This document shows positions 1 to 64,000 of a stretch of 64,000 bases of DNA, in pieces. The stretch is from Mycolicibacterium goodii. Lineage in GTDB: Bacteria > Actinomycetota > Actinomycetes > Mycobacteriales > Mycobacteriaceae. The translations under genes and the position numbers were made by a program. Below the pieces are notes generated by a model, which was not told the origin of the DNA, did no database searches, and was given only the letters and a program-made list of their open reading frames with translations. Each line of letters starts with the position of its first letter. The stretch's first letter is position 1. Where the stretch lies: NCBI RefSeq assembly GCF_022370755.2, contig NZ_CP092364.2, forward strand, positions 3,596,001 through 3,660,000, in the 5' to 3' direction.

Positions 1-1
1 G

Positions 2-154
2 CTGCTGGCGCAGGTCACCAGCGAGGGCCACCGCATCGGCGCGGCCGACGAGCAGAACTTCGAGTACGGGTTGCAGTGCATCCTCGACCACGCCGCGCGG
101 CTGATCGAGTCGAAGCCGAGCAAGAAGCCCCGCCGGAAAGCCGCTGCCGGCTGA
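2..154 (+). CDS. C-terminal end of a probable TetR-family regulator (5' truncated by window edge)
   Basis: Only the last 50 residues lie in the window; the reading frame is open from base 2 to the TGA at 152-154. The visible part contains DEQNFEYGLQCILDHAARLI, which resembles the last helix of many actinobacterial TetR ligand-binding domains (typical wording FEYGL..IL), followed by a basic Lys/Arg-rich tail. No DNA-binding domain can be seen, so the family call rests only on this helix. It faces the thiolase on the other strand, convergently. Confidence 0.45.
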   Translation: MLAQVTSEGHRIGAADEQNFEYGLQCILDHAARLIESKPSKKPRRKAAAG

Positions 155-229
155 GGATCTGCGGTACGTCGTCTGCGCCCCGGCGCGGGCCGCATGCCTG
201 ATCTGCCGGGAAGACAGAGCCACGTTCCG

Positions 230-1405
230 CTAGACCTCGACGACGACCGCGCCGCCCTGACCACCGCCCGCGCACATCGCGGCGACACCGATGCCGCCGC
301 CGCGACGTTGCAGTTCGTACACCAGGGTCGTGACCATGCGCGCGCCCGACGCCGCGATGGGATGGCCCAGGCTGCACCCGCTGCCGTTGAAATTCACCAG
401 TTCCTCGTCGAGTCCGTACTCCTTGCAGGCCGCGATCGGCACGGACGCGAACGCCTCGTTGATCTCCCACAACGCGACGTCCGACGGCTTGAGCCCCGCG
501 CGGTCGAGTACCCTGCCGATCACCTTGACGCCGCCGAGCCCGGTATCACGCGGCGGCACACCGATGGCGCCCCACGCCTTCACGGTCGCCATCACGTTCA
601 ATCCGTTGGCCGCGGCGTACTCGCTGTCGACGAGCGCAACGCCCGCCGCCGCGTCGTTGGTGCCGCTGCTGTTGCCCGCCGTGATCGAGAAGCCCTCGAT
701 CTCGGGGTGCAGCACCTTCAGGCCCGCGAGCTTCTCGACGGTGGTGTCGCGCCGGGGATGCTCGTCGACGCTGAAGTCGATCACCGATCCGTCGGGCTGG
801 GTCACCTTGAGCGGCACGATCTCGTCGTGGAACTTGCCCCCGTCGATCGCGGCGACCGCGCGCTGATGTGACCGGGCCGCCCAGGCGTCCATCTCCTCGC
901 GGCTGATACAGGCGGCCCGGGCGGTGTTCCAGCCGACCGTGATCGACATGTCCCTGGTCGGCGCATCCGGGGTCTCGACGTGCGTGGGAGGCATCCAGCG
1001 TTCTTCGAACTTCAGCTCCGGACCCGGGATGCGCCAGTTGACCAGCGGCGTCATCGACAACGACTGCACGCCGCCCGCGATGAGCACGCGCTCCATGCCC
1101 GAGCCGATCTGCGCCGCGGCGTTGCCGATCGCGGTGAGGCTCCCCGCGCAGTGCCGATTGACCGACTGGCCGGGCACGTGGTGCAGGCCCGTCGCGTCAG
1201 CCGCATAGCGGGCGAGATCACCACCGCCGTAATGGGACTCGGCGAAGATGATGTCGTCGATGTCGGCCGGATCGACGCCCGAGCGCCGCACGATCTCCGG
1301 GAGCACCGTGGTGATCAGTGTCTCCGGCGGGGTGTTGACCAGAGTTCCTTTGAAGGACCGTCCGATGGCCGTCCTGGCGGCACCGACGATGACGGGTGTG
1401 GACAT
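230..1405 (-). CDS. Thiolase family protein (acetyl-CoA acetyltransferase / 3-ketoacyl-CoA thiolase)
   Basis: A 391-aa degradative-type thiolase, expected to cleave 3-ketoacyl-CoA with CoA to acetyl-CoA plus a shortened acyl-CoA in the cytosol. The nucleophile Cys86 lies in VNRHCAGSLTA, the NEAFAS motif and His348 in SLGHP are present, and the acid/base Cys378 sits in CAGGGQGG, so all catalytic residues are intact. I chose the ATG at 1405 because it starts the conserved MSTPVIVGAARTAIG and has an AAAGGTG ribosome site about 6 nt upstream; the frame stays open for 19 more codons upstream that look non-coding. It stands alone, so its substrate cannot be read from neighbours. Confidence 0.9.
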   Translation of the reverse strand: MSTPVIVGAARTAIGRSFKGTLVNTPPETLITTVLPEIVRRSGVDPADIDDIIFAESHYGGGDLARYAADATGLHHVPGQSVNRHCAGSLTAIGNAAAQIGSGMERVLIAGGVQSLSMTPLVNWRIPGPELKFEERWMPPTHVETPDAPTRDMSITVGWNTARAACISREEMDAWAARSHQRAVAAIDGGKFHDEIVPLKVTQPDGSVIDFSVDEHPRRDTTVEKLAGLKVLHPEIEGFSITAGNSSGTNDAAAGVALVDSEYAAANGLNVMATVKAWGAIGVPPRDTGLGGVKVIGRVLDRAGLKPSDVALWEINEAFASVPIAACKEYGLDEELVNFNGSGCSLGHPIAASGARMVTTLVYELQRRGGGIGVAAMCAGGGQGGAVVVEV

Positions 1406-1474
1406 GATTTTCACCTTTACGATATCGAGTATTGATGTAACGTTAGCAGCTCGCGGGCTCACTGTGGTTCCGGC

Positions 1475-1661
1475 ACGTGAAAATGCTCGTCACGCAGCCG
1501 AAACGCCTCCTTGGCCGGCGTTACGGACCGTGCTGCACTCGACGCTGACCCGCGACGACCTTGCCGGAATCCGGGCGGTCACCTCCGGTACCGCTCCCCT
1601 GTCTCCGGACGACGCCGAAGCATTCACCTGGCGATGGTTGAGACCGTTTGTGGACGTTTGA
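1475..1661 (+). pseudogene. Short remnant of an AMP-binding acyl-CoA synthetase (fadD-like)
   Basis: In one plus-strand frame the text DLAGIRAVTSGTAPLSPDD followed by AEAF matches the region of AMP-forming acyl-CoA synthetases just after the ATP-binding motifs (usual form LR.V.SGGAPLPPE..EAF). Nothing before about 1475 or after about 1640 in this frame continues the family, and the frame stops at 1661. It reads as a fossil fragment of roughly 50 codons whose downstream edge meets the transposase remnant on the opposite strand. The call rests on motif resemblance only. Confidence 0.4.
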
Positions 1662-1878
1662 CCAGTGGTGGTGATGGTGGACGGCCGGTGTCTTTGACGT
1701 TGCGGATGCGGTCTTCGGTGCGGGCGCGTTGTCGGCGGCGGACTTCCCGATCGGATATGAGATATCGGTGGGTGTTGTTGGAAGACAAGTTGATTCGTCA
1801 TCCGTCGTCGTCGGAGAGCGGTAGTTGCATGTCGGGGCGGGGGCGTTCGCGGCCGGTGATGACCCGCATCTCGGCGCG
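1662..1878 (-). pseudogene. Degenerate IS1380-family transposase C-terminal remnant
   Basis: Read on the minus strand, one frame gives MRVITGRERPRPDMQLPLSD, then DDDG, an in-frame TGA at about 1795, and then REVRRRQRARTEDRIRNVKD. This is the C-terminal signature of IS1380-type DDE transposases (MRVI..RERPHPGAQL..TD.DG, then LELRHRRRARIEDRIR.AKDTG). The stop replaces a Tyr-like codon of the normal protein, and no N-terminal half or terminal inverted repeats are visible, so the element is dead. The whole 1463-2122 stretch holds no intact gene: only this remnant, the fadD-like fragment before it, and about 240 bp of unrecognised sequence after it. Confidence 0.55.
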
Positions 1879-2122
1879 CTTCCCCACTTGGCGAACCTTG
1901 CCCCTTGGTAAGTCAATCTTCTCGCCAGGACAGGCACTTCGTGCACTACCGGCCGCATCACCCACCATTGCGCCAAACCGCAAGGTCAACGCCCGACGGC
2001 CCCGCTGCGGCGAGGTCAAGGCGTCCCTGAGACCGCCGGGCTGTCCACTCGATGCCGAGCGCCGATTCGCCGTCATCGACCGTGAGCTTCGCCAAGATCG
2101 AGAAGCGAGGGTGATGTGGCGG

Positions 2123-3067
2123 TCACGCCGCGGGAAACGACAGGTTCGTGAACTTCTCCGAGATCTCCCAGATACGTTGGGCCTCCTCGGTTCTGCGAAG
2201 ACGTGAGTAGAGTTTCTGTTCTCCGGGCGGTCCACCGAGATGTCCGGGACCGCTCGGGCCGTAGAACCCACCACGCCTTGCGTCGGGCGAGGTGGCGGCG
2301 TAGAGGGCCGGCAGTTGGGCGGTGTGCACGGTTCCGAAGAGGAAGCCACGGGACGACAACGTCCTGATCAAGCGCAGCTTCCAGTCGTCGTGTGCGCGCC
2401 CGGTATCCGGGCGGGCCGCGAGCAGGTTGGTGGGCGCCACACCCGGATGGGACAGGTTGCTCGTGATGCCCCACCCCTGGGCCTCACTGCGCCGGTCCAG
2501 TTCAAGGCCGAAGAGTCCGAATGCGATCTTCGACTGGCTGTAGGCCTTCGCGCCGTCGTATGAACGCTCCCAGTTCAGGTCGTCCCAGTTGATCGCATGC
2601 TGATTCGCCGCGATGCTGACCTGTGAGGTCACCCGCGCGCCACCGGCACGCAGCAGGGGCAGCAGATGGGCCACGAGCGCGAAGTGGCCGAGGTGGTTGG
2701 TGCCGAACTGCAACTCGAACCCGTCGATGGTCGCCTGCCGCTCGGGCGGCGTCATCACACCGGCGTTGTTGATGAGCACGTGAATCGGCTGCCCCTCTTC
2801 AAGGAGGGTCCTGCCCAGGGCGGCAACAGAGGCCAGAGACGACAGGTCGAGTTCGCGTAGCGACACTCGCGCAAGGGGGTTCCTCTCACGGATCACGGCG
2901 AGCGACGCCTCCCCCTTGGCCTCATTACGTACGGGCAGGATCACGTCAGCGCCCGCCGCGGCGAGCCTCGCGGCGATGCCGAGCCCGATGCCGTCGCTGG
3001 CACCGGTGACGACGGCGCGTCTGCCCGACAGATCGGGCACGGTGACGTCGATGGGTTTACGTGGCAT
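2123..3067 (-). CDS. Short-chain dehydrogenase/reductase (retinol dehydrogenase-like)
   Basis: A 314-aa SDR with the NAD(P) Gly motif TGASDGIG at residues 21-28, NNAG at 100-103, a catalytic Ser around 151 and the YxxxK pair Tyr176/Lys180 in AYSQSK. The long loop after NNAG and the C-terminal extension place it with the 300-residue retinol-dehydrogenase/protochlorophyllide-reductase-like SDRs, so it should oxidise or reduce an alcohol/ketone with NADP(H). The ATG at 3067 follows GAGGAG. It is divergent from an MmyB-like regulator that probably controls it. Confidence 0.88.
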
Positions 3068-3173
3068 GTGTGCTCCTCGGTGGTCTCACTGCGTCTCACC
3101 CTCGTCCACGGTGGCCCAGTCATTCAGTGCCGGTCTATCCACTGACCGCTGATCCCAGGAAAACCGGTGAAGG

Positions 3174-3206
3174 GTGGATCGGCAGTCCGTGGATCGGCGG
3201 ATCCAC
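3174..3206. promoter_or_regulatory. Candidate operator between the SDR and its divergent regulator
   Basis: GTGGATC (3189-3195), a 4-nt spacer, then GATCCAC (3200-3206) form a perfect 7-bp inverted repeat, and a third GTGGATC copy lies at 3174-3180. The repeats sit just upstream of the ribosome site of the helix-turn-helix gene and in the only gap between the two divergent genes, which fits an autoregulatory operator. Confidence 0.45.
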
Positions 3207-3243
3207 AGGCGGTAAGAATGGGCTCCTGAAGGAGGTTCACTCG

Positions 3244-4083
3244 GTGATAGATCGGACCGGCCTCGCGGATTTCCTCCGGCACCGCAGAGAGTCGTTGCAG
3301 CCTGAGGACGTCGGCCTGCCACGCGGGCGACGTCGCAGGACCAACGGATTACGTCGCGAAGAAGTGGCCGCCCTGTGCCACATGTCGACCGACTACTACT
3401 CACGCCTGGAGCGAGGGCACGGCCCCAAGCCGTCGGAGCAGATGATCGCGTCCATGGCGCAGGGGCTGCACCTGTCCCTCGATGAGCGCGATCACCTGTT
3501 CCGGCTCGCCGGCTATTCACCGCCATCCCGCGGCACCGACAGCGAACACATCAGCCCCGGCATGTTACGGATCTTCGACCGCCTCGACGACACGCCCGCC
3601 GAGATCGTCACCGAACTCGGCGAGACACTGCGGCAGACCCCACTGTCCGTGGCGCTGACCGGTGACTCGACGGGCCTTCGCGGCCCGGCCCGCAGCATCG
3701 GTTATCGGTGGTTCACCGATCCGGAAACGCGCCGGCTCTACGCCCCCGAGGAGCACGACTTCCTGACACGGATGTTCGTGTCGAACCTGCGCGCGCTGGT
3801 GACGTTGCGCGGTCCCGGATCCCGCGCCGCGCACTACGCAGATCTATTGCTGTCGGAGAGCGACGAGTTCCGGCGGGTCTGGGAAGATCACGAGATCGGC
3901 CTGCGGCCCCGTGAGGTGAAGCACTTCGTTCACCCTGAGCTGGGCACCCTCGAACTGCACTGCCAGACCCTGCTCGATCCCGAACAGTCGCACCTTCTGC
4001 TGGTCTACACCGCGGTCCCCGGCAGCGAGAGCCACGAGAAGCTGCAGTTGCTCTCGGTCATCGGCGCGCAGGCCCTACGCTGA
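3244..4083 (+). CDS. Helix-turn-helix transcriptional regulator, MmyB-like
   Basis: A 279-aa regulator with an N-terminal Xre-type helix-turn-helix at about residues 36-62 (TNGLRREEVAALCHMSTDYY) and a C-terminal MmyB-type ligand-binding, PAS-like domain. The motif family (HRRESLQPEDVGLP) is typical of actinobacterial MmyB-like proteins, which usually control a neighbouring SDR gene. I start it at the GTG at 3244 because GGAGG at 3231-3235 is 8 nt upstream; the open frame continues 61 codons further but that text is unlike the family. It probably represses the divergent SDR. Confidence 0.85.
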   Translation: MIDRTGLADFLRHRRESLQPEDVGLPRGRRRRTNGLRREEVAALCHMSTDYYSRLERGHGPKPSEQMIASMAQGLHLSLDERDHLFRLAGYSPPSRGTDSEHISPGMLRIFDRLDDTPAEIVTELGETLRQTPLSVALTGDSTGLRGPARSIGYRWFTDPETRRLYAPEEHDFLTRMFVSNLRALVTLRGPGSRAAHYADLLLSESDEFRRVWEDHEIGLRPREVKHFVHPELGTLELHCQTLLDPEQSHLLLVYTAVPGSESHEKLQLLSVIGAQALR

Positions 4084-4099
4084 ACTGTCACATGCGCGA

Positions 4100-4957
4100 T
4101 CAGATGATGGCGTCGGCGCGCAACTGCTCGATCTCGCGTGCGCCGTAGCCGATCTCGGTGAGCACCTCGTCGGTGTGCTCGCCGAGTAGCGGGGCCCGAC
4201 GGCGGATGCTGCCCGGCCTCGCCGACATCCGGAACGGGGTGTCGACGATCGGCACGGCGCGTGAGGACCCGGGAACGGCACGCGCCGCAGATAGCCCATG
4301 GCCTCGATGTGCGGGTCGTCGAGCACATCCTGCGTCGAATGCAGCGGCGCGGCAGGCATCTTCGCGCTCTCCAGCAGCTCCAGCACCTGTGCCTTGGTCT
4401 TGTCGGCGCACCACGTCGCCATGATGTCGTTGAGGACATCGCCGTTGTGCCAACGCAGATCGTCGTCGGCGAAACGCGGGTCGTCGAGCAGGTCCTCGCG
4501 CTCGACCAGGCGGCACCAGCGTTTGAACATGGGCCGGCCGGCCACCTGCAACAGCACCCACTCGTTGTCGGCGGTGCGGTACAGGTCGCAGGGAGCCACC
4601 GACGCACCCTTGTTACCCATACGGGGTTTGTCGATCTGCAGCAGTTCCCGCTCGATGAGGAACGCGTTGGACAGCATCAGTGCCGTCCGCAACAGCGCGC
4701 CTTCCACATGCTGGCCCTCTCCCGTGCGGTCGCGGTGGTAGAGCGCCATCATGACGCCGATAGTCAGCGTGAGCGCGGTCCCGAAGTCGGCGTAGGGCAC
4801 CACCGTTCGGATCGGCTGATCGGGCAGACCCTGGCGGTACACCGCACCGGACATCATCTGGCCGGCGCCGTCGAAGCCGATGCGGTCGCTGTATGGCCCG
4901 CCCTCACCGTACGCCGTCGCGCTGGCCAGGATGATGTCGGGTTTCTGTGGCGATTTC
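4100..4957 (-). pseudogene. CaiB/BaiF (family III) CoA-transferase, N-terminally truncated and frameshifted
   Basis: The minus strand encodes the middle and C-terminal parts of a family III CoA-transferase: DIILASATAYGEGGPYSDR, then FDGAGQMMSG, then the long helical region ending near MGYLRRVPFPG. The frame then breaks: the normal C-terminus (AVPIVDTPFRMS, LLGEHTDEVLTEIGYG) continues in another frame to a stop at 4100. A single missing base in the G/C run at about 4267-4273 accounts for it. The N-terminal half, with the first substrate-binding domain, is absent; homology ends at about 4957, next to a perfect hairpin. Two independent lesions argue for a true pseudogene, although the indel alone could be a sequence error. 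Confidence 0.8.
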
Positions 4958-4962
4958 TCTGG

Positions 4963-5020
4963 CGAGCAGACGCAAAACTGCCTATTTCTCCCGGAAAATG
5001 CGCAGTTTTGCGTCTGCTCG
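4963..5020. terminator. Perfect 18-bp hairpin (GAGCAGACGC family), probable bidirectional terminator
   Basis: The arm at 4963-4980 (CGAGCAGACGCAAAACTG) is the exact reverse complement of 5003-5020, with a 22-nt loop. It lies between the GntR gene and the truncated CoA-transferase, both on the minus strand. A related hairpin with the same GAGCAGAC/GTCTGCTC core is found at 11045-11106. Such stems without a T-run are common mycobacterial gene-end hairpins. Confidence 0.6.
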
Positions 5021-5048
5021 GCGTGGAAGTGTCACCCCCGCACGCCCG

Positions 5049-5717
5049 CTATTCCAGGACACCGAGACGGGCGAGGTGGTCGATCAAGGGTTTGGACGCC
5101 GCGCACAGATGGTCGGCCATGGCCGCTCGCGCCAGTTCGCCGTCACGCTTGCCGAGCGCATCGAGGATCCGGCGGTGGTCGTGCGTGGACTGTTCGGGCC
5201 AGCCTTCGACGGTCGGATACACCGATTCCAGTGCGTAGCGGGTGATCTGGGACATGAGCTGGGCCAGCTTGGGTGACTCGGCCGCGCGGTTGACGCCGCG
5301 GTGGAACGCGTGGTTGAGCCGCACCGCCGCCTCGTGGTCGTCGCGCGCGTACGCCTCCTCCAGCTCACGCTGGATCCGGCCGAGTTCGTCCAGCTGGGCA
5401 TCGGTGATCTGCCCGGCCGCCCGCGCCGCCAACTGTCCACCGATGTGGGCCTGCACGCCGGCCACGTCATCGATGTCGCGTCGCGTCACCGGCAGCACCA
5501 TGAAACCGCGCCGAGGTTGCTGCGTGAGCAGCCCCTCGGTGCGCAGCCCGAACAGGGCCTCACGCACCGGGGTCACGCTGATCCCCAGTTCGGCGGCGAG
5601 CTGATCGAGCCGAATGTACTTGCCCGCCGGGTAGGTACCGTCGAAGATCCGTTTGCGCACGAAGCGCGCCACGTCCTCGGCGAGCTGCGGGCGCGCGGCA
5701 AAATCCGGGACGGTCAC
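5049..5717 (-). CDS. GntR-family regulator, FadR/FCD subfamily
   Basis: A 222-aa protein with an N-terminal winged helix (residues about 10-75, including LAAELGISVTPVREAL) and an all-helical FCD ligand-binding domain (residues about 85-215) carrying the usual metal/ligand His residues in LNHAFHRGV and HDHRRIL. It is the fourth gene of the SDR-thiolase-acyl-CoA dehydrogenase operon and begins 3 bp after the dehydrogenase stop, so it is the likely local repressor, probably sensing an acyl-CoA or carboxylic acid intermediate. The palindrome at 8916-8934 is its best candidate operator. Confidence 0.88.
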   Translation of the reverse strand: MTVPDFAARPQLAEDVARFVRKRIFDGTYPAGKYIRLDQLAAELGISVTPVREALFGLRTEGLLTQQPRRGFMVLPVTRRDIDDVAGVQAHIGGQLAARAAGQITDAQLDELGRIQRELEEAYARDDHEAAVRLNHAFHRGVNRAAESPKLAQLMSQITRYALESVYPTVEGWPEQSTHDHRRILDALGKRDGELARAAMADHLCAASKPLIDHLARLGVLE

Positions 5718-5720
5718 CGC

Positions 5721-6914
5721 TCAGACCTTGTAGTCCGACAGCAACCGCTTGCTGATGATGTTCTTCTGGATCTCACTGGTTCCCTCGCCGATGAGCAGGA
5801 ACGGTGCGTCCCGCATCAACCGTTCGATCTCGTACTCCTTGGAGTAGCCGTAGCCGCCGTGGATCCGGAAGGCCTGCTGGGTGACTTCCGAACAGAATTC
5901 GCTGGCAAGGTATTTCGCCATGCCCGCCGCGACGTCGTTGCGTTCGCCGGAGTCCTTGAGTCGCGCGGCGTTGACCATCATGAGATGGGCGGCCTCGACC
6001 TTGGTGGCCATCTCGGCCAATTGAAAGGCCACGGCCTGATGTTCGGCGATCGGCTTGCCGAACGTCTCGCGCTGCTGCGCATAACGCACCGCGAGTTCGA
6101 AGGCCCGCAGCCCGACACCGCACGCACGCGCCGAGACGTTGACGCGGCCGACCTCGACCCCGTCCATCATCTGGAAGAACCCTTGGCCCGGTGTGCCGCC
6201 GAGGATGTCGTCGGCGTTCGCGCGGTACCCGTCGAAGATCAACTCGGTGGTGTCGATGCCCTTGTACCCGAGCTTGTCGAGCTTGCCCGGGATCGTCAGA
6301 CCCGGCAGCACTTCGCCGAATCCCTCGGGCTTCTCGATCAGGAACGCCGTCAGGTTGCGGTGCGGTTTCTCGGCACCCTCGTCGGTGCGGACCAGCGCGG
6401 CCACCAGCGTCGAGCTGCCGCCGTTGGTCAGCCACATCTTCTGGCCGTCGATGGTGTAGGTGCCGTCGCCGTTGTTCTTGGCGCGCGTACGGATCGCCGC
6501 GACATCCGAGCCAAGCTCGGGTTCGGACATCGAGAACGCGCCACGGGTCTCACCGGTTGCCATGCGTGGCAGCAGCTTCTGCTTCTGCGCGTCGGTGCCG
6601 TGCTGGCGAAGCATGTACGCGACGATGAAGTGCGTGTTGATCACACCGGACACGCTCATCCATCCGCGTGCGAGTTCCTCGACGCACAGCGCGTAGGTGA
6701 GCAGCGACTCGCCGAGCCCGCCGTACTCCTCGGGGATCATCAACCCGAACAGACCCATCTCTTTCATCTGGTCGACGATGGCCTGCGGGTAGGTGTCGGA
6801 GTGTTCGAGTTCCTGCGCGGCCGGGATGATCTCCCTGTCCACGAACTGCCGCACCGTCGAGATGATCTCGGTCTGGAACTCCGTCAGCCCCAGCGTCTGC
6901 GCCAGTTTTGTCAT
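5721..6914 (-). CDS. Acyl-CoA dehydrogenase
   Basis: A 397-aa FAD-dependent acyl-CoA dehydrogenase expected to introduce the trans-2 double bond in an acyl-CoA. It has the flavin/substrate motif GAFSMSEPELGSD, the second FAD motif IHGGYGYSKEYEIERLMRD and the catalytic Glu377 in GEGTSEIQ. The start is the ATG at 6914, which overlaps the thiolase stop as ATGA; the 17 upstream in-frame codons lie inside the thiolase gene. It is translationally coupled to the SDR and thiolase upstream, forming a compact beta-oxidation operon. Confidence 0.92.
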   Translation of the reverse strand: MTKLAQTLGLTEFQTEIISTVRQFVDREIIPAAQELEHSDTYPQAIVDQMKEMGLFGLMIPEEYGGLGESLLTYALCVEELARGWMSVSGVINTHFIVAYMLRQHGTDAQKQKLLPRMATGETRGAFSMSEPELGSDVAAIRTRAKNNGDGTYTIDGQKMWLTNGGSSTLVAALVRTDEGAEKPHRNLTAFLIEKPEGFGEVLPGLTIPGKLDKLGYKGIDTTELIFDGYRANADDILGGTPGQGFFQMMDGVEVGRVNVSARACGVGLRAFELAVRYAQQRETFGKPIAEHQAVAFQLAEMATKVEAAHLMMVNAARLKDSGERNDVAAGMAKYLASEFCSEVTQQAFRIHGGYGYSKEYEIERLMRDAPFLLIGEGTSEIQKNIISKRLLSDYKV

Positions 6915-8131
6915 CCGGCAACCCTTTCGAACACAGCGGCCAGCCCCTGGCCACCGCCGATGCACATGGTCTCAAGCCCGTAACGGGCCTCGCGCCGGTG
7001 CAGTTCACGCGCGAGCGTCGCGAGCATCCGACCGCCGGTCGCGCCGACCGGGTGCCCGAGTGAGATGCCCGAACCGCGGACGTTGGTGCGCTCGTGGTCT
7101 GCCTCGCCGAACTTCCACTCCCGCATCACCGCTAGCGCCTGCGCGGCGAACGCCTCGTTGAGTTCGATGAGGTCGATGTCGGCCAGTGTCAGCCTGGCTT
7201 TCGCCAGGGCCACCTCGGTCGCCGGGACGGGGCCGATGCCCATGATGTTGGGCGCCACACCGGCCGAACCCCACGACACGAGCCGCACCAGGGGCCTCAG
7301 GCCCAGGTCGGCTGCCTTCCCCGGGGTCGTGACGATGCACATCGAGGCGGCGTCGTTCTGACCGCTCGAGTTGCCCGCGGTCACCGTCGCCTCCGGATCC
7401 TGTTTGAGCAGAATGGGTTTGAGCTTGGCCAGCGCCTCAATCGTGGTGTCGGCACGCGGGTGCTCGTCGACGCTGATGGTCTCCTCCCCCTTGCGGGTGC
7501 GCACGGTGACCGGGATGATCTCCTCGGCCAGCACGCCGTCGGCCTGCGCCGCGACCGCACGCTGATGCGAACGCACCGCGAGCTCGTCCTGCTCGGTGCG
7601 GCCGATGTTGTACTCCCGGCGCAGGTTCTCGGCGGTTTCGAGCATGCCGCCGGGCACGGGGTGGAACTTTCCTCCAGCGGTGGTCCGTCCCCGTGCGAGC
7701 CCGTCGTGGATCTGCACACCGGTACGCGAAGCGCCCCAACGCATGTCGGTCGAGTAGAACGCGACGTTGCTCATGCTCTCGGCACCGCCGGCCACCACGA
7801 GATCGTGATCGCCGCTGCGCACCTGCAGGCACGCCTGGATCACGGCCTGCAGGCCCGAACCGCACCGGCGGTCCACCTGCATACCGGGCACCGTGATCGG
7901 CAATCCGGCGTCGAGGGCCACGACGCGGCCGATCGCGGGCGCCTCACTGTTCGGGTAGCAGTGCCCGAGGATCACGTCCTGCACCTGATCGGGCGCGACG
8001 CCGGTGCGCTCCAGAAGCCCTTTGAGGACCGTCACTCCCAGGTCGACGGCGGTGAGGGACGCGAACATGCCGCCGTAACGGCCGATCGGGGTACGGACGG
8101 GTTCACAGATGACGGCGTCGCGCGTGCTCAT
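6911..8131 (-). CDS. Thiolase (acetyl-CoA C-acyltransferase), fadA family
   Basis: A 406-aa thiolase with Cys90 in [10 protein letters not shown], the NEAFAAQ motif, His360 in [10 protein letters not shown] and Cys390 in CIGGGQG, all intact. It should carry out the CoA-dependent cleavage step of beta-oxidation. Its start overlaps the stop of the upstream SDR (ATGA) and its stop overlaps the start of the acyl-CoA dehydrogenase, so the three genes are translated in series. Confidence 0.92.
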
Positions 8132-8892
8132 ACGTGCCGACCGCCGGTGACCTCCAGCACGGTCCCGGTCATGTACGACGACAGGTCGCTCGCGAGGAAC
8201 AGCGCGACCTTGGCCACCTCGTCGGGTTCACCGGCACGTCCCATCGGGATCTCGGCGAGCTTCTCGTCCCAGATGCGTTGCGGCATGGCCTCGGTCATCG
8301 CCGAGCGGATGAGGCCGGGCTGGATGGCGTTGACCCGTACCCCGAGATACGCGAGTTCCTTGGCCGCGGCCTTGGTCATGCCGACGATGCCCGCCTTGGC
8401 CGCCGAGTAGTTCGTCTGCCCGATCAGGCCGACCTTGCCGGAGATCGAGGACATGTTCACGATCGCGCCGCGCTTGTTCTCACGCATGATCGCAGCGGCC
8501 GCCTTGGTGCCGTTCCAGGTGCCCTTGAGGTGCACGGCGATGACCTGGTCGAACTGCTCCTCGGTCATCTTGCGCAGCGTCGCGTCGCGCGTGATGCCTG
8601 CGTTGTTGACCATGATGTCCAGACCGCCGAAACGCTCCACCGCGGCGGCCACCAGGCCGTCGACCTCGGCGGCCGAAGTGACATCGCACCGCACCGCCGA
8701 GGCCACCTCGGGGCCGCCGAGTTGTTGCGCGGCCGCCTCCGTGGCCTCCAGGTTGAGATCGCCCAGCACCACTCGAGCACCTTCGGAGATGAAGCGCTCG
8801 GCGATGGCGAGGCCCAGACCCTGGGCTCCTCCCGTGACCACCGCAGTCTGTCCGGTCAACAACGACACTCGATCACCTGTCCTCTTCACCAA
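8128..8892 (-). CDS. SDR oxidoreductase, FabG/3-hydroxyacyl-CoA dehydrogenase-like
   Basis: A 254-aa classical SDR with GGAQGLG near the N-terminus, NNAG, catalytic Ser in MSSISG, and YSAAK. FabG-like SDRs of this length in beta-oxidation operons usually oxidise 3-hydroxyacyl-CoA to the 3-keto form, which fits the thiolase and dehydrogenase that follow. An alternative GTG start eight codons in (8868) gives [14 protein letters not shown], the more usual family beginning, and has a nearby AGG-rich site; I cannot decide between them. First gene of the minus-strand operon. Confidence 0.88.
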
Positions 8893-8915
8893 AGCTGGGG
8901 CACCACCGGGCCCCG

Positions 8916-8934
8916 ATCATATTTCATATATGAT
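8916..8934. promoter_or_regulatory. Palindromic operator in the divergent promoter of the beta-oxidation block
   Basis: ATCATA-N7-TATGAT spans 8916-8934 and contains the perfect 10-bp palindrome TCATATATGA at 8924-8933. It is a striking AT-rich island in a GC-rich gap and lies between the two divergent operons (SDR-thiolase-ACAD-GntR leftward, ACAD-SDR rightward). The GntR protein encoded in the leftward operon is the obvious candidate binder. Confidence 0.55.
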
Positions 8935-8977
8935 ATCTGCAACTCGATACCCCGCGGCAAGAGGCAAAGGAGTCTTT

Positions 8978-10183
8978 GTGACCGGAACGGCGTCCGGCGG
9001 CCAGTCCGCAACCGAAGTCAGCGACGAAGATTTCCAGGAGATCCTGGCCCAGACGCGCAGCTTCATCCGGAACGCCGTGGTACCCCGGGAAAACGAGATC
9101 CTCGCCACCGACAACGTGCCGGACGACATCCGCGGACAGGCCAAGGCCATGGGCCTGTTCGGCTACGCGATCCCGCAGCAGTGGGGCGGCCTCGGACTCA
9201 ACCTGGCCCAGGATGTCGAATTGGCCATGGAATTCGGTTACACGTCGCTTGCCCTGCGCTCGATGTTCGGCACCAACAACGGCATCGCCGGCCAGGTGCT
9301 GGTCGGCTTCGGCACCGACGCACAGAAGAAGCGGTGGCTGGAGGACATCGCGTCCGGCGACGTCGTGGCCTCCTTCGCGCTCACCGAACCGGGGGCGGGC
9401 TCGAATCCGGCGGGGTTGCGCACCAAAGCGGTTCGTCACGGCGCCGGATCGAACACGGATTGGGTGATCAACGGCCAGAAGCGTTTCATCACCAACGCCC
9501 CGACCGCGGGCCTGTTCGTCGTGTTCGCGCGCACGCGCCCGGCCGACGCCGACGGTCCCGGCATCGCGGTGTTCCTGGTGCCCGCCGACACTCCCGGCGT
9601 CGAGGTGGGGCCAAAGGACGCCAAGATGGGACAGGAAGGCGCCTGGACCGCCGACGTCAACTTCACCGACGTGCGCGTTCCGGCGGCGGCACTGGTCGGC
9701 GGCAGCGAGGACGTCGGCTACCGCGCCGCGATGACGTCACTGGCCCGCGGTCGCGTCCACATCGCCGCGCTCGCGGTCGGCACCGCGCAACGCGCGCTCG
9801 ACGAGTCGGTCGCGTACGCCGCCACCGCGACGCAGGGCGGTCAGCCGATCGGCAACTTCCAACTCGTGCAGGCCATGATCGCCGACCAGCAAACCGGCGT
9901 CATGGCGGGCCGGGCGCTGGTGCGTGACGCCGCGCAGAAGTGGGTGACCGGCGAGGATCGGCGCATCGCGCCGTCGGCTGCAAAGCTGTACTGCACCGAG
10001 ATGGCCGGAACCGTCGCCGATCTCGCAGTCCAGATCCACGGCGGCACCGGGTATATGCGTGAAGTTCCGGTCGAACGCATCTATCGTGAGGTCCGATTGC
10101 TGCGCCTGTACGAAGGTACGAGCGAGATTCAGCGTCTGATCATCGGCGGCGGGCTGGTCAAGGCCGCCCAACGCCACCTTTGA
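8978..10183 (+). CDS. Acyl-CoA dehydrogenase
   Basis: A 401-aa acyl-CoA dehydrogenase with SFALTEPGAGSNPAGLRT, IHGGTGYMREVPVERIYRE and the catalytic Glu379 in YEGTSEIQ. The start is the GTG at 8978, preceded by AAAGGAG at 8966-8972; the open frame runs much further upstream but through the divergent SDR gene. It is followed 36 bp later by a mycofactocin-type SDR, and is divergent from the SDR-thiolase-ACAD-GntR operon, so both sides probably act on the same substrate. Confidence 0.92.
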   Translation: MTGTASGGQSATEVSDEDFQEILAQTRSFIRNAVVPRENEILATDNVPDDIRGQAKAMGLFGYAIPQQWGGLGLNLAQDVELAMEFGYTSLALRSMFGTNNGIAGQVLVGFGTDAQKKRWLEDIASGDVVASFALTEPGAGSNPAGLRTKAVRHGAGSNTDWVINGQKRFITNAPTAGLFVVFARTRPADADGPGIAVFLVPADTPGVEVGPKDAKMGQEGAWTADVNFTDVRVPAAALVGGSEDVGYRAAMTSLARGRVHIAALAVGTAQRALDESVAYAATATQGGQPIGNFQLVQAMIADQQTGVMAGRALVRDAAQKWVTGEDRRIAPSAAKLYCTEMAGTVADLAVQIHGGTGYMREVPVERIYREVRLLRLYEGTSEIQRLIIGGGLVKAAQRHL

Positions 10184-10219
10184 CGGCAACTCCGATCCAC
10201 TGACACACGAGGAGATCCG

Positions 10220-11041
10220 ATGGCCGAGCGGCTTACCGGACGGGTCGCGTTCATCACCGGCGCTGCGCGCGGTCAGGGCCGGGCACACGCGGTCCGCATG
10301 GCCAAGGAGGGCGCCGACATCATCGCGGTCGACATCGCCGGACCGCTGCCGCCCAGCGTGCCCTACGATTCGGCGACGCCGGAGGATCTCGCCGAGACGG
10401 CGCGACTGGTCGAGGCCACCGGCCGGCGAATCCTTGCCGCCAAGGCCGACACTCGTGACCTGGACGCCCTGCGCGACATCGTCGACAAGGGTGTTGCCGA
10501 GTTCGGCAGGCTCGACATCATCATCGCCAATGCCGGTATCACCGTTCCCGAGCCGTGGAACGAGACGACGCCGGAGTCGTTCCGCGACGTCATGGACATC
10601 AACGTGACCGGGACCTGGAACACCGTGATGGCCGGTGCGCAGCACATCATCGACGGGGGGCGTGGCGGCTCGATCATCCTGATCAGCTCGGCGGCAGGTA
10701 TCAAGATGCAGCCGTTCATGGTGCACTACACCGCGAGCAAGCATGCCGTCGCGGGCATGGCGCGCGCGTTCGCAGCCGAACTCGGCAAGCACCGGATCCG
10801 GGTCAACAGCCTGCATCCCGGTGCCGTCAACACCCCCATGGGTACCGGTGACATGCTGGCCGCGCTCACGCGCGCCAACGACACCAATCCCGGTCTGATG
10901 CAGATGGTCACGCCGTTCCTGCCGGATTACATCGCCGAACCCGAGGACATCGCCGATGCCGCCGTGTGGCTGGCAAGCGACGAATCACGTTTCGTCACCG
11001 CCAGCCGGGTGGCCGTCGACCTGGGTTCCACGCAGTTCTGA
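10220..11041 (+). CDS. Mycofactocin-coupled SDR family oxidoreductase
   Basis: A 273-aa SDR. The N-terminal text VAFITGAARGQGRAHAVRMA followed by EGADIIAVDI, the extra segment after it, NAG at the fourth strand and YTASKHA match the SDR subfamily that co-occurs with mycofactocin, whose members keep NAD tightly bound and pass electrons to the redox peptide mycofactocin. It should oxidise an alcohol, here probably one arising from the adjacent acyl-CoA pathway. The ATG follows GAGGAG. No mycofactocin biosynthesis genes are in this window. Confidence 0.85.
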   Translation: MAERLTGRVAFITGAARGQGRAHAVRMAKEGADIIAVDIAGPLPPSVPYDSATPEDLAETARLVEATGRRILAAKADTRDLDALRDIVDKGVAEFGRLDIIIANAGITVPEPWNETTPESFRDVMDINVTGTWNTVMAGAQHIIDGGRGGSIILISSAAGIKMQPFMVHYTASKHAVAGMARAFAAELGKHRIRVNSLHPGAVNTPMGTGDMLAALTRANDTNPGLMQMVTPFLPDYIAEPEDIADAAVWLASDESRFVTASRVAVDLGSTQF

Positions 11042-11044
11042 GAC

Positions 11045-11106
11045 CGCGAGCAGACATATAACTGCGCCGAAACCCGTGATTTCGCGCAGGTTTACGTCTG
11101 CTCGCG
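11045..11106. terminator. Hairpin between convergent genes (GAGCAGAC family)
   Basis: CGCGAGCAGAC at 11045-11055 pairs perfectly with 11096-11106; the next 12 bases on each side pair imperfectly. It begins 3 bp after the SDR stop and faces the convergent MaoC gene, so it probably ends transcription from both sides. Its core is the same as in the 4963-5020 hairpin. Confidence 0.6.
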
Positions 11107-11148
11107 CAGGGAAGGTGAGCGCAGGGAAGGTGAGCGCAGGGAAGGTGA
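11104..11148. repeat. Three perfect tandem copies of a 15-bp unit
   Basis: GCGCAGGGAAGGTGA is repeated exactly at 11104-11118, 11119-11133 and 11134-11148, overlapping the right foot of the hairpin. It lies in the gap between the SDR and the MaoC gene and is not part of either. Being a short identical array it could vary in copy number between strains. Confidence 0.9.
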
Positions 11149-11246
11149 GCGGCGCAGGAACGCGATTTGGTCGGTGACGGCGGTGTCGAACCAGCCGTCA
11201 CCGGGCCACACGGCAAAGCCGCGGCCACGTGTGAGAAGTCGGGACG

Positions 11247-11705
11247 TCAGCCGATGAAGCGGACGATCGATTCGGCGACCGCGGCGGGTTTCCCCGAGCC
11301 CTCGATCTCGACGGTCAGCGTCATCGTCGCCTGCACCGCACCGTCGAGCTTGGCCACATCGGAGATCTGGGCCCGCGCACGCACCTTGGCGCCCACCCGC
11401 ACCGGGGTGATGAACCGAACCTTGTTGTAGCCGTAGTTGATCGCCATCGTGATGTTGTCCACGCGGTAGAGGTGGTGGGTGAAGTACGGCAGCAGCGACA
11501 GCGTCAGCAGGCCATGGGCGATGGTCCCACCGAACGGGCCGCCTTTCGCCCTCTCCGGATCGACGTGGATCCACTGATGGTCTTCGGTCGCATCTGCGAA
11601 GAGATTCACCCGGTCCTGGGTGATCTCGAGCCAGTCGGTCGGGCCGAGTTCGGTACCCGCCGCCGCGGCCAACGCGTCAAGATTGTCGAAGACTCTCACC
11701 GTCAC
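11247..11705 (-). CDS. MaoC-family (R)-specific enoyl-CoA hydratase, HtdZ/Rv0130-like
   Basis: A 152-aa single hotdog-fold protein. It carries the hydratase-2 motif FADATEDHQWIHVDPERA, with Asp and His as catalytic residues, followed by GGTIAHGLLTLSLLP, closely matching what I recall of M. tuberculosis Rv0130. It should hydrate trans-2-enoyl-CoA to the R-3-hydroxy form. It is 15 bp downstream of purU on the same strand, but no functional link between the two is evident. Confidence 0.88.
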   Translation of the reverse strand: MTVRVFDNLDALAAAAGTELGPTDWLEITQDRVNLFADATEDHQWIHVDPERAKGGPFGGTIAHGLLTLSLLPYFTHHLYRVDNITMAINYGYNKVRFITPVRVGAKVRARAQISDVAKLDGAVQATMTLTVEIEGSGKPAAVAESIVRFIG

Positions 11706-11720
11706 TCCTCTCGAGCGTGG

Positions 11721-12617
11721 TCAGAAGACCACGGTCTGATTACCGAACCGGATCACGCGGTCTTCACAGTGCCACAGGACCGCTCGCGACAACACCAGCC
11801 GTTCCACATCGGCACCCAGGCGAACGAGATCCTCGACAGTGTGCCGGTGATCCACGCGGACCACATCCTGCTCGATGATCGGCCCTTCGTCGAGATCCTC
11901 GGTCACGTAATGCGCTGTTGCTCCGACGAGTTTGACACCGCGCTCTTTGGCGCGGCGGTACGGTGCCGCGCCGATGAACGCGGGCAGGAACGAGTGGTGG
12001 ATGTTGATCAGCGGGCAGCCGACCGCATCGAGGAACTCCGGGGTGAGGATCTGCATGTAACGGGCCAGCACCACCAGATCGACGTTGCCGCGCAGCAGCT
12101 CGAGGAGGCGCTGCTCGGCTTCCGCACGGTTTTCCCTGGTGGCCGGGACATAGATGAAGGGCACGCCGAACGCGCGCACCTGCTCGGCCAGATCGGGATG
12201 GTTGGCGATCACCATCACCACCGACATCGGCAGTTCGCCGCGCCGGTTGCGCCACAGCAGATCCAGCAGGCAATGGTCCTCACGCGAGGCCATCAGGGCC
12301 ACCCGCTTGGGCTTGGCCGCCTCGGTGAGCCGGAAGTCCATCTCGAACGGCCCCGCCACCTGCTCGCGGAACGACCGCTCGAGGTCGTCGCGCACCGCGG
12401 TGAGCCCGGGCAGATGGAAGATGGTGCGCTGGATGAAGGTGCCGCCGGCCTGCTCTGTGGAGTGCTGATCCAACGACACGATGTTGGCGCCGGCGGCGGT
12501 CAGGAACCCACTGATGGCCGCAACCAATCCGGGCCGATCGGCACAACGCAGCAACAACCTGCCCACGTCGTGAGCGGGTAGAGCGTTCGCCTTCGGGTAC
12601 TCCTGCGCCATCACCAT
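11721..12617 (-). CDS. purU: Formyltetrahydrofolate deformylase PurU
   Basis: A 298-aa protein with an N-terminal ACT domain (residues about 16-95, [20 protein letters not shown]) and a C-terminal formyltransferase domain. The catalytic Asn-His-Asp set is visible as [10 protein letters not shown] and [16 protein letters not shown]. PurU hydrolyses 10-formyl-THF to THF and formate, balancing one-carbon pools for purine and Met/Gly metabolism. Length and domain order are normal. The start at 12617 follows GGTGA; an in-frame ATG two codons later is possible. Confidence 0.95.
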
Positions 12618-13092
12618 GAGATTGTCACCGGCCGCGCCGCAGGGGCCGACACCGGGTGCGGCGAGGCCGCTGCCGGTCGCCTTGCCGACGGGTTCGGCAT
12701 CCCCTGCGGCACACGACGAAGAGTGTTCACATAATGTTCAATGTTCGCCCGCGCAGGCACCGCACAAGTCCGGACCGTTGCCCTGACTGCAAATCTGATC
12801 AAACTGAGGCGAACAATGCCCATTCACGGCAGCGTCAATAAGAAATTTGCTATGTCCACGTTTCAGCGGTTCAAACACCTTTTTTACAACCTTCCGCAAT
12901 TTGCCATAATTGCAGCTACCGGCGAGTATGTGCAGTATGACGAAGTAAATTGCAGGCGCCGCTTCAGGATCTTTCTCGGCTCGCTGGAATTTGAGTGGCA
13001 AGCGGCGCGATACTCATGTCGCGTATTCGCGTCCCGACGCAGCGCGACCCCGATTCATCCGCACCGAGCGAGAGGTGCGGCCGACCGAAGAA
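12618..13092. other. 475-bp gap with an AT-rich island; no gene seen
   Basis: No convincing coding region. From about 12720 to 12990 the base composition drops sharply compared with everything around it, with runs such as CACCTTTTTTACAACC and TTGCCATAATTGCAGC, and repeated GTTCA/GAACA words near 12725-12750. This is the upstream region of the signalling block that begins at 13093 and looks like a large regulatory region rather than lost coding sequence. Confidence 0.5.
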
Positions 13093-13857
13093 ATGGACAC
13101 CGACATGACTCTTGCTCGACTCGATGCCCCCGGCCACCCAGACCTCTCGCTTGCGAAGAGTCCCAGCTGGTGGGACCCGACCAGCGAATGCACCATCGTG
13201 GTCGCCGACCCAGGAGCCGAACGGGAACTGTGGAACGAATACGTCCGGGGCGCGGAGCGCAACTACCGGAAACACGGAGTCGAGTGCGCGCTCGATATGC
13301 AGGCCTTGCGCACCGGCGAAGACACCGCACTGTTCTGTGTCGGTATCAATGACGCCGGTCGAGTTGTGGGCGGCCTGCGGGCCAAGGGCCCGTACCGAAA
13401 CGCCGACGAAAGCCATGCGATTGTCGAATGGAGCGGTCAACCCGGCCTCGACGCGGTACGCAAAATGGTGGCCGACCGGATCCCGTTCGGTGTCGTCGAG
13501 ATGAAGACCGCATGGGTGAGCGACGACCCGGAGCAGAGCCGGGCGCTCACCGACACGCTGGCGCGGATGCCGCTACATTCCATGACGTTGCTCAACATTC
13601 AGTTCGCGATGGCCACCGCGGCAGCCTACGTCCTCAAGCGGTGGTTGTCCTCCGGAGGCGTGCTGGCCGCCAAGATCCCCGCGACGCCGTATCCCGATGC
13701 GCGGTACCAGACCAAGATGATGTGGTGGGACCGGAGCACATTTGCCAATCACGCTGATCCGAGGCAACTTTCGGCCTACTTCGCCGAGACGCAGCGGATC
13801 GCTCCACGGCTTGACGTGGCCGACGACACCGACTCCGGCACTGCGGCGGGGCAATGA
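13093..13857 (+). CDS. Hypothetical protein, possible acyltransferase (GNAT/LuxI-like) fold
   Basis: A 254-aa protein that I do not recognise. The central part reads like a GNAT or LuxI-type core: a strand-turn-strand with GRVVGGLRAKGP, then GVVEMKTAWVSDDPEQSRAL where autoinducer synthases have their substrate strand, a long helix rich in small residues, and a C-terminal strand near YPDARYQTKMMWW. This is a fold-level impression, not a family assignment. I chose ATG 13093; ATG 13105 is an alternative. Its TGA at 13855-13857 is in the same frame as the moeY-like fragment that follows, and dcpA comes next, so it may belong to a signalling locus. Confidence 0.7.
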   Translation: MDTDMTLARLDAPGHPDLSLAKSPSWWDPTSECTIVVADPGAERELWNEYVRGAERNYRKHGVECALDMQALRTGEDTALFCVGINDAGRVVGGLRAKGPYRNADESHAIVEWSGQPGLDAVRKMVADRIPFGVVEMKTAWVSDDPEQSRALTDTLARMPLHSMTLLNIQFAMATAAAYVLKRWLSSGGVLAAKIPATPYPDARYQTKMMWWDRSTFANHADPRQLSAYFAETQRIAPRLDVADDTDSGTAAGQ

Positions 13858-14130
13858 CTCCAGACGAACACCGCGTCAGCCACTCCCCTGGCTCCCGACC
13901 ACGCGCAGGCCGGCAGCGCGAACCAGGCCGTGTGGGTGGCGGCCCAGCGGCACGGTGTTGCGGTCCAACCGGTGCCAGCGGTGCCACCGGTGTTGCGGTA
14001 CGCGGACGACGACCGCGAGCTGCGGGAACTCCCGGCGGGGCACGCCGCCGCACTGCGCGACCTGCAGTACGCTTTTCGCCAGGTGGCGGCGACCGGTCGC
14101 GACGAATCGCAGGCGTTGGTGCTCAGGTAG
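13858..14130 (+). pseudogene. C-terminal remnant of a MoeY/Rv1355c-type nitroreductase-domain protein
   Basis: Immediately after the preceding stop, and in the same frame, the sequence reads HAQAGSANQAVWVAAQRHGV, then AVQPVPAVPPVLRYADDDRE, then LRDLQYAFRQ and DESQALVLR before a TAG. This is the last ~75 residues of the nitroreductase-like domain of Rv1355c/MoeY proteins. No start codon with a ribosome site and no upstream domains exist here, so it is a decayed fragment. In M. tuberculosis the intact gene (Rv1355c) is next to the DcpA homologue Rv1354c, and here too the fragment precedes dcpA, which supports the reading. Confidence 0.55.
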
Positions 14131-14225
14131 TTCTTCGCACCACGTCCGTCGATACGGAGCCGGCGGCGAGCCCTCCAGGGGGACAAGACGTCGCAGTATG
14201 ACCGAGCTCTAGTGGAGGTGATCTG

Positions 14226-16073
14226 GTGCCAGAGAGCCTGGACGTCCTGGTCACGTCCGTCGCCACACAGCTCATGGCGGTCGACGCGGCCACCTCGGTG
14301 TCGGTCAGCCAGCAGGTGCTCGCGGAGTTGGTGTCGTTCTTCGACGTCGATGTGAGCTTCCTGCGGCACAACGACCACCGGGCCCACGCCACGAGGCTGG
14401 TCGCCGAGTGGCCGCCGCGCCCGGTCGACGCCGCGACCGACCCGATCGCGGTCGTCCACTTCGCCGATGCCGATCCGGTGTTCGCGATGGCCGAGCACCT
14501 CAAGGAACCGGCGGTGTTCCGGCCCGAGCCCGCCTACGACGACTATCAACGCACGATCGAGGCGGGCCGCCACATCCCCGCCACCTCGATGGCGTGCGTC
14601 CCGCTGCTCAGCGGTGACGTCACCACCGGCGTGCTGGGGTTCGTCAAGTTCGGCGACCGCGAGTGGCGGCCGGCAGAACTCAACGCACTCAAGGCGATCG
14701 CGTCGTTGTTCGCCCAGGTGCAGGCCCGTATCGAGGCCGAGGAACGCCTTCGGTACCTGGCCGATCACGACCATCTGACCGGCCTGTACAACCGTCGTGC
14801 CCTGATGGCCCACCTGGAGGCACGGCTCGCTCCCGGGCAGCCCGGTCCGGTTGTGGTGATGTTCTTCGACCTGGACCGGTTGAAGGCGATCAACGACTAC
14901 TTGGGACACACCGCCGGTGACGCCTTCATCAGCATCTTGGCGCAGCGCCTGCAGCGCGGTGACGATTCGCCGAAGTTGATCGCGCGCCTCGGCGGTGACG
15001 AATTCGTCGTCGTCCCGGCCGATCCGATGTCGATGGAGGAAGCCACCGCGCTCGCCTACCGGCTGCAGTCGGTGCTGCGGGAACGCGTGACCGTCGACGG
15101 CGAGATGCTCACCAGAACCGTGAGCATAGGCATCGCGCAAGGAATTCCAGGCAAGGACTCGACCTCAGATGTGCTCAACCGCGCCGACCATGCGGTGCTG
15201 ACCGCCAAGGGTTCCGGCGGGAACCGGGTCGCGGTGTTCTCCGACGCGATGGCGATGGAGATCGACTTCCGCAACGACATCGAGCTGCACCTGCAGAGCG
15301 TGATCGAGGGTGGCGCACTCGTGCTGCACTACCTGCCCGAGATCGACATGCGCACCGGTGAGGTGCTCGCGGCCGAGGCGCTGGTCCGCTGGGAGCATCC
15401 CACGCGTGGTCTGCTGTCCCCCGATTCGTTCATCGGGGTGGCCGAATCGATCAACCTCGCAGGCGAACTGGGTCGGTGGGTGCTGCGCACGGCATGCGCG
15501 GAGTTCTCCCGGTGGCGGTCCAACGGGGTGGGCCGCAACATCGTGCTGCGCATCAACGTCTCACCGGTCCAGCTGGTGACGGACGGATTCGTCGAATCGG
15601 TGGCGGGCATCATGGCGGAGTTCGGCCTGCCACGCGGTTCGGTGTGCCTGGAGATCACCGAAAGCGTTGTGGTGCAGGATATCGAGACCACCCGCACCAC
15701 CTTGACCGGACTGCACAACGTCGGGGTCCAAGTGGCGATCGACGATTTCGGCACGGGCTACAGCGTGCTGTCGCTGTTGAAGTCGCTTCCGGTGGACACC
15801 CTGAAGATCGACCGAAGCTTCGTCGCCGAACTCGGCTCCAACCCGGGCGACCTACCCATCGTGCGCGCCGTGATCGCACTGGCCGGAGCGTTCGGACTAC
15901 AACTGGTGGCCGAGGGTGTCGAGACCGAGCGCGCCGCACTCACCCTGCTCCGACACGGATGTTACCGGGCGCAGGGTTTCTTGCTCTCCAAGCCGATCCT
16001 GGGCAGCGAGATGCAGACCCTTCTTGCGAAAGGTCGTGTGCCGGTGCATTTCTCAGCCGCTCCACGCATGTGA
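14226..16073 (+). CDS. dcpA: Bifunctional diguanylate cyclase/phosphodiesterase DcpA (GAF-GGDEF-EAL)
   Basis: A 615-aa soluble signalling protein with an N-terminal GAF domain (about 20-165), a GGDEF domain (about 175-340) whose active-site loop is intact as RLGGDEFVVVP (GGDEF 256-260), and an EAL domain (about 350-605) with AEALVRWEHP (EAL 384-386) and DDFGTGYSVL. Both c-di-GMP synthesis and breakdown motifs are complete. It matches the single main c-di-GMP enzyme known in M. smegmatis (MSMEG_2196, by recall) and Rv1354c. The GTG start at 14226 follows GGAGGTG. Its 3' end overlaps the convergent gene by 21 bp. Confidence 0.93.
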   Translation: MPESLDVLVTSVATQLMAVDAATSVSVSQQVLAELVSFFDVDVSFLRHNDHRAHATRLVAEWPPRPVDAATDPIAVVHFADADPVFAMAEHLKEPAVFRPEPAYDDYQRTIEAGRHIPATSMACVPLLSGDVTTGVLGFVKFGDREWRPAELNALKAIASLFAQVQARIEAEERLRYLADHDHLTGLYNRRALMAHLEARLAPGQPGPVVVMFFDLDRLKAINDYLGHTAGDAFISILAQRLQRGDDSPKLIARLGGDEFVVVPADPMSMEEATALAYRLQSVLRERVTVDGEMLTRTVSIGIAQGIPGKDSTSDVLNRADHAVLTAKGSGGNRVAVFSDAMAMEIDFRNDIELHLQSVIEGGALVLHYLPEIDMRTGEVLAAEALVRWEHPTRGLLSPDSFIGVAESINLAGELGRWVLRTACAEFSRWRSNGVGRNIVLRINVSPVQLVTDGFVESVAGIMAEFGLPRGSVCLEITESVVVQDIETTRTTLTGLHNVGVQVAIDDFGTGYSVLSLLKSLPVDTLKIDRSFVAELGSNPGDLPIVRAVIALAGAFGLQLVAEGVETERAALTLLRHGCYRAQGFLLSKPILGSEMQTLLAKGRVPVHFSAAPRM

Positions 16074-16874
16074 GCGTACGGCCCCGTTGCCTCGCACGTG
16101 GCCGTCGCGACCGCCGTCCGAGGGCGCGGTCAACAGTTCGACCCTGCTGAACCGACTCGCGCTGCGTCCCACCAACGCCACTCGCAGCGTCTGCGCGGTG
16201 TCGACACGCCTGCCGCTTCCCATCGGCGCGGCCTCGGTGGACAGCGCGACTCCGTGGCGAACCCGCACGGCGCGCGGGCCATCCGCGGTGGAAAGCACCA
16301 CGCCGACGATCTCGCCCTCCTCGAACACGATCCGGTCCAGCGCGTCGTCGTAGCTCGAGATGTCGCGCTCGCGCACCTGCGTCAACAGCCACTCGTCGAC
16401 CGCCGCGGAGGCACCTCCGCCCGCCGGAAGTTCGATCGGGCCGAGGACGTTGGCCTCGATGGTCTCCCCCGTCTCCGTCTCCATGGGGACACCGCCACGT
16501 TCCGTCAGACGGGTGTAGAGCAGGCCGTACGGCGACCGCAGGCACTGTCCGGCCCAGTCCCGCAGGTGGGCACCGTGGAAGGTTTCGACGGGCGTCTTCG
16601 GTCCGGCCGGCGCCCACTGCCTCAGCGCACGGATCTCGATGTCGGCCTCCGGGAGGTCCGGACGCGAATTCTGGTCGGCGACGAGCTCATCGAGGTACTC
16701 GCGCGTCTCGGGATCGTCGATGCCGCGACCGAGCCATGGCGTCCCGGCCTGCCCGGCCCCGGCTCCCCTGGCAACCTCCACCTCAAGGTCGGCATCGGCT
16801 GCTGCGATCGCGGCCGCCAACGCTGCGAAACCGGGTCCACAGCAAACGACATCGAGTTCGTCGTCCCACATCAT
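16053..16874 (-). CDS. Putative FAD-dependent oxidoreductase-like protein
   Basis: A 273-aa protein beginning with a Rossmann-type strand-turn-helix, LDVVCCGPGFAALAAAIAA followed by DADLEVEV, in which the usual GxGxxG is reduced to GPGFAA. The rest is short for a flavoprotein and no second FAD motif (a TGD-type motif) is visible. Such stand-alone half-size proteins with a degenerate dinucleotide motif occur in mycobacteria without known function. It overlaps the 3' end of dcpA on the other strand. ATG 16871 is an equally good start. Confidence 0.6.
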   Translation of the reverse strand: MMWDDELDVVCCGPGFAALAAAIAAADADLEVEVARGAGAGQAGTPWLGRGIDDPETREYLDELVADQNSRPDLPEADIEIRALRQWAPAGPKTPVETFHGAHLRDWAGQCLRSPYGLLYTRLTERGGVPMETETGETIEANVLGPIELPAGGGASAAVDEWLLTQVRERDISSYDDALDRIVFEEGEIVGVVLSTADGPRAVRVRHGVALSTEAAPMGSGRRVDTAQTLRVALVGRSASRFSRVELLTAPSDGGRDGHVRGNGAVRSHAWSG

Positions 16875-16976
16875 CTATTGGTACCCCAAAACTGATTCGA
16901 GCGGATGGACCGCCGCGCCTCGAACGTCAGCGCGTGAGCGCTGTCACCGCCGCGAGCGAAGTCGACCGCCCTGAGC

Positions 16977-16996
16977 TGGACAACATACGTTGTCCA
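16977..16996. promoter_or_regulatory. Perfect 8-bp-arm inverted repeat, candidate TetR operator
   Basis: TGGACAAC, a 4-nt centre ATAC, then GTTGTCCA. This 20-bp dyad lies about 100 bp upstream of the FAD-like gene start and 440 bp before the two TetR genes. Size and symmetry are those of a TetR-type operator. Confidence 0.4.
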
Positions 16997-17376
16997 CACG
17001 CGGCGCCCAGCGAACGTGCGGTAGCGGAGTCACCGAGTGGGTACCGAGTGAGCGAGGTCACCATGACCTGCACCGGGATTCGAGGGGGATTGCCGGTGCA
17101 GGCCATGGCAACACATTCAGGATAGCCCCGTACCACCGCCGATGGCGATGGTGCGTGGTTCGTCGCGGGGCCTGCAGCGGGGGCGCGATCCGACGCTGCA
17201 GGGCTCACCGGCGGCGAACCCGGAGTTATCACATACAGCAGAATACATACCGATAGAATGATCTGCACGCCTAGTGGTGACTTCAAGTACTCGCATTCCC
17301 GTGCCGATCGGAAAACCGACATCGAGACACGATTACCGGCGTGTCCGCATGGGAAATTCCGGATGGAACAATCGAG

Positions 17377-17402
17377 GTACGCCCGTTTGCCACGGGACGT
17401 AC
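17377..17402. promoter_or_regulatory. Imperfect inverted repeat just upstream of the TetR pair
   Basis: GTACGCCCG (17377-17385) and CGGGACGTAC (17393-17402) are near-complementary across a 7-nt spacer, ending about 38 bp before the GTG start of the first TetR gene. The position suits autorepression. Confidence 0.35.
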
Positions 17403-17440
17403 GCCCGACGATGCAATCCTGCAGATTTCGAGGTTGTGTG

Positions 17441-18142
17441 GTGACTGAGCAGCTCGACCGCCGAGCAGACCTCACCCGGCTCCAGATCCTGCAAGCCGCG
17501 TCCCGGCAGTTCGCTCGGACCCCGTACAGTCTGGTGAGCCTCGACGACATCCTCGCCGATGCCGAGGTCACCAAGGGCGCCCTGTATTTCCACTTCCGGT
17601 CCAAGCACGCGCTGGCGTGTGCGATCGTCGAACGCCATGCCGAACAGGCGCGCACCACCACCGAGGACGTGGCCGCACGCAATCTGTCCGGCCTGGAGAC
17701 CCTGATCGACATCAGCTACCAGCTCGCGGTCGACGACATCAGTGACCCGATGACGCGTGCCGGACTCAACCTGGTCGAGTCCATCGGGCGCACCGAGGAC
17801 CTGGGCGCACGCGTGCTGGCCGACTGGATCGCGCGATTCACCGCGATCGGGCGGCGCGCCGTCGCCGAGGGCGATCTGACCGCCGAGAGCGATCCGGAGG
17901 TCCTGGCCCGGCTGTTGGTGTCGATGTACCTGGGCATCCGTCAGACCAGCGAACTGGAGGACGCGCAGCGGTTCCTACAGGATCTGGAGCGCAGCTGGCA
18001 GTTCGTGCTACCGGGCGTCGCAAACCCCGATCGACTCGGTTATCTTCGGCAGTTCATCCGCCGTCGGACGACGCTCACGGCGCGAAAGGCCGTACCGCTG
18101 CATCCCGAGCCGCCGGCGCACACGCGCGCCGGTTCAGCTTGA
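17441..18142 (+). CDS. TetR-family regulator, ScbR/gamma-butyrolactone-receptor-like (first of two)
   Basis: A 233-aa regulator. The helix-turn-helix spans about residues 10-58 (LVSLDDILADAEVTKGALYF, then HFRSKHAL), and the C-terminal half resembles the ScbR/ArpA class rather than QacR types. I start at GTG 17441 (17438 is an alternative GTG); the open frame extends 61 codons further but that text has no family match. It ends with a long basic, Pro-rich tail. It is 6 bp upstream of a second TetR gene of the same class, so the two are one transcript and may form homo- or heterodimers. Confidence 0.82.
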   Translation: MTEQLDRRADLTRLQILQAASRQFARTPYSLVSLDDILADAEVTKGALYFHFRSKHALACAIVERHAEQARTTTEDVAARNLSGLETLIDISYQLAVDDISDPMTRAGLNLVESIGRTEDLGARVLADWIARFTAIGRRAVAEGDLTAESDPEVLARLLVSMYLGIRQTSELEDAQRFLQDLERSWQFVLPGVANPDRLGYLRQFIRRRTTLTARKAVPLHPEPPAHTRAGSA

Positions 18143-18148
18143 GGTCAC

Positions 18149-18802
18149 ATGCCACGTCAAGCCCGCGCGGATGTGACCCGCCGCAAGATCATCACTGCCG
18201 CCGTCGACCTGTTCAGTGAGATAGGTTATCCGGCAACTGGATTGGGCGAGATCATCGAGCGTGCCGACATGACGAAAGGCGCGTTGTACTACCACTTCGA
18301 CTCCAAGGAAGCCCTCGCCGAGGCGATCATCACCGAAGGTGGTGCGAGTACGCTCGCGGCCTTTCACAACATCACCGAATCGTCGTCCCCGGCGTTGGAG
18401 AACCTCATCCACGGACTGTTCGTCGTCTGTGACTTCACGCGCACCGACCGGGTCGCCGAGATCGGCCTGCATCTGTTGCAGACCTTCGCCGGGATCAACG
18501 ACGCCACCGAACGGGTGTACGCGAGCTGGCTCGATGCGATCTCCGGACAACTGCACCGCGCGGCCGCCGAAGGCGACCTGCGTGAAGGCCTCGACCCCGG
18601 CGCCGCCGCCGAGGTGATCCTGGAGGCCGCGCTCGGGGCCGAGGCGCTGTCCCGTGCCGGCTCGTCGGGCACGGACCTTCGCGAACGGATCGTGCGCATC
18701 TGGGACCTGCTGCTCCCGGCCGTGGTCAACCCCGACTCCCTGGAGTACTTCCGCGAGTTCCTGGCGCGCGAATCCCTGCGCCGTTCACCGGGTGCCGACT
18801 AG
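18149..18802 (+). CDS. TetR-family regulator, ScbR/gamma-butyrolactone-receptor-like (second of two)
   Basis: A 217-aa TetR protein beginning MPRQARADVTRRKIITAAVD with recognition region ERADMTKGALYYHFDSKEAL. This N-terminus is the hallmark of Streptomyces gamma-butyrolactone receptors (RQARAE.TR..I..AA). It shares the VNPDSLEYFREF / ANPDRLGYLRQF ending with the preceding protein, which suggests tandem duplication followed by divergence. Its last 4 bp overlap the stop of the convergent MerR gene. Confidence 0.85.
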   Translation: MPRQARADVTRRKIITAAVDLFSEIGYPATGLGEIIERADMTKGALYYHFDSKEALAEAIITEGGASTLAAFHNITESSSPALENLIHGLFVVCDFTRTDRVAEIGLHLLQTFAGINDATERVYASWLDAISGQLHRAAAEGDLREGLDPGAAAEVILEAALGAEALSRAGSSGTDLRERIVRIWDLLLPAVVNPDSLEYFREFLARESLRRSPGAD

Positions 18803-19581
18803 CGGCCTGCGGCACGATCGGCGTTGGCGTGGATGGCGTCACGACAGAACGCCGCCAGGCCGGGAAGCCCGAACGACTCGTCGTACCTTGCGACGTATGC
18901 CGGGTCGCTGACGTACATGTCCCCCAGCTTGCGGTGGAACTCCGGCGGGCAGTCGTAGAACCAGCGGTTCACCTGGAGCCGGTGCTGCTCGGCCGCATCC
19001 ATCGCCACCTCCGAGTCGGCCGGAAGGCCGCTGCGGAAGGCGTCGGCCAGAGCTTTCTCGACGGCTTCACCCTCGGCCTTGATCCGGATCCAGTCCTCCT
19101 TGCCGTACGACTTCGTCCGACGCTGTGATTCCTTCCACTCCGGTGTCTCGCCCCACCTCTGCTCGGCCTCGGCCTGATAGTCGTCGAAGTCCTCGCCGAA
19201 GAGTTCGCGCATGTCGTCATCGGTCATGGGGGTGTTCGTCATCGCCTTCTCCAATGCCTGATCGATCGCCTCGACGAGACCTCTCATCTCGTCGATCCGG
19301 GACATGACGCGTTCGCGCTGACGAACCAGGTGACTGACCTCGTCGCCTTCATCGAGCAGGCTCGCGATCTCTTCGAGGGAGAACTCGAGCCGGCGGTACA
19401 CGATGATCTGGGACAGCCGCGTCAGGTCGGACGTCGTGTAGACCCGGTATCCCGAGGCCGCGCGCCGGCTGGGGGTCAGCAACCCGATCTCGTCGTAGTG
19501 GTGAAGTGTCCGGACCGTGATGCGAAATCGCTTGGCGACCTCGCCGACGATGAGACCGTCCACCGGCAACTCCTGCGTCAT
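18799..19581 (-). CDS. MerR-family regulator with TipAS-type ligand domain (TipA-like)
   Basis: A 260-aa protein: MerR winged helix (residues about 9-80, TVRTLHHYDEIGLLTPSRRA), a coiled-coil dimerisation helix (about 85-120), and a C-terminal TipAS domain (about 140-255) with FGEDFDDYQAEAEQRW and the conserved end DPAYVARYDESFGLPGLAAF. TipAL proteins bind thiopeptides and other amphipathic antibiotics and activate their own promoter. A promoter with a 19-bp spacer and a 7-bp inverted repeat lies directly upstream. Confidence 0.9.
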   Translation of the reverse strand: MTQELPVDGLIVGEVAKRFRITVRTLHHYDEIGLLTPSRRAASGYRVYTTSDLTRLSQIIVYRRLEFSLEEIASLLDEGDEVSHLVRQRERVMSRIDEMRGLVEAIDQALEKAMTNTPMTDDDMRELFGEDFDDYQAEAEQRWGETPEWKESQRRTKSYGKEDWIRIKAEGEAVEKALADAFRSGLPADSEVAMDAAEQHRLQVNRWFYDCPPEFHRKLGDMYVSDPAYVARYDESFGLPGLAAFCRDAIHANADRAAGR

Positions 19582-19588
19582 GTCGATC

Positions 19589-19619
19589 AGGTTGGCTCCT
19601 CACGTCGCGTGAGGGTCAA
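19589..19619 (-). promoter_or_regulatory. MerR-type promoter of the TipA-like gene
   Basis: On the minus strand TTGACC (19619-19614) and CAACCT (19594-19589) are separated by 19 nt, the long spacer typical of MerR-activated promoters. Inside the spacer lies the dyad CCTCACG-TCG-CGTGAGG (19598-19614). The predicted transcript start is at or next to the ATG at 19581, so the mRNA would be leaderless. Confidence 0.6.
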
Positions 19620-19620
19620 G

Positions 19621-20058
19621 TCAGAGTTCCTCGGTCCACAGCTTCTCGGTGAGGTCCTGGAAGCACGCGAGGGCGACGGGATCGTCGCCGCGCAGGAGCG
19701 CCGACTTGCTCATGCGTGCCCGCACGATCGAACCGTCCTGGTGCTGCAGTTCGACGATGAGGTCGGCATGGGCACGGACCACCGAGACCGCGGAATCGTC
19801 GGCGGGCAGCGAATGGAAGATCTCAGCGAACTTCAATTCCATGACGGCGCCGTTGCTAAGTCCGACCATCTCGCCGAAGGCGGTGTTGGCGAACAGGATC
19901 GAGCCATCCTCGGCGATCGCGAGCACCGGCACCGGGAACCGCTCCAGCACCACCAGCGCGGGCATCTGCTGCAGCAGCTCCATGGGCGAACGTGAACCCT
20001 CGTCGCTCTGTCGCCGATCCACGTCTCGATAGTGCCCGACATCGCCGCGGGTTACCAC
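19621..20058 (-). CDS. Single-domain PAS protein
   Basis: A 145-aa protein consisting of one PAS fold (residues about 32-140): VLERFPVPVLAIAEDGSILF, AFGEMVGLSNGAV, then the strand region VELQHQDGSIVRARMSKSAL and the exit DLTEKLW. There is no output domain, so it would act as a small sensor or protein-interaction module. The GTG at 20058 has GAGGAG upstream; the internal ATG at 19983 (MELLQQMPAL) is an alternative. It lies just upstream of the TipA-like gene on the same strand. Confidence 0.75.
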   Translation of the reverse strand: MVTRGDVGHYRDVDRRQSDEGSRSPMELLQQMPALVVLERFPVPVLAIAEDGSILFANTAFGEMVGLSNGAVMELKFAEIFHSLPADDSAVSVVRAHADLIVELQHQDGSIVRARMSKSALLRGDDPVALACFQDLTEKLWTEEL

Positions 20059-20158
20059 CGAGCCGCTCCTCGGCCGCCGGTCGCAAACCGGGTGGCGCGC
20101 GCCACTTGACTAACTAGGTTTACTCTGTGAAGGCTTACATCGGCAGACAGGGGCAGGC

Positions 20159-21391
20159 ATGGACCTGAAGTGGTCGAGAACCGACCAGGAGTTCCGCGAC
20201 GAGGTACGCAGCTTTCTCGAGGAGAAGCTCACACCCGACCTCCGGGAGGCGGGACGCCTTCAGACGAGCGTCTACTCCGAGCACGAGGCGAGCATGGAGT
20301 GGCAGCGCATCCTGCACGAGCGGGGCTGGGCGGCCCCCGCGTGGCCCGTGGAGTACGGAGGCTGCGACTGGAGCCTGACACAGCACTACATCTTCAGCCG
20401 CGAATCCACCCTTGCGGGCGCGCCCGCGCTGTCGCCGATGGGTATCCGCATGGTGGCGCACGCCATCATCAAGTTCGGCACCGACGAGCAGAAGTCCTAC
20501 TTCCTGCCCCGCATCCTGACCGGCGAGGTGTTCTTCTGTCAGGGCTACTCGGAACCCGAGGCGGGGTCGGACCTGGCGGCACTGTCGATGAGCGCCGTGC
20601 CCGACGGTGACGAGCTGGTCTGCACGGGCAGCAAGATCTGGACCACCCACGCTCAAGAGGCGAACTGGATGTTCGCGCTCGTGCGCACCACCCGCGGCGC
20701 CAAGAAACAGCAGGGCATCACATTCCTGTTGATCGACATGACGTCGCCCGGCATCACGATCCGGCCCCTGGTGATGACCTCCGGCGAAGAGGTGCAGAAC
20801 CAGGTGTTCTTCGACGAGGTGCGGGTGCCGAAGAAGAACGTCATCGGCGCAATCGACGACGGTTGGACCGTCGCGAAGTACCTGCTGGAGTTCGAACGCG
20901 GCGGCGGCGCGTCGTCGCCCGCGCTGCAGGTGCTCGGCGAGGAGATCGCGACCGCGGCCGCCGAACAGCCGGGTCCGTCCGGGGGACGGTTGATCGACGA
21001 CCCGGCGTTCAGTCGCAGACTGGCCGAGGCCCGCATCCGCACCGATGTTCTGGAGATCCTCGAGTACCGGGTGCTCGCGGCGGTGGCGGAGGGCCGCAAT
21101 CCCGGCACGGCGTCGTCGATGCTCAAGGTCCTCAGCACCGAATTGAGCCAGCTCCTCACCGAGCTGTCGATGGCGGCCGCCGGTCCGCGTGGCCGTGCCT
21201 ACCAGCCGCACGCGACGCGTCCTGGCGGTCCGGTCGCGGAGTTCGAGCCACCGGCCGACGGCTATGTCAGCGGTGAGCCGTGGCAGGCGGTTGCCCCGCT
21301 GCGCTATTTCAACGACCGCGCCGGATCGATCTACGCCGGCAGCAACGAGATTCAGCGGAACATCCTCGCCAAAGCCGCTCTGGGACTCTGA
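20159..21391 (+). CDS. Acyl-CoA dehydrogenase, subunit of a probable heteromeric pair (1)
   Basis: A 410-aa acyl-CoA dehydrogenase-like protein with FCQGYSEPEAGSDLAALSMS and SGSKIWTTHAQEAN. At the C-terminal catalytic site the usual EGTS is YAGSNEIQ, with Ala393 where the base Glu would be, as in the FadE26/FadE28 class of mycobacterial heterotetramers. With the following gene, 11 bp downstream, it should form an alpha2beta2 enzyme of the sort used on steroid side chains and other bulky CoA esters. An ATG with a short purine-rich leader starts it. Confidence 0.88.
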   Translation: MDLKWSRTDQEFRDEVRSFLEEKLTPDLREAGRLQTSVYSEHEASMEWQRILHERGWAAPAWPVEYGGCDWSLTQHYIFSRESTLAGAPALSPMGIRMVAHAIIKFGTDEQKSYFLPRILTGEVFFCQGYSEPEAGSDLAALSMSAVPDGDELVCTGSKIWTTHAQEANWMFALVRTTRGAKKQQGITFLLIDMTSPGITIRPLVMTSGEEVQNQVFFDEVRVPKKNVIGAIDDGWTVAKYLLEFERGGGASSPALQVLGEEIATAAAEQPGPSGGRLIDDPAFSRRLAEARIRTDVLEILEYRVLAAVAEGRNPGTASSMLKVLSTELSQLLTELSMAAAGPRGRAYQPHATRPGGPVAEFEPPADGYVSGEPWQAVAPLRYFNDRAGSIYAGSNEIQRNILAKAALGL

Positions 21392-21402
21392 CAGGAACAC
21401 TG

Positions 21403-22545
21403 ATGGACTTCAACCTGACCAAGGAACAGGAACTGCTGCGCGACGGGCTGACCAAGTTCCTGTCGAGCCGCTACGACCTGCAGACCAGCCGTACCGCCGC
21501 GAAACTCGGCGAGGGCTGGCAGCCGGACATCTGGCGTGGATTCGCCGACGAGCTCGGCATCCTCGGTGCGACGCTGCCCGAGGAAGCCGGCGGAATCGGC
21601 GGAGGAGGGGTCGAGGCGATGGTGATCGCCGAGGCGCTGGGCCACGCCCTGGTCATCGAACCCTTCGTCGACACCGTCGTCGTCGCAGGCGGGCTCCTGC
21701 AGCGTGCGGGCGGCGACGCCGCGCGAAAAGTGCTCGAAGCCCTGGTGGGCGGCACGGCCGTCGTCGCGATGGCCGCGACCGAACCGACGTCCGGCGACAA
21801 CTGGCACAGCGTCGAGACCACGGCCCGCCGCGACGGCGACACGTGGGTACTCGACGGCTCGAAGATCGTCGTGGTGAACGCACCGTTCGCAACGCATCTG
21901 CTGGTCACCGCACGCACGTCCGGCAACGCATCGGGTCAGGACGGGATCTCGCTGTTTCTCGTCGAGATCGACTCGCTGGGAAGCGGTTTCGAGGCGCATC
22001 ACTACCGCACCGTCGACGACCGCAGGGCCTCGGACCTGGTGTTCGACGGACTGCGACTGCCCGCATCGGCGCTGCTGGGCGCCGAGGGCCAGGCCGGCGC
22101 TTCGCTGGAACTCGCGCGTGACGAGGGCGCTGCCGCGGTGTGCGCCGAGGCCGTCGGCGCGATGCGGAAGGTGCTCGCCGACACCGTCGAGTACTGCAAG
22201 CAGCGTCAGCAGTTCGGCCGGCCGATCGGTGGCTTCCAGGCCCTGCAGCATCGCATGGTCGACATGCACATGGAGGTCGAACAGGCGGCGGCCGCCGTGT
22301 ACCTCGCGGTGCTCAACCTCGACTCGGCTGCGGCCACGCGCGCCAAGGCGGTCTCGGCCGCCAAGGCCACGGTGGGCCGGGCCGCACGCTTCGTCGGCCA
22401 GAACGCGGTGCAGTTGCACGGCGGTATGGGCATGACCGAGGAGCTGGCGATCGGTCACTACTTCAAGCGCCTCACGGCCGTGCAGTACGAGTACGGCTCG
22501 ACCGACGCGCACATCACCCGGTACGCCGAGCTCACGCGCCCATAA
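21403..22545 (+). CDS. Acyl-CoA dehydrogenase, subunit of a probable heteromeric pair (2)
   Basis: A 380-aa acyl-CoA dehydrogenase-like protein. The N-terminal LTKEQELLRDGLTKFLSSRY, QLHGGMGMTEELAIGHYFKR and the C-terminal YEYGSTDAHITRY match the smaller partner (FadE27/FadE29-type) of heteromeric acyl-CoA dehydrogenases. The usual Glu position lacks the EGTS motif. It is co-transcribed with the preceding dehydrogenase. A 26-bp perfect hairpin follows 15 bp after the stop. Confidence 0.88.
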   Translation: MDFNLTKEQELLRDGLTKFLSSRYDLQTSRTAAKLGEGWQPDIWRGFADELGILGATLPEEAGGIGGGGVEAMVIAEALGHALVIEPFVDTVVVAGGLLQRAGGDAARKVLEALVGGTAVVAMAATEPTSGDNWHSVETTARRDGDTWVLDGSKIVVVNAPFATHLLVTARTSGNASGQDGISLFLVEIDSLGSGFEAHHYRTVDDRRASDLVFDGLRLPASALLGAEGQAGASLELARDEGAAAVCAEAVGAMRKVLADTVEYCKQRQQFGRPIGGFQALQHRMVDMHMEVEQAAAAVYLAVLNLDSAAATRAKAVSAAKATVGRAARFVGQNAVQLHGGMGMTEELAIGHYFKRLTAVQYEYGSTDAHITRYAELTRP

Positions 22546-22560
22546 CCGGGAAGTGCCCCG

Positions 22561-22618
22561 CCGAGATTGAAGCCAGGGACAAGATCAGCGCCGATCTTGT
22601 CCCTGGCTTCAATCTCGG
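22561..22618. terminator. 26-bp perfect hairpin with 6-nt loop
   Basis: Bases 22561-22586 are the exact reverse complement of 22593-22618 with loop AGCGCC. It sits 15 bp after the second acyl-CoA dehydrogenase and 40 bp before the EamA start. There is no T-run. The long perfect pairing suggests either a strong terminator or a small mobile repeat; its sequence differs from the GAGCAGAC hairpins. Confidence 0.65.
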
Positions 22619-22658
22619 TGTCGGGAAACCTGTTTGACGACCCCCGTATGGTGGACAG

Positions 22659-23615
22659 GTGAGCGTGCGGGGCTGGGTGCTGTTCGGCGCGATGAGCATC
22701 ATCTGGGGTATCCCCTACCTGCTGATCAAGGTCGCCGTCGAGGGTGTCTCGGTACCGGTGCTGGTGCTCGCCCGCACCGCGGTCGGTGCACTGGTCCTGC
22801 TGCCGTTGGCGATGTCGCGTGCGGCGTGGACCCCGGTGCTACGCCATTGGAAGCCCGTGCTGGTGTTCGCGTTCTTCGAGATCATCGCCGCGTGGGCGCT
22901 GCTGACTGATGCCGAGAGGCACCTGACGAGTTCCATGACGGGGTTGCTGATCGCGGCCGCCCCGATCATCGCCGCGGTCCTCGACCGGCTCACCGGCGGC
23001 GAGCGCCTGGATCCGAAGCGCATCGCCGGGCTCTTCGTGGGCCTGTCCGGCGTCGCAGTGCTCGCCGGCCCCGGGCTCGCGGGCGGACATGCGTGGCCCG
23101 TGCTCGAGGTGCTGCTGGTGGCAACGTGTTACGCGATCGCCCCGCTGGTGGCGGCCCGTTACCTGGGTGATGTGCCCAGCCTGCCGATGACGGCGGCGTG
23201 CCTGACCGTGGCCGCGTTGATCTACACCACCCCGGCGGTGCTGACCTGGCCCGAAGCGATGCCTTCCACACGGGTGCTGGTGGCTCTGGCCGCGCTGGCG
23301 GTGATCTGCACGGCCCTGGCCTTCATCGTGTTCTTCGCGCTGATCCGTGAAGTGGGTGCGGCCCGCGCCCTGGTGTTCACCTACGTCAACCCCGCGGTGG
23401 CGCTGGCCGCCGGCGTGATCGTGCTGGGTGAACCGCTCACGGCGTACAACATCGGCGGGCTGGTGCTGATCCTCGCCGGGTCGGTGCTGGCGACGCGCAG
23501 AGCTTCGCAGACCGGCCGCGAACGTGAACCGGCTGCGGAGAGCCAGGCCGATTCTCGCAGCCAGTTCATACCGGCGAATCCGCCTGAGCCGCCAGCCACC
23601 CGCCGTACTCGGTGA
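22659..23615 (+). CDS. EamA/DMT-family transporter
   Basis: A 318-aa membrane protein with two EamA repeats and about ten transmembrane helices, the usual drug/metabolite exporter layout (LFGAMSIIWGIPYLLIKVAV at the start, FTYVNPAVALAAGVIVLGEP in the last repeat). Substrate is unknown. GTG start at 22659. The last 50 bp overlap the 3' end of the convergent allophanate hydrolase gene. Confidence 0.87.
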   Translation: MSVRGWVLFGAMSIIWGIPYLLIKVAVEGVSVPVLVLARTAVGALVLLPLAMSRAAWTPVLRHWKPVLVFAFFEIIAAWALLTDAERHLTSSMTGLLIAAAPIIAAVLDRLTGGERLDPKRIAGLFVGLSGVAVLAGPGLAGGHAWPVLEVLLVATCYAIAPLVAARYLGDVPSLPMTAACLTVAALIYTTPAVLTWPEAMPSTRVLVALAALAVICTALAFIVFFALIREVGAARALVFTYVNPAVALAAGVIVLGEPLTAYNIGGLVLILAGSVLATRRASQTGREREPAAESQADSRSQFIPANPPEPPATRRTR

Positions 23616-25236
23616 TGTCGCGGCCGTGCGAAGGCGCGGCGTGATCACAGCCGAAACCCGTCACCCAACGACCGTCGCTCAACTCGACCCTGCCGAGCAT
23701 CATCGGCGCGGGCAGTTCGGCGAGAAACGCGCCAAGGGCCGCCGGTGAGAGCACCCACCGCTCCCCCACGATCGCCGCACCACCGTCGTCGACGCGCACC
23801 AGGCCCGGCTTGCGCGGTTCGGTGTCGAGCGCGAACAACCGGTAGCGCGGTGCGGTGGCGACCGGTCCGGCCCAACGCGCGCCGCGGCTGGTCAGCTGAT
23901 GTTCCAGCGGCTGACCACGCAGGTGTGCCCCGAACACCGCGAGCTCGGTCACCGCAGTGCCGGCCTGCTCGGGCCACGACGCGGTCGCGGGCTCGGCGAG
24001 GAAGCGTGCCGCGAGATCGGCGACGACGGCGTCGTGGAAGGCCGGTGCCAGCATCGTGATGCCGAATTGTGCGCCGTCGGAGACCGTGCCCGCGGGAACC
24101 GCGATGGCGCACATGTCGAACAGGTTGCAGAAGTTGGTGAACCGACCCATCCGGGCGTTCACGCCGACCGGGTCGACCGCGACGTCGGCGATCCGCGGAT
24201 GAGCCGGTGCGGTGGGGACCAGCAGCGCATCACACCCTGAGAGCGCCGCGAACGCCTCCTCACGAAGCTGCTCGACGCGTCTGCGGTCGCGCAGCAGATC
24301 GGCCGCCGAGTGCCGACCGGCGGCGCTGATGATCGCCGACACCGTGGGGTCCAATCCGGCATCCGGCCCCGCGCCGTCGACGAATTCCCCGACGGCGTCC
24401 CACCGCTCGGCGACGAGTGCCCCGTTGTACAGCAGGTCGGCCGCGGCGAAGAAGGCCGTCATGTCGATCGGCACGATCTCGAACCCGGCGGCCTGCGCAC
24501 GCCGGATGGCCTCGGTGAGCGCGGCCTGCCACGCGGCGTCGAGTTCGGGCACCTGATCGGGCACCGCGACGCGAGGCACCGGCGGGGCGGCCAACCGGAG
24601 ATCGGCGGGCCAGTCCCGGTGTGGTTCCGCTGTCGCCATGACGGCCATGGCCGTCTGTGCGGTCGGCAGGTCGGCGGCGAAGACCGTCACGCAGTCGTAG
24701 CTCGCGCACGCGGGGACCACACCGGTGGTCGGGACCACGCCGAGGGTCGGTTTGATGCCGATGATCCCCTGCAGGCCCGCGGGCACGCGACCCGAGCCGG
24801 CGGTGTCGGTACCGATCGCGATGTCGGCGAAGCCGAGTGCGACCGCGACCGCCGAGCCCGAACTCGAACCGCCGGAGATGTATTCGGGTCGATGGGCATC
24901 TCGTACCGCGCCGTACGGGCTGCGGGTGCCGACGAGGCCGGTGGCGAACTGGTCGAGGTTGGTCTTGCCGATGACGACGGCGCCCGCGGCCTTCAGCGCG
25001 GCCACCACCGGAGCATCCGCGTCGGGCACATGGCTGTAACCGGGGCACGCCGCGGTGGTCGGCAGCCCGGCGACGTCCACGTTGTCCTTGACGGCGAGCA
25101 CCAGTCCGGCCAAAGGCCCCGCGATGGCCGATGCGTAGTCGGCCTCGACCTCCTCGCGGGGTCTGAGGTGGATGAACACCTCGGTGCGGCCGGTGCGCTC
25201 GATCTTGCGGTAGATCTCAGCGATCTTGCCCGTCAC
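23566..25236 (-). CDS. atzF: Allophanate hydrolase
   Basis: A 556-aa amidase-signature enzyme that splits allophanate to ammonia and CO2. The catalytic triad is visible as Lys50 (VLAVKDNVD), Ser124 (SGGSSSGSA) and Ser148 (TDTAGSGRVPA), with the same 74- and 24-residue spacing as known AtzF. The C-terminal allophanate-hydrolase domain (LRGQPLEHQLTSRGARWAG onward) is complete. The start is the GTG at 25236, overlapping the stop of the carboxyltransferase gene as GTGA. It is the last gene of the permease-DUF1989-carboxyltransferase operon, which scavenges nitrogen from urea or guanidine-type compounds. Confidence 0.93.
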   Translation of the reverse strand: MTGKIAEIYRKIERTGRTEVFIHLRPREEVEADYASAIAGPLAGLVLAVKDNVDVAGLPTTAACPGYSHVPDADAPVVAALKAAGAVVIGKTNLDQFATGLVGTRSPYGAVRDAHRPEYISGGSSSGSAVAVALGFADIAIGTDTAGSGRVPAGLQGIIGIKPTLGVVPTTGVVPACASYDCVTVFAADLPTAQTAMAVMATAEPHRDWPADLRLAAPPVPRVAVPDQVPELDAAWQAALTEAIRRAQAAGFEIVPIDMTAFFAAADLLYNGALVAERWDAVGEFVDGAGPDAGLDPTVSAIISAAGRHSAADLLRDRRRVEQLREEAFAALSGCDALLVPTAPAHPRIADVAVDPVGVNARMGRFTNFCNLFDMCAIAVPAGTVSDGAQFGITMLAPAFHDAVVADLAARFLAEPATASWPEQAGTAVTELAVFGAHLRGQPLEHQLTSRGARWAGPVATAPRYRLFALDTEPRKPGLVRVDDGGAAIVGERWVLSPAALGAFLAELPAPMMLGRVELSDGRWVTGFGCDHAAPSHGRDITEYGGWLAAQADSPV

Positions 25237-27254
25237 ACGGTTTCCTTTCGGACGAATTCTCCTGCAGCGGACCACCTTCGACGTTCCTCGGCTCGCGCGG
25301 CCTCCATCGCGGCTCGCGTAGCGGCGATGTCGTCGGCGTTCTGGGCCAGGAAGGCGTCATGCTCGGCGAGCGAGAACACCCCGTCGGTGATGTCGACGTG
25401 GCCGCGACCGGCCGCCATGTCGGCGCGAAGGTCCAGCAGTTCCTCCGCCGACACCGGATACCAGCTGATGCGGTCGAAAAATCGCAGCAGCCAGGGATGC
25501 TCGGGTTCGAAGCCGTGGGCCGACAGGGGATGGCGGTGGTTCCAGATCTGGGTCGTTCGCCCGACGAACTGGTACCCGCCCGGCCCTTCCATGCCGTAGA
25601 TGCACAGATAGGCTCCGCCGATCCCGACCGCGTTCTCCGGGGTCCAGGTGCGCGCCGGGTTGTACTTGGTGGTCACCAACCGGTGCCGCGGGTCCAGGGG
25701 CGTCGCGACCGGCGCGCCGAGGTAGACGTCGCCGAGCCCCAGGACGAGATACTCGGCGTCGTAGACGATCCGGTGGACGTCGTCGGTGGAGGCGAGCCCG
25801 TTCATGCGCCGGATGAACTCGATGTTCCACGGGCACCACGGCGCATCGGCGCGCACGCCGTGCATGTAGCGTTCGATGGCCTCGCGGGTCGCTGGGTCAT
25901 CCCAGCTCAGTGGCAGGTGCACCGTGCGACTGGGGACGACGAGTTCCTGTGCGGCGGGCAACGACGCCTCGATCTCCGTCAGCAGCGGTACCAGGGCCGA
26001 CAGCGGCAGGCGGGCCGGGTCCACCTTCACCTGCAGTGAGCGCACTCCCGGTGTGAGGTCGAGCAGCCCGGCCGGTCGGGCGGTTTCCAGCGCGTCGTGC
26101 AGTGCGTGCACCCGCGCTCGCAGCGCGAGATCCAATCGCATGTCGCCGTATTCGACGAGGACGTTGTCGTCGCCGGTACGCCGGTAGGTCACGGTGACCG
26201 TGCCGTCCGAAGACGTGGTGTGGCCGACGATTCCGTTGTCGGTGTCCCCGCCGGTGGAGAACACCGCAGGCAGGAACGCGCGCCGCGCGCGTCCGACGGT
26301 GCCGACGGGCGCGGCGGTGGTTTCACGGACCGCGACGAACCGCACGGTGGCCCCGGGCGCGAGTTGACCCAGCTTCCACCGATCGGCCGAGGTGACGGTC
26401 ACCGGGCACACGAATCCGCCGAGGCTCGGACCGTCGGGGCCCAGCAGAATCGGTGTGTCGCCGGTGAAGTCGAGCGAACCCACCGAGTAGGCGTTGTCGT
26501 GGATGTTCGACGGGTGCAGTCCGGCCTCGCCGCCGTCGGGTCGTGCCCATTCGGGCTTGGGCCCGATCAACCGCACCCCGGTGCGGTCGGAGTTGAAGTG
26601 CACCTCGTAATCGTGCCCGAGGACGGTGTCGATGTCGGCGCGCGTGAAGAACTCCGGCGCCGAATGCGGACCCACCGTGACGGCGATGTTCCAGTGCGAC
26701 GTGATCGCCGGTTGTTCGTCGAACAGGATGCGCCTGCGCGCACCGGTCTCGCGATCGGCGATCTCCAGTTTGTCACCGGTGCCGAGCACCCGGCCCTCGT
26801 GACCGCCGAACCGGCCCAACGTGAAGGTCGCCGCACTGCCGAGGTATTCGTCGGCGTGCAGACCACCGGCCACGGCGATGTAGATCCGCAGACCGACGCC
26901 GTCGACCATGCCCACGTCGAGCAGTTGGCCTGCCCGCACCAGAACCGGTTGCCACTGGGGCACTTTGCAGCCGTCAACGCTGACCGGCGCGGGCGCGCCG
27001 GACACGCACACCCACGTGTCGGTGTCGAACCGCAGCGCCGGGCCGCCCATCGTGGCTTCCAGACCGGGTGCGCCTTCGGGGTTTCCGACGGCGACGTTGG
27101 CAAGCCGGAACGACACATCGTCCATCGGCCCGGACGGCGGGACGCCGACCTGCCAGTATCCGATCCGGCCCGGCCAGTCCTGGATCGTGGTGGCCATTCC
27201 GGGCCGCACCACTTCCACGACGCGCACGCGAGGAGCAGATTCAGACCCGGTCAT
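25233..27254 (-). CDS. Urea amidolyase-type carboxyltransferase (KipA-KipI fusion) lacking biotin carboxylase and biotin carrier domains
   Basis: A 673-aa protein with a CT_A_B (KipA/PxpC-like) domain first (residues about 15-310, GMATTIQDWPGRIGYWQVGV) and a CT_C_D (KipI/PxpB-like) domain second (about 410-620). This order equals the central part of urea/guanidine carboxylases. A full enzyme is about 1200 aa, with a biotin carboxylase before and a biotinyl domain (AMKM) after; neither is present here or elsewhere in the operon. The ATG at 27254 overlaps the preceding stop as ATGA. It may use a biotin carboxylase in trans, or work like 5-oxoprolinase. Confidence 0.85.
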   Translation of the reverse strand: MTGSESAPRVRVVEVVRPGMATTIQDWPGRIGYWQVGVPPSGPMDDVSFRLANVAVGNPEGAPGLEATMGGPALRFDTDTWVCVSGAPAPVSVDGCKVPQWQPVLVRAGQLLDVGMVDGVGLRIYIAVAGGLHADEYLGSAATFTLGRFGGHEGRVLGTGDKLEIADRETGARRRILFDEQPAITSHWNIAVTVGPHSAPEFFTRADIDTVLGHDYEVHFNSDRTGVRLIGPKPEWARPDGGEAGLHPSNIHDNAYSVGSLDFTGDTPILLGPDGPSLGGFVCPVTVTSADRWKLGQLAPGATVRFVAVRETTAAPVGTVGRARRAFLPAVFSTGGDTDNGIVGHTTSSDGTVTVTYRRTGDDNVLVEYGDMRLDLALRARVHALHDALETARPAGLLDLTPGVRSLQVKVDPARLPLSALVPLLTEIEASLPAAQELVVPSRTVHLPLSWDDPATREAIERYMHGVRADAPWCPWNIEFIRRMNGLASTDDVHRIVYDAEYLVLGLGDVYLGAPVATPLDPRHRLVTTKYNPARTWTPENAVGIGGAYLCIYGMEGPGGYQFVGRTTQIWNHRHPLSAHGFEPEHPWLLRFFDRISWYPVSAEELLDLRADMAAGRGHVDITDGVFSLAEHDAFLAQNADDIAATRAAMEAARAEERRRWSAAGEFVRKETV

Positions 27255-27874
27255 CCCCGGGTCACCACCATCCGCACCGCGGTGGGGTCGAAGCCGTTGC
27301 AGGGGTTGTTGATCTGCGGGCAGTTCGAGATCAGCACCAGCGTGTCGATCTCGGCGCGCAGCGACACCTTCTTGCCGGGCGCCGACAGGCCGTCGACGAT
27401 GCCAAGCGAACCGTCGGGATCGACCGGGACATTCATGAAGAAGTTGATGTTGCTGACGATGTCGGCCTTGGTCAGGCCCCACCGGGCCCCTTCCCCGATG
27501 AAGTTCTCGACGCAGGCATGCTGATGCTTGGTGTGGTGTCCGTAGCGCAGCGTGTTCGATTCCTGTGAGCATGCGCCGCCGAGGGTGTCGTGGTTGCCGA
27601 CCTCGTCGTCGACGATCGTCAGCATCGGTGCGCCGTCGCTGTCCCGCAGCACCGTCCCGGTGGTGAGGAAGATGTTGCCCTGCGCCGCGATCGTCGTCGG
27701 TGCGCTGTAACGGATGCCGTGGTCGTCGGCGCCGTAGAACAGCGTGTCGACGGCCTGGTTTCCGTGCAGGTCGACGATGGTGAGGATGTCCCCTGCGCGC
27801 ACGATCTTCGACCAGGGAGCACGGGGTGCCACGGTCTCGTCGGCGATGATCTGGGCTTCGAACGTGGTGGTCAT
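27251..27874 (-). CDS. DUF1989 protein, urea carboxylase-associated protein 2 (carboxyguanidine deiminase CgdB-like)
   Basis: A 207-aa DUF1989 protein (GDILTIVDLHGNQAVDTLFY, then NHDTLGGACSQESNTLRYG and NFFMNVPVDPDG). Pairs of DUF1989 proteins next to allophanate hydrolase form the carboxyguanidine deiminase of bacterial guanidine degradation in the systems studied. His/Cys residues in HHTKHQHACVENF are the likely metal ligands. Start and stop both overlap the neighbouring genes by ATGA, so the stoichiometry is probably fixed by coupling. Confidence 0.85.
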   Translation of the reverse strand: MTTTFEAQIIADETVAPRAPWSKIVRAGDILTIVDLHGNQAVDTLFYGADDHGIRYSAPTTIAAQGNIFLTTGTVLRDSDGAPMLTIVDDEVGNHDTLGGACSQESNTLRYGHHTKHQHACVENFIGEGARWGLTKADIVSNINFFMNVPVDPDGSLGIVDGLSAPGKKVSLRAEIDTLVLISNCPQINNPCNGFDPTAVRMVVTRG

Positions 27875-28704
27875 CGGGCACTCCAGACATCTTCGGAATT
27901 GAGGTAGGCGCGTTGGTATTCGGGATCGCGGTCGTCCAGGGACGCTCCGATCGCGGCGAGGTCATCGGGTGCCCGCCACGCCAGGACCTCCAGCGAACCC
28001 ACATCGAATCCGGGGGCCGGGTCGAGTGGGTGAGCCGTGTTGGCGATGGCCACGATCAGCGGCAGGTGCACGACGAACTCGACGGCGGTGTCGGCACCCG
28101 CCGAACCGGTTGACACCAGGTTGCCCTCGGCGTCGACCCGGATGCCGTGGAAGAACGAGACACTCGGCGGCACGTCACGACGGGACAGGCCGTTCTTGAG
28201 GGCGGCCAGGGCGAGCAGTTCCCGCCCCGCGGGGCTGGCGGATTCCGCGCTGCCCGCGCCGTACTTCGCGGTGTTACCCGCCGATGTCGTGGTGCCGCAC
28301 AACGCGTCGTGGTGTCCCGAGGTGTCCGATACGAGGGTGGCCAGCACCCGACCCTGGTCGCTGAGCAGCGGATGGCCTGCTGAAAGATAGGCCTGCCAGG
28401 GCACTTTCACGGTGTCGGCGACGTTGAGCCGTTCCCACGGGGCGTCGGCGCGCCAGAGCAGCAGGTGCGCGCACGCCGTGCCGGTCACATCTCGCAGTCG
28501 CAACCGGCTGCCCCGGCCGAGCACCTTGGTGGTGTATCGGCCGCCCGGAACGGTCTCGGCCCACGTGAGGTTCTCGGCGGCCACACCCGCGGGCGGATTC
28601 GGCCAGCGTGAGGCCGGGACGACGGGCATCGAGTCGGTGATGGCGCCGGCCTGGGCACGGGCATGTTCCCGCGCGCCGGCGGTGGTCTGAGTGGATACAG
28701 ACAT
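27871..28704 (-). CDS. DUF1989 protein, urea carboxylase-associated protein 1 (CgdA-like)
   Basis: A 277-aa DUF1989 protein, the usual larger partner: LRLRDVTGTACAHLLLWRAD, then LVSDTSGHHDALCGTTTSAG and SVSFFHGIRVDAEG. It is expected to pair with the next gene as the deiminase or urea carboxylase-associated complex. I start it at the ATG at 28704, which has GGAG upstream and lies 2 bp after the permease stop; the longer open frame runs through the permease gene in another frame. Confidence 0.85.
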   Translation of the reverse strand: MSVSTQTTAGAREHARAQAGAITDSMPVVPASRWPNPPAGVAAENLTWAETVPGGRYTTKVLGRGSRLRLRDVTGTACAHLLLWRADAPWERLNVADTVKVPWQAYLSAGHPLLSDQGRVLATLVSDTSGHHDALCGTTTSAGNTAKYGAGSAESASPAGRELLALAALKNGLSRRDVPPSVSFFHGIRVDAEGNLVSTGSAGADTAVEFVVHLPLIVAIANTAHPLDPAPGFDVGSLEVLAWRAPDDLAAIGASLDDRDPEYQRAYLNSEDVWSAR

Positions 28705-28706
28705 GA

Positions 28707-30260
28707 TCAGGCTCCGATCGTGACGGGTTTGGGGTGGGTCCTGCCACGCGGGAAGCACAGCGCACCGAGCAGCACCGTGGCGGCGATGCTCAGCGGGCCC
28801 GCCCACTGCAGGACGGGGTATTCCCCGGTGGGATTGAAGATCTCGGCTCGCGGCCAGCCCAGGTTGACGATCATCACCGCCCCGTACAGCACTGCGAGGA
28901 CGTTGACCACGATGCCGAACCTGCCGAGGGTGAACAGGGGCAGGCCTTCGGCGTCCACCTGATTGCCTGCCTTGTTCGACTGTGTGGGCCAGCCTTTGAA
29001 CCTGCGGTACAGCAGGGGCGCGGTGACCATCAGGTAGGCCAGATAGATGAGGATGATGCACACGCTGGCCAGGGTCGCGAAGATCGCGGAGTTCCCGACG
29101 TTGACGAGCAGCACCGCGATGCACAGCACGCCGATCAGCACCGACGGCCAGATCGGGGTGCCGGTGCGGCCGTTGACCCGGGCCAGGATCGTCGAGGCGG
29201 GCAGCCGGCCGTCGCGCGCCATGGAGAACATGAGCCGTGAGGCCGCGGTCTGAATTGCCAACGTACAGATGGTGATCGCGATGCACACATCGACGAGGAG
29301 GACGGTGCCCCACGGCGAGGACAGCACGGTGTCGAGCACGTAGGGCAGCCCCTCGGTGGCCAGCCGGCCGTCGGTGAGGCTCGGCGCGGCCATGAGCGCA
29401 CCGAGGATCATCAGTCCGCCGCCGAGCGCGGACACCGACAGGGCCAGACGGATGGTGCGGGGTGCCACCCGGCGCGGATTGCGGGTCTCCTCGGCGAGTT
29501 CGCCTGCCGACCCGAAGCCCACCATCACGTAGGCCGCCATCAGGCCCGACATGATCCAGGCCCAGATGTAGCCGGGTTGCCCGCCGGCGTGGCCGGTGTC
29601 GAACACCACCTGCGGTCCGCGTTGTGCGTGCGTGAAGAACACGCCGATGACGGCGACGACGCCGACGATCTCACACACCACACCCGCGCTGTTGACGCGT
29701 GACATCCATTTGACGCCAAGGCAGTTGATCGTCGTGGTGAGCACAAGCAGAACGGTGCCGAGCAGAACCGCGTTGGTGGCGCCGCTCGGTGAGGTGAGCG
29801 CGGGGTCGTCGCCGATGATCTGGAACCCCGGCCAGATCGTCGGCAGCACGACCTGCAGGGCGATCGCGGCCGCCGATGCGGTGACGATCTGGGCCAGGAT
29901 CATGAACCACCCGCCGAACCAGCCGATCACCTCGCCGCCCATCCGCCGCGACCACTGGTAGATGGCGCCCGAGATCGGGTAGCGCGCCGCGAGTTCGGCG
30001 AAACACAGTGCGACGAGGAACTGGCCCACGAACACCGCGGGCCAGGTCCAGAAGAACGCGGGGCCGCCGAAGCCGAAGCCCAGACCGAACAGCTGGAAGA
30101 TCGTCGTGAGGATCGACACGAACGAGAAGCCCGCGGCGAACGACTCGAAGCGTCCGAGTCGACGATGGAGTTGTTGGTCGTAACCGAACTCCGCGAGGTC
30201 GCGGTGGTCGCCAGACGGGTCGTCCACATCTGGCCCCGGTGCTGTTGCGCTGCTGGTCAT
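28707..30260 (-). CDS. APC-family amino acid/amine permease
   Basis: A 517-aa permease with about 12 transmembrane helices. FARRYPISGAIYQWSRRMGG-type text (here ELAARYPISGAIYQWSRRMG) and the helix starting FGSAGELAEETRNPRR are typical of the amino acid-choline transporter (GABA permease) branch of APC carriers. As the first gene of the operon with DUF1989 proteins and allophanate hydrolase it probably imports the nitrogen compound that the operon degrades. Confidence 0.88.
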   Translation of the reverse strand: MTSSATAPGPDVDDPSGDHRDLAEFGYDQQLHRRLGRFESFAAGFSFVSILTTIFQLFGLGFGFGGPAFFWTWPAVFVGQFLVALCFAELAARYPISGAIYQWSRRMGGEVIGWFGGWFMILAQIVTASAAAIALQVVLPTIWPGFQIIGDDPALTSPSGATNAVLLGTVLLVLTTTINCLGVKWMSRVNSAGVVCEIVGVVAVIGVFFTHAQRGPQVVFDTGHAGGQPGYIWAWIMSGLMAAYVMVGFGSAGELAEETRNPRRVAPRTIRLALSVSALGGGLMILGALMAAPSLTDGRLATEGLPYVLDTVLSSPWGTVLLVDVCIAITICTLAIQTAASRLMFSMARDGRLPASTILARVNGRTGTPIWPSVLIGVLCIAVLLVNVGNSAIFATLASVCIILIYLAYLMVTAPLLYRRFKGWPTQSNKAGNQVDAEGLPLFTLGRFGIVVNVLAVLYGAVMIVNLGWPRAEIFNPTGEYPVLQWAGPLSIAATVLLGALCFPRGRTHPKPVTIGA

Positions 30261-30294
30261 GGATTTTCTCTCCGGCTAGGGGCGCTGCCGCCAG

Positions 30295-30322
30295 CTCATA
30301 CCTGTCAGATGACAGATAACAA
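30295..30322 (-). promoter_or_regulatory. Promoter of the permease operon with an operator in the spacer
   Basis: On the minus strand TTGTTA (30322-30317) and TATGAG (30300-30295) are 16 bp apart. The spacer contains a perfect dyad, CTGTCA-GA-TGACAG in plus orientation (30302-30315), which resembles GntR/FCD operators (TGTCATCTGACA). A protein bound there would block RNA polymerase. The regulator is not identifiable in the window. Confidence 0.5.
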
Positions 30323-30351
30323 TGGGCGCGTGTCCGGGGCGTCACCCGAAT

Positions 30352-30367
30352 GTTTCGTTCATGTAGC
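30352..30367 (-). promoter_or_regulatory. Candidate GlnR box
   Basis: On the minus strand GCTACATGAACGAAAC fits the actinobacterial GlnR pattern (AC-N9-AC; G.TAC-N6-GAAAC). It lies about 60 bp upstream of the predicted transcript start of the permease operon, the usual place for activation under nitrogen limitation. A urea/amidolyase locus is a known type of GlnR target in M. smegmatis. Confidence 0.45.
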
Positions 30368-30427
30368 CGTCGGTAAGCATTTGATTGCCGAAAGCTCACC
30401 GCCCGTGGGCCTGTCACAATCGCCGGT

Positions 30428-31420
30428 ATGTCCGCCGAACAGACCCGGCGCCGCATCGAGGCGGCCACCTCGCCCGCCCAGCTTCGCGCTGCGACCGCGG
30501 AGCTGCCCGCGGTGGCGCGCGAATTCGTCGGTGCGCGCGCCGCCACGGTGTCGCAGGGGTGGTCGGCGCTGCTGCGCGCGGCGCTGCGTACGGCGGCCGG
30601 GCTCATCGCACCGCCGGCCGGCACGTGGTACGCCTCGGGCAGCGTGGGTCGCGGCGAGGCACTTCCCGGTTCCGATCTCGACACCCTGTTCGTGCGCGAC
30701 GAGACAACCCCGGCCGAGGCGGCGTTGCACCACGCGCTACAGGTGCACGACCTGTTGAGTGCGTGCGGAATCCACGGCGACGAGAAAGGAGTCACCGCGG
30801 CACGTTCACGATTCAACCGGTCGGCCGCCCAGTGGGCTGAAGGCATCGACCGCTGGGCCGCTGACGCCGCCGCCGACCGAGGTGTGGTGATGATCGGCCT
30901 GCTCGCCGACGCGGTACCGGTCATCGACGGGCCGGACCTGGCCGGGCAGGTCGGCGCCGCGGTGCGCACCCATCCCGACGCGCTGGCCTCGATGCTTCAG
31001 GACGCGACCCATGTACGCGCGTACGTGCCGTCGCGGCTGCGGGTGTTGACCAACCGCGACAGCAGCGTAGACATCAAGGCCGCCACGGTGGACCCCGTCG
31101 TGCGTGTCGCGCGGTGGGCCGCACTCAGCAGTGGATCGTCCGCCCGCGGTACGGGCGAACGGATCCGCGATGCGGCGGGCAGCCGCTTTCTCGACGACGA
31201 GGATACCGACCTGCTGACGAGGTGCCATGCGATCGGGTCGAGTATCCGGTGGCGGATGCGGGCCGCTCAGTGGGTCTCACAGGAGGTCACCGATCATGTG
31301 GCGACGTCGGCGTTCTCGCCCCAGGACCGCACGGCACTGCGCAGCATCGGGCGCGACGTCACCGGACTGCAGCGCAAACTCGACTATCTGGCCTCGACCT
31401 CGGCGTTCTCCCCGTGGTAG
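30428..31420 (+). CDS. DUF294-type putative nucleotidyltransferase
   Basis: A 330-aa protein with a nucleotidyltransferase core: SGSVGRGEALPGSDLDTLFV at residues 70-89 gives the G-S-x10-DxD motif (Asp83 and Asp85), as in GlnD-like and MNT-type enzymes. The C-terminal part is the helical DUF294_C region. Usual DUF294 proteins also carry CBS or cNMP domains at the N-terminus; these are missing. It likely transfers a nucleotide to a protein or RNA. Its stop overlaps the GTG start of a Fic gene, so the two products are probably made together. Confidence 0.75.
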   Translation: MSAEQTRRRIEAATSPAQLRAATAELPAVAREFVGARAATVSQGWSALLRAALRTAAGLIAPPAGTWYASGSVGRGEALPGSDLDTLFVRDETTPAEAALHHALQVHDLLSACGIHGDEKGVTAARSRFNRSAAQWAEGIDRWAADAAADRGVVMIGLLADAVPVIDGPDLAGQVGAAVRTHPDALASMLQDATHVRAYVPSRLRVLTNRDSSVDIKAATVDPVVRVARWAALSSGSSARGTGERIRDAAGSRFLDDEDTDLLTRCHAIGSSIRWRMRAAQWVSQEVTDHVATSAFSPQDRTALRSIGRDVTGLQRKLDYLASTSAFSPW

Positions 31421-32217
31421 CCGAACTGCGGATCGACGAACGCCATGCGCTCGCCCAGACCATCGCGGCCGAACGCCTCGAGGGCTGGCAACCGAACGAC
31501 GAGGAGGTTCGGGGACTCACCGAATTGCTCCGGGGCACCGTGTCTTTCGGCGAGTACCTCGCGGCCCATCTCCCCCGTCGGCCGCCGCATCCCCGGCGGC
31601 GACCGGTGTTCGCACGGCGCAGGCCGTACTTCGTTCCGGGTTCGACGGTGCTGCGCAACAGTTTCGGGATCGCCGACGCCGAAACCCTGGCGCGTGTGGA
31701 GTTCGTGGCCACCGCGGGCCGGCTCCTGCAGGCCCATCTGCAACCCGACGTGCACGACCTCGACGTGTGCCGACTGCACCAGCACGTGTTCGGTGATGTC
31801 TACCCTTGGGCCGGGCAGTTGCGGATCGTCGAACTCCGCCGCGGCGATCAGGCTTTCGGCTCCTGCGCACAGCTGGCCCGCAGGCTGTCGGAGCTCCACG
31901 CCGACATCGCGGCGCTCGCGGGTGACGGGCATACGCTCGACGACGGTGCGTTGTCTTTCCGGCTGGCCCGAATCTATGCCGAATACAACGCGATTCACCC
32001 GTTCCGTGAGGGCAACGGCCGTACCGGGACGTTGCTTCTGCATCTGCTCACCCGGTGTGCGGGTCGTCGGTTGCATCTGGACGCGATCGCCCGCGACGAC
32101 TGGATCACCGCGTCGCGGGGTTCGATGCCGTTCCGTCGGGACGGCAGGGCCGATCCGCGACCGTTCGTCGCGGTGTTGCGGCCCTGCGTGCGTCAGGGGT
32201 TCGGATCGGTCAGGTAG
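31414..32217 (+). CDS. Fic-domain protein with N-terminal inhibitory helix (class II-like)
   Basis: A 267-aa Fic protein. The full active-site motif HPFREGNGRT occupies residues 195-204 and DVYPWAGQLR (128-137) forms the family's flap. Fic enzymes move AMP (or related groups) onto target proteins. Residues about 12-50 look like a built-in VbhA-type antitoxin helix; its motif reads AERLEG, where the inhibitory Glu23-Gly24 is kept but the usual Ser/Thr is Ala19. The GTG at 31414 overlaps the preceding nucleotidyltransferase gene, and the 3' end overlaps the convergent TetR gene by 25 bp. Confidence 0.85.
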   Translation: MVAELRIDERHALAQTIAAERLEGWQPNDEEVRGLTELLRGTVSFGEYLAAHLPRRPPHPRRRPVFARRRPYFVPGSTVLRNSFGIADAETLARVEFVATAGRLLQAHLQPDVHDLDVCRLHQHVFGDVYPWAGQLRIVELRRGDQAFGSCAQLARRLSELHADIAALAGDGHTLDDGALSFRLARIYAEYNAIHPFREGNGRTGTLLLHLLTRCAGRRLHLDAIARDDWITASRGSMPFRRDGRADPRPFVAVLRPCVRQGFGSVR

Positions 32218-32792
32218 CGCTGCACGGTCGGGCCGAGCCAGGACACCAGGTCGTCGAGGGTGGCCGACGCGAGCGGTTCGATCTTGAGCTGATACCGGGC
32301 GAACGCGAGACCCACCATGTGCACGGTCACCAACTCGACGCGCAGCTCGGCATCGGCCACGCCGAACTCGGCGGACACGCGCTTCGCCACCGGTCCGGCG
32401 AGCGAGTCGTGCAGTAGCTTGCGGGCCAGCGGGTGGATATCGGCCGATCGGAACACCGTCAGCAGCAGGTCGAACGAGCCGCCCTCGTCCCACCGTCGGA
32501 TGACCTCGCGTACGAGGCGCGGGCCGACGTCATGTGGGCCGTTGTCGAGCAGCGTCGCGAGTTGGTGCAGCGGATGCTCCGGGGTGTCGAGGACCGAGGC
32601 GTTGAACAGGCCCTCCTTGTTGCCGAAGAAGTAGTAGACCATCGCCACGTCGACGCCGGCGTCCGCGGCGATGCCGCGCACCGTCGCCTTCTCGTAACCG
32701 CTGCGCATGAAGTGGTCGCGCGCCGCGTCGAGGATGCGCTGCTTGTTCTGCTGGCCGGTGCGCCACCGGCCGCTGCGCCGGTTCTCGGCCAC
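32193..32792 (-). CDS. TetR-family regulator
   Basis: A 199-aa TetR protein with the helix-turn-helix ATVRGIAADAGVDVAMVYYF followed by FGNKEGLF (about residues 36-65) and a 130-aa helical domain. It is divergent from a methyltransferase-like membrane protein gene; two identical-core operators (TCAAC-N4-GTTGA) lie between them, so it very likely represses both its own gene and its neighbour. Confidence 0.88.
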   Translation of the reverse strand: MAENRRSGRWRTGQQNKQRILDAARDHFMRSGYEKATVRGIAADAGVDVAMVYYFFGNKEGLFNASVLDTPEHPLHQLATLLDNGPHDVGPRLVREVIRRWDEGGSFDLLLTVFRSADIHPLARKLLHDSLAGPVAKRVSAEFGVADAELRVELVTVHMVGLAFARYQLKIEPLASATLDDLVSWLGPTVQRYLTDPNP

Positions 32793-32806
32793 GACGAGAG
32801 TTTAGT

Positions 32807-32867
32807 TCAACAACCGTTGACCTATTCACGGGGCACGGCGTACCGTTTTCTTCAACAGAGGTTGAAG
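32807..32867. promoter_or_regulatory. Two TetR operators TCAAC-N4-GTTGA
   Basis: Site 1, 32807-32820, reads TCAAC-AACC-GTTGA. Site 2, 32850-32867, reads CTTCAAC-AGAG-GTTGAAG and ends directly before the AAAGGAG ribosome site of the rightward gene. Equal core and spacer length in both, one close to each gene, indicates one regulator acting on both promoters. Confidence 0.65.
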
Positions 32868-32880
32868 AAAGGAGTCGGAC

Positions 32881-33405
32881 ATGACGAGACAGCGACGGCT
32901 GTGGTGGCGGCACCTGCTTTCGGTGCTGCTCGCGCCCGCGATGATGACCGTCTTCATCCCGTCGGCGATCGCCGCGTCAACCGGCGCCACCGCACCCGAT
33001 CCGAGCACCGCGGGCGGACTCCTGGCGGCCCTCGCCGGAGCGGTTCTCATCGGGTTCGGACTGTGCTTCTTGGTGTGGACCGTGGTGTTGTTCGACCGCG
33101 TCGGCGAGGGGACGCTCGCGATCGGGTCGCCCATCCACCTGGTGCTACGCGGCCCCTACCGGCACGTCAGGAACCCGATGATGACGGCGGTGTTCTGCAT
33201 CCAGCTCGGAACCGCGGTCGCGACGATGTCGCCCTGGCTCTTCGGGTGGTTCGCGCTGTTCTGCACCGCCACGGCGATCGCCATTCCGGTCATCGAGGAA
33301 CCGCACCTACGCAAGCGGTTCGGCGCGGAGTACGAGGCCTACCGGCGGCACGTCCCGCGCTGGGTCCCGCGGATCACCCCGTGGGAGCCGACGCACGCGG
33401 CGTGA
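32881..33405 (+). CDS. Isoprenylcysteine carboxyl methyltransferase-like membrane protein
   Basis: A 174-aa membrane protein with about four transmembrane helices and the PEMT/ICMT C-terminal signature: GPYRHVRNPMMTAVF, then EEPHLRKRFGAEYEAYRRHV and PRWVPR. The family uses S-adenosylmethionine to methylate thiol, carboxyl or amine groups of lipid-like substrates at the membrane. The real substrate in bacteria is mostly unknown. Good AAAGGAG ribosome site; it is controlled by the divergent TetR gene. Confidence 0.8.
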   Translation: MTRQRRLWWRHLLSVLLAPAMMTVFIPSAIAASTGATAPDPSTAGGLLAALAGAVLIGFGLCFLVWTVVLFDRVGEGTLAIGSPIHLVLRGPYRHVRNPMMTAVFCIQLGTAVATMSPWLFGWFALFCTATAIAIPVIEEPHLRKRFGAEYEAYRRHVPRWVPRITPWEPTHAA

Positions 33406-34740
33406 TCACCGCCATGGTCCGGTACCGGGGTGCGCAGTATGCGCGTATCCGGCCGCGAACGACGCGACGTACTCGACCGCCGCGCCGACGACCGCGTCGA
33501 ACGGCTCGCGAGTGCCCGTGGCGAACGCCAGCATCGCGCCGCCCTGATGCGCCGCCAGCAGTGCCACCGCCAGATGCCTGGGCTCGACCCCTTCACCAAG
33601 TTCTCCGTTGCCGCACATCGCATCGATGCCGTCACGAAACAACTTCAGCCACCGGTCGTAACCCGCGGCGAGATCATCGAGGACGTCGCGTTGTTCGAGC
33701 AGTTCCCCGGTCAGCGACCCGTAGGCGCAACCGCCACGCAGGTACACCGTTTCGACATGGCCTGCAACGGCTTTCGCCCACGCCCGAAGCGCATCGATGC
33801 GGTCCAGACCCACCAGCTCGGGCTGTGCCGTGACCTCGGCCGCGCGGGCGGCCACGACATGACGGATCAGGTCGCGCTTGTCGGTGAAATAGTGCGTCAA
33901 CTGCGAACCGCTGACCCCCACTGCCCGACGGACATCGTCGAGGCTGGTACCCGAAACACCCTGCCGGAACATCAGATCTGCCGCACCGTTGATGATGCGG
34001 GCCCGGGTCGCGAGCCCCTTGGGGGTGAAGCGTCGGTCCGCATCGTCGACAACGCTCGCCCGCGGGCGCCGAGCGTCGATCGGGCGCGGCGGACGCGGAA
34101 CGCGCTCGGAGGGATCGGCTGCGAACAGGCGCAGGTGGTTCACCACGAACCTGAGCGTGTCACTCAGCGGCCACTCCTGGCGGTAGGTGAACGTCAGCAT
34201 TCCAGCGCCCTGATGACCTGCGACGACCACCATCGCCAAATCCCGGGGATGCGCCGACTCCACGAGGACGCCCCGCTCGCGCATGCGCTCGAAAGAGCCC
34301 TCGAGCATCGAGATCCACTCCTGATATCCGTCGGCAAGAGTCCGGCGCGTCTCGGCATCGGACTTCCCCAACTGGCCGGCCAGCGCATGATAGGTCGGTG
34401 TGCCGGTGTATCCGATGCTGCGCAGTTGGCGGATGCCCAGATCGAGCCAACGTTCGAAGTCATCGAAGGTGTCCAGGCTGCCGAGCGCGGGCTGGCGGTG
34501 GAAATCGAGGACGACACCCATCTGGCGTTCCAGCACCGCCCTGACGAGGGCCTGCTTGTCCGCGAAGTAGTGGCTGAGTTGAGATCCGCTGACCGAGGCC
34601 ACCTGTCGCACGCGGTCCAGGCTGAGCGCCGACAACCCCTCGTCGACGATCACCTGTGCGGCAGACCGAAGGATGCGTTCGCGCGTGGCACGGCCCTTTG
34701 CGGTGAACCCTGCATCGCCGGAAACGCCTGTCGTGACCAT
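33406..34740 (-). CDS. Tandem TetR-TetR fusion regulator
   Basis: A 444-aa protein made of two complete TetR units. Unit 1 (residues about 1-215) has its helix-turn-helix at SLDRVRQVASVSGSQLSHYF; unit 2 (about 235-440) at SLDDVRRAVGVSGSQLTHYF. Each begins with FTxKGxATRxRI and is followed by its own ligand domain with a matching AxxxAGHQGxGMLxF / ALLAAHQGGAMLAF segment, so it arose by duplication. One chain can make a pseudo-dimer with two DNA-reading heads. No sequence discontinuity suggests a missed stop between the units. Confidence 0.87.
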   Translation of the reverse strand: MVTTGVSGDAGFTAKGRATRERILRSAAQVIVDEGLSALSLDRVRQVASVSGSQLSHYFADKQALVRAVLERQMGVVLDFHRQPALGSLDTFDDFERWLDLGIRQLRSIGYTGTPTYHALAGQLGKSDAETRRTLADGYQEWISMLEGSFERMRERGVLVESAHPRDLAMVVVAGHQGAGMLTFTYRQEWPLSDTLRFVVNHLRLFAADPSERVPRPPRPIDARRPRASVVDDADRRFTPKGLATRARIINGAADLMFRQGVSGTSLDDVRRAVGVSGSQLTHYFTDKRDLIRHVVAARAAEVTAQPELVGLDRIDALRAWAKAVAGHVETVYLRGGCAYGSLTGELLEQRDVLDDLAAGYDRWLKLFRDGIDAMCGNGELGEGVEPRHLAVALLAAHQGGAMLAFATGTREPFDAVVGAAVEYVASFAAGYAHTAHPGTGPWR

Positions 34741-35141
34741 TTGCCGCGGAGTCTACCGGTCACCGGCGCCGAAGGCGCCGACTCGAACCGTCGCTGAGGT
34801 CAAATCGATCTCGCCGCATTGGCTTTCACCCGAATGAACGCCAGGACATCCAACCCATCGGCCGGTGGCGATTCCGGCGCCGGCGTCGGCCGGCCATTTC
34901 GGCGTTGAATGACATTCCCCTGCTTGACCTTTCCTTCTGGCCCCTGGGCGACGCGGTCAAGTCGCCACGGGCCCGCGCCAGCTGGGCCGACGGCACTGCG
35001 CCGGCACAATTGGCATCATTGTGCGTCGATCTCTACCCGCAGGTCAGGGCCGGTCGGACACTGGAGTGACCGGCGACCGGGATTACCCGGACACCGGCAT
35101 GCGTTGCCCGATGAGACCGCGACTGAAAGTGAGCACCGACC
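34741..35141. other. 401-bp gap; one weak small ORF
   Basis: No recognised gene. A plus-strand frame from TTG 34905 to TGA 35069 reads LNDIPLLDLSFWPLGDAVKS and on to RAGRTLE, 54 codons with composition like a real protein, but I cannot assign it and it has no good start site. It may be the relic of a gene upstream of the monooxygenases or an upstream peptide. Confidence 0.35.
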
Positions 35142-36320
35142 GTGGCTACTCCTTCGGATCCTGCGCAGCTGCCCCGCCTGGCCGTGGCCCTCGACGGCAC
35201 CGGATGGCATCCGGCGTCGTGGCGTGAACCCGAAGCGCGACCGGCTGAGGTGCTGCGTGCGGGGTACTGGGCGGATCTGATCGGCGAGGCGGAGCGCGGT
35301 CTGATCGACTTCGTCACGATCGAGGACGGCCTCACACTGCAGTCCGAGCACCCGTTCCGGCCCGATGACCGCACCGACCGGGTCCGCGGACGACTCGACG
35401 CCGTGCTCATCGCGGCCCGGGTCGCACCGCTCACCCGCCACATCGGCCTGGTCCCGACCGCGATCACCACGCACACCGAGCCCTTCCACATCTCCAAGGC
35501 CGTGGCCACGCTCGATTACGTCAGCACCGGGCGGGCCGGGGTCCGGGTTCAGGTGTCCTCCCGCCGCGACGCTGCCGCACACTTCGGGCGCAGGCAGCTC
35601 CCCGATGAGCGTCAGGCGCTGGTCACCGAACTGTTCGACGAGGCCGCCGACTTTGTGGAGGTGCTCCGCCGGCTTTGGGACAGCTGGGAGGACGACGCCG
35701 AGATCCGCGACGTCGCCACGGGACGCTTCGTCGACCGCACCAAACTGCACTACATCGACTTCGTCGGCACGCATTTCTCGGTCAAGGGTCCGTCGATCAC
35801 CCCACGGCCGCCGCAGGGCCAACCGATCGTGGCCGCGCTGGGCCATGTCGATGCCGCGTACCAGCTGATCGCCACCAGCGCCGACGTCGGCTTCGTCACG
35901 CCACACAGTGCCGAGGAGGTCGCGTCGCTGGTCGAGACCATCGCAGCCCACCGCGCCACCGGCGCCGATCCGGTCCGTGTGTTCGCCGACGTGGTCGTGT
36001 TCCTCGATGACACCGCGGCCGCCGCGCGGGACCGGTGGGCACGGCTCGATGAGGTTGCCGGTGCCGAATACACCAGCGACGCCGAGATTTTCGCCGGGAC
36101 ACCGGCACAGCTGGCCGACCTTGTGCAGCACTGGCACGCCGCAGGCGCGAGTGGGCTGCGGTTGCGACCGGCGACACTCCCCCATGATCTGCGCCAGATC
36201 ACCGACGGCCTGGTGCCGGAACTACAGCGGCGCGGAGCTTTCCGCGACGGGTACGACGCCACCACCCTGCGCGGTCTGCTTGGCCTGCCGCGGCCCGCCA
36301 ACCGCTACGCCACCGCCTGA
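35142..36320 (+). CDS. LLM-class flavin-dependent monooxygenase (1)
   Basis: A 392-aa bacterial luciferase-like protein. The TIM-barrel pattern LTRHIGLVPTAITTHTEPFH, then ISKAVATLDYVSTGRAGVRV, is standard for the F420/FMN-dependent LLM group, and the SDL loop is replaced by a long insertion typical of NtaA/SnaA/DszA-type enzymes that use FMNH2 to oxidise C-S, C-N or sulfone bonds. It starts at GTG 35142 after GAAAGTGAG. The next gene, 16 bp downstream, encodes a second member of the family. Confidence 0.85.
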   Translation: MATPSDPAQLPRLAVALDGTGWHPASWREPEARPAEVLRAGYWADLIGEAERGLIDFVTIEDGLTLQSEHPFRPDDRTDRVRGRLDAVLIAARVAPLTRHIGLVPTAITTHTEPFHISKAVATLDYVSTGRAGVRVQVSSRRDAAAHFGRRQLPDERQALVTELFDEAADFVEVLRRLWDSWEDDAEIRDVATGRFVDRTKLHYIDFVGTHFSVKGPSITPRPPQGQPIVAALGHVDAAYQLIATSADVGFVTPHSAEEVASLVETIAAHRATGADPVRVFADVVVFLDDTAAAARDRWARLDEVAGAEYTSDAEIFAGTPAQLADLVQHWHAAGASGLRLRPATLPHDLRQITDGLVPELQRRGAFRDGYDATTLRGLLGLPRPANRYATA

Positions 36321-36336
36321 TCCCGAGAGGCATCCG

Positions 36337-37713
36337 ATGAGCAAACCAGTCAAGCAGATTCACCTCGCCGCGCACTTCCCCGGCGTCAACAACACCACGG
36401 TGTGGAGCGATCCGAATTCGGGCAGCCACATCGACTTCGCGTCGTTCGTCCACTTCGCGCAGACCGCCGAACGCGGCAAGTTCGACTTCATGTTCCTCGC
36501 CGAGGGCCTGCGCCTGCGCGAACAGGGCGGACAGATCTACGACCTCGACGTGGTCGGCCGCCCCGACACGTTCACCGTGCTCGCCGCGCTCGCCGCCGTG
36601 ACCGACCGATTGGGCCTGACCGGTACGATCAACTCGACGTTCAACGAACCGTACGAGGTGGCACGGCAATTCGCCTCCCTGGACCATCTCTCCGACGGAC
36701 GGGCCGCCTGGAACGTCGTCACCTCGTGGGATGCGTTCACCGGTGAGAACTTCCGCCGCGGCGGGTTCCTTCCGGAGAGCCAGCGGTACGAGCGCGCCGA
36801 GAGTTTTCTGGCCGCCGCACACACCCTGTTCGACTCCTGGCGCGGTGACCAGATCATCGCCGACAAGGACCGCGGGGTGTTCCTCTCCGACCCGACAGCA
36901 GGTGAGTTCTCCTACCACGACGATCATTTCGACATCAGCGGCCGGTTCAACGTGCCGCGCAGCCCGCAGGGCCGGCCCGTGATCTTCCAGGCCGGTGATT
37001 CCGATCGCGGTCGCGAGTTCGCCGCGGCGGCCGCCGACGCGATCTTCTCGCGATACGGCACGTTGGAAGACGGTCAGCAGTTCTTCGCCGACGTCAAAGG
37101 TCGTCTCGCCAAGTACGGACGGCGCCACTCCGACCTGCTGATCCTGCCCGCGGCGACCTTCGTGCTCGGAGACACCGATGCCGAGGCCGCCGACCTGGCC
37201 CACGAGGTTCGACTGGCGCAGGTCTCACCGCAGACGGCGATCAAGTTCCTCGAACAGCTGTGGAACCGTGACCTGTCCGACCACGACCCGGACGGACCAC
37301 TGCCCTCGGTCGATCCCGTGGTCGGCGAGAACACCATCGCGCGTGGCCGGGCCAGCGTCCGGATGTACCGCGATCCGATCGCCACGGCCAACGAGTGGCG
37401 CGCCAAGGCCGAGGCCGAGAACCTGACCACCCGCGAACTCATCATCGAGGTCACCGGGCGGCAGAATTTCATCGGGTCCGCCGTCACGATCGCCGAGTCG
37501 ATCAACCACCTGGTGCAGTCCGATGCCAGCGACGGTTTCATCCTGGTGCCCCACGTGACGCCGGGCGGCCTGGACCCGTTCGTCGACAAGGTCGTGCCGC
37601 TGCTGCAGGAACGCGGCGTGTTCCGGACCGACTACACCGGAACGACGCTGCGCGACCATCTCGGCCTGGCGCTGCCCGACCGGGGTGCCGAACCTGCCCG
37701 GGCGACCGGCTGA
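36337..37713 (+). CDS. LLM-class flavin-dependent monooxygenase (2), NtaA/DmoA type
   Basis: A 458-aa flavin-dependent monooxygenase of the NtaA/SnaA/DszA/DmoA family: FAQTAERGKFDFMFLAEGLR, DGRAAWNVVTSWDAFTGENF and RPVIFQAGDSDRGREFAA are all characteristic. These enzymes take reduced FMN from a separate reductase and cleave sulfur- or nitrogen-containing compounds. The ATG at 36337 follows GAGAGG. No flavin reductase or transporter is in the operon, so it must be supplied from elsewhere. Confidence 0.9.
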   Translation: MSKPVKQIHLAAHFPGVNNTTVWSDPNSGSHIDFASFVHFAQTAERGKFDFMFLAEGLRLREQGGQIYDLDVVGRPDTFTVLAALAAVTDRLGLTGTINSTFNEPYEVARQFASLDHLSDGRAAWNVVTSWDAFTGENFRRGGFLPESQRYERAESFLAAAHTLFDSWRGDQIIADKDRGVFLSDPTAGEFSYHDDHFDISGRFNVPRSPQGRPVIFQAGDSDRGREFAAAAADAIFSRYGTLEDGQQFFADVKGRLAKYGRRHSDLLILPAATFVLGDTDAEAADLAHEVRLAQVSPQTAIKFLEQLWNRDLSDHDPDGPLPSVDPVVGENTIARGRASVRMYRDPIATANEWRAKAEAENLTTRELIIEVTGRQNFIGSAVTIAESINHLVQSDASDGFILVPHVTPGGLDPFVDKVVPLLQERGVFRTDYTGTTLRDHLGLALPDRGAEPARATG

Positions 37714-37725
37714 TCGCCTTGGACC

Positions 37726-38040
37726 CTATGAGGTTTCGCGGGGATCGTCCGTGGGGGCCTCGCGGGGTTTCCACTCCCAGCTCGCTCCGGCGGTGAGAGT
37801 CCCGGGCTCCAGTTCGGTACGCCCGGCGTCGCGGACATGCACCGTCTGCTCGAGGATCTCGTGCGGCTTGCCGCCGATCACGATGACCGGATGGTCGTAC
37901 TCGATGCCGTAGAGCTTGAGCGCCGCGTGGACAGCGTGCGCCGCGGCCTTGCCGCGGGACATCTTGGCGTTGGAGTTGATCCTGATGACCAGTCGCTTCT
38001 CCCCGTCGGACGTGGCCCCGTCAAGCTCATCGGCATCCAT
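37726..38040 (-). CDS. Peptidyl-tRNA hydrolase 2 (Pth2) family protein
   Basis: A 104-aa protein with the Pth2 signature: INSNAKMSRGKAAAHAVHAA at residues about 21-40, with the catalytic-type Lys and His, followed by HPVIVIGGKPHEI. Pth2 is the archaeal/eukaryotic form that recycles peptidyl-tRNA. It is slightly shorter than the 115-120-aa norm. Mycobacteria also have ordinary Pth, so this is probably an extra copy. It lies 15 bp downstream of helD on the same strand and may be co-transcribed with it. Confidence 0.7.
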   Translation of the reverse strand: MDADELDGATSDGEKRLVIRINSNAKMSRGKAAAHAVHAALKLYGIEYDHPVIVIGGKPHEILEQTVHVRDAGRTELEPGTLTAGASWEWKPREAPTDDPRETS

Positions 38041-38055
38041 GCCACGAGACTAGAT

Positions 38056-40266
38056 CTACGCCGTTGAACGGTGCTCGGCCGCCGCCACGGCCTCCCGCTC
38101 GGCGAGCCCGGCGAGCGCCTGCGGCAACGCACCCCGGTGCAGGACTCCGAGCCGCTGGGTGGCGCGGGTGAGCGCGACGTAGAGTTCGGCCGCACCGCGC
38201 GGCCCGTCGGCGAGGATCCGTTCGGGTTCGACCACGAGAACCGCGTCGAACTCGAGTCCCTTGGTTTCCGACGGCGGCACGGTTCCCGGCACATCCGGCG
38301 GGCCGATGACCACGCTGGTGCCTTCGCGCTCGGATTCCTCGGCGACGAATTCGGCGATGGCCGAGGCGATGTCGTCATCGGTCACCTGCCGCGCCCAGGG
38401 CGCCACGCCGCATGCGCGCACCGAATCCGGGGGCGTCGCATCCGGCGCGAACTCGGCGAGCACCGCGGCCGCGACGGACATGATCTCCGCGGGCGTGCGG
38501 TAGTTCACCGACAGTGACTTGTACACCCAGCGGCCCGGCACGTACGGCTCGAGCATCGCGCCCCATGACCGGGCGCCTGCCGGTGACCGTCGCTGTGCCA
38601 GGTCCCCCACGATCGTGAACGAGCGGCGCGGACAACGCCGCATGAGCAGTCGCCAGTCCATCTCCGAGAGTTCTTGCGCCTCGTCGACCACGACGTGCCC
38701 GTAGGTCCATTCGCGGTCGGCAGCCGCGCGCTCGCTGAGTTCCCGGTTGTCGCGCTCCATGAAGCGGTCGGCCAGTTCCTCGGCGTCGATGAGGTCCTGG
38801 GCCAGCAGGTGGTCCTCGTCGTCCATGAGGTCCTCGCGGTCCACCATGAGGTCGAGCACCCCGGCCGCGTAGGCCTCCTCTTCCTTGCGTTCACGCTCGG
38901 CGGCCTCGTCGGCCGCCTTGTTGCGGCCCAGCAGGTCGACCAGTTCGTCGAGCAGTGGCACGTCCGACACCGTCCACGCCTCACCGTCGGCGCGCCACAG
39001 GCACTCGGGCGCCCCGGCCGCGCGCAGCCGCTCATGCGACGTATACAGATGCGCGAGAACATCTTCCGGGGTGAGGATCGGCCACAGCGCGTCGAGCGCG
39101 GCATTGAACTGCTCATGGTCTTCGAGCTCGCCGACGACGTCGGCGCGCATCTGCTCCCACGCGTGCTTGTCGTCGCGCGTCAGCCAGCCCCGCCCGATGC
39201 GGGCGACAGCGCGCTCGGTCACCACATAGGTGACGACGTCGATGAACTCGGCACGGGCCTCGTTGTGCGGCAGACCGGTCTTGCGCGCCTCTTCACGGGC
39301 CCAGTTCGCGGTTTCCGCGTCGATGCGGACGGTGACGTCGGACAGGTCGATCGGTATCGGCTCGCCGGGCAGTTCCTGCCGGTCGGCCACCGCGGCCTTG
39401 AGCACATCGAGGATCTTCAGCGAGCCCTTGGCCGCGGCGGCTTCCGGGGTGTCCTCGGCGCTGACATGCAGACCTGGCACGAAATCGCCGGGCGTCATGA
39501 ACACCGCGTCGGACTCGCCCAGCGACGGCAGCACCCGTCCGATGTGGTTGAGGAACGCCGGGGTCGGCCCGACGACGAGCACGCCGTGGCGCTCCATCTG
39601 CTTGCGATAGGTGTAGAGCAGATACGCCACGCGGTGCAGGGCCACCACGGTCTTGCCCGTGCCCGGACCGCCCTCGATCACCAGGACACCGGTGTGGTCG
39701 AGTCGGATGACCTCATCCTGTTCGGCCTGGATGGTGGCGACGATGTCGCGCATGCCCTCGCCGCGCGGGGCGTTGACGGCCGCGAGCAACGCGGCGTCGT
39801 TGGTGGCGTCGTGCTCGGCACCTGTGGGCCGCCCGAGGATCTCGTCGGTGAAATCGACCACCTTGCGGCCCAGGGTGTGAAATTGGCGGCGGCGGCGCAT
39901 GTTCTCCGGGTTCGCCGCCGTCGCGACGTAGAACGGGCGTGCCATCGGGGCGCGCCAGTCGAGCAGCAGTGGCTCGAAGTCATTGTCACGGTCGAAGATA
40001 CCGAGCCGCCCGATGTAGAGCTGTTCGTCGTCGAGGGTGTCCAACCTGCCGAAGCACAATCCGTTGTCGGCGACGTTGAGCCGGGCGATGTCCTTGGCCA
40101 GCGCCCGCACCTCGGCATCGCGTTCGACGGCGGTGCCGCCGTGCTCGCGCAGCGCGGCGCTGTATCTGCGCTGTGACTGCGCCCGTTCGGCGTCCAGCCG
40201 CGTGTAGAGCCCGGCGACGTAGTCGCGTTCGGACTGCAGTTCGTCCTCGTAGTCCCGACCTGACAC
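38056..40266 (-). CDS. helD: RNA polymerase-recycling ATPase HelD (class II; HelR)
   Basis: A 736-aa SF1-type ATPase that binds RNA polymerase and removes stalled or inhibited complexes. The N-terminal coiled-coil (residues about 1-65) reaches the secondary channel; Walker A GGPGTGKT is near residue 200; an acidic insertion at about 470-505 (DREDLMDDEDHLLAQDLIDA) matches the primary-channel loop; VVVDEAQELSEMDW and the VALTRATQRL motif close the helicase core. It agrees in size and order with the M. smegmatis protein of known structure (MSMEG_2174, by recall). GTG start at 40266. A rifamycin-associated element lies upstream. Confidence 0.95.
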   Translation of the reverse strand: MSGRDYEDELQSERDYVAGLYTRLDAERAQSQRRYSAALREHGGTAVERDAEVRALAKDIARLNVADNGLCFGRLDTLDDEQLYIGRLGIFDRDNDFEPLLLDWRAPMARPFYVATAANPENMRRRRQFHTLGRKVVDFTDEILGRPTGAEHDATNDAALLAAVNAPRGEGMRDIVATIQAEQDEVIRLDHTGVLVIEGGPGTGKTVVALHRVAYLLYTYRKQMERHGVLVVGPTPAFLNHIGRVLPSLGESDAVFMTPGDFVPGLHVSAEDTPEAAAAKGSLKILDVLKAAVADRQELPGEPIPIDLSDVTVRIDAETANWAREEARKTGLPHNEARAEFIDVVTYVVTERAVARIGRGWLTRDDKHAWEQMRADVVGELEDHEQFNAALDALWPILTPEDVLAHLYTSHERLRAAGAPECLWRADGEAWTVSDVPLLDELVDLLGRNKAADEAAERERKEEEAYAAGVLDLMVDREDLMDDEDHLLAQDLIDAEELADRFMERDNRELSERAAADREWTYGHVVVDEAQELSEMDWRLLMRRCPRRSFTIVGDLAQRRSPAGARSWGAMLEPYVPGRWVYKSLSVNYRTPAEIMSVAAAVLAEFAPDATPPDSVRACGVAPWARQVTDDDIASAIAEFVAEESEREGTSVVIGPPDVPGTVPPSETKGLEFDAVLVVEPERILADGPRGAAELYVALTRATQRLGVLHRGALPQALAGLAEREAVAAAEHRSTA

Positions 40267-40287
40267 GTATCCTCACACTCTCGAGTT

Positions 40288-40301
40288 CTGGCCTAGGCCA
40301 G
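40288..40301. promoter_or_regulatory. Perfect 14-bp palindrome CTGGCCTAGGCCAG upstream of helD
   Basis: A fully symmetric 14-mer 21 bp before the helD start. Its TGGC...GCCA arms are the same as those of the two repeats in front of the MatC carrier (41237-41247) and CoA-transferase (42855-42865) genes, but with a 4-bp rather than 3-bp centre. It may be a further site for the GntR protein encoded at 40440, or an unrelated operator. Confidence 0.4.
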
Positions 40302-40321
40302 CGATTTTGCGCCACCACCCC

Positions 40322-40339
40322 GGCCTTGCCGCAAGCCCC
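40322..40339 (-). promoter_or_regulatory. Rifamycin-associated element (RAE) upstream of helD
   Basis: On the minus strand GGGGCTTGCGGCAAGGCC, an inverted repeat with CTTGC/GCAAG arms around one base. This is, as I recall it, the actinobacterial rifamycin-associated element, found before rifampicin-inactivating enzymes and HelR and needed for their rifampicin induction. It lies about 55 bp upstream of the helD start on the correct strand. Confidence 0.7.
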
Positions 40340-40439
40340 CGTGCCGACGGTATGGTGAAAGAGCAAGGGTACGCCGCCGCGGTCGGCGCGACGAATCGTC
40401 GAAAGATGGCGAGAAGCGCGAATACGCGACCAGAAGATC

Positions 40440-41156
40440 TCAGAGCTCGCGCAGCAGCGCCACGTCGGAGACCATGCGAATGTGTTCGGCCATCGCCAGG
40501 GCCGCCCCTTGCGAATCCTGCTTACGGATCGCATCGGCGATCCGCCGATGGCCTTCCAGCGACGCGCGGGGCCGGTTCTCCTGCGAGAGGGACTCGATGC
40601 GGGTTTCGCGGATCAGGCCCGCGATCTCGTGCATGAGCTTGGCGAGCAACGAGGAATGCGCCGCTGACGTGATCGCCTCGTGGAACATCTCGTCCCCGAC
40701 CACACCACGTTCGCCGGCTTCGACTTCCTTCTCCATCGTGGCGATGGCCGCGTCGATAGCCGCCATCTCAGCGTCGGTTCGGCGCTGAGCCGCGAGTTCG
40801 GCCAGCTTGACCTCGAGCGCCTCGCGGGCCTCGATGATGTCGGGAATGCGGTCGGCGTGTTCACGCAGGGCCCGGATGGATCCCTCCTCGGTGGGCCGAC
40901 GGATGAGGATCGCCCCGTCGCCGTGCCGCACGGACAGCACACCCTGCACTTCCAGAGCGACCAGCGCCTGGCTGAGAGATGCGCGGCTCACCCCCAGCTT
41001 GGCGGCCAGGTCACGTTCCGCGGGCAGTCGGTCCCCCGGCTCCATGTCGTTGTTGTAGATGTACGCGCACAACTGCTCGACGATGACCTCGTAGAGCCGC
41101 GGACGCGTTACCGGTCTCAGTTGCTCAGCCACTAGCTCACCCACTCTCTGAACCAC
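40440..41156 (-). CDS. GntR-family regulator, FadR/FCD subfamily
   Basis: A 238-aa regulator with a winged helix (residues about 22-90, PAERDLAAKLGVSRASLSQA) and an FCD domain (about 105-230, with EMFHEAITSAAHSS and EGHRRIADAI as ligand/metal positions). It is divergent from a MatC-type carrier. Identical 11-bp dyads at the start of that carrier transcript and of the CoA-transferase operon make it the likely repressor of both, as GntR proteins (MatR, MdcY) are in malonate loci. The GTG at 41156 is the longest start; GTG 41132 is possible. Confidence 0.88.
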   Translation of the reverse strand: MVQRVGELVAEQLRPVTRPRLYEVIVEQLCAYIYNNDMEPGDRLPAERDLAAKLGVSRASLSQALVALEVQGVLSVRHGDGAILIRRPTEEGSIRALREHADRIPDIIEAREALEVKLAELAAQRRTDAEMAAIDAAIATMEKEVEAGERGVVGDEMFHEAITSAAHSSLLAKLMHEIAGLIRETRIESLSQENRPRASLEGHRRIADAIRKQDSQGAALAMAEHIRMVSDVALLREL

Positions 41157-41208
41157 ACGATACCTGGCTCACCATGACAGATGACGTAGGACGACTCACA
41201 CTCGAGTA

Positions 41209-41247
41209 TTGACAGTGACCTGACCCACTGGTGTAATGGCTAGGCCA
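41209..41247 (+). promoter_or_regulatory. Promoter and GntR operator of the MatC-type carrier
   Basis: TTGACA (41209-41214), 17-bp spacer, TGTAAT (41232-41237): a near-consensus sigma-A promoter. The dyad TGGC-TAG-GCCA (41237-41247) covers the predicted start point, and CACTGG/CCAGTG repeats flank it. The same 11-mer is at 42855-42865. Confidence 0.65.
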
Positions 41248-41290
41248 GTGCTCCACTGGCTCACCGCTCGCACGACGTTCGGAGTTCCCG

Positions 41291-42685
41291 ATGCCGCTCG
41301 AACTGATTCCGATCCTTGCCCTCATAGCGATGTTCGCGGCGGCGACGCTGCTTCCCATCAACATGGGCACGCTCGGCTTCGTCGCCGCCTTCCTGGTCGG
41401 CACCATCGCCGTCGGCATGAACACCGACGACATCATCGCCGGGTTTCCCAGCGACCTGTTCCTGACGCTCGTCGGCGTCACCTACCTGTTCGCCATCGCA
41501 CAGAACAACGGCACCGTCGACCTCATGGTCCGCGGCGCGTTACGCCTGGTCAGAGGGCGTGTGGCGTTCATACCGTGGGTGATGTTCGGCATCACCGCGG
41601 TCCTGACGGCGCTGGGCGCACTGGGCCCCGCCGCGGTCGCCATCATCGCGCCGATCGCGTTGACGTTCGCCCGCAAGTACCACATCAACGCCCTGCTGAT
41701 GGGCATGATGGTCATCCACGGCGCCCAGGCCGGTGGTTTCTCGCCCATCAGCATCTACGGCGTCACGGTCAACAACATCGTCGCCAAGGCCGGCCTCCTC
41801 AACAGCCCACTGGCCCTGTTCCTCGGAAGCTTCTTCTTCAACGCCGGCATCGGCATACTCCTCTTCATCTTCCTGGGCGGCCGCAAACTGCTCGGGCAGA
41901 CCACCGCGAGCTTCGACACCGCAGACGACGGTGAGGTCAACAACGGGACCGACGCCGACGGCAGCGCAGGTTCGGCGCAGAAGCCGTCCGGCGGCAGCCC
42001 GGTCTTCTCCGGACACGGCACCGCGGCATCGGCGGCCACGTTGACCGCACCTCCGAACACGCCGACGAGCCCACTGCCGCGGCGCGCGGCGTCCTTCGAT
42101 CAGATTCTCACCCTCATCGGCCTCGGCGCCCTCGGGTTGTTCTCGCTGATTCTCGACCTCGACGTCGGATTCGTCGCGATGACCGTGGCCGCCGTCCTGG
42201 CCCTCGCCTCACCCAAGGCGCAGAAAGGCGCGGTGGCGCAGATCAGCTGGTCCACGGTGCTGCTGATCGGCGGCGTCCTGACCTTCGTGGGCGTCCTGCA
42301 GGAGGCAGGCACCGTCGAATGGGTCGGCAATGGCGTTGCGCAACTGGGCATGCCCCTGCTGGTCGCGCTGCTGCTGTGCTACCTCGGCGGTATCGTCTCG
42401 GCGTTCGCGTCCTCGACCGCGATCCTCGGAGCCACCATCCCGCTTGCGGTTCCGCTGCTGCTGGCCGGCGACATCGGACCGATCGGTGTCATCGTCGCCC
42501 TGGCGATCGCCTCCACCATCGTCGACGTCAGTCCGTTCTCGACCAACGGCGCACTCGTGCTCGCCAACGCCCAGGGGGTCGACCGCGACGTGTTCTACCG
42601 ACAGATCCTGAAGTACAGCGGCCTGGTGATCGCGATCGGTCCGTTGGTGGCCTGGGCGGTCCTGGTCCTGCCCGGTTGGCTGTAG
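41291..42685 (+). CDS. MatC-type dicarboxylate (malonate-like) carrier, SLC13/ion-transporter superfamily
   Basis: A 464-aa permease with about 11-12 transmembrane helices. The N-terminal half (MPLELIPILALIAMFAAATL; FPSDLFLTLVGVTYLFAIAQ; ALLMGMMVIHGAQAGGFSPI) is the MatC_N type found in malonate carriers. Between the two halves is a hydrophilic, Gly/Ala/Asp-rich insert of about 65 residues (about 205-270), longer than usual. The ATG follows a short leader. It is controlled by the divergent GntR protein and precedes a CoA-transferase/carboxyltransferase operon, which suits uptake of malonate or a relative. Confidence 0.85.
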   Translation: MPLELIPILALIAMFAAATLLPINMGTLGFVAAFLVGTIAVGMNTDDIIAGFPSDLFLTLVGVTYLFAIAQNNGTVDLMVRGALRLVRGRVAFIPWVMFGITAVLTALGALGPAAVAIIAPIALTFARKYHINALLMGMMVIHGAQAGGFSPISIYGVTVNNIVAKAGLLNSPLALFLGSFFFNAGIGILLFIFLGGRKLLGQTTASFDTADDGEVNNGTDADGSAGSAQKPSGGSPVFSGHGTAASAATLTAPPNTPTSPLPRRAASFDQILTLIGLGALGLFSLILDLDVGFVAMTVAAVLALASPKAQKGAVAQISWSTVLLIGGVLTFVGVLQEAGTVEWVGNGVAQLGMPLLVALLLCYLGGIVSAFASSTAILGATIPLAVPLLLAGDIGPIGVIVALAIASTIVDVSPFSTNGALVLANAQGVDRDVFYRQILKYSGLVIAIGPLVAWAVLVLPGWL

Positions 42686-42821
42686 CCAGCGGCCGACTAC
42701 CGACATCCACATAGACGAATCGACCCGAGGCGGGGATACCTCCTCGGGCATTCGTCGTATCCCGCTGCGATCGCCGAATTCGCTTGTGGCTCAAGTCACT
42801 TCACATTCTTGACGCACACTG

Positions 42822-42865
42822 TTGACTTCGATCGCCACCGGTGATGTGCTGAATTGGCTAGGCCA
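42822..42865 (+). promoter_or_regulatory. Promoter and GntR operator of the CoA-transferase operon
   Basis: TTGACT (42822-42827), 17-bp spacer, TGTGCT (42845-42850), then the dyad TGGC-TAG-GCCA (42855-42865) at the expected start point. The 15-mer around it, ATTGGCTAGGCCACT, differs in only two positions from AATGGCTAGGCCAGT at the carrier promoter. Confidence 0.6.
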
Positions 42866-42910
42866 CTGTGCCACCAATTCTCCAAGCCACATCCACCCAC
42901 GGAGGCTCCC

Positions 42911-44131
42911 ATGACAAACACCATCCACCCAGGCGACGGACCGCAGATGGCTCCGTCGGCCGGACCACTGGCCGATCTCACCGTCGTCGATCTGACCCGC
43001 GCCCTCGCCGGTCCGCACGCCGCGATGATGCTGGGCGATCTCGGCGCGGAGGTCATCAAGGTCGAGAACCCCGGCGGCGGTGACGACACCCGCGGCTGGG
43101 GACCGCCGTTCATCGAACCCGCTGGGGCGGAACGTGAATCGACCTACTTCCTGAGCGCCAACCGCAACAAGAAGTCGATCACCCTCGACCTCAAGGCCCC
43201 GACCGGCCGCGAGGCGCTGGCCGAACTCCTCCGCCGTGCCGACGTGCTCATGGAGAACTTCCGTCCCGGTGTACTGGACCGGCTCGGCTTCTCCGAGGAG
43301 GTGCTGCAGGAACTCAACCCGCGGCTGATCATCTTGTCGATCAGTGGTTTCGGCCACGACGGACCCGAAGCCGGCCGCGCCGGATACGACCAGATCGCCC
43401 AGGGCGAGGCGGGTCTGATGTCACTGACCGGGGCCAACCCCCATGATTTGCAACGCGTCGGAGTGCCCATCGCCGATCTGCTCGCCGGAATGTACGGCGC
43501 CTTCGGCGTTCTCGCGGCCCTCAACGAACGAGCCAGGACAGGGCGCGGGCAGGTGGTCCGAGCCTCCCTGCTGGCCGCAGTCGTCGGCGTCCACGCCTTT
43601 CAGGGCGCCAAATGGACCGTCGCCGGGCAGATCGGTGAGGCGACCGGTAACCATCACCCGTCGATCTGCCCGTACGGCCTGTTCGACACCGCTGACGGCG
43701 CCGTGCAGATCGCGGTGGGCAGCGAGGGCCTGTGGAAACGCTTCTGCGAGGGCTTCCACCTCGACGAGCACGCCCCAGGACTGGCGACCAACCCCGAACG
43801 CGTCGCCAATCAGAAACACGTCAACGACCTTGTCCAGAGCGTCTTCTCGCTATACGGCACCGATGAACTGCTCGACATCCTCGACGACATCGGTGTCCCG
43901 GCGGGACGAATCCGAAACCTGCGGGAAGTCTACGAGTGGGAACAGACCCGGTCGCAGGGCCTGCTCATCGACGTCGACCACGAAACCCTCGGAACCATCA
44001 CCCTGCCCGGGCCGCCGTTGCGCTTCTTCGAGATCGGCGGGCCCGAGCGCACGCGCCGCAATCACACCGCGCCACCCGTGCTCGGCGCGGACAACCACCT
44101 GATCGACGAGTTGACGGCAGGCCGACGATGA
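42911..44131 (+). CDS. CaiB/BaiF (family III) CoA-transferase
   Basis: A 406-aa family III CoA-transferase with the N-terminal LTRALAGPHAAMMLGDLGAE followed by VIKVENPGGGDDTRGWGPPF, and the catalytic Asp160 in AGYDQIAQ. It would move CoA from an acyl-CoA donor to a carboxylic acid. GGAGG lies 5 bp before the ATG. It overlaps the fused carboxyltransferase gene by ATGA, so the CoA ester it makes is probably the next enzyme's substrate. Confidence 0.9.
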   Translation: MTNTIHPGDGPQMAPSAGPLADLTVVDLTRALAGPHAAMMLGDLGAEVIKVENPGGGDDTRGWGPPFIEPAGAERESTYFLSANRNKKSITLDLKAPTGREALAELLRRADVLMENFRPGVLDRLGFSEEVLQELNPRLIILSISGFGHDGPEAGRAGYDQIAQGEAGLMSLTGANPHDLQRVGVPIADLLAGMYGAFGVLAALNERARTGRGQVVRASLLAAVVGVHAFQGAKWTVAGQIGEATGNHHPSICPYGLFDTADGAVQIAVGSEGLWKRFCEGFHLDEHAPGLATNPERVANQKHVNDLVQSVFSLYGTDELLDILDDIGVPAGRIRNLREVYEWEQTRSQGLLIDVDHETLGTITLPGPPLRFFEIGGPERTRRNHTAPPVLGADNHLIDELTAGRR

Positions 44132-45636
44132 CCGGCGCGCACGACGCGATCGCCGCGGTGATCGACCACGGGTCATGGACGTCGTGGGACACACCGGTGG
44201 CCGATGCCGACGTCGACCCCGCGTACGCAGAGGACCTCGCGCATGCCCGCGTGGTCACCGGTCTCGACGAGGCCGTCATCACCGGTGCCGCCGCGGTGCG
44301 GGGTCACCGGATCGCCCTGCTCGCCTGCGACTTTCGATTCCTCGGCGGTTCGATCGGCATCGCGGCAGGTGAACGGCTCACCGCCGCGATCCGCCGCGCG
44401 ACCGCGGAGCGGCTCCCACTACTGGCCCTGCCCACCTCGGGCGGCACCCGCATGCAGGAAGGCGCGGCGGCCTTCCTGCAGATGGTCAAGATCACCGCCG
44501 CCGTCGTCGACCACAAGGCCGCGCACCTGCCGTATCTGGTCTACCTGCGCCACCCCACCACCGGAGGCGTGTTCGCTTCCTGGGGGTCGTTGGGACACAT
44601 CACGTTTGCCGCACCGGGTGCGTTGATCGGGTTCCTCGGTCCGCGTGTGTACCAGACGCTGTACGACACACCTTTCCCCGAAGGCGTCCAGACTGCCGAG
44701 AACCTCCAGGCATGCGGGCTGATCGACGGGGTACTGCCGCTGGAGCGGCTGTCCGAGGTGGTGGACCGGGCGTTGAGCGTCATGATGCGTGCGCGACAGA
44801 CCACGCCCGCGCCTGCGACCGCGACTGTTCCGGTGTCGATCGACGTGCCTGCGTGGCAGTCGGTGTGCGCGTCACGGCGCGAGGACCGTCCCGGTGTGCG
44901 TGAACTCCTGCGGCACGCGGCCGGAGACGTCCTCGCTCTCAGCGGCACCGGGCAGGGCGAAACCGATCCCGGCCTGCTCCTCTCCCTGGCCCGCTTCGGG
45001 CATATGCCCTGCGTGGTGCTCGGGCAGGACCGGCGCGGGCAGACACCACAGACACCGCTCGGACCGGGGGCGTTGCGACAGGCCCGTCGCGGAATGCGCC
45101 TGGCCGCCGACCTGAACCTGCCCCTGGTCACCGTCATCGACACCGCCGGAGCGGCGCTGTCCCGCGAGGCCGAGGAAGGCGGGCTCGCCGGTGAGATCGC
45201 CCGGTGTATCGCCGAGATGGTGTCGCTTCCCGTGCCGACGGTCTCGGTGTTGCTCGGTCAGGGCACCGGCGGCGGCGCGCTGGCCCTGGTTCCCGCCGAC
45301 CGGGTGCTGGCAGCCCAACACGGTTGGCTGTCCCCCCTGCCGCCCGAAGGAGCCAGCGCCATCCTGTACCGCGACACCGCTCACGCCGAGGAAATGGCCG
45401 AACACCAAGGCGTGCGCTCGACGGACCTGCTCGACCACGGCCTGGTCGACCGCATCATCGCCGAGCATCCCGATGCCGCGAACGAGCCGGTGACGTTCAG
45501 TCGCCGGATGGGTGCGGCCATCCACGCGGAGTTGTGGAAGCTCACCGGGGAAGACCCGGCGCGGCGTCTGGCCGAGCGAGCCTGCCGGTTCGACCGGATC
45601 GGGCGACGACGGCACGTCCTTGCGCAGGCGGGATGA
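44128..45636 (+). CDS. Fused beta-alpha carboxyltransferase (AccD-AccA type), possible malonyl-CoA decarboxylase
   Basis: A 502-aa protein with an AccD/MdcD-like half first (residues about 20-235, LALPTSGGTRMQEGAAAFLQ, and FASWGSLGHITFAAPGALIG) and an AccA/MdcE-like half second (about 265-490, TLVIDTAGA-type text VTVIDTAGAALSREAEEGGL). No zinc-finger Cys cluster is present at the N-terminus. Carboxyltransferases of this kind carboxylate or decarboxylate acyl-CoAs. Next to a malonate-type carrier and a CoA-transferase, with no biotin carboxylase, decarboxylation of malonyl-CoA is a reasonable reading. It ends 19 bp before the convergent CAR gene. Confidence 0.82.
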   Translation: MTGAHDAIAAVIDHGSWTSWDTPVADADVDPAYAEDLAHARVVTGLDEAVITGAAAVRGHRIALLACDFRFLGGSIGIAAGERLTAAIRRATAERLPLLALPTSGGTRMQEGAAAFLQMVKITAAVVDHKAAHLPYLVYLRHPTTGGVFASWGSLGHITFAAPGALIGFLGPRVYQTLYDTPFPEGVQTAENLQACGLIDGVLPLERLSEVVDRALSVMMRARQTTPAPATATVPVSIDVPAWQSVCASRREDRPGVRELLRHAAGDVLALSGTGQGETDPGLLLSLARFGHMPCVVLGQDRRGQTPQTPLGPGALRQARRGMRLAADLNLPLVTVIDTAGAALSREAEEGGLAGEIARCIAEMVSLPVPTVSVLLGQGTGGGALALVPADRVLAAQHGWLSPLPPEGASAILYRDTAHAEEMAEHQGVRSTDLLDHGLVDRIIAEHPDAANEPVTFSRRMGAAIHAELWKLTGEDPARRLAERACRFDRIGRRRHVLAQAG

Positions 45637-45655
45637 GACCCGGGCGCCTCGCCAC

Positions 45656-48600
45656 TCACAACAGGCCGAGCTTCTGCAGATCGGTGACGTACTTGACGAT
45701 GATCGGTGCAGTCACATGCGGAATCTCGGAAACATTCGGGTACGCACCGATCTTCGCGCGACGCACCGCCGCCCGGAACCGATGCGTTGGCGCGAGTGAC
45801 CCGCGGATCGGCTTCTCGGGGCGCTGATAGTTGTGCAGCAGCGGCAGCAGCGACGCCTGGCGTTGCGTGTCCGGCAGCGCGTGCAACGCCGTGTCGAAAC
45901 GCCGCAGCCATTCGGCGTAGTCGGGAATGCGCTTGATCGGGTACCCCGCTTCGTCGATCCAGTCGACGAACTCGTCCAGACCGATGCCATCGTCATGCGG
46001 ATTCATCACATGATAGGTCGAAAACCCGTGCGTTGCAGTCGCGCCCAGGGTGGTGATGGCCTCGGCGATGAACCCGACCGGCAGCCCGTCGTAGTGTGCG
46101 CGCTGCCGGTTCCCGTTCGCGTCGAGTTCGTAGAACGACCCGGGTGCGATACCGGTGGCGACGAGGCTCAATATCAGCCTGGTGAACATGTCGGGGACAT
46201 TCAGCTGTCCCGCCCATGTGGTGTCGGCCAGGATCATGTCGCAACGGAACACCGTGACCGGCAACCCGCACCGGTCGTGGGCCTCGCGCAGCAGCACCTC
46301 GCCGGCCCACTTGCTGTTGCCGTACCCGTTGGCGTAGCTGTCGTCGATGGCGCGGACACCGCTGACGATCCGGATGTCGGCGTCCTCGGTGAACATCGAC
46401 GGATCGATCTGATCACCGACGCCGATCGTCGACACATACGTGTAGGGCTTCAGTTTCGACGTCAGCGCGAGGCGGATCAGTTCGGCCGTGCCCACGACGT
46501 TGGGGCCGAACAACTCGCTGTACGGCAGCACATGGTTGACCAACGCCGCAGGGTCGACGATGACGTCGACGGTGTCGGCGAGTCGTCGCCAGGTGGCGCA
46601 ATCCAACCCGAGCTGGGCCTCGCCCTTGTCCCCCGCGATGACCTGCAGATGCCGGTCGGCGAGATCGAGGTAATGGTGCAGCAGCCGGGGGTCCCCGCTG
46701 TCGAAGGTACGGTCCAATCGCTGCCGGGCCGATGCGTCGTCCCTGGCACGCACCAGGCAGATCACGGTGCCGCCGACCCGGCTCATCCGCTCCAGCCACT
46801 GCAGCGCCAGGTAACGCCCGAGGAAGCCCGTCGCACCCGTCAGCAACACGGTGCGCACGTCTGAGCTTGGCAATGCCCTTGTGGTGGTGAGGGTTTCGCC
46901 GTCGAGGAACTTCTCGAGCGTGAGGTCGGCGGCCCGCACTTCGGTGGCACCCGGGCCGTGTACCGACGCGAACGACGGACGGACCGCACCTGGCCGACGA
47001 TGCGCCTCGACGTAATCCGCGATGGATCGCAGGTCCCCGGACGGGCTGACGATCACCCCCACCGGTACCTCGACACCGAAAATCTCCCGCAGCAGATTCC
47101 CGAACGTCAATGCCGACAGGGAATCCCCACCCAGATCGGTGAAGTGGTCCTCAGGCAGTACATCGTCGGTCGTGGGGCCGAGGAACGCGCCCGCGGCCCG
47201 GCAGACCGTCTCCACCACCGGGCGATCGGCACCGCCGCGCCGCAACGCCTCCAGTTCGTTGGCCTGGTTGGCCTCCAGTTCGGCGTAGAGCTCCTCGAGA
47301 CGGACACCGTAGTGCGCCTTGAGGTTCGGTCGAGCCAGCTTACGGATGCCGGTCAGCAGGCCGTTCTCAAGAGTGAACGGCGTGGTTTCCACGATGAAGT
47401 CGCGTGGGATCTCATAGGACTGCAGCCCCACGGCTTTGGCGATGTCCTGCAGCGACGCGCTGATCGCGGCCTTCAACGCGGCCGGGTCCGTGCCGCTGTG
47501 CGCCAACGCGTGAGCGGTGGGGACGATGACCGCGAGCAGGTAGGCGCGGGCACTGTTGCCGTAGATGTAGATCTGGCGGATCAGCGGGCTGCTGCCGAAC
47601 ACCGCCTCGAGCTTGGACACCGTGACGAATTCACCCTGTGACAGTTTGAGCACATTGTTGCGGCGATCCAGGTACACCAACTGATCACGGCCGATCTCGG
47701 CGACCACGTCACCGGTGCGGTAGAAGCCTTCGGCGTCGAACACCTCGGCGGTGACCTCCGGGCGCTTGTAGTAACCCGGGAACATGTCGCGGGTCTTGAC
47801 CAGCAGCTCACCTCGCGGATGCGGTTGGTCGGTGTGGAAATACCCCAGATCGGGCACATCGGCCAGCTTGTAGTCGATGACCGCCGGACGTCGTACGGTA
47901 CCGTCGACCAAGACCATCCCGGCCTCCGTCGAACCGTAACCCTCGATGAGATGCAGATCGAGGAGCTCTTCGACGAACGCCTTGTTCTCCGCGGAGATCG
48001 GGGCCGAGCCCGTCATCGCAAGCACGTACCGACCTCCCAGCACACGCTGGGCCAATTCGGCCATGACCTCGGCTTCGACAGCGCTGCTGTCATTGCGCTC
48101 CGCCGCCCGGCGCCGCACCTCGCTCTGGAAGGTTCCGAACAGCATGTCCCAGACCCGCGGCACGAAGTTCAGCTCGGTGGGCCGCACGAGCGCAAGGTCC
48201 TCGTACAACGTCGAAAGGTCGCTGCGGGCCGTGAAATAGGCAGTGCCGCCGTGTCCCAGCGTTCCGTAGAGGATGCCGCGCCCCATCACGTGGCTCATCG
48301 GCATGAAGTTCAGCGTGATGGACGGCTCGGCCGTCGAGCCGCCCCAGTTCCAGCGCGATCGACGCCAGAAGTTCGCCACCAGACGTTCGGGGTACATCGC
48401 CCCTTTCGGTGCGCCCGTGCTGCCCGAGGTGTAGATGAGCAGCCGCAGTGGATCCTCTTCGTCGACGACGGGATACGGCTCCTCTGATGCCGATCGCCCT
48501 CGTTCGAGCAGATCGGCCAGGGACTCGACGACCACCGGGGCACCCGCATCGGCCAGCCGTCGACGCGCACGCTGCAGTGCGTCGCGCTGGTCGTCCACCG

Positions 48601-49174
48601 CGGGGCGGTGATCGAAGACGACGAGACTGGTCGGCGTGTGCCCGGTGAGCACCAGCTCGACGGCGGTGTCCAGATCGCCGATGCTCGACGCGAACACACG
48701 GGGTTCGGTTTCGGCGACGATGGGGCGGAGCTGGCTGACCGGCGCGCTTGTCTGCAGCGGGACACCCACCGCGCCGAGGGACATCGTCGCCATGTCGATG
48801 ACTGCGTAATCGGCACTGGCGAAGCCCAATACGCACACCCGATCGCCGGGCCGCACGTCCGACAGTGCGCGGGTCACCGCGGCAACCCGCCGGGACAATT
48901 CGCGATAGGTGATGGTGTCGAACCGCGGCAGCAGTTCGGCGGTCGTCCGACCGGTCACCGGGTCCTCGACCAACTCGACCGCCCGCTCCCCGATCGCGGG
49001 CCGATCGGCGTAAGCGTCCAGGACGGTGCCGATGATCTGGTGCAGTCGCATCTGCGGTTGCTCGATGGCTGCGGTCACCGCGTCGATGGGCCGGGCATCG
49101 GCGAATTGCGTGTCGATGGCGTACAGCTCGGCAATGCGGTGTGCGAGCCGTTCCTGGCGGGGGTCGATGGACAT
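45656..49174 (-). CDS. car: Carboxylic acid reductase (CAR)
   Basis: A 1172-aa three-part enzyme that reduces carboxylic acids to aldehydes with ATP and NADPH. The adenylation domain (about 1-650) has [19 protein letters not shown] near residue 248; the carrier domain has the phosphopantetheine Ser in [10 protein letters not shown] near 684; the reductase domain (about 760-1172) has [13 protein letters not shown] near 776 and [13 protein letters not shown] near 946. Length and order are those of M. smegmatis and Nocardia CARs, which need a phosphopantetheinyl transferase. The true substrate is unknown. ATG start; an inverted repeat lies upstream. Confidence 0.95.
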
Positions 49175-49211
49175 GACTTCACTGGTCCTTCCGTGCGCCG
49201 AGTTAGCTCAA

Positions 49212-49256
49212 TTGGCGTCTGAGCCAACAGTTCCACGGTAGGACCGATCGGTGGAA
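49212..49256. promoter_or_regulatory. Two inverted repeats upstream of the CAR gene
   Basis: TTGGC-N6-GCCAA at 49212-49227 and TTCCAC-N14-GTGGAA at 49231-49256 lie 38-82 bp upstream of the CAR start. Both are possible operators. The first shares TTGGC/GCCA words with the GntR dyads but has a different spacing. Confidence 0.35.
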
Positions 49257-49430
49257 CCGCCGCGAGACCTTTGGTAGGGTCACCGGTCGCCAAGCCACCG
49301 AGCTGCGTTTTTACCGCTGGCCGTCATCCAAAGATGGGGGCTGGCGGTAAGTTCACGGCCGGCGTCGAGCCGTTGCCTGCGAAGTTGCTGATCAAGTTGC
49401 TGGACAACAGCTGTGCGTTCGAGTTGAACA

Positions 49431-49595
49431 TCAGTGTGGCTGTTGGGATTGCGCGTGCGCATCGCGTTTGTGGCGGCAGATGACGCCCGCGGCGGCCACC
49501 GCGGCCGGGTCGAACCCGTCCGGTAACGGACCGTCGGCCACCAACGCCTTGACAAGAGCCTCCTGGCGGCGGGCCAATTCGTCGCGTTCCGTCAT
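49431..49595 (-). CDS. Small protein, truncated partner of the DUF692 enzyme
   Basis: A 54-aa ORF beginning MTERDELARRQEALVKALVA followed by DGPLPDGFDPAAV and ending CRHKRDAHAQSQQPH. Its ATG overlaps the DUF692 stop (ATGA), so it is translationally coupled. The first 45 residues resemble the start of the small SCO6045-like proteins found next to actinobacterial DUF692 genes, which normally run to 120-200 aa; here the frame ends after the first Arg/Lys-rich helix. It may be a short functional partner or a truncated one. Confidence 0.55.
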   Translation of the reverse strand: MTERDELARRQEALVKALVADGPLPDGFDPAAVAAAGVICRHKRDAHAQSQQPH

Positions 49596-50446
49596 GCCCA
49601 TACCTCCCGTGCCCGCTGGGTGATCGGCGCCGCGCCGGCGGCGTCGGCGATCGCGTCCAGTTCATCGAAGAGTTCGGCGGCAGGCGGGAAATGGCCGTCG
49701 CGCTCGAGCATGAAAGGCGTGTCGACCCGTTCCCGCAGCGCCGTCACCAGCTCCAGCACCTGCGGTGGGGTCGGTGCGGCGTGGGTGTCGTGGTAGAAGT
49801 TCTCACCCTCTCGGCCTCCTGCGACATGGCTGTACGCCACGTGTTCCACCGGGAGGCGCGCGAGTTCCCGCAACGGGTCGCGGCCGCGGTTGCGGGCGTT
49901 GGCGTACACGTTGGCCACGTCGAGTACCAGCAGAACTCCGGTGCGGTCCACGAGTTCGGTGAGGAACTCCGATTCGGTGAGATCGGACTCCGGCCACTCC
50001 ACGAACGACGCGATATTCTCCACCGCCAGCGGGGTTTGCAGCTGTTCTCGCGTGCGGTGAATGTTGGCCGTCAACACATCGATCGCCGCGCGGGTCCGCG
50101 GGACCGGTAGCAGATGGCCTGCCTCGATTCCGCCTGCCCTGACGAACGCGATGTGTTCACTGACCAGGGGCGAACGCAGTGCCTGCGCGCAGGCGGCCAG
50201 CCGCCGTATTCGCTTGGGTTGCACCGGTTCCACGCCGCCGAGCGACAGCGCGACACCGTGCGGGACCACCGGGACGCCCCGTGCCACCAGATCGACCAGT
50301 GCTGCATCCGGCCGGGCGCGACGGCGACGGATCGGCACCGACTCGGCGATCACCTCGCAGAATCCCGGCCGTAGATCCGCGATCACGCCGGCGATCTCGC
50401 GTCGCCAACCGATTCCGACGTCACCGAGTGCGGGCACATTCCTCAT
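49592..50446 (-). CDS. DUF692 (MNIO) family enzyme, MbnB/TglH-like
   Basis: A 284-aa TIM-barrel protein of the multinuclear non-heme iron oxidase family. Likely metal ligands are seen in VPHGVALSLGG, SEHIAF, AVENIAS, LLVLDVANVYANARN, YSHVAGG, HDTHAAP and LERDGHFPP. Characterised members modify Cys or C-terminal residues of ribosomal peptides, usually with a partner protein. It starts at ATG 50446, overlapping the stop of the gene for a membrane protein with a Cys/Gly-rich tail, which is a possible substrate. A longer open frame upstream runs through that gene and is not used. Confidence 0.88.
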   Translation of the reverse strand: MRNVPALGDVGIGWRREIAGVIADLRPGFCEVIAESVPIRRRRARPDAALVDLVARGVPVVPHGVALSLGGVEPVQPKRIRRLAACAQALRSPLVSEHIAFVRAGGIEAGHLLPVPRTRAAIDVLTANIHRTREQLQTPLAVENIASFVEWPESDLTESEFLTELVDRTGVLLVLDVANVYANARNRGRDPLRELARLPVEHVAYSHVAGGREGENFYHDTHAAPTPPQVLELVTALRERVDTPFMLERDGHFPPAAELFDELDAIADAAGAAPITQRAREVWA

Positions 50447-51360
50447 CCCCCGCACCCTCCGCCGCCACCGCCGCATCCCCCGCAACTGCTGCAACCGGAT
50501 CCACCGTCGCCGCCCCCGCAGGACGCTCCGCAGCCACCCCCACCGTCGGCGCCACCGGCGACGCCGGGCGCCTGCACCGCGTCGGCGTAGCTGCCATCCA
50601 CCGCCCACAGTGCGCCGGCACCGAACAGGGCGACCGACAACGCGACCGCGGACGGTCCGTAGGTCTCGAAGGCCGGGCTCTTCGCCGGATGGAGATAGGC
50701 CATTCGCTTCCGCTCCCCGGCCAGCAACCGACGCCCGGCGGGGGTCAGCCGTTTCACCTGCAGCAGCCACGGAAGCACGAACACGCCGTAGAGGACCGTG
50801 GCGAACACCACGACCATGAACGTGACCGTGAGGTCGGGATCATCGGCCAATCGGGTCACCAGGTGAGTGCCGTAACCGACACCGAGCAGCATGACCACGA
50901 TGGACGGCGCCACGCCCCAACGTATCCGCGTGCGCTGTTGGCGGGTCATCACCAGTCCGCGCTCGCCCAGTTGCTCCTCCAGGGCGGCGAGGTCGTCCTT
51001 GGACGCCCGACACAGGCCCGCAACGGTGTGGCGCGGATCGCCGGTCACTCGTCGCAGTACCTGTCCGGTGAAGCCATCGATGTCCGTATCGCGCACACCG
51101 TGGTCGACCTTCCGCGAGGACGTGACCCGGCCGGTGGCGCGCAGGCTCGCGAGGGCGGTGACCACCGGGGCGACATCGGATCGTAGGAAGGCCAGCTCGG
51201 TCGCGCTGATCTGCTCGGTCGTCGCGGGTTTGCGTGGCGTCATGACGATCCGCCAGATCACCGCAAAGGTCGCTGCCAGGGCCAACGCAACCAGGTACCG
51301 GTTTCCCCATTCGGCCACCGCCCGGCCGTAGAACTCGAAGAAGCTCTCATCAGTCGCCAT
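50443..51360 (-). CDS. TIGR04222-type membrane protein with a Cys/Gly-rich C-terminal tail
   Basis: A 305-aa protein with a membrane helix near residues 18-36, a soluble segment containing repeated Arg/Asp-rich helices, two helices at about 150-205, another near 245-262, and a tail from about residue 268 that is almost only Gly with six Cys (for example GCGASCGGGDGGSGCSSCGG). This is the TIGR04222 class, whose C-termini vary but are Gly/Cys-rich. It is coupled to the DUF692 enzyme by ATGA overlap. ATG 51360 is preceded by GGGAGG at the right distance; an upstream GTG (51366) is less likely. Confidence 0.8.
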   Translation of the reverse strand: MATDESFFEFYGRAVAEWGNRYLVALALAATFAVIWRIVMTPRKPATTEQISATELAFLRSDVAPVVTALASLRATGRVTSSRKVDHGVRDTDIDGFTGQVLRRVTGDPRHTVAGLCRASKDDLAALEEQLGERGLVMTRQQRTRIRWGVAPSIVVMLLGVGYGTHLVTRLADDPDLTVTFMVVVFATVLYGVFVLPWLLQVKRLTPAGRRLLAGERKRMAYLHPAKSPAFETYGPSAVALSVALFGAGALWAVDGSYADAVQAPGVAGGADGGGGCGASCGGGDGGSGCSSCGGCGGGGGGCGG

Positions 51361-51508
51361 CGTCACCTCCCTTTCAGATGCCCCAGCATGGCGGGCAGCT
51401 GTTGTTACCGATCACAACTTTCTGGTCGAGCCAGAGTGCATCGGCAAAGACAGCGATCTTTGAGGAAGCTTTGGCGTCTGTGTGAGGAAACTGGCGCGGA
51501 CTGCGTTG

Positions 51509-52444
51509 TCAGACGTTGACCGGGGACCACCTGTCGAGGTGGGATTCCAGGAACGCACGCAGTGGAAGCGGTTCGCGGCCGATGAGCTCACGCAGCACCG
51601 CACGGTCGGCAGGCAGGGTGCGACCCATGTGCGCCACCATATGACCGACTGCGGAAATATGTTGTGCCATCGCAGGGTTCACCACATCTTCACCGTCCGC
51701 TCGCGACAGGTCCAGAAGGTCGTCACGCCATTGCTCCTGCGTCGCGGTCTCGTAACGGACGGGTGAACCTGACAACTCGGAAAGCAGTTCCGCGATCTCG
51801 ACGTGACTGTGTTCTTCGGATCCTTTGATGTAGACGATCGTTTCGGAGAATCGCTGCGGGTGCAGCAGGCCCGCCAGTGCCAGTTCGGCGGCGTCTCGAC
51901 CACTGATCCAGGCGACGCGCTGCGGCCCGAAGGAGTTGCGAATGAGTCCATACTCGCGGATCGAGCGACTGTGGAGCACCTTGAGGTTTTCGTGGAACAG
52001 CGCGGCCACACGTAGGATCAGCAGATCCAGTCCCGCCCATTGCATGACCTCTTCGGCGAGCCACTGGGCCCGACCCAGATCACTCCGATTCTCGGGATGC
52101 GAGGGGCCCATCGACATCACGACCATGCGGGGTTGACGGCCGACTTCCCGCACCGCGGCGGCATAGTTCGCCGCGGCCGGGATCACGCCCGCGTCGATGG
52201 GATACGTGAAGTACGCCAGGTCGACATCGGCGAGCGCAGGCACCAGCGTGCGCCGATCGTGCAGGTCGCCGATGGCGATCTCGGCTCCCAACTCCGCGAG
52301 CCGCTCCGTACGCTCGCTTGGTGTGCGGGCCAGCACCCGCACGGCCCGGCCTTCCTCGCGGAGGCGACGCACGAGGTACTCGCCGGTGTTGCCGTGGCGG
52401 CCGGTCGCGCCGGTGATCAGGATCGGGTTGTCGGTTTTCGTCAT
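51509..52444 (-). CDS. NmrA-like NAD(P)-binding protein
   Basis: A 311-aa protein with the Rossmann motif ITGATGRHGNTGEYLVRRL and the NmrA-type pattern VRVLARTPSERTERLAELGA followed by EIAIGDLHD. The SDR YxxxK pair is not present, so it is a redox sensor or an atypical reductase (QOR2/azoreductase-like) rather than a classical SDR. I start at ATG 52444, with AGGAG upstream; the 18 further in-frame codons overlap the upstream gene's end. Last gene of the thioesterase-reductase-NmrA operon. Confidence 0.85.
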   Translation of the reverse strand: MTKTDNPILITGATGRHGNTGEYLVRRLREEGRAVRVLARTPSERTERLAELGAEIAIGDLHDRRTLVPALADVDLAYFTYPIDAGVIPAAANYAAAVREVGRQPRMVVMSMGPSHPENRSDLGRAQWLAEEVMQWAGLDLLILRVAALFHENLKVLHSRSIREYGLIRNSFGPQRVAWISGRDAAELALAGLLHPQRFSETIVYIKGSEEHSHVEIAELLSELSGSPVRYETATQEQWRDDLLDLSRADGEDVVNPAMAQHISAVGHMVAHMGRTLPADRAVLRELIGREPLPLRAFLESHLDRWSPVNV

Positions 52445-52494
52445 GCTTTCTCCTGTAGCGGTTTTCGATATTCCGGTTGGTTGACGTCCGGCGC

Positions 52495-53478
52495 TCACTC
52501 GAAGGTGAAGAGGATCTTGCCGCCGCGCTTGGCGGTGCGGGCGTGGGTGAAGGCCTTGAGGTAGTCGTCGAGGTGGTAGGTCGCCTCGACCGGTGCGTGC
52601 AGCACGCCTTCAGCGATGAGGTGAGCCAGATACGTGAGGGTGTCGACGATTTCGTGCCGCGGCTCACTGGCGTACCAGTTGCCGAGCCAGAAGCCGGTGA
52701 GACGGACCTCGCGTCCGAACAGGTCGGCCGAAGACACACTCATCGGTGTACCGGTCAACGATCCGTACGCGACGGCCGTGCCGCCGAACTCCAGTGCACC
52801 GATCAGATCCGCTGCGCCCGAGCCACCGAGCGGATCGATGACCAGGCTCAGCCTGTCGCCGCCGAGTGCCTGCTTGATGTCGTCAGCGAGGTTGGGACCA
52901 CTGACCACCACGACGTCACCCCCGGCGGCGCGCACGTCCTCGACGGCGTCCTCACGCCGAACGATGTTGAGCGTCTTGAGTCCCCGGCGCCTGGCCAGGG
53001 TGGCGACGTAGCGGCCGACCGCGGAGTTCGCCGCGGTCTGCCCCACCCAGTCGCCGACCTGGAGGTTGACGACACGATCCAGCAACAGGTGGGCGGTCGG
53101 TGGGTTGATGGACAGCATCGCCAACTGCTGGAGATCGGCGTCCGGCACCGCGAGGACGTCGTGGGCCGCGGCCACCACTTTCTCCGACCAGGTGCCGTAG
53201 GTGTAGGTGGGAAACACGATCACGCGCTTACCCACGAGAGTCGCATCGACGTCGGGGCCGACGGCTTCCACGATCCCGACGCCCTCGGCGCCGACGCCCG
53301 CGGGCAGCTCTGGGCGCGCCAGGTACTTGCCCTGCAACAGAAGCAGATCGGACGGGTTGATGGCGGCGGCCTCCAGCCGTACCAGTACCTTGCCGGGACC
53401 GGCGACCGGTTCCGGGGTCTCGACCAGTCGGACCGCGTCCTCGGGGTCGCCGAACTTGGTCAGGATGAGTTGTTTCAT
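52495..53478 (-). CDS. Zinc-independent MDR oxidoreductase (enoyl reductase/quinone oxidoreductase-like)
   Basis: A 327-aa medium-chain dehydrogenase/reductase. LVRLEAAAINPSDLLLLQGK, the GVGAEGVGIVEAVG segment and the NADP loop QTAANSAVGRYVATLARRRG match the mitochondrial-type trans-2-enoyl-CoA/ACP reductase branch (Tyr in FPTYTYGTWSE). There are no zinc-ligand Cys residues. It probably reduces a 2-enoyl thioester or a quinone/alkenal. Middle gene of a three-gene operon with a thioesterase and an NmrA protein. Confidence 0.87.
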   Translation of the reverse strand: MKQLILTKFGDPEDAVRLVETPEPVAGPGKVLVRLEAAAINPSDLLLLQGKYLARPELPAGVGAEGVGIVEAVGPDVDATLVGKRVIVFPTYTYGTWSEKVVAAAHDVLAVPDADLQQLAMLSINPPTAHLLLDRVVNLQVGDWVGQTAANSAVGRYVATLARRRGLKTLNIVRREDAVEDVRAAGGDVVVVSGPNLADDIKQALGGDRLSLVIDPLGGSGAADLIGALEFGGTAVAYGSLTGTPMSVSSADLFGREVRLTGFWLGNWYASEPRHEIVDTLTYLAHLIAEGVLHAPVEATYHLDDYLKAFTHARTAKRGGKILFTFE

Positions 53479-53520
53479 GGGAATTCTCCTGTGTGTGTGG
53501 ATGGGATCGGATCAAGCGGA

Positions 53521-53539
53521 TGTATACCTGGCGGTGTAC
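53521..53539. promoter_or_regulatory. Candidate operator TGTATACCTGGCGGTGTAC
   Basis: GTATAC and GTGTAC form an imperfect dyad in the gap before the MDR gene. TATACCT words also occur at about 54424 and GGTATAC at about 54469, in the gap between the thioesterase and the divergent TetR gene, suggesting that the TetR protein acts at all three places. Confidence 0.35.
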
Positions 53540-53558
53540 TTCCTGGGCGCAAGAATGG

Positions 53559-54383
53559 TCAGCGTGAATCCTTGTAGTAGACAATCTGATTGGTGGTGGC
53601 CAACAGAACGCCGTCGCGCGACCACAGTTGCGCGGTCTGGTCGAAATAGCCTCCCGCGAAGCGCTGAGCCCGGGCGGTGGCCAGGATGTAGGCGTCGCCC
53701 ACCCGCTCCAACTCGGCGGCGCCGGCATGGAAGTACGTCGTCATCGACACCGTGCCCGCGGGCACCGACCGCCCGAGGCGCAGGAACACCCGCGGATAGA
53801 AGATGTCGGCCAACGCGGCCAGGGCGGGGAAGTCGAGGCGCCGTGCGGGATCATGGCGCACCCAGAACGTCGACAGCGACGACGGCGCGGGCGGTTCGTC
53901 CTCCGGTGGTGCACCGTCGATGACACGGACGTCGTAGTTCCCCAGGAACGCTACGCCCAGCGGCCACGTCGCCGGCGGGTACGACGGCGGTTCCCCCACA
54001 GCGGGCATGACCGCCTCGGTATCCGACCACACCCCTCGGCGGAGTCCGAAAACCGCTGTCGCGGTGGACTTGACGTCACCATCCTGGGTCAGAGTGGCCG
54101 TCCAGTGCTGGTTGGTGCGGTTGGTCCGCACCAACTCGACATCGACATGGAATTCGCCGTCGGCGATCGGCGCGGCATAGGTGACCGTCAACGCGACCGG
54201 TTCGCCCAACCGGTCGGCCTGCGCATCGATCACCCGCAGGATGAACGCGGCGGTCGCCCCTCCGAACGGGCCGACCATGTTGCCGTACTCGGGCACCGTC
54301 CATCCGCTTGCACCACGGCCGCCGTCGAACTGGATGTCGATGACGGCATCCAGTGGATGCCCCGTGCGTTGACCTGTCCTCAC
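53559..54383 (-). CDS. Acyl-CoA thioesterase, TesB-like double hotdog
   Basis: A 274-aa protein with two hotdog halves (4HBT_3 type): GNMVGPFGGATAAFILRVID then LTVTYAAPIADGEF in the first, and AGTVSMTTYFHAGAAELERV in the second. It should hydrolyse acyl-CoA to free acid and CoA. First gene of the minus-strand operon; divergent from a TetR gene 97 bp away. Confidence 0.85.
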   Translation of the reverse strand: MRTGQRTGHPLDAVIDIQFDGGRGASGWTVPEYGNMVGPFGGATAAFILRVIDAQADRLGEPVALTVTYAAPIADGEFHVDVELVRTNRTNQHWTATLTQDGDVKSTATAVFGLRRGVWSDTEAVMPAVGEPPSYPPATWPLGVAFLGNYDVRVIDGAPPEDEPPAPSSLSTFWVRHDPARRLDFPALAALADIFYPRVFLRLGRSVPAGTVSMTTYFHAGAAELERVGDAYILATARAQRFAGGYFDQTAQLWSRDGVLLATTNQIVYYKDSR

Positions 54384-54480
54384 ATTGACCTCCCCGGCGA
54401 GCGTGTAGCTGAGTTCAGATGTCTATACCTAGATATCACGTTTGACACGCCGAAGGAACACCGATCGGTATACTTGTGAC

Positions 54481-55059
<579 letters not shown>

Positions 55060-55173
55060 ACGATCCCATAGCGGTCACGACTTTCTGGCACACGCTGCTG
55101 CGGGGAGTATCAACCTGCGTATGTTCCCCACGGGTGTTGCTGGACCGTGCCGGCGGCCCGCGTCGCACACAAC

Positions 55174-55202
55174 AAAAAAACCCGCGGCCTGGCGGCCGCG
55201 GG
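55174..55202 (-). terminator. Intrinsic terminator of tRNA-Ala
   Basis: On the minus strand the stem CCCGCGGCC/GGCCGCGGG (55202-55194 with 55189-55181) with a 4-nt loop is followed by seven T (55180-55174). It lies 11 bp after the tRNA 3' end and is the only classical T-tailed terminator I see in the window. Confidence 0.85.
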
Positions 55203-55213
55203 TCTCATCTGAG

Positions 55214-55286
55214 TGGAGCTAAGGGGATTCGAACCCCTGACCCCCACACTGCCAGTGTGGTGCGCTACCAACTGCGCCATAGCCCC
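55214..55286 (-). tRNA. tRNA-Ala (anticodon GGC)
   Basis: A 73-nt cloverleaf on the minus strand: acceptor GGGGCTA pairs with TAGCTCC and shows the G3-U70 pair that marks alanine tRNAs; the D-arm is GGCGCAGTTGGTAGCGCAC, the anticodon loop CTGGCAG (anticodon at 55253-55251), and the T-arm GGGTTCGAATCCCC. CCA is not encoded. Confidence 0.96.
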
Positions 55287-55342
55287 TGATGTCGTGCTCA
55301 ACGAAGGTACACCACGGGTGCCCGGCAATACAAAATGGCTGG

Positions 55343-56611
55343 TCAGGGCACCTCGCCACCGGCTTCCGGACCGAGCGGACGCGCCGGCGTGTGCTCGACG
55401 GACGGACGCTGACGGGTCTCCGGGGCGAACGTCCAGCACAGTGCGGCCAGCAGCAGAATCGCCCCGCTGATCACGAAGGCCCACGAGAACGACAGGTACT
55501 GCGCGATCAGGCCCACCAGCAGCGAGCCGCCGATCGAACCGACATCGGCCATCATCTGAAACGTCGCCACCGCGGTGCCGCCGCGCGCCTTGTTGCCGAT
55601 GATGTCGGCGACCGCGGCCTGCTGCGGTGCGGTGAAGATGCCCGTCGCGAAGCCGGCGATCAACGCGGCCACCAGGAACATGGTCAGCCCGTCGGTGAGG
55701 CCGACCACCGCGGTCGAGATACCTGCCGCGGTCAGGCCGATGATGAGCAGGACACGTCGCCCGACGCGGTCGGACAGATAGCCGCTGGGGATCACCGCGC
55801 CGACATTGCCGATCGCGAAGGTGGCCAGCGCGAGACCGGCCATCCCGGGCCCACGGTCGAGCACCTCGGCGATGAACAACGGCACCAGCGCGATGCGCAG
55901 CCCGAACGCCGACCACCCGGTGGCGAGGTTGGACACCAGCGCGGCGCGGTACGCACCGTTGCGCAGCGCGGTGCGAACCGTCACCTTGGGCCCGTCGTCG
56001 GGTGCCGGCGCCGCCAGCGACGAGTGCCGCAGGCTGATGAACACCACCGCCGCGGCGACCAGCAGCGCCGCGCCGTAGATGAGGAACGGCGCGCTGAGCC
56101 CCAGACCGGCGGTGAGGCTGCCGAGCACGGGACCGCCGACCGACCCGACGAGGAACGCCGACGAGAACATGCCGGCCACCCGACCGCGGGCGTCCTCGGG
56201 ACTGATGCGGATCATCAGCCCGAGCGCGGACACGAAGAACATGGTCGAACCGATGCCGCCGAGCGAACGGAACAGCAACAGCTGCCAGTACGTCTGCGCG
56301 AACGCGCACGCACCCGTCGACACCGCGACGATCACCAGGCCGTTGACGTAGATCCGCCGCTCCCCCAGCCGCTGGATCAGCATGCCGGTCGCCGGTGCGA
56401 AGCACAGCCGCATCAGCGCGAACGCGGTGACGACGAACGTCGCCGCGCTGATACTGACCCCGAAGTGACGCGCGTACTGCGGAAGTACGGGTGCCACGAC
56501 GCCGTAACCCAGTGCTATGACCGCGTTCGCGACGATCAGAACCCAGACTTCACCGGGCAGCTTGGGCTTCTCGGGCGCCGAACAGTCACCCTCCGCTGGA
56601 GAAGAACTCAC
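55343..56611 (-). CDS. MFS transporter
   Basis: A 422-aa major facilitator with 12 predicted membrane helices: helix 1 [20 protein letters not shown], the loop [16 protein letters not shown] with the family's D/E-R-x-G-R-R-like signature, and the repeat loop [14 protein letters not shown] in the second half. It is probably a drug or metabolite exporter. Its ATG overlaps the pgm stop by ATGA, so it is co-expressed with phosphoglucomutase. Confidence 0.9.
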
Positions 56612-58242
56612 CCGATGACTGTATTAACCACGTCCTTGGCGGCCTGCTGCACCTCCGCGAGATGCTCGGGTCCCTTGAACGACTCGGCGTAGATCTTGTA
56701 CACGTCCTCGGTGCCCGACGGCCGTGCGGCAAACCAGGCGTTCTCCGTCGTCACCTTCAGACCCCCCAGCGCCGCGCCGTTGCCCGGCGCGGCCGTCAGC
56801 TTCGCGGTGATCGGCTCACCGGCCAGTTCGGTGGCGGTGACCTGCTCGGGTGAGAGCTTGGACAACCGCGCCTTCTGCTCCCGGTCCGCGGGCGCGTCGA
56901 TGCGCGCATACGTGGGTGCGCCGTACTTGTCGGCCAGTTCGGCGTACCGCTGTGACGGGGTCTTCCCCGTCACCGCGAGGATCTCCGACGCCAGCAGCGC
57001 GAGGATGATGCCGTCCTTGTCGGTGGTCCACACCGTGCCGTCGGTTCGCAGGAACGACGCGCCCGCGCTCTCCTCGCCACCGAAGCCGATGCTGCCGCTG
57101 ACCAGCCCGTCGACGAACCACTTGAAGCCGACCGGAACCTCGACCAGTTTGCGTTCGAGCCCGGCGACGACGCGGTCGATGATCGAACTGCTCACCGCGG
57201 TCTTACCGACGGCGGTGCTCTGCGGCCAGTCGGGCCGGTGGGTGTAGAGGTAGTCGATCGCGACGGCGAGGTAGTGGTTGGGGTTGAGCAGCCCGCCGTC
57301 TGGTGTGACGATGCCGTGCCGATCGGAGTCGGCGTCGTTGCCGGTGGCGATCTGATAGGCCTCCCGGTTGGCGATGAGCGACGCCATGGCGTTGGGTGAG
57401 CTGCAGTCCATGCGGATCTTGCCGTCGGTGTCGAGCGTCATGAACCGCCACGTGGCATCGACGAGCGGGTTGACCACGGTCAGGTCGATCTGGTGCCGTT
57501 CGGCGATCGCACCCCAGTAGTCCACGCTCGCCCCGCCGAGCGGGTCGGCGCCGATGCGGATGCCCTCGGCCCGGATCGCGTGCAGGTTGACCACGTTGGG
57601 CAGGTCCGCGACGTAGGCGTCGAGGTAGTCGTACCGGTGCACGGTCTGCAGCGCACGCGCCAGCGGCATGCGTTTCACGGCTTTGAGGTTGTCGGCCAGG
57701 ATCTCGTTGGCCCGCTTGGCGATGACCGAGGTGGCATCGCTGTCGGCGGGTCCGCCGTTGGGCGGGTTGTACTTGAAGCCACCGTCGCGCGGCGGGTTGT
57801 GCGACGGGGTGACGACGATGCCGTCGGCGAGATCGCCCTCCCGGCCGCGGTTGAACGTGAGGATCGCGTGGCTGACCGCGGGCGTGGGCGTGTAACGGTC
57901 ACTCGAATCGATCATCGCCACAACGTCGTTGGCGGCCAGCACCTCCAGCGCCGACGCCCACGCGGGCTCCGACAGCGCATGGGTGTCGCGCCCGATGAAC
58001 AACGGCCCGGTGACACCTTGCGCGGCGCGGTATTCGACGATGGCCTGCGTCGTGGCCAGGATGTGGGCCTCGTTGAACGCCGTGTCGAGACTGGAGCCGC
58101 GGTGTCCCGATGTCCCGAACACCACCTGCTGCGCGACGTCCTGCGGATCGGGCCGTTTGGTGTAGTACGCCGTCACCACGTGGGCGACGTCGATGAGATC
58201 CTCGGGCTGTGCGGGTTGGCCTGCGCGCGGATTGGCTGACAT
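56608..58242 (-). CDS. pgm: Alpha-D-glucose phosphate-specific phosphoglucomutase
   Basis: A 544-aa enzyme interconverting glucose-1-phosphate and glucose-6-phosphate for glycogen, trehalose and cell-wall sugar synthesis. The active-site phosphoserine is in [12 protein letters not shown] (near residue 145), the metal loop is DADSDRHGI, the sugar loop [10 protein letters not shown] and the phosphate loop [12 protein letters not shown]. The start is ATG 58242 ([10 protein letters not shown]), followed by the conserved [10 protein letters not shown]; the 43 upstream in-frame codons are not used. It corresponds to Rv3068c, and crcB genes lie divergently as in M. tuberculosis. Confidence 0.95.
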
Positions 58243-58312
58243 GTCTCTGATTCTGCTCCCTGCGCGGCGGCGTCGCCGCGCGGTCGCCGCGTTGCGGCCA
58301 TACTTTTGGTTC

Positions 58313-58711
58313 ATGACCCGCCACGACCCCCGAGAGTTGGCCGCGGTGTTCGTCGGCGGAGCCCTGGGCACGCTGGCCCGTGCCGGCCTGGAGACGCTGA
58401 TGGCTCCGGATCCCGGCCGGTGGCCGTGGCCGACGTTCGTCGTGAACGTCGTCGGTGCGTTCCTGCTGGGCTACTTCACCACCCGGCTGCTGGAGCGGCT
58501 GCCCGTGTCGAGTTACCGCCGGCCACTGCTGGGCACCGGTTTCTGCGGCGGGCTGACGACCTTCTCCACCATGCAGGTCGAGACGATCGGCATGATCGAG
58601 CACGGGCACCTCGGCCTGGCGGCGGGTTACACCGCCGCGAGCCTCGTGGCGGGTGTGGTCGCGGTCGCGGGCGCCACCGCACTGGTGCGCCGGGCGCGGG
58701 TGTTTCTGTGA
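58313..58711 (+). CDS. crcB: Fluoride channel subunit CrcB (1)
   Basis: A 132-aa, four-helix Fluc/CrcB protein: [48 protein letters not shown] with the pore Phe/Thr residues. Two subunits form an antiparallel dimeric F- channel; with the following gene it gives a hetero-dimer pair, as is usual when two crcB genes are adjacent. The ATG at 58313 is preceded by little leader. I find no fluoride riboswitch in front. Confidence 0.92.
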
Positions 58712-59073
58712 CGGCCCTTGTGTGGACCGGGGTGGCGATCCTCGGCGGGCTGGGTGCGGTGTGCCGGTTCCTGGTGGACCGGGCGGTGTCGGCGCGGGCG
58801 CCGGGCGGCTTCCCGTACGGAACCCTCGCGGTGAACCTCAGCGGTGCTCTGCTGCTCGGGTTCCTCAGCGGCCTGGCGTTGCCCGCCACCATCGCGCTGG
58901 TGGTGGGCACCGGGTTCGTCGGGTCCTACACCACGTTCTCGACGTGGATGCTGGAAACCCAGCGTCTCGGCGAGGAGCGCCAGATCCGGACTGCGGTGGC
59001 GAATCTCGCGGTCAGTGTCGTGCTGGGGCTGACCGTCGCCGGCCTCGGCGTGTTCCTGGGCGGACGGGTGTGA
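58708..59073 (+). CDS. crcB: Fluoride channel subunit CrcB (2)
   Basis: A 121-aa CrcB protein: [35 protein letters not shown] and [20 protein letters not shown]. The GTG at 58708 overlaps the stop of the first crcB (GTGA). The two differ enough to have opposite membrane orientation, as expected for the two-gene channels. Confidence 0.92.
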
Positions 59074-59075
59074 CG

Positions 59076-60155
59076 ATGAACAGCACGGCGCACACGGACT
59101 ACCTCAAGCTCACCGGGTACTTCGGCGAGCGACAACGCCACGGCGACCGTTTCGCCGCCGACGCGCTGCTCGACCTGTACGGCGACGCGGGTGTCGCGAC
59201 GAGCGTGATGCTGCGCGGGGCGGCCAGCTTCGGACCGAGCAGGCAGATCCGCACCGACCAGACGTTGAGCATGTCGGAGGATCCGGCGGTGACCGTCACG
59301 GCCGTCGACACCGCCGAGAAGATCTCGGCACTGGCCGAGCGGGCCGTCGAGCGGGTCCCCCGCGGGTTGGTCACCATCGAGCGCGCCCAGTTGGTGACCG
59401 CAGCGACCCCGGCGCCGACCATCCCGTCGACCGCGAAACTCACGATCTACGTGGGTCGCCACCGCCGCGCGGCGGGCGCTCCGGCGCACCGTGCGGTGAG
59501 CGCGTTGCTGTACCGGCTCGGGTTCACCGCGGCCACGGTGTTCGTGGGTGTGGACGGGACGGTCCACGGCCAACGGCGCCGGGCCCGGTTCTTCAGCCGT
59601 AACGCCGACGTGCCGGTGGTGATCGTCGCGATCGGCTCCGGTGCGCAGGTCGGGGCCGCGCTCGGGGAACTGAACGGGCTACTGGACCATCCGCTGATGA
59701 CGGTGGAGCGGGCCGAGGTGTGCAAGCGCGACGGCACACTGATCGGCAAACCCTCTGCGCTGCCGGCCACCGATGCGCAGGGGCGGCCGATATGGCAGAT
59801 GCTGACGATCCACACGCCCGGCACCGCACTGCACGACGGCGCACCGGTGCACCGGGCGCTCGTGCGGCGCCTGCTGGAATCCGCCACCGCCGGAGGGGCG
59901 ACCGTGGTGCGCGGCGTGTGGGGATTCTGCGGCGACGCGAAACCCCACGGCGACAGCCTGTTTCAGGTCGGCCGGTATGTGCCGGTGACGACGATCGTGG
60001 TGGACACCCCGGACCGCATCGCGGCCGGCTTCGAAATCGTGGACGAGTTGACCACCGAGCACGGCGTCGTCACCACCGAGATGGTGCCCGCGGCGGTCAC
60101 GGTCGACGGCCCGCACCGGTCGGGCGGTATCGCACTCGCCTACCACAGTTACTGA
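59076..60155 (+). CDS. DUF190-domain protein (Rv3071-like)
   Basis: A 359-aa protein with two DUF190 domains (about residues 8-110, LKLTGYFGERQRHGDRFAAD, and about 250-355, GGATVVRGVWGFCGDAKPHG) joined by a middle region with another alpha/beta unit (TIYVGRHRRAAGAPAHRAVS). DUF190 proteins are PII-like and are nearly always next to crcB genes, suggesting a role in controlling fluoride export. The ATG is 2 bp after the second crcB stop. The single-domain proteins elsewhere are about 110 aa, so this is an expanded form. Confidence 0.85.
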   Translation: MNSTAHTDYLKLTGYFGERQRHGDRFAADALLDLYGDAGVATSVMLRGAASFGPSRQIRTDQTLSMSEDPAVTVTAVDTAEKISALAERAVERVPRGLVTIERAQLVTAATPAPTIPSTAKLTIYVGRHRRAAGAPAHRAVSALLYRLGFTAATVFVGVDGTVHGQRRRARFFSRNADVPVVIVAIGSGAQVGAALGELNGLLDHPLMTVERAEVCKRDGTLIGKPSALPATDAQGRPIWQMLTIHTPGTALHDGAPVHRALVRRLLESATAGGATVVRGVWGFCGDAKPHGDSLFQVGRYVPVTTIVVDTPDRIAAGFEIVDELTTEHGVVTTEMVPAAVTVDGPHRSGGIALAYHSY

Positions 60156-60171
60156 ACTCACAGACGGTGGG

Positions 60172-60190
60172 TAAGCCTAGCCTACCTTTA
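60172..60190 (+). promoter_or_regulatory. IdeR (iron) box before mbtL
   Basis: TAAGCCTAGCCTACCTTTA matches 13 of 19 positions of the IdeR consensus TTAGGTTAGCCTAACCTAA. It lies 24-43 bp upstream of the mbtL ATG, where bound IdeR-Fe(II) would repress the genes in iron-rich cells. This is the expected control for mycobactin acylation genes. Confidence 0.65.
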
Positions 60191-60214
60191 CTACCAGGTG
60201 TACCGTCCCTGCTC

Positions 60215-60484
60215 ATGCAGTCAACATCCTCTGAAGCGATCAGCGCCGCCCTGACAGAGATCCTCCGTGAGGACATGAACGTTGATATCCGCAGGGTGAC
60301 CCGGGATTCCCGGCTCGTCGACGACGTGGGCCTCGACTCGGTCGCTTTTGCCGTCGGCATGGTGGCCATCGAGGACAAGCTCGGCGTCGCGCTGTCGGAA
60401 GAGGATTTGCTGAGCTGCGACACCGTCGGCGACCTCGAAGCCGCCATCCTCGCGAAGATCCCGGCGGAGCAGAGCAACCAGTGA
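60215..60484 (+). CDS. mbtL: Mycobactin acyl carrier protein MbtL
   Basis: An 89-aa acyl carrier protein with the phosphopantetheine Ser42 in [12 protein letters not shown]. It holds the acyl chain activated by MbtM, dehydrogenated by MbtN and transferred to the mycobactin lysine by MbtK. The stop overlaps the GTG of mbtM (GTGA). No strong ribosome site precedes the ATG at 60215. Confidence 0.9.
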
Positions 60485-62061
60485 ACGTGCTGTCCGCGGC
60501 GCTGACGGAGTCCCTGACCACCAGCAGCGCCGATCTCGTGGTGTTCGAACCGGAAACCGGCAGCTGGCACCGGCATCCGTGGGGTCAGGTCCACCTGCGG
60601 GCACAGAACGTCGCCGAGCGGATCGGCCAGGACGGGTCCGCGGCCGTCGGCGTCGTGGGCGAACCGACCGTCGAGAGCATCGCGGCGATCCTCGGCGCGC
60701 TGCTCGCGGGTTCGGCTGTGTCGATCCTGCCGGGTGCCGTCCGCGGATCCGATCCCGAGCGGTGGGCGCGGTCGACGCTCAACCGTTTCGCCGGCATCGG
60801 CGTGACGACGATCTTCAGCCACGGCAGCCATCTGGAACTGCTCCGCGCGGGTGACAGTCCGCTCGTGATCCACGACGACACCGAGGTGGCGCACGCCCGG
60901 CGCTCGACCACGCTCGAGTTGGGCACTCCCCTCGGTGAATTCGCGGTCCTGCAAGGCACCGCCGGATCCACCGGCACTCCGCGCACGGCGCAACTGCGGC
61001 CCGATGCGGTCCTGGCCAACCTGCGCGGACTCGCCGAGCGGGTCGGCCTGGCCGGCAGCGACATCGGCTGCTCGTGGCTGCCGCTGTACCACGACATGGG
61101 CCTGACCTTCCTGCTCAGCGCCGCCGTGGGGGGAACCGAGACCTGGCAGGCGCCGACCACCGCGTTCGCCTCCGCGCCGTTCAGCTGGGTGCACTGGCTG
61201 ACGGAGAGCCGCGCCACGCTCACCGCGGCGCCGAACATGGCGTACGGCCTGATCGGCAAGTACTCGCGCCGGCTCACCGACGTGGACCTCTCGGCGATGC
61301 GGTTCGCCCTCAACGGTGGCGAACCCGTCGACATCGACGGCACCGCACGGTTCGGCACGGAGCTGAGCCGGTTCGGGCTCGATCCGGGGGCCCTGTCACC
61401 GTCGTACGGGCTCGCCGAATCCTCGTGCGCCGTCACGGTTCCCGTGCCCGGCGTCGGCCTCAAGGTCGACGAGATCACCGTCACGACCGAGGCGGGGTCG
61501 TCGACGCAGAAGCTGGCCGTCCTCGGCCACGCCATCGCCGGCATGGAGGTGCGACTGCAACCCGGTGACGAGGACGCCGGCGTCGTCGACCGCGAGGTCG
61601 GTGAGGTCGAGATCCGCGGCACCTCGATGATGGCCGGCTACCGAGGAGAGGCCCCGCTGGACCCCGGCGAGTGGTTCCCCACCGGAGACCTCGGCTATCT
61701 CACCGACGACGGACTGGTGATCTGTGGTCGGAAGAAGGAACTGATCACCGTCGCCGGACGCAACATCTTCCCCACCGAGATCGAACGGGTCGCCGCCCAG
61801 GTGGAGGGTGTTCGCGAAGGCGCGGTCGTGGCGGTCGGCACCAACGAGCGCGCCGTGCGTCCCGGCCTGGTGATCGCCGCCGAGTTCCGCGGTGTCGACG
61901 AAGCCGAGGCACGCAGCGAGGTGGTGCAGCGCGTCGCGTCCGAATGCGGGGTGGTGCCCGCCGACGTGGTGTTCCTGGCGCCCGGCTCACTTCCGCGCAC
62001 CTCCTCGGGCAAGCTGCGCCGCCTGGAGGTCAAACGACATCTGGAGGAATCGAAAGGATGA
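60481..62061 (+). CDS. mbtM: Acyl-[ACP] ligase MbtM (FadD33)
   Basis: A 526-aa ANL-superfamily ligase that adenylates a fatty acid and loads it on MbtL. Core motifs include [27 protein letters not shown], the [16 protein letters not shown] region, [20 protein letters not shown] and the C-terminal catalytic Lys in [11 protein letters not shown]. It belongs to the FAAL-like branch and is about the usual length. Overlaps both neighbours by 4 bp. Confidence 0.92.
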
Positions 62062-63233
62062 CCGCCACCGCATCGACGCTGACGCCGTCGACGACCACCG
62101 TCGAGGAGTATCGCGAGCTCATCGACCAGGTCTTCGATGATCGGGTCAAGCAGTGGACTGCCGAAGCGGAAGAGACCGAACGGTTTCCGCGTCAGCTCAT
62201 CGAGCATCTGGGCCGCAGCGGCGTGTTCACCGAGAAGTGGGGCGACGGTCAGCATCCCGATGTGGCCAAGCTGATCGAGCTCGCGTTCGCGTTGGGTCGC
62301 ACGGGGTCGGCGGGCATCGGCGTGGGTGTGAGCCTGCACGATTCGGCGATCTCGGTGCTGCGCCGGTTCGGTAAGTCGGATTACCTGCGCAACATCTGCG
62401 AGCAGGCCATCCGCGGTGAAGCCGTGCTGTGCATCGGCGCCTCCGAGGAGTCCGGCGGTTCGGATCTGCAGATCGTGGAAACCGAAGTGCGCTCGGCGCG
62501 CGGGGGATTCGAGGTCAAGGGCATCAAGAAGTTCGTGTCACTGTCCCCGGTCGCCGATCACATCATCGTGGTGGCGCGCGGCGTCGACCACGATCCGACG
62601 AGCCGGCACGGCAACGTACTGGTGATCGCGGTGCCCACTTCGCAGGTCGAGGTGGCCGCGCCGTACCGCAAGGTGGGTGCGGGCCCACTCGACACCGCCG
62701 CGGTGCACATCGACACGTGGGTGCCCGCCGAGGCCCTCGTGGCCCGCGCCGGGACGGGACTGGCGGCGATCTCGTGGGGACTGGCCCACGAACGCATGTC
62801 CATCGCGGGCCAGGTTGCCGCGGGTTCGCAGCGCATCCTAGGGATCACCTTGGCGCGCATGATGAAACGCCGTCAGTTCGGCCACACGCTCTACGAGCAC
62901 CAGGCCTTGCGGATGCGGATGGCCGACCTGCAGGCCCGGGTCGACCTGCTCCGCCACGGGCTGGCAGGCATCGCCGCCGGGGGCAAGCTCGACCTGCGTG
63001 CGGCGGCCGCCATCAAGGTCACCGCGGCCCGCCTGGGTGAGGAAGTGGTCTCGGAGTGCATGCACATCTTCGGCGGCTCGGGGTATCTGGTCGACGAGAC
63101 CCCGCTGGGCAAGTGGTGGCGCGACATGAAGCTGGCGCGCGTGGGCGGCGGCACCGATGAGGTGCTCTGGGAACTGGTGGCCGCGGCGATGAAACCCGAC
63201 TACGAGGGATACGCCGAGTTCGCCGGATCCTGA
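62058..63233 (+). CDS. mbtN: Acyl-ACP dehydrogenase MbtN (FadE14)
   Basis: A 391-aa acyl-CoA dehydrogenase-fold enzyme that puts the alpha-beta double bond into the ACP-bound acyl chain of mycobactin. [20 protein letters not shown] is the flavin motif and [20 protein letters not shown] the dimer/FAD motif. At the usual catalytic Glu the sequence is GGGTDEV, so another residue must serve as base, as in its orthologue. Its ATG overlaps the mbtM stop. Confidence 0.9.
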
Positions 63234-63277
63234 CGCCCGGTAGGTGGTTTTTTACACCGTTCGTAGCACCGCGCCTT

Positions 63278-63414
63278 GCACCGCGAGCGTGCGTGTCTGC
63301 CTGTCGACACACCGTGTTTCGTCAGCAGTTGACGCACGCTCATGGGCCGCGAAAGTGCGCTGACTGCAGCTGATTTGCGGTGTGCCCACCAGCAGACACG
63401 CACGCTCGCGGTGC
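63278..63414. terminator. Long imperfect hairpin between mbtN and mbtK with 23-bp perfect outer stem
   Basis: Bases 63278-63300 are the exact reverse complement of 63392-63414. The 91-nt interior has further partial pairings (for example ACACCG with CGGTGT, and the regions near 63320-63337 and 63353-63371). It lies between convergent genes, so it could stop transcription from both sides, but at 137 bp it is also the size of a small MITE-like repeat. Confidence 0.6.
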
Positions 63415-63423
63415 TAATGGCGC

Positions 63424-64000
63424 CTAGGCGGCGGTTTCGGGGATGTCGTCGGGTGTGCGGGGCAACGCATAGAGCGCCATGCGCCGGTTCGACATCTGAT
63501 GCTCCCCGAGAAACGCGCAGCCCGCCCACTCGCACAGGCGTCGGGCACCGGTGTTGCGGTGGTCGGGATCGAACATGATGCGCCTGCAGTCGGGCTCCAG
63601 CTCGAACACACTGGCCACGATGCGCGGCAACAGGATCGGGGCGATACCGCGGTTGACGAACCGCAGATCGGCGATGGCCGCATGCATCCCGACGTCATGG
63701 GGGTCGGCGGCGTACCGCGGCGCGATCGAATCCTTCGCCGCGCGGTACAACTCGACATAGCCGGCCGGTTTCCCGCGAAAATCGGTGATCAACGGACGCG
63801 AGTACTCGCCGTCGAGTTGAGCCTGCAGATAACGGCGCCAGCGGTCCTGCGGCCAGGGATACTCCCAGGCCTCCACGAGATGCGGACGGTTCATCCACTC
63901 CGACACCAACTCACAGTCGCCCTCGGCGTCAGCGAGACGGATGCTGTACGGCTCGGCGAGCACCGGAACCGGGGGCGCCGGCACCGCGCGCACGGCGTCG
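63424..64000 (-). CDS. mbtK: Mycobactin lysine N-acyltransferase MbtK (5' end at or beyond window edge)
   Basis: A GNAT-fold acyltransferase that moves the long acyl chain from MbtL to the N6-hydroxylysine of mycobactin (IucB/MbtK type). Visible motifs include [19 protein letters not shown], the acceptor strand [16 protein letters not shown], the His in [20 protein letters not shown] and the Asp in [20 protein letters not shown]. The frame is open to the window edge; a GTG at 63993 could be the start, but families usually have about 10-20 more residues, so the gene probably continues. Confidence 0.88.

Follow-up and report, generated by a model that had tools for sequence, protein, structure and literature searches.

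MNIO (DUF692) enzymes are a rapidly expanding source of novel peptide chemistry. The closest described systems are the TIGR04222-MNIO clusters of Antoine et al. (July 2025; PMC12452194), who published both the pairing of TIGR04222 proteins with MNIO enzymes and the hypothesis that the protein tail is the enzyme's substrate. Their account describes more than 3,500 TIGR04222 proteins with frequent, but not constant, MNIO neighbors, and with a Cys-rich tail that was predicted to lie outside and was proposed as the MNIO target. The C-proximal Cys are missing in over a quarter of TIGR04222 proteins, and a third of TIGR04222 genomes have no MNIO; partners of PME-type 2 occur in at least 10% of the clusters, and many clusters have no apparent partner (PMC12452194). 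For the oxazolin enzyme HvfB, the partner HvfC is required to attain the active, mixed-valent Fe(II)/Fe(III) state, its role in substrate binding is inferred, and a direct HvfB-HvfC fusion is active (PMC13419390).

The window analyzed here is a stretch of 64,000 nucleotides from Mycolicibacterium goodii, whose genome is a single contig of 6.7 Mb. Three consecutive genes, all clean open reading frames, lie on the minus strand from 51360 to 49431 and encode, in order, a TIGR04222 membrane protein, an MNIO enzyme, and a small protein resembling a minimal MNIO partner. Neighboring genes overlap by the four bases ATGA (50443 to 50446 and 49592 to 49595), as a sequence-only reading of this DNA had reported and as the ORF positions and translations bear out. 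A purine-rich GGGAGG (51366..51371, minus strand), recognized by eye, resembles a ribosome-binding site directly 5' of the ATG at 51360; a scan for promoters and terminators at the locus found none. The sequence-only reading knew of no worked-out function for the pairing; its core idea was in fact already known because it had been published (PMC12452194). Its placement of the third ORF was correct, but it said little about this gene and its account was incomplete, since the cassette includes a reduced partner-like protein.

The closest named relatives of the window MNIO come from Mycobacterium and Mycolicibacterium species. Within a plasmid collection, this MNIO matched 355 records, 354 of them at <60% identity, and the TIGR04222 protein matched a single record, a Tsukamurella plasmid carrying all three genes. 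One Tsukamurella tyrosinosolvens plasmid record (L343) holds a 643-aa TIGR04222 gene with two matching places (2055 to 3986), and its small third gene is annotated as a hypothetical protein. On the far side of the window cassette, 256 bases past the third gene, starts a 1,172-aa gene (45656 to 49174) that looks like a carboxylic acid reductase by eye; nine Nocardia loci contain a protein like it toward their far edge, with no clustering with the other loci compared.

The first gene (50443..51360, minus strand) encodes a 305-aa protein, the proposed substrate, which we assign to the TIGR04222 domain-containing membrane proteins based on its NCBIfam score (122 bits; cutoff, 43) and its Gly/Cys tail. 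It contains four hydrophobic segments (residues 23 to 41, 150 to 168, 178 to 196, and 236 to 254). The domain between the first two (residues 42 to 149; 50914..51237, minus strand) is predicted to be cytoplasmic, holds 18 K+R, and is mostly helical in the AlphaFold model (mean pLDDT, 84.6); that it is a winged helix or an RRE in nature is a guess. A fold search with the whole model returned uninformative matches to long helices only, and a PDB sequence search with the TIGR04222 alignment returned nothing meaningful. The fourth segment, identified by hydropathy (50599..50655, minus strand), directly precedes the tail, which is predicted to lie outside because there are eight K+R in the loop before this segment and none after it. 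Disordered in the AlphaFold model, the 38-residue tail (residues 268 to 305; 50446..50559, minus strand) comprises 23 Gly, 6 Cys, 4 Ser, 3 Ala, and 2 Asp and terminates in Cys-Gly-Gly. The translation thus contains the six Cys that had been noticed earlier, and the description of the stretch as Gly-only was wrong.

The tail is no chance feature, because its Cys and its Cys-Gly-Gly end recur across relatives. That exact end was found in 73 of 76 tails from named relatives and in 104 of 117 from a survey of the order; among the best 120 database relatives listed, 118 have at least two Cys in their last 40 residues and 105 end in Cys-Gly-Gly. Gly follows Cys in 425 of 504 cases in the order set and in 341 of 373 in the named set. 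The number of tail Cys ranges from 2 to 8, and variation is lowest in the last three residues.

The predicted topology is also widely shared: a helix-like stretch (mean hydropathy of ≥1.0) precedes the tail in 111 of the 117 order proteins, and in 115 of them K/R are more numerous before the last helix than after it. This helix is often weakly hydrophobic, because it is detected in 49 of the 117 at a stricter threshold of 1.5 over 19 residues. An outside tail is not universal, because six of the 117 proteins have no clear last hydrophobic helix before their Cys-Gly tails (G417, G464, G592, G612, G438 [4218303], and G717 [6921583]); judged from sequence, these tails could be cytosolic. Variant arrangements were also observed. 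In Mycolicibacterium houstonense (L147, 3239 to 4612), TIGR04222 and MNIO form one open frame with no Cys tail, which is either a deletion or a contig error, and at six loci (L127, L129, L140, L149, L158, and L181) a tandem pair of TIGR04222 proteins precedes a single MNIO.

The second gene (49592..50446, minus strand) encodes a 284-aa enzyme that belongs to the MNIO superfamily based on its PF05114 score (260.6 bits; cutoff, 25) and its active-site columns. Positions H63, H98, E143, D176, N179, H207, D220, H222, and E248 are invariant over 15 aligned rows, which agrees with the earlier description of a DUF692 enzyme with an intact active site. Some of these invariant residues are expected to bind iron. 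The named site-3 residues of HvfB are N175, D242, and H244 (PMC13419390). The nearest NCBIfam model is BufB, with ApyH, ChrH, and MbnB scoring lower; at 186.1 bits, the window enzyme falls below the cutoff of 310 for the BufB equivalog (NF050167). No export signal was seen by eye. Divergent MNIOs were found at two other loci: that of L225 (G550) matches in two frames and adjoins a TIGR04222 protein with a single-Cys Gly tail, and that of L071 (G050, from the window's genus) is followed by a protein that the partner model matches at an E value of 1e-7, and the genes called in the 12 kb include none related to the window TIGR04222 protein.

The third gene (49431..49595, minus strand) encodes the minimal partner-like protein, of 54 aa. 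At 77 of 77 named loci, the MNIO is followed by a homologue, because of which we do not consider the gene filler, and the same holds for 84 of 84 fetched order loci; the gene is present in G049 and G021, where gene calling had missed it. The conserved 37-residue core (residues 11 to 47; 49455..49565, minus strand) is under strong purifying selection, with a dN/dS of 0.058 (mean dN, 0.054; dS, 0.93) over 37 codons in 18 mycobacterial sequences, including that of the window, and variable sites number 12 at first, 6 at second, and 36 at third codon positions. The set comprises 18 of 19 sequences, L113 having been left out for QQ where the pattern required QE. We rejected the possibility that the third gene is noise or a recently broken gene, given a homologue in 18 of 18 other mycobacterial loci together with this low dN/dS.

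The mycobacterial and Tsukamurella forms measure 54 to 74 residues, about one helical hairpin, and have no recognition domain: they retain the first helix, a GPVPxGFDP loop, and part of the second helix and then end. The window protein aligns to only the first two helices of a 148-aa relative, and three database relatives of 51 to 52 aa end at about the same point. For a full-length relative, the best of 350 aligned chains were one each in TglHI (8hi7) and MbnABC (7dz9), with weak Z scores of 4.8 and 4.3. With its 54 residues, which align to no more than those two helices, the window protein does not group with RRE-containing partners. It does not show the DUF2063 signature of PME-type 1 partners, and searches with profiles that did not include PF26136 returned no Pfam family up to an E value of 10 for this protein, for the short forms L112 and P0012, or for four longer homologues; a PDB sequence search with the partner alignment returned nothing meaningful. 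The family itself carries the Pfam number PF26136, and two source labels read “SCO6045-like C-terminal d...”; SCO6045 is a line in a transcript table for the HbpS-SenS-SenR redox system (PMC4991794). The MNIO and partner are naturally fused, in the same order as the engineered HvfB-HvfC, in Frankia loci and in Streptomyces-type loci (group f4; this label and any family name for groups f2 or f78 are guesses). By analogy with HvfC, the minimal form may keep the iron-state role alone. The small “adjamnio-V” proteins of PMC12452194 may be the same as this minimal partner.

We surveyed 397 genomes of the order, using the same draw for both families and accepting TIGR04222 matches at E values up to 1e-6. 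TIGR04222 was present in 195 genomes and MNIO in 161, with both in 153, TIGR04222 only in 42, MNIO only in 8, and neither in 194. Among the 150 TIGR04222 matches listed, 117 have a listed MNIO within 5 kb, always downstream on the same strand, and four more adjacent loci, where the MNIO lies in the fetched locus (G358, G376, G550, and G570), bring the total to 121. Of these 121, all with an MNIO no more than about 5 kb away, 120 have tails with at least two Cys, the exception being G550, with one Cys. The other 29 matches listed include 20 with no tail Cys, 7 with at least two, 1 with a single Cys (G574, close to a contig end), and 1 cut by a contig end (G439, where the tail is not covered). 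Nineteen of the 20 proteins without tail Cys belong to genus group f2 g5, 18 of them from genomes with another TIGR04222 copy, and the remaining one is from G639, of the same genus as the window. All seven listed Cys-tailed proteins distant from an MNIO come from genomes that hold an MNIO at another locus. Asked how often Cys/Gly-tailed TIGR04222 proteins adjoin DUF692 genes, a check that the sequence-only reading had proposed, the survey gives 120 of the 127 listed proteins that carry two or more tail Cys, within about 5 kb. Frequent tails without the enzyme, which that reading would have counted against its idea, were not found in the order.

Genomes with TIGR04222 but no MNIO are mostly from family f78 (38 of 42), the other four being G433, G507, G639, and G710. 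The 13 f78 hits over the cutoff that we examined cover the first part of the profile only; two Cys in a Gly tail were seen in 2 of these 13 proteins, and MNIO was absent from each of the 38 f78 genomes that gave a TIGR04222 match. Another set, of 21 genomes and 23 proteins and again including G639, yielded at least two tail Cys in 18 proteins and none in 5, namely, those of G507 and G639, a tandem copy in G352, and the long, DUF2207-like, below-cutoff proteins of G710 and G433. G507 and G639, both of the window's genus, have TIGR04222 without tail Cys and no MNIO. Across the phylum, a draw of 296 genomes contained TIGR04222 over the cutoff in 15 and MNIO in 19, with both near each other in 14; the 15th TIGR04222 genome is represented by a contig-edge fragment.

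These raw counts overstate the number of independent events, because the tree shows few changes in either tail or MNIO. Using FastTree with 176 rows (in 17 of which a check of MNIO adjacency bore it out 17 times), we found that the tail trait and MNIO adjacency each change six times. In five supported independent pairs, MNIO differed in the same direction as the tail in 2.5, in the other direction in 0.0, and not at all in 2.5 on average (sign test, P = 0.25, a value that cannot reach 0.05 because there are so few independent pairs). G507 and G639 form their own lineage on the tree and do not represent a type like the window's that lost its MNIO recently. The Streptomyces-type loci that have both genes, which account for 8 of the 14 phylum-draw genomes, have a Cys tail in 2 (G160 and G339) and lack it in 6 (G179, G208, G227, G277, G329, and G348), and in these six the tail-less TIGR04222 protein adjoins an MNIO-partner fusion. 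Because the enzymes aligned from four of the six retain the invariant columns, the tail-less loci need another substrate. At the Streptomyces-type loci L060 to L063, L065, and L067, an MNIO-partner fusion lies beside a tail-less TIGR04222 protein; near five of these six is a 526- to 555-aa protein with 8 to 9 Cys, and the one that was scanned has a weak likeness to prolyl aminopeptidase.

We consider it fairly probable that substrate, enzyme, and activator form a self-contained, translationally coupled cassette in which the MNIO oxidizes the tail Cys of an anchored protein. The earlier proposal that the membrane protein tail is a likely MNIO substrate is supported by strong gene linkage and by the co-variation of Cys with MNIO in the order; it is not new, and the six tail-less Streptomyces-type loci count against it. 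Those loci, the two MNIO-free f78 proteins that keep two tail Cys, and the small number of independent changes on the tree would fit a different account, in which the MNIO modifies a nontail TIGR04222 residue or a different protein, with the Cys tail being a co-inherited thiol metal binder that stays unmodified. We regard this as unlikely, given that at least two tail Cys accompany a nearby MNIO in all but one of the listed proteins, that the two MNIO-free proteins of G507 and G639 have none, and that no other gene family is widely common near the cassette.

In the reading we favor, the TIGR04222 protein would enter the membrane with its last helix and Gly/Ser/Cys tail emerging last from the ribosome, because of which the tail could meet a cytosolic MNIO before export. 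Modification would precede membrane crossing, since the MNIO has no export signal by eye. The small partner would bind the MNIO and let its iron center attain the active state, and the enzyme would then oxidize tail Cys in G/S-Cys-Gly settings. The tail motif is like the EGKCG repeats that become 5-thiooxazoles (PMC13097082), and 5-thiooxazoles are the most likely product by analogy with the nearest characterized relatives. The modified tail would remain anchored as a flexible brush on the outer surface, either redox active or binding copper or another soft metal; metal binding is our best guess, by analogy with bufferins. Within about 4 kb at 78 loci compared, no other gene family is common to more than 17. 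No shared exporter or peptidase was thus seen there, and the end product is likely to be the membrane protein itself.

These same 78 loci argue against the membrane protein being a mere carrier whose modified tail is cleaved away to give a small, free RiPP: they have no protease or exporter family in common. Nor was a conserved cut site seen by eye ahead of the Gly run. Described MNIO substrates are mostly peptides (PMC12452194) and the tail is disordered in the AlphaFold model, and we nevertheless find this account improbable. Equally improbable is action on the C-terminal residues, by cleavage or remodeling at the Cys-Gly-Gly end, rather than on all Cys, an idea encouraged by the constancy of that end while Cys number varies and opposed by the nearness of the window enzyme to the BufB and HvfB models, which convert several Cys, and by some near relatives that end in Gly-Glu.

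A more tentative extension of the anchored-substrate reading is that the MNIO matures a membrane protein tail by using a partner reduced to a helical hairpin of ∼45 residues, and that clusters thought to be partnerless carry an overlooked microprotein. The two jobs of the partner would here be naturally split, with iron-center switching kept and substrate recognition lost, its place being taken by tethering at the membrane or by the cytosolic domain of the TIGR04222 protein itself. The partner may have shrunk to this hairpin because a tethered substrate makes a recognition domain needless. If the tail is modified, the reach of the MNIO family extends to integral membrane proteins, and does so in a large bacterial order with soil producers and opportunistic pathogens among its members. 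The reduced partner would be a ready system for asking how little partner is enough to switch on the iron center, a question raised recently by the HvfBC work (PMC13419390), and it would correct the picture of many TIGR04222-MNIO clusters without a partner gene. The shrunken partner-like helper appears to be novel and open to experimental test. Tail Cys in the presence and absence of MNIO were not contrasted in the part of PMC12452194 compared here, and our literature searches turned up neither this co-variation nor, most importantly, the conserved minimal partner.

The cassette shares features with several known systems. Weak sequence kinship and Gly-rich tails, for example, ones ending in GGGGSW, connect it to DUF2207-type membrane proteins, whose tails, unlike that of the window protein, showed no Cys. 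The MNIO-PME1 systems that make 5-thiooxazole metallophores (bufferins, oxazolins, and fontiphorin) have a related MNIO, BufB and HvfB being the best NCBIfam models, and share repeated Cys-Gly motifs and a partner gene after the MNIO. Their precursors are peptides, most with a Sec signal, whereas here the candidate substrate is the tail of a multihelix membrane protein, and the third gene has no DUF2063 signature and no room for an RRE. TglHI and MbnABC each contain one chain matched by the full-length relative of the third gene, at the weak Z scores given above, and compared with those partners the window protein retains the first helical hairpin only. The TIGR04222-MNIO clusters of PMC12452194, as far as they are described in the part compared, agree with the present cassette in precursor family, enzyme family, gene order, and the tail proposed as substrate. 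The loci analyzed here differ from them in that all 77 named and all 84 fetched order loci have a partner homologue and in that, among mycobacteria and Tsukamurella, this partner has shrunk to a core of some 45 residues.
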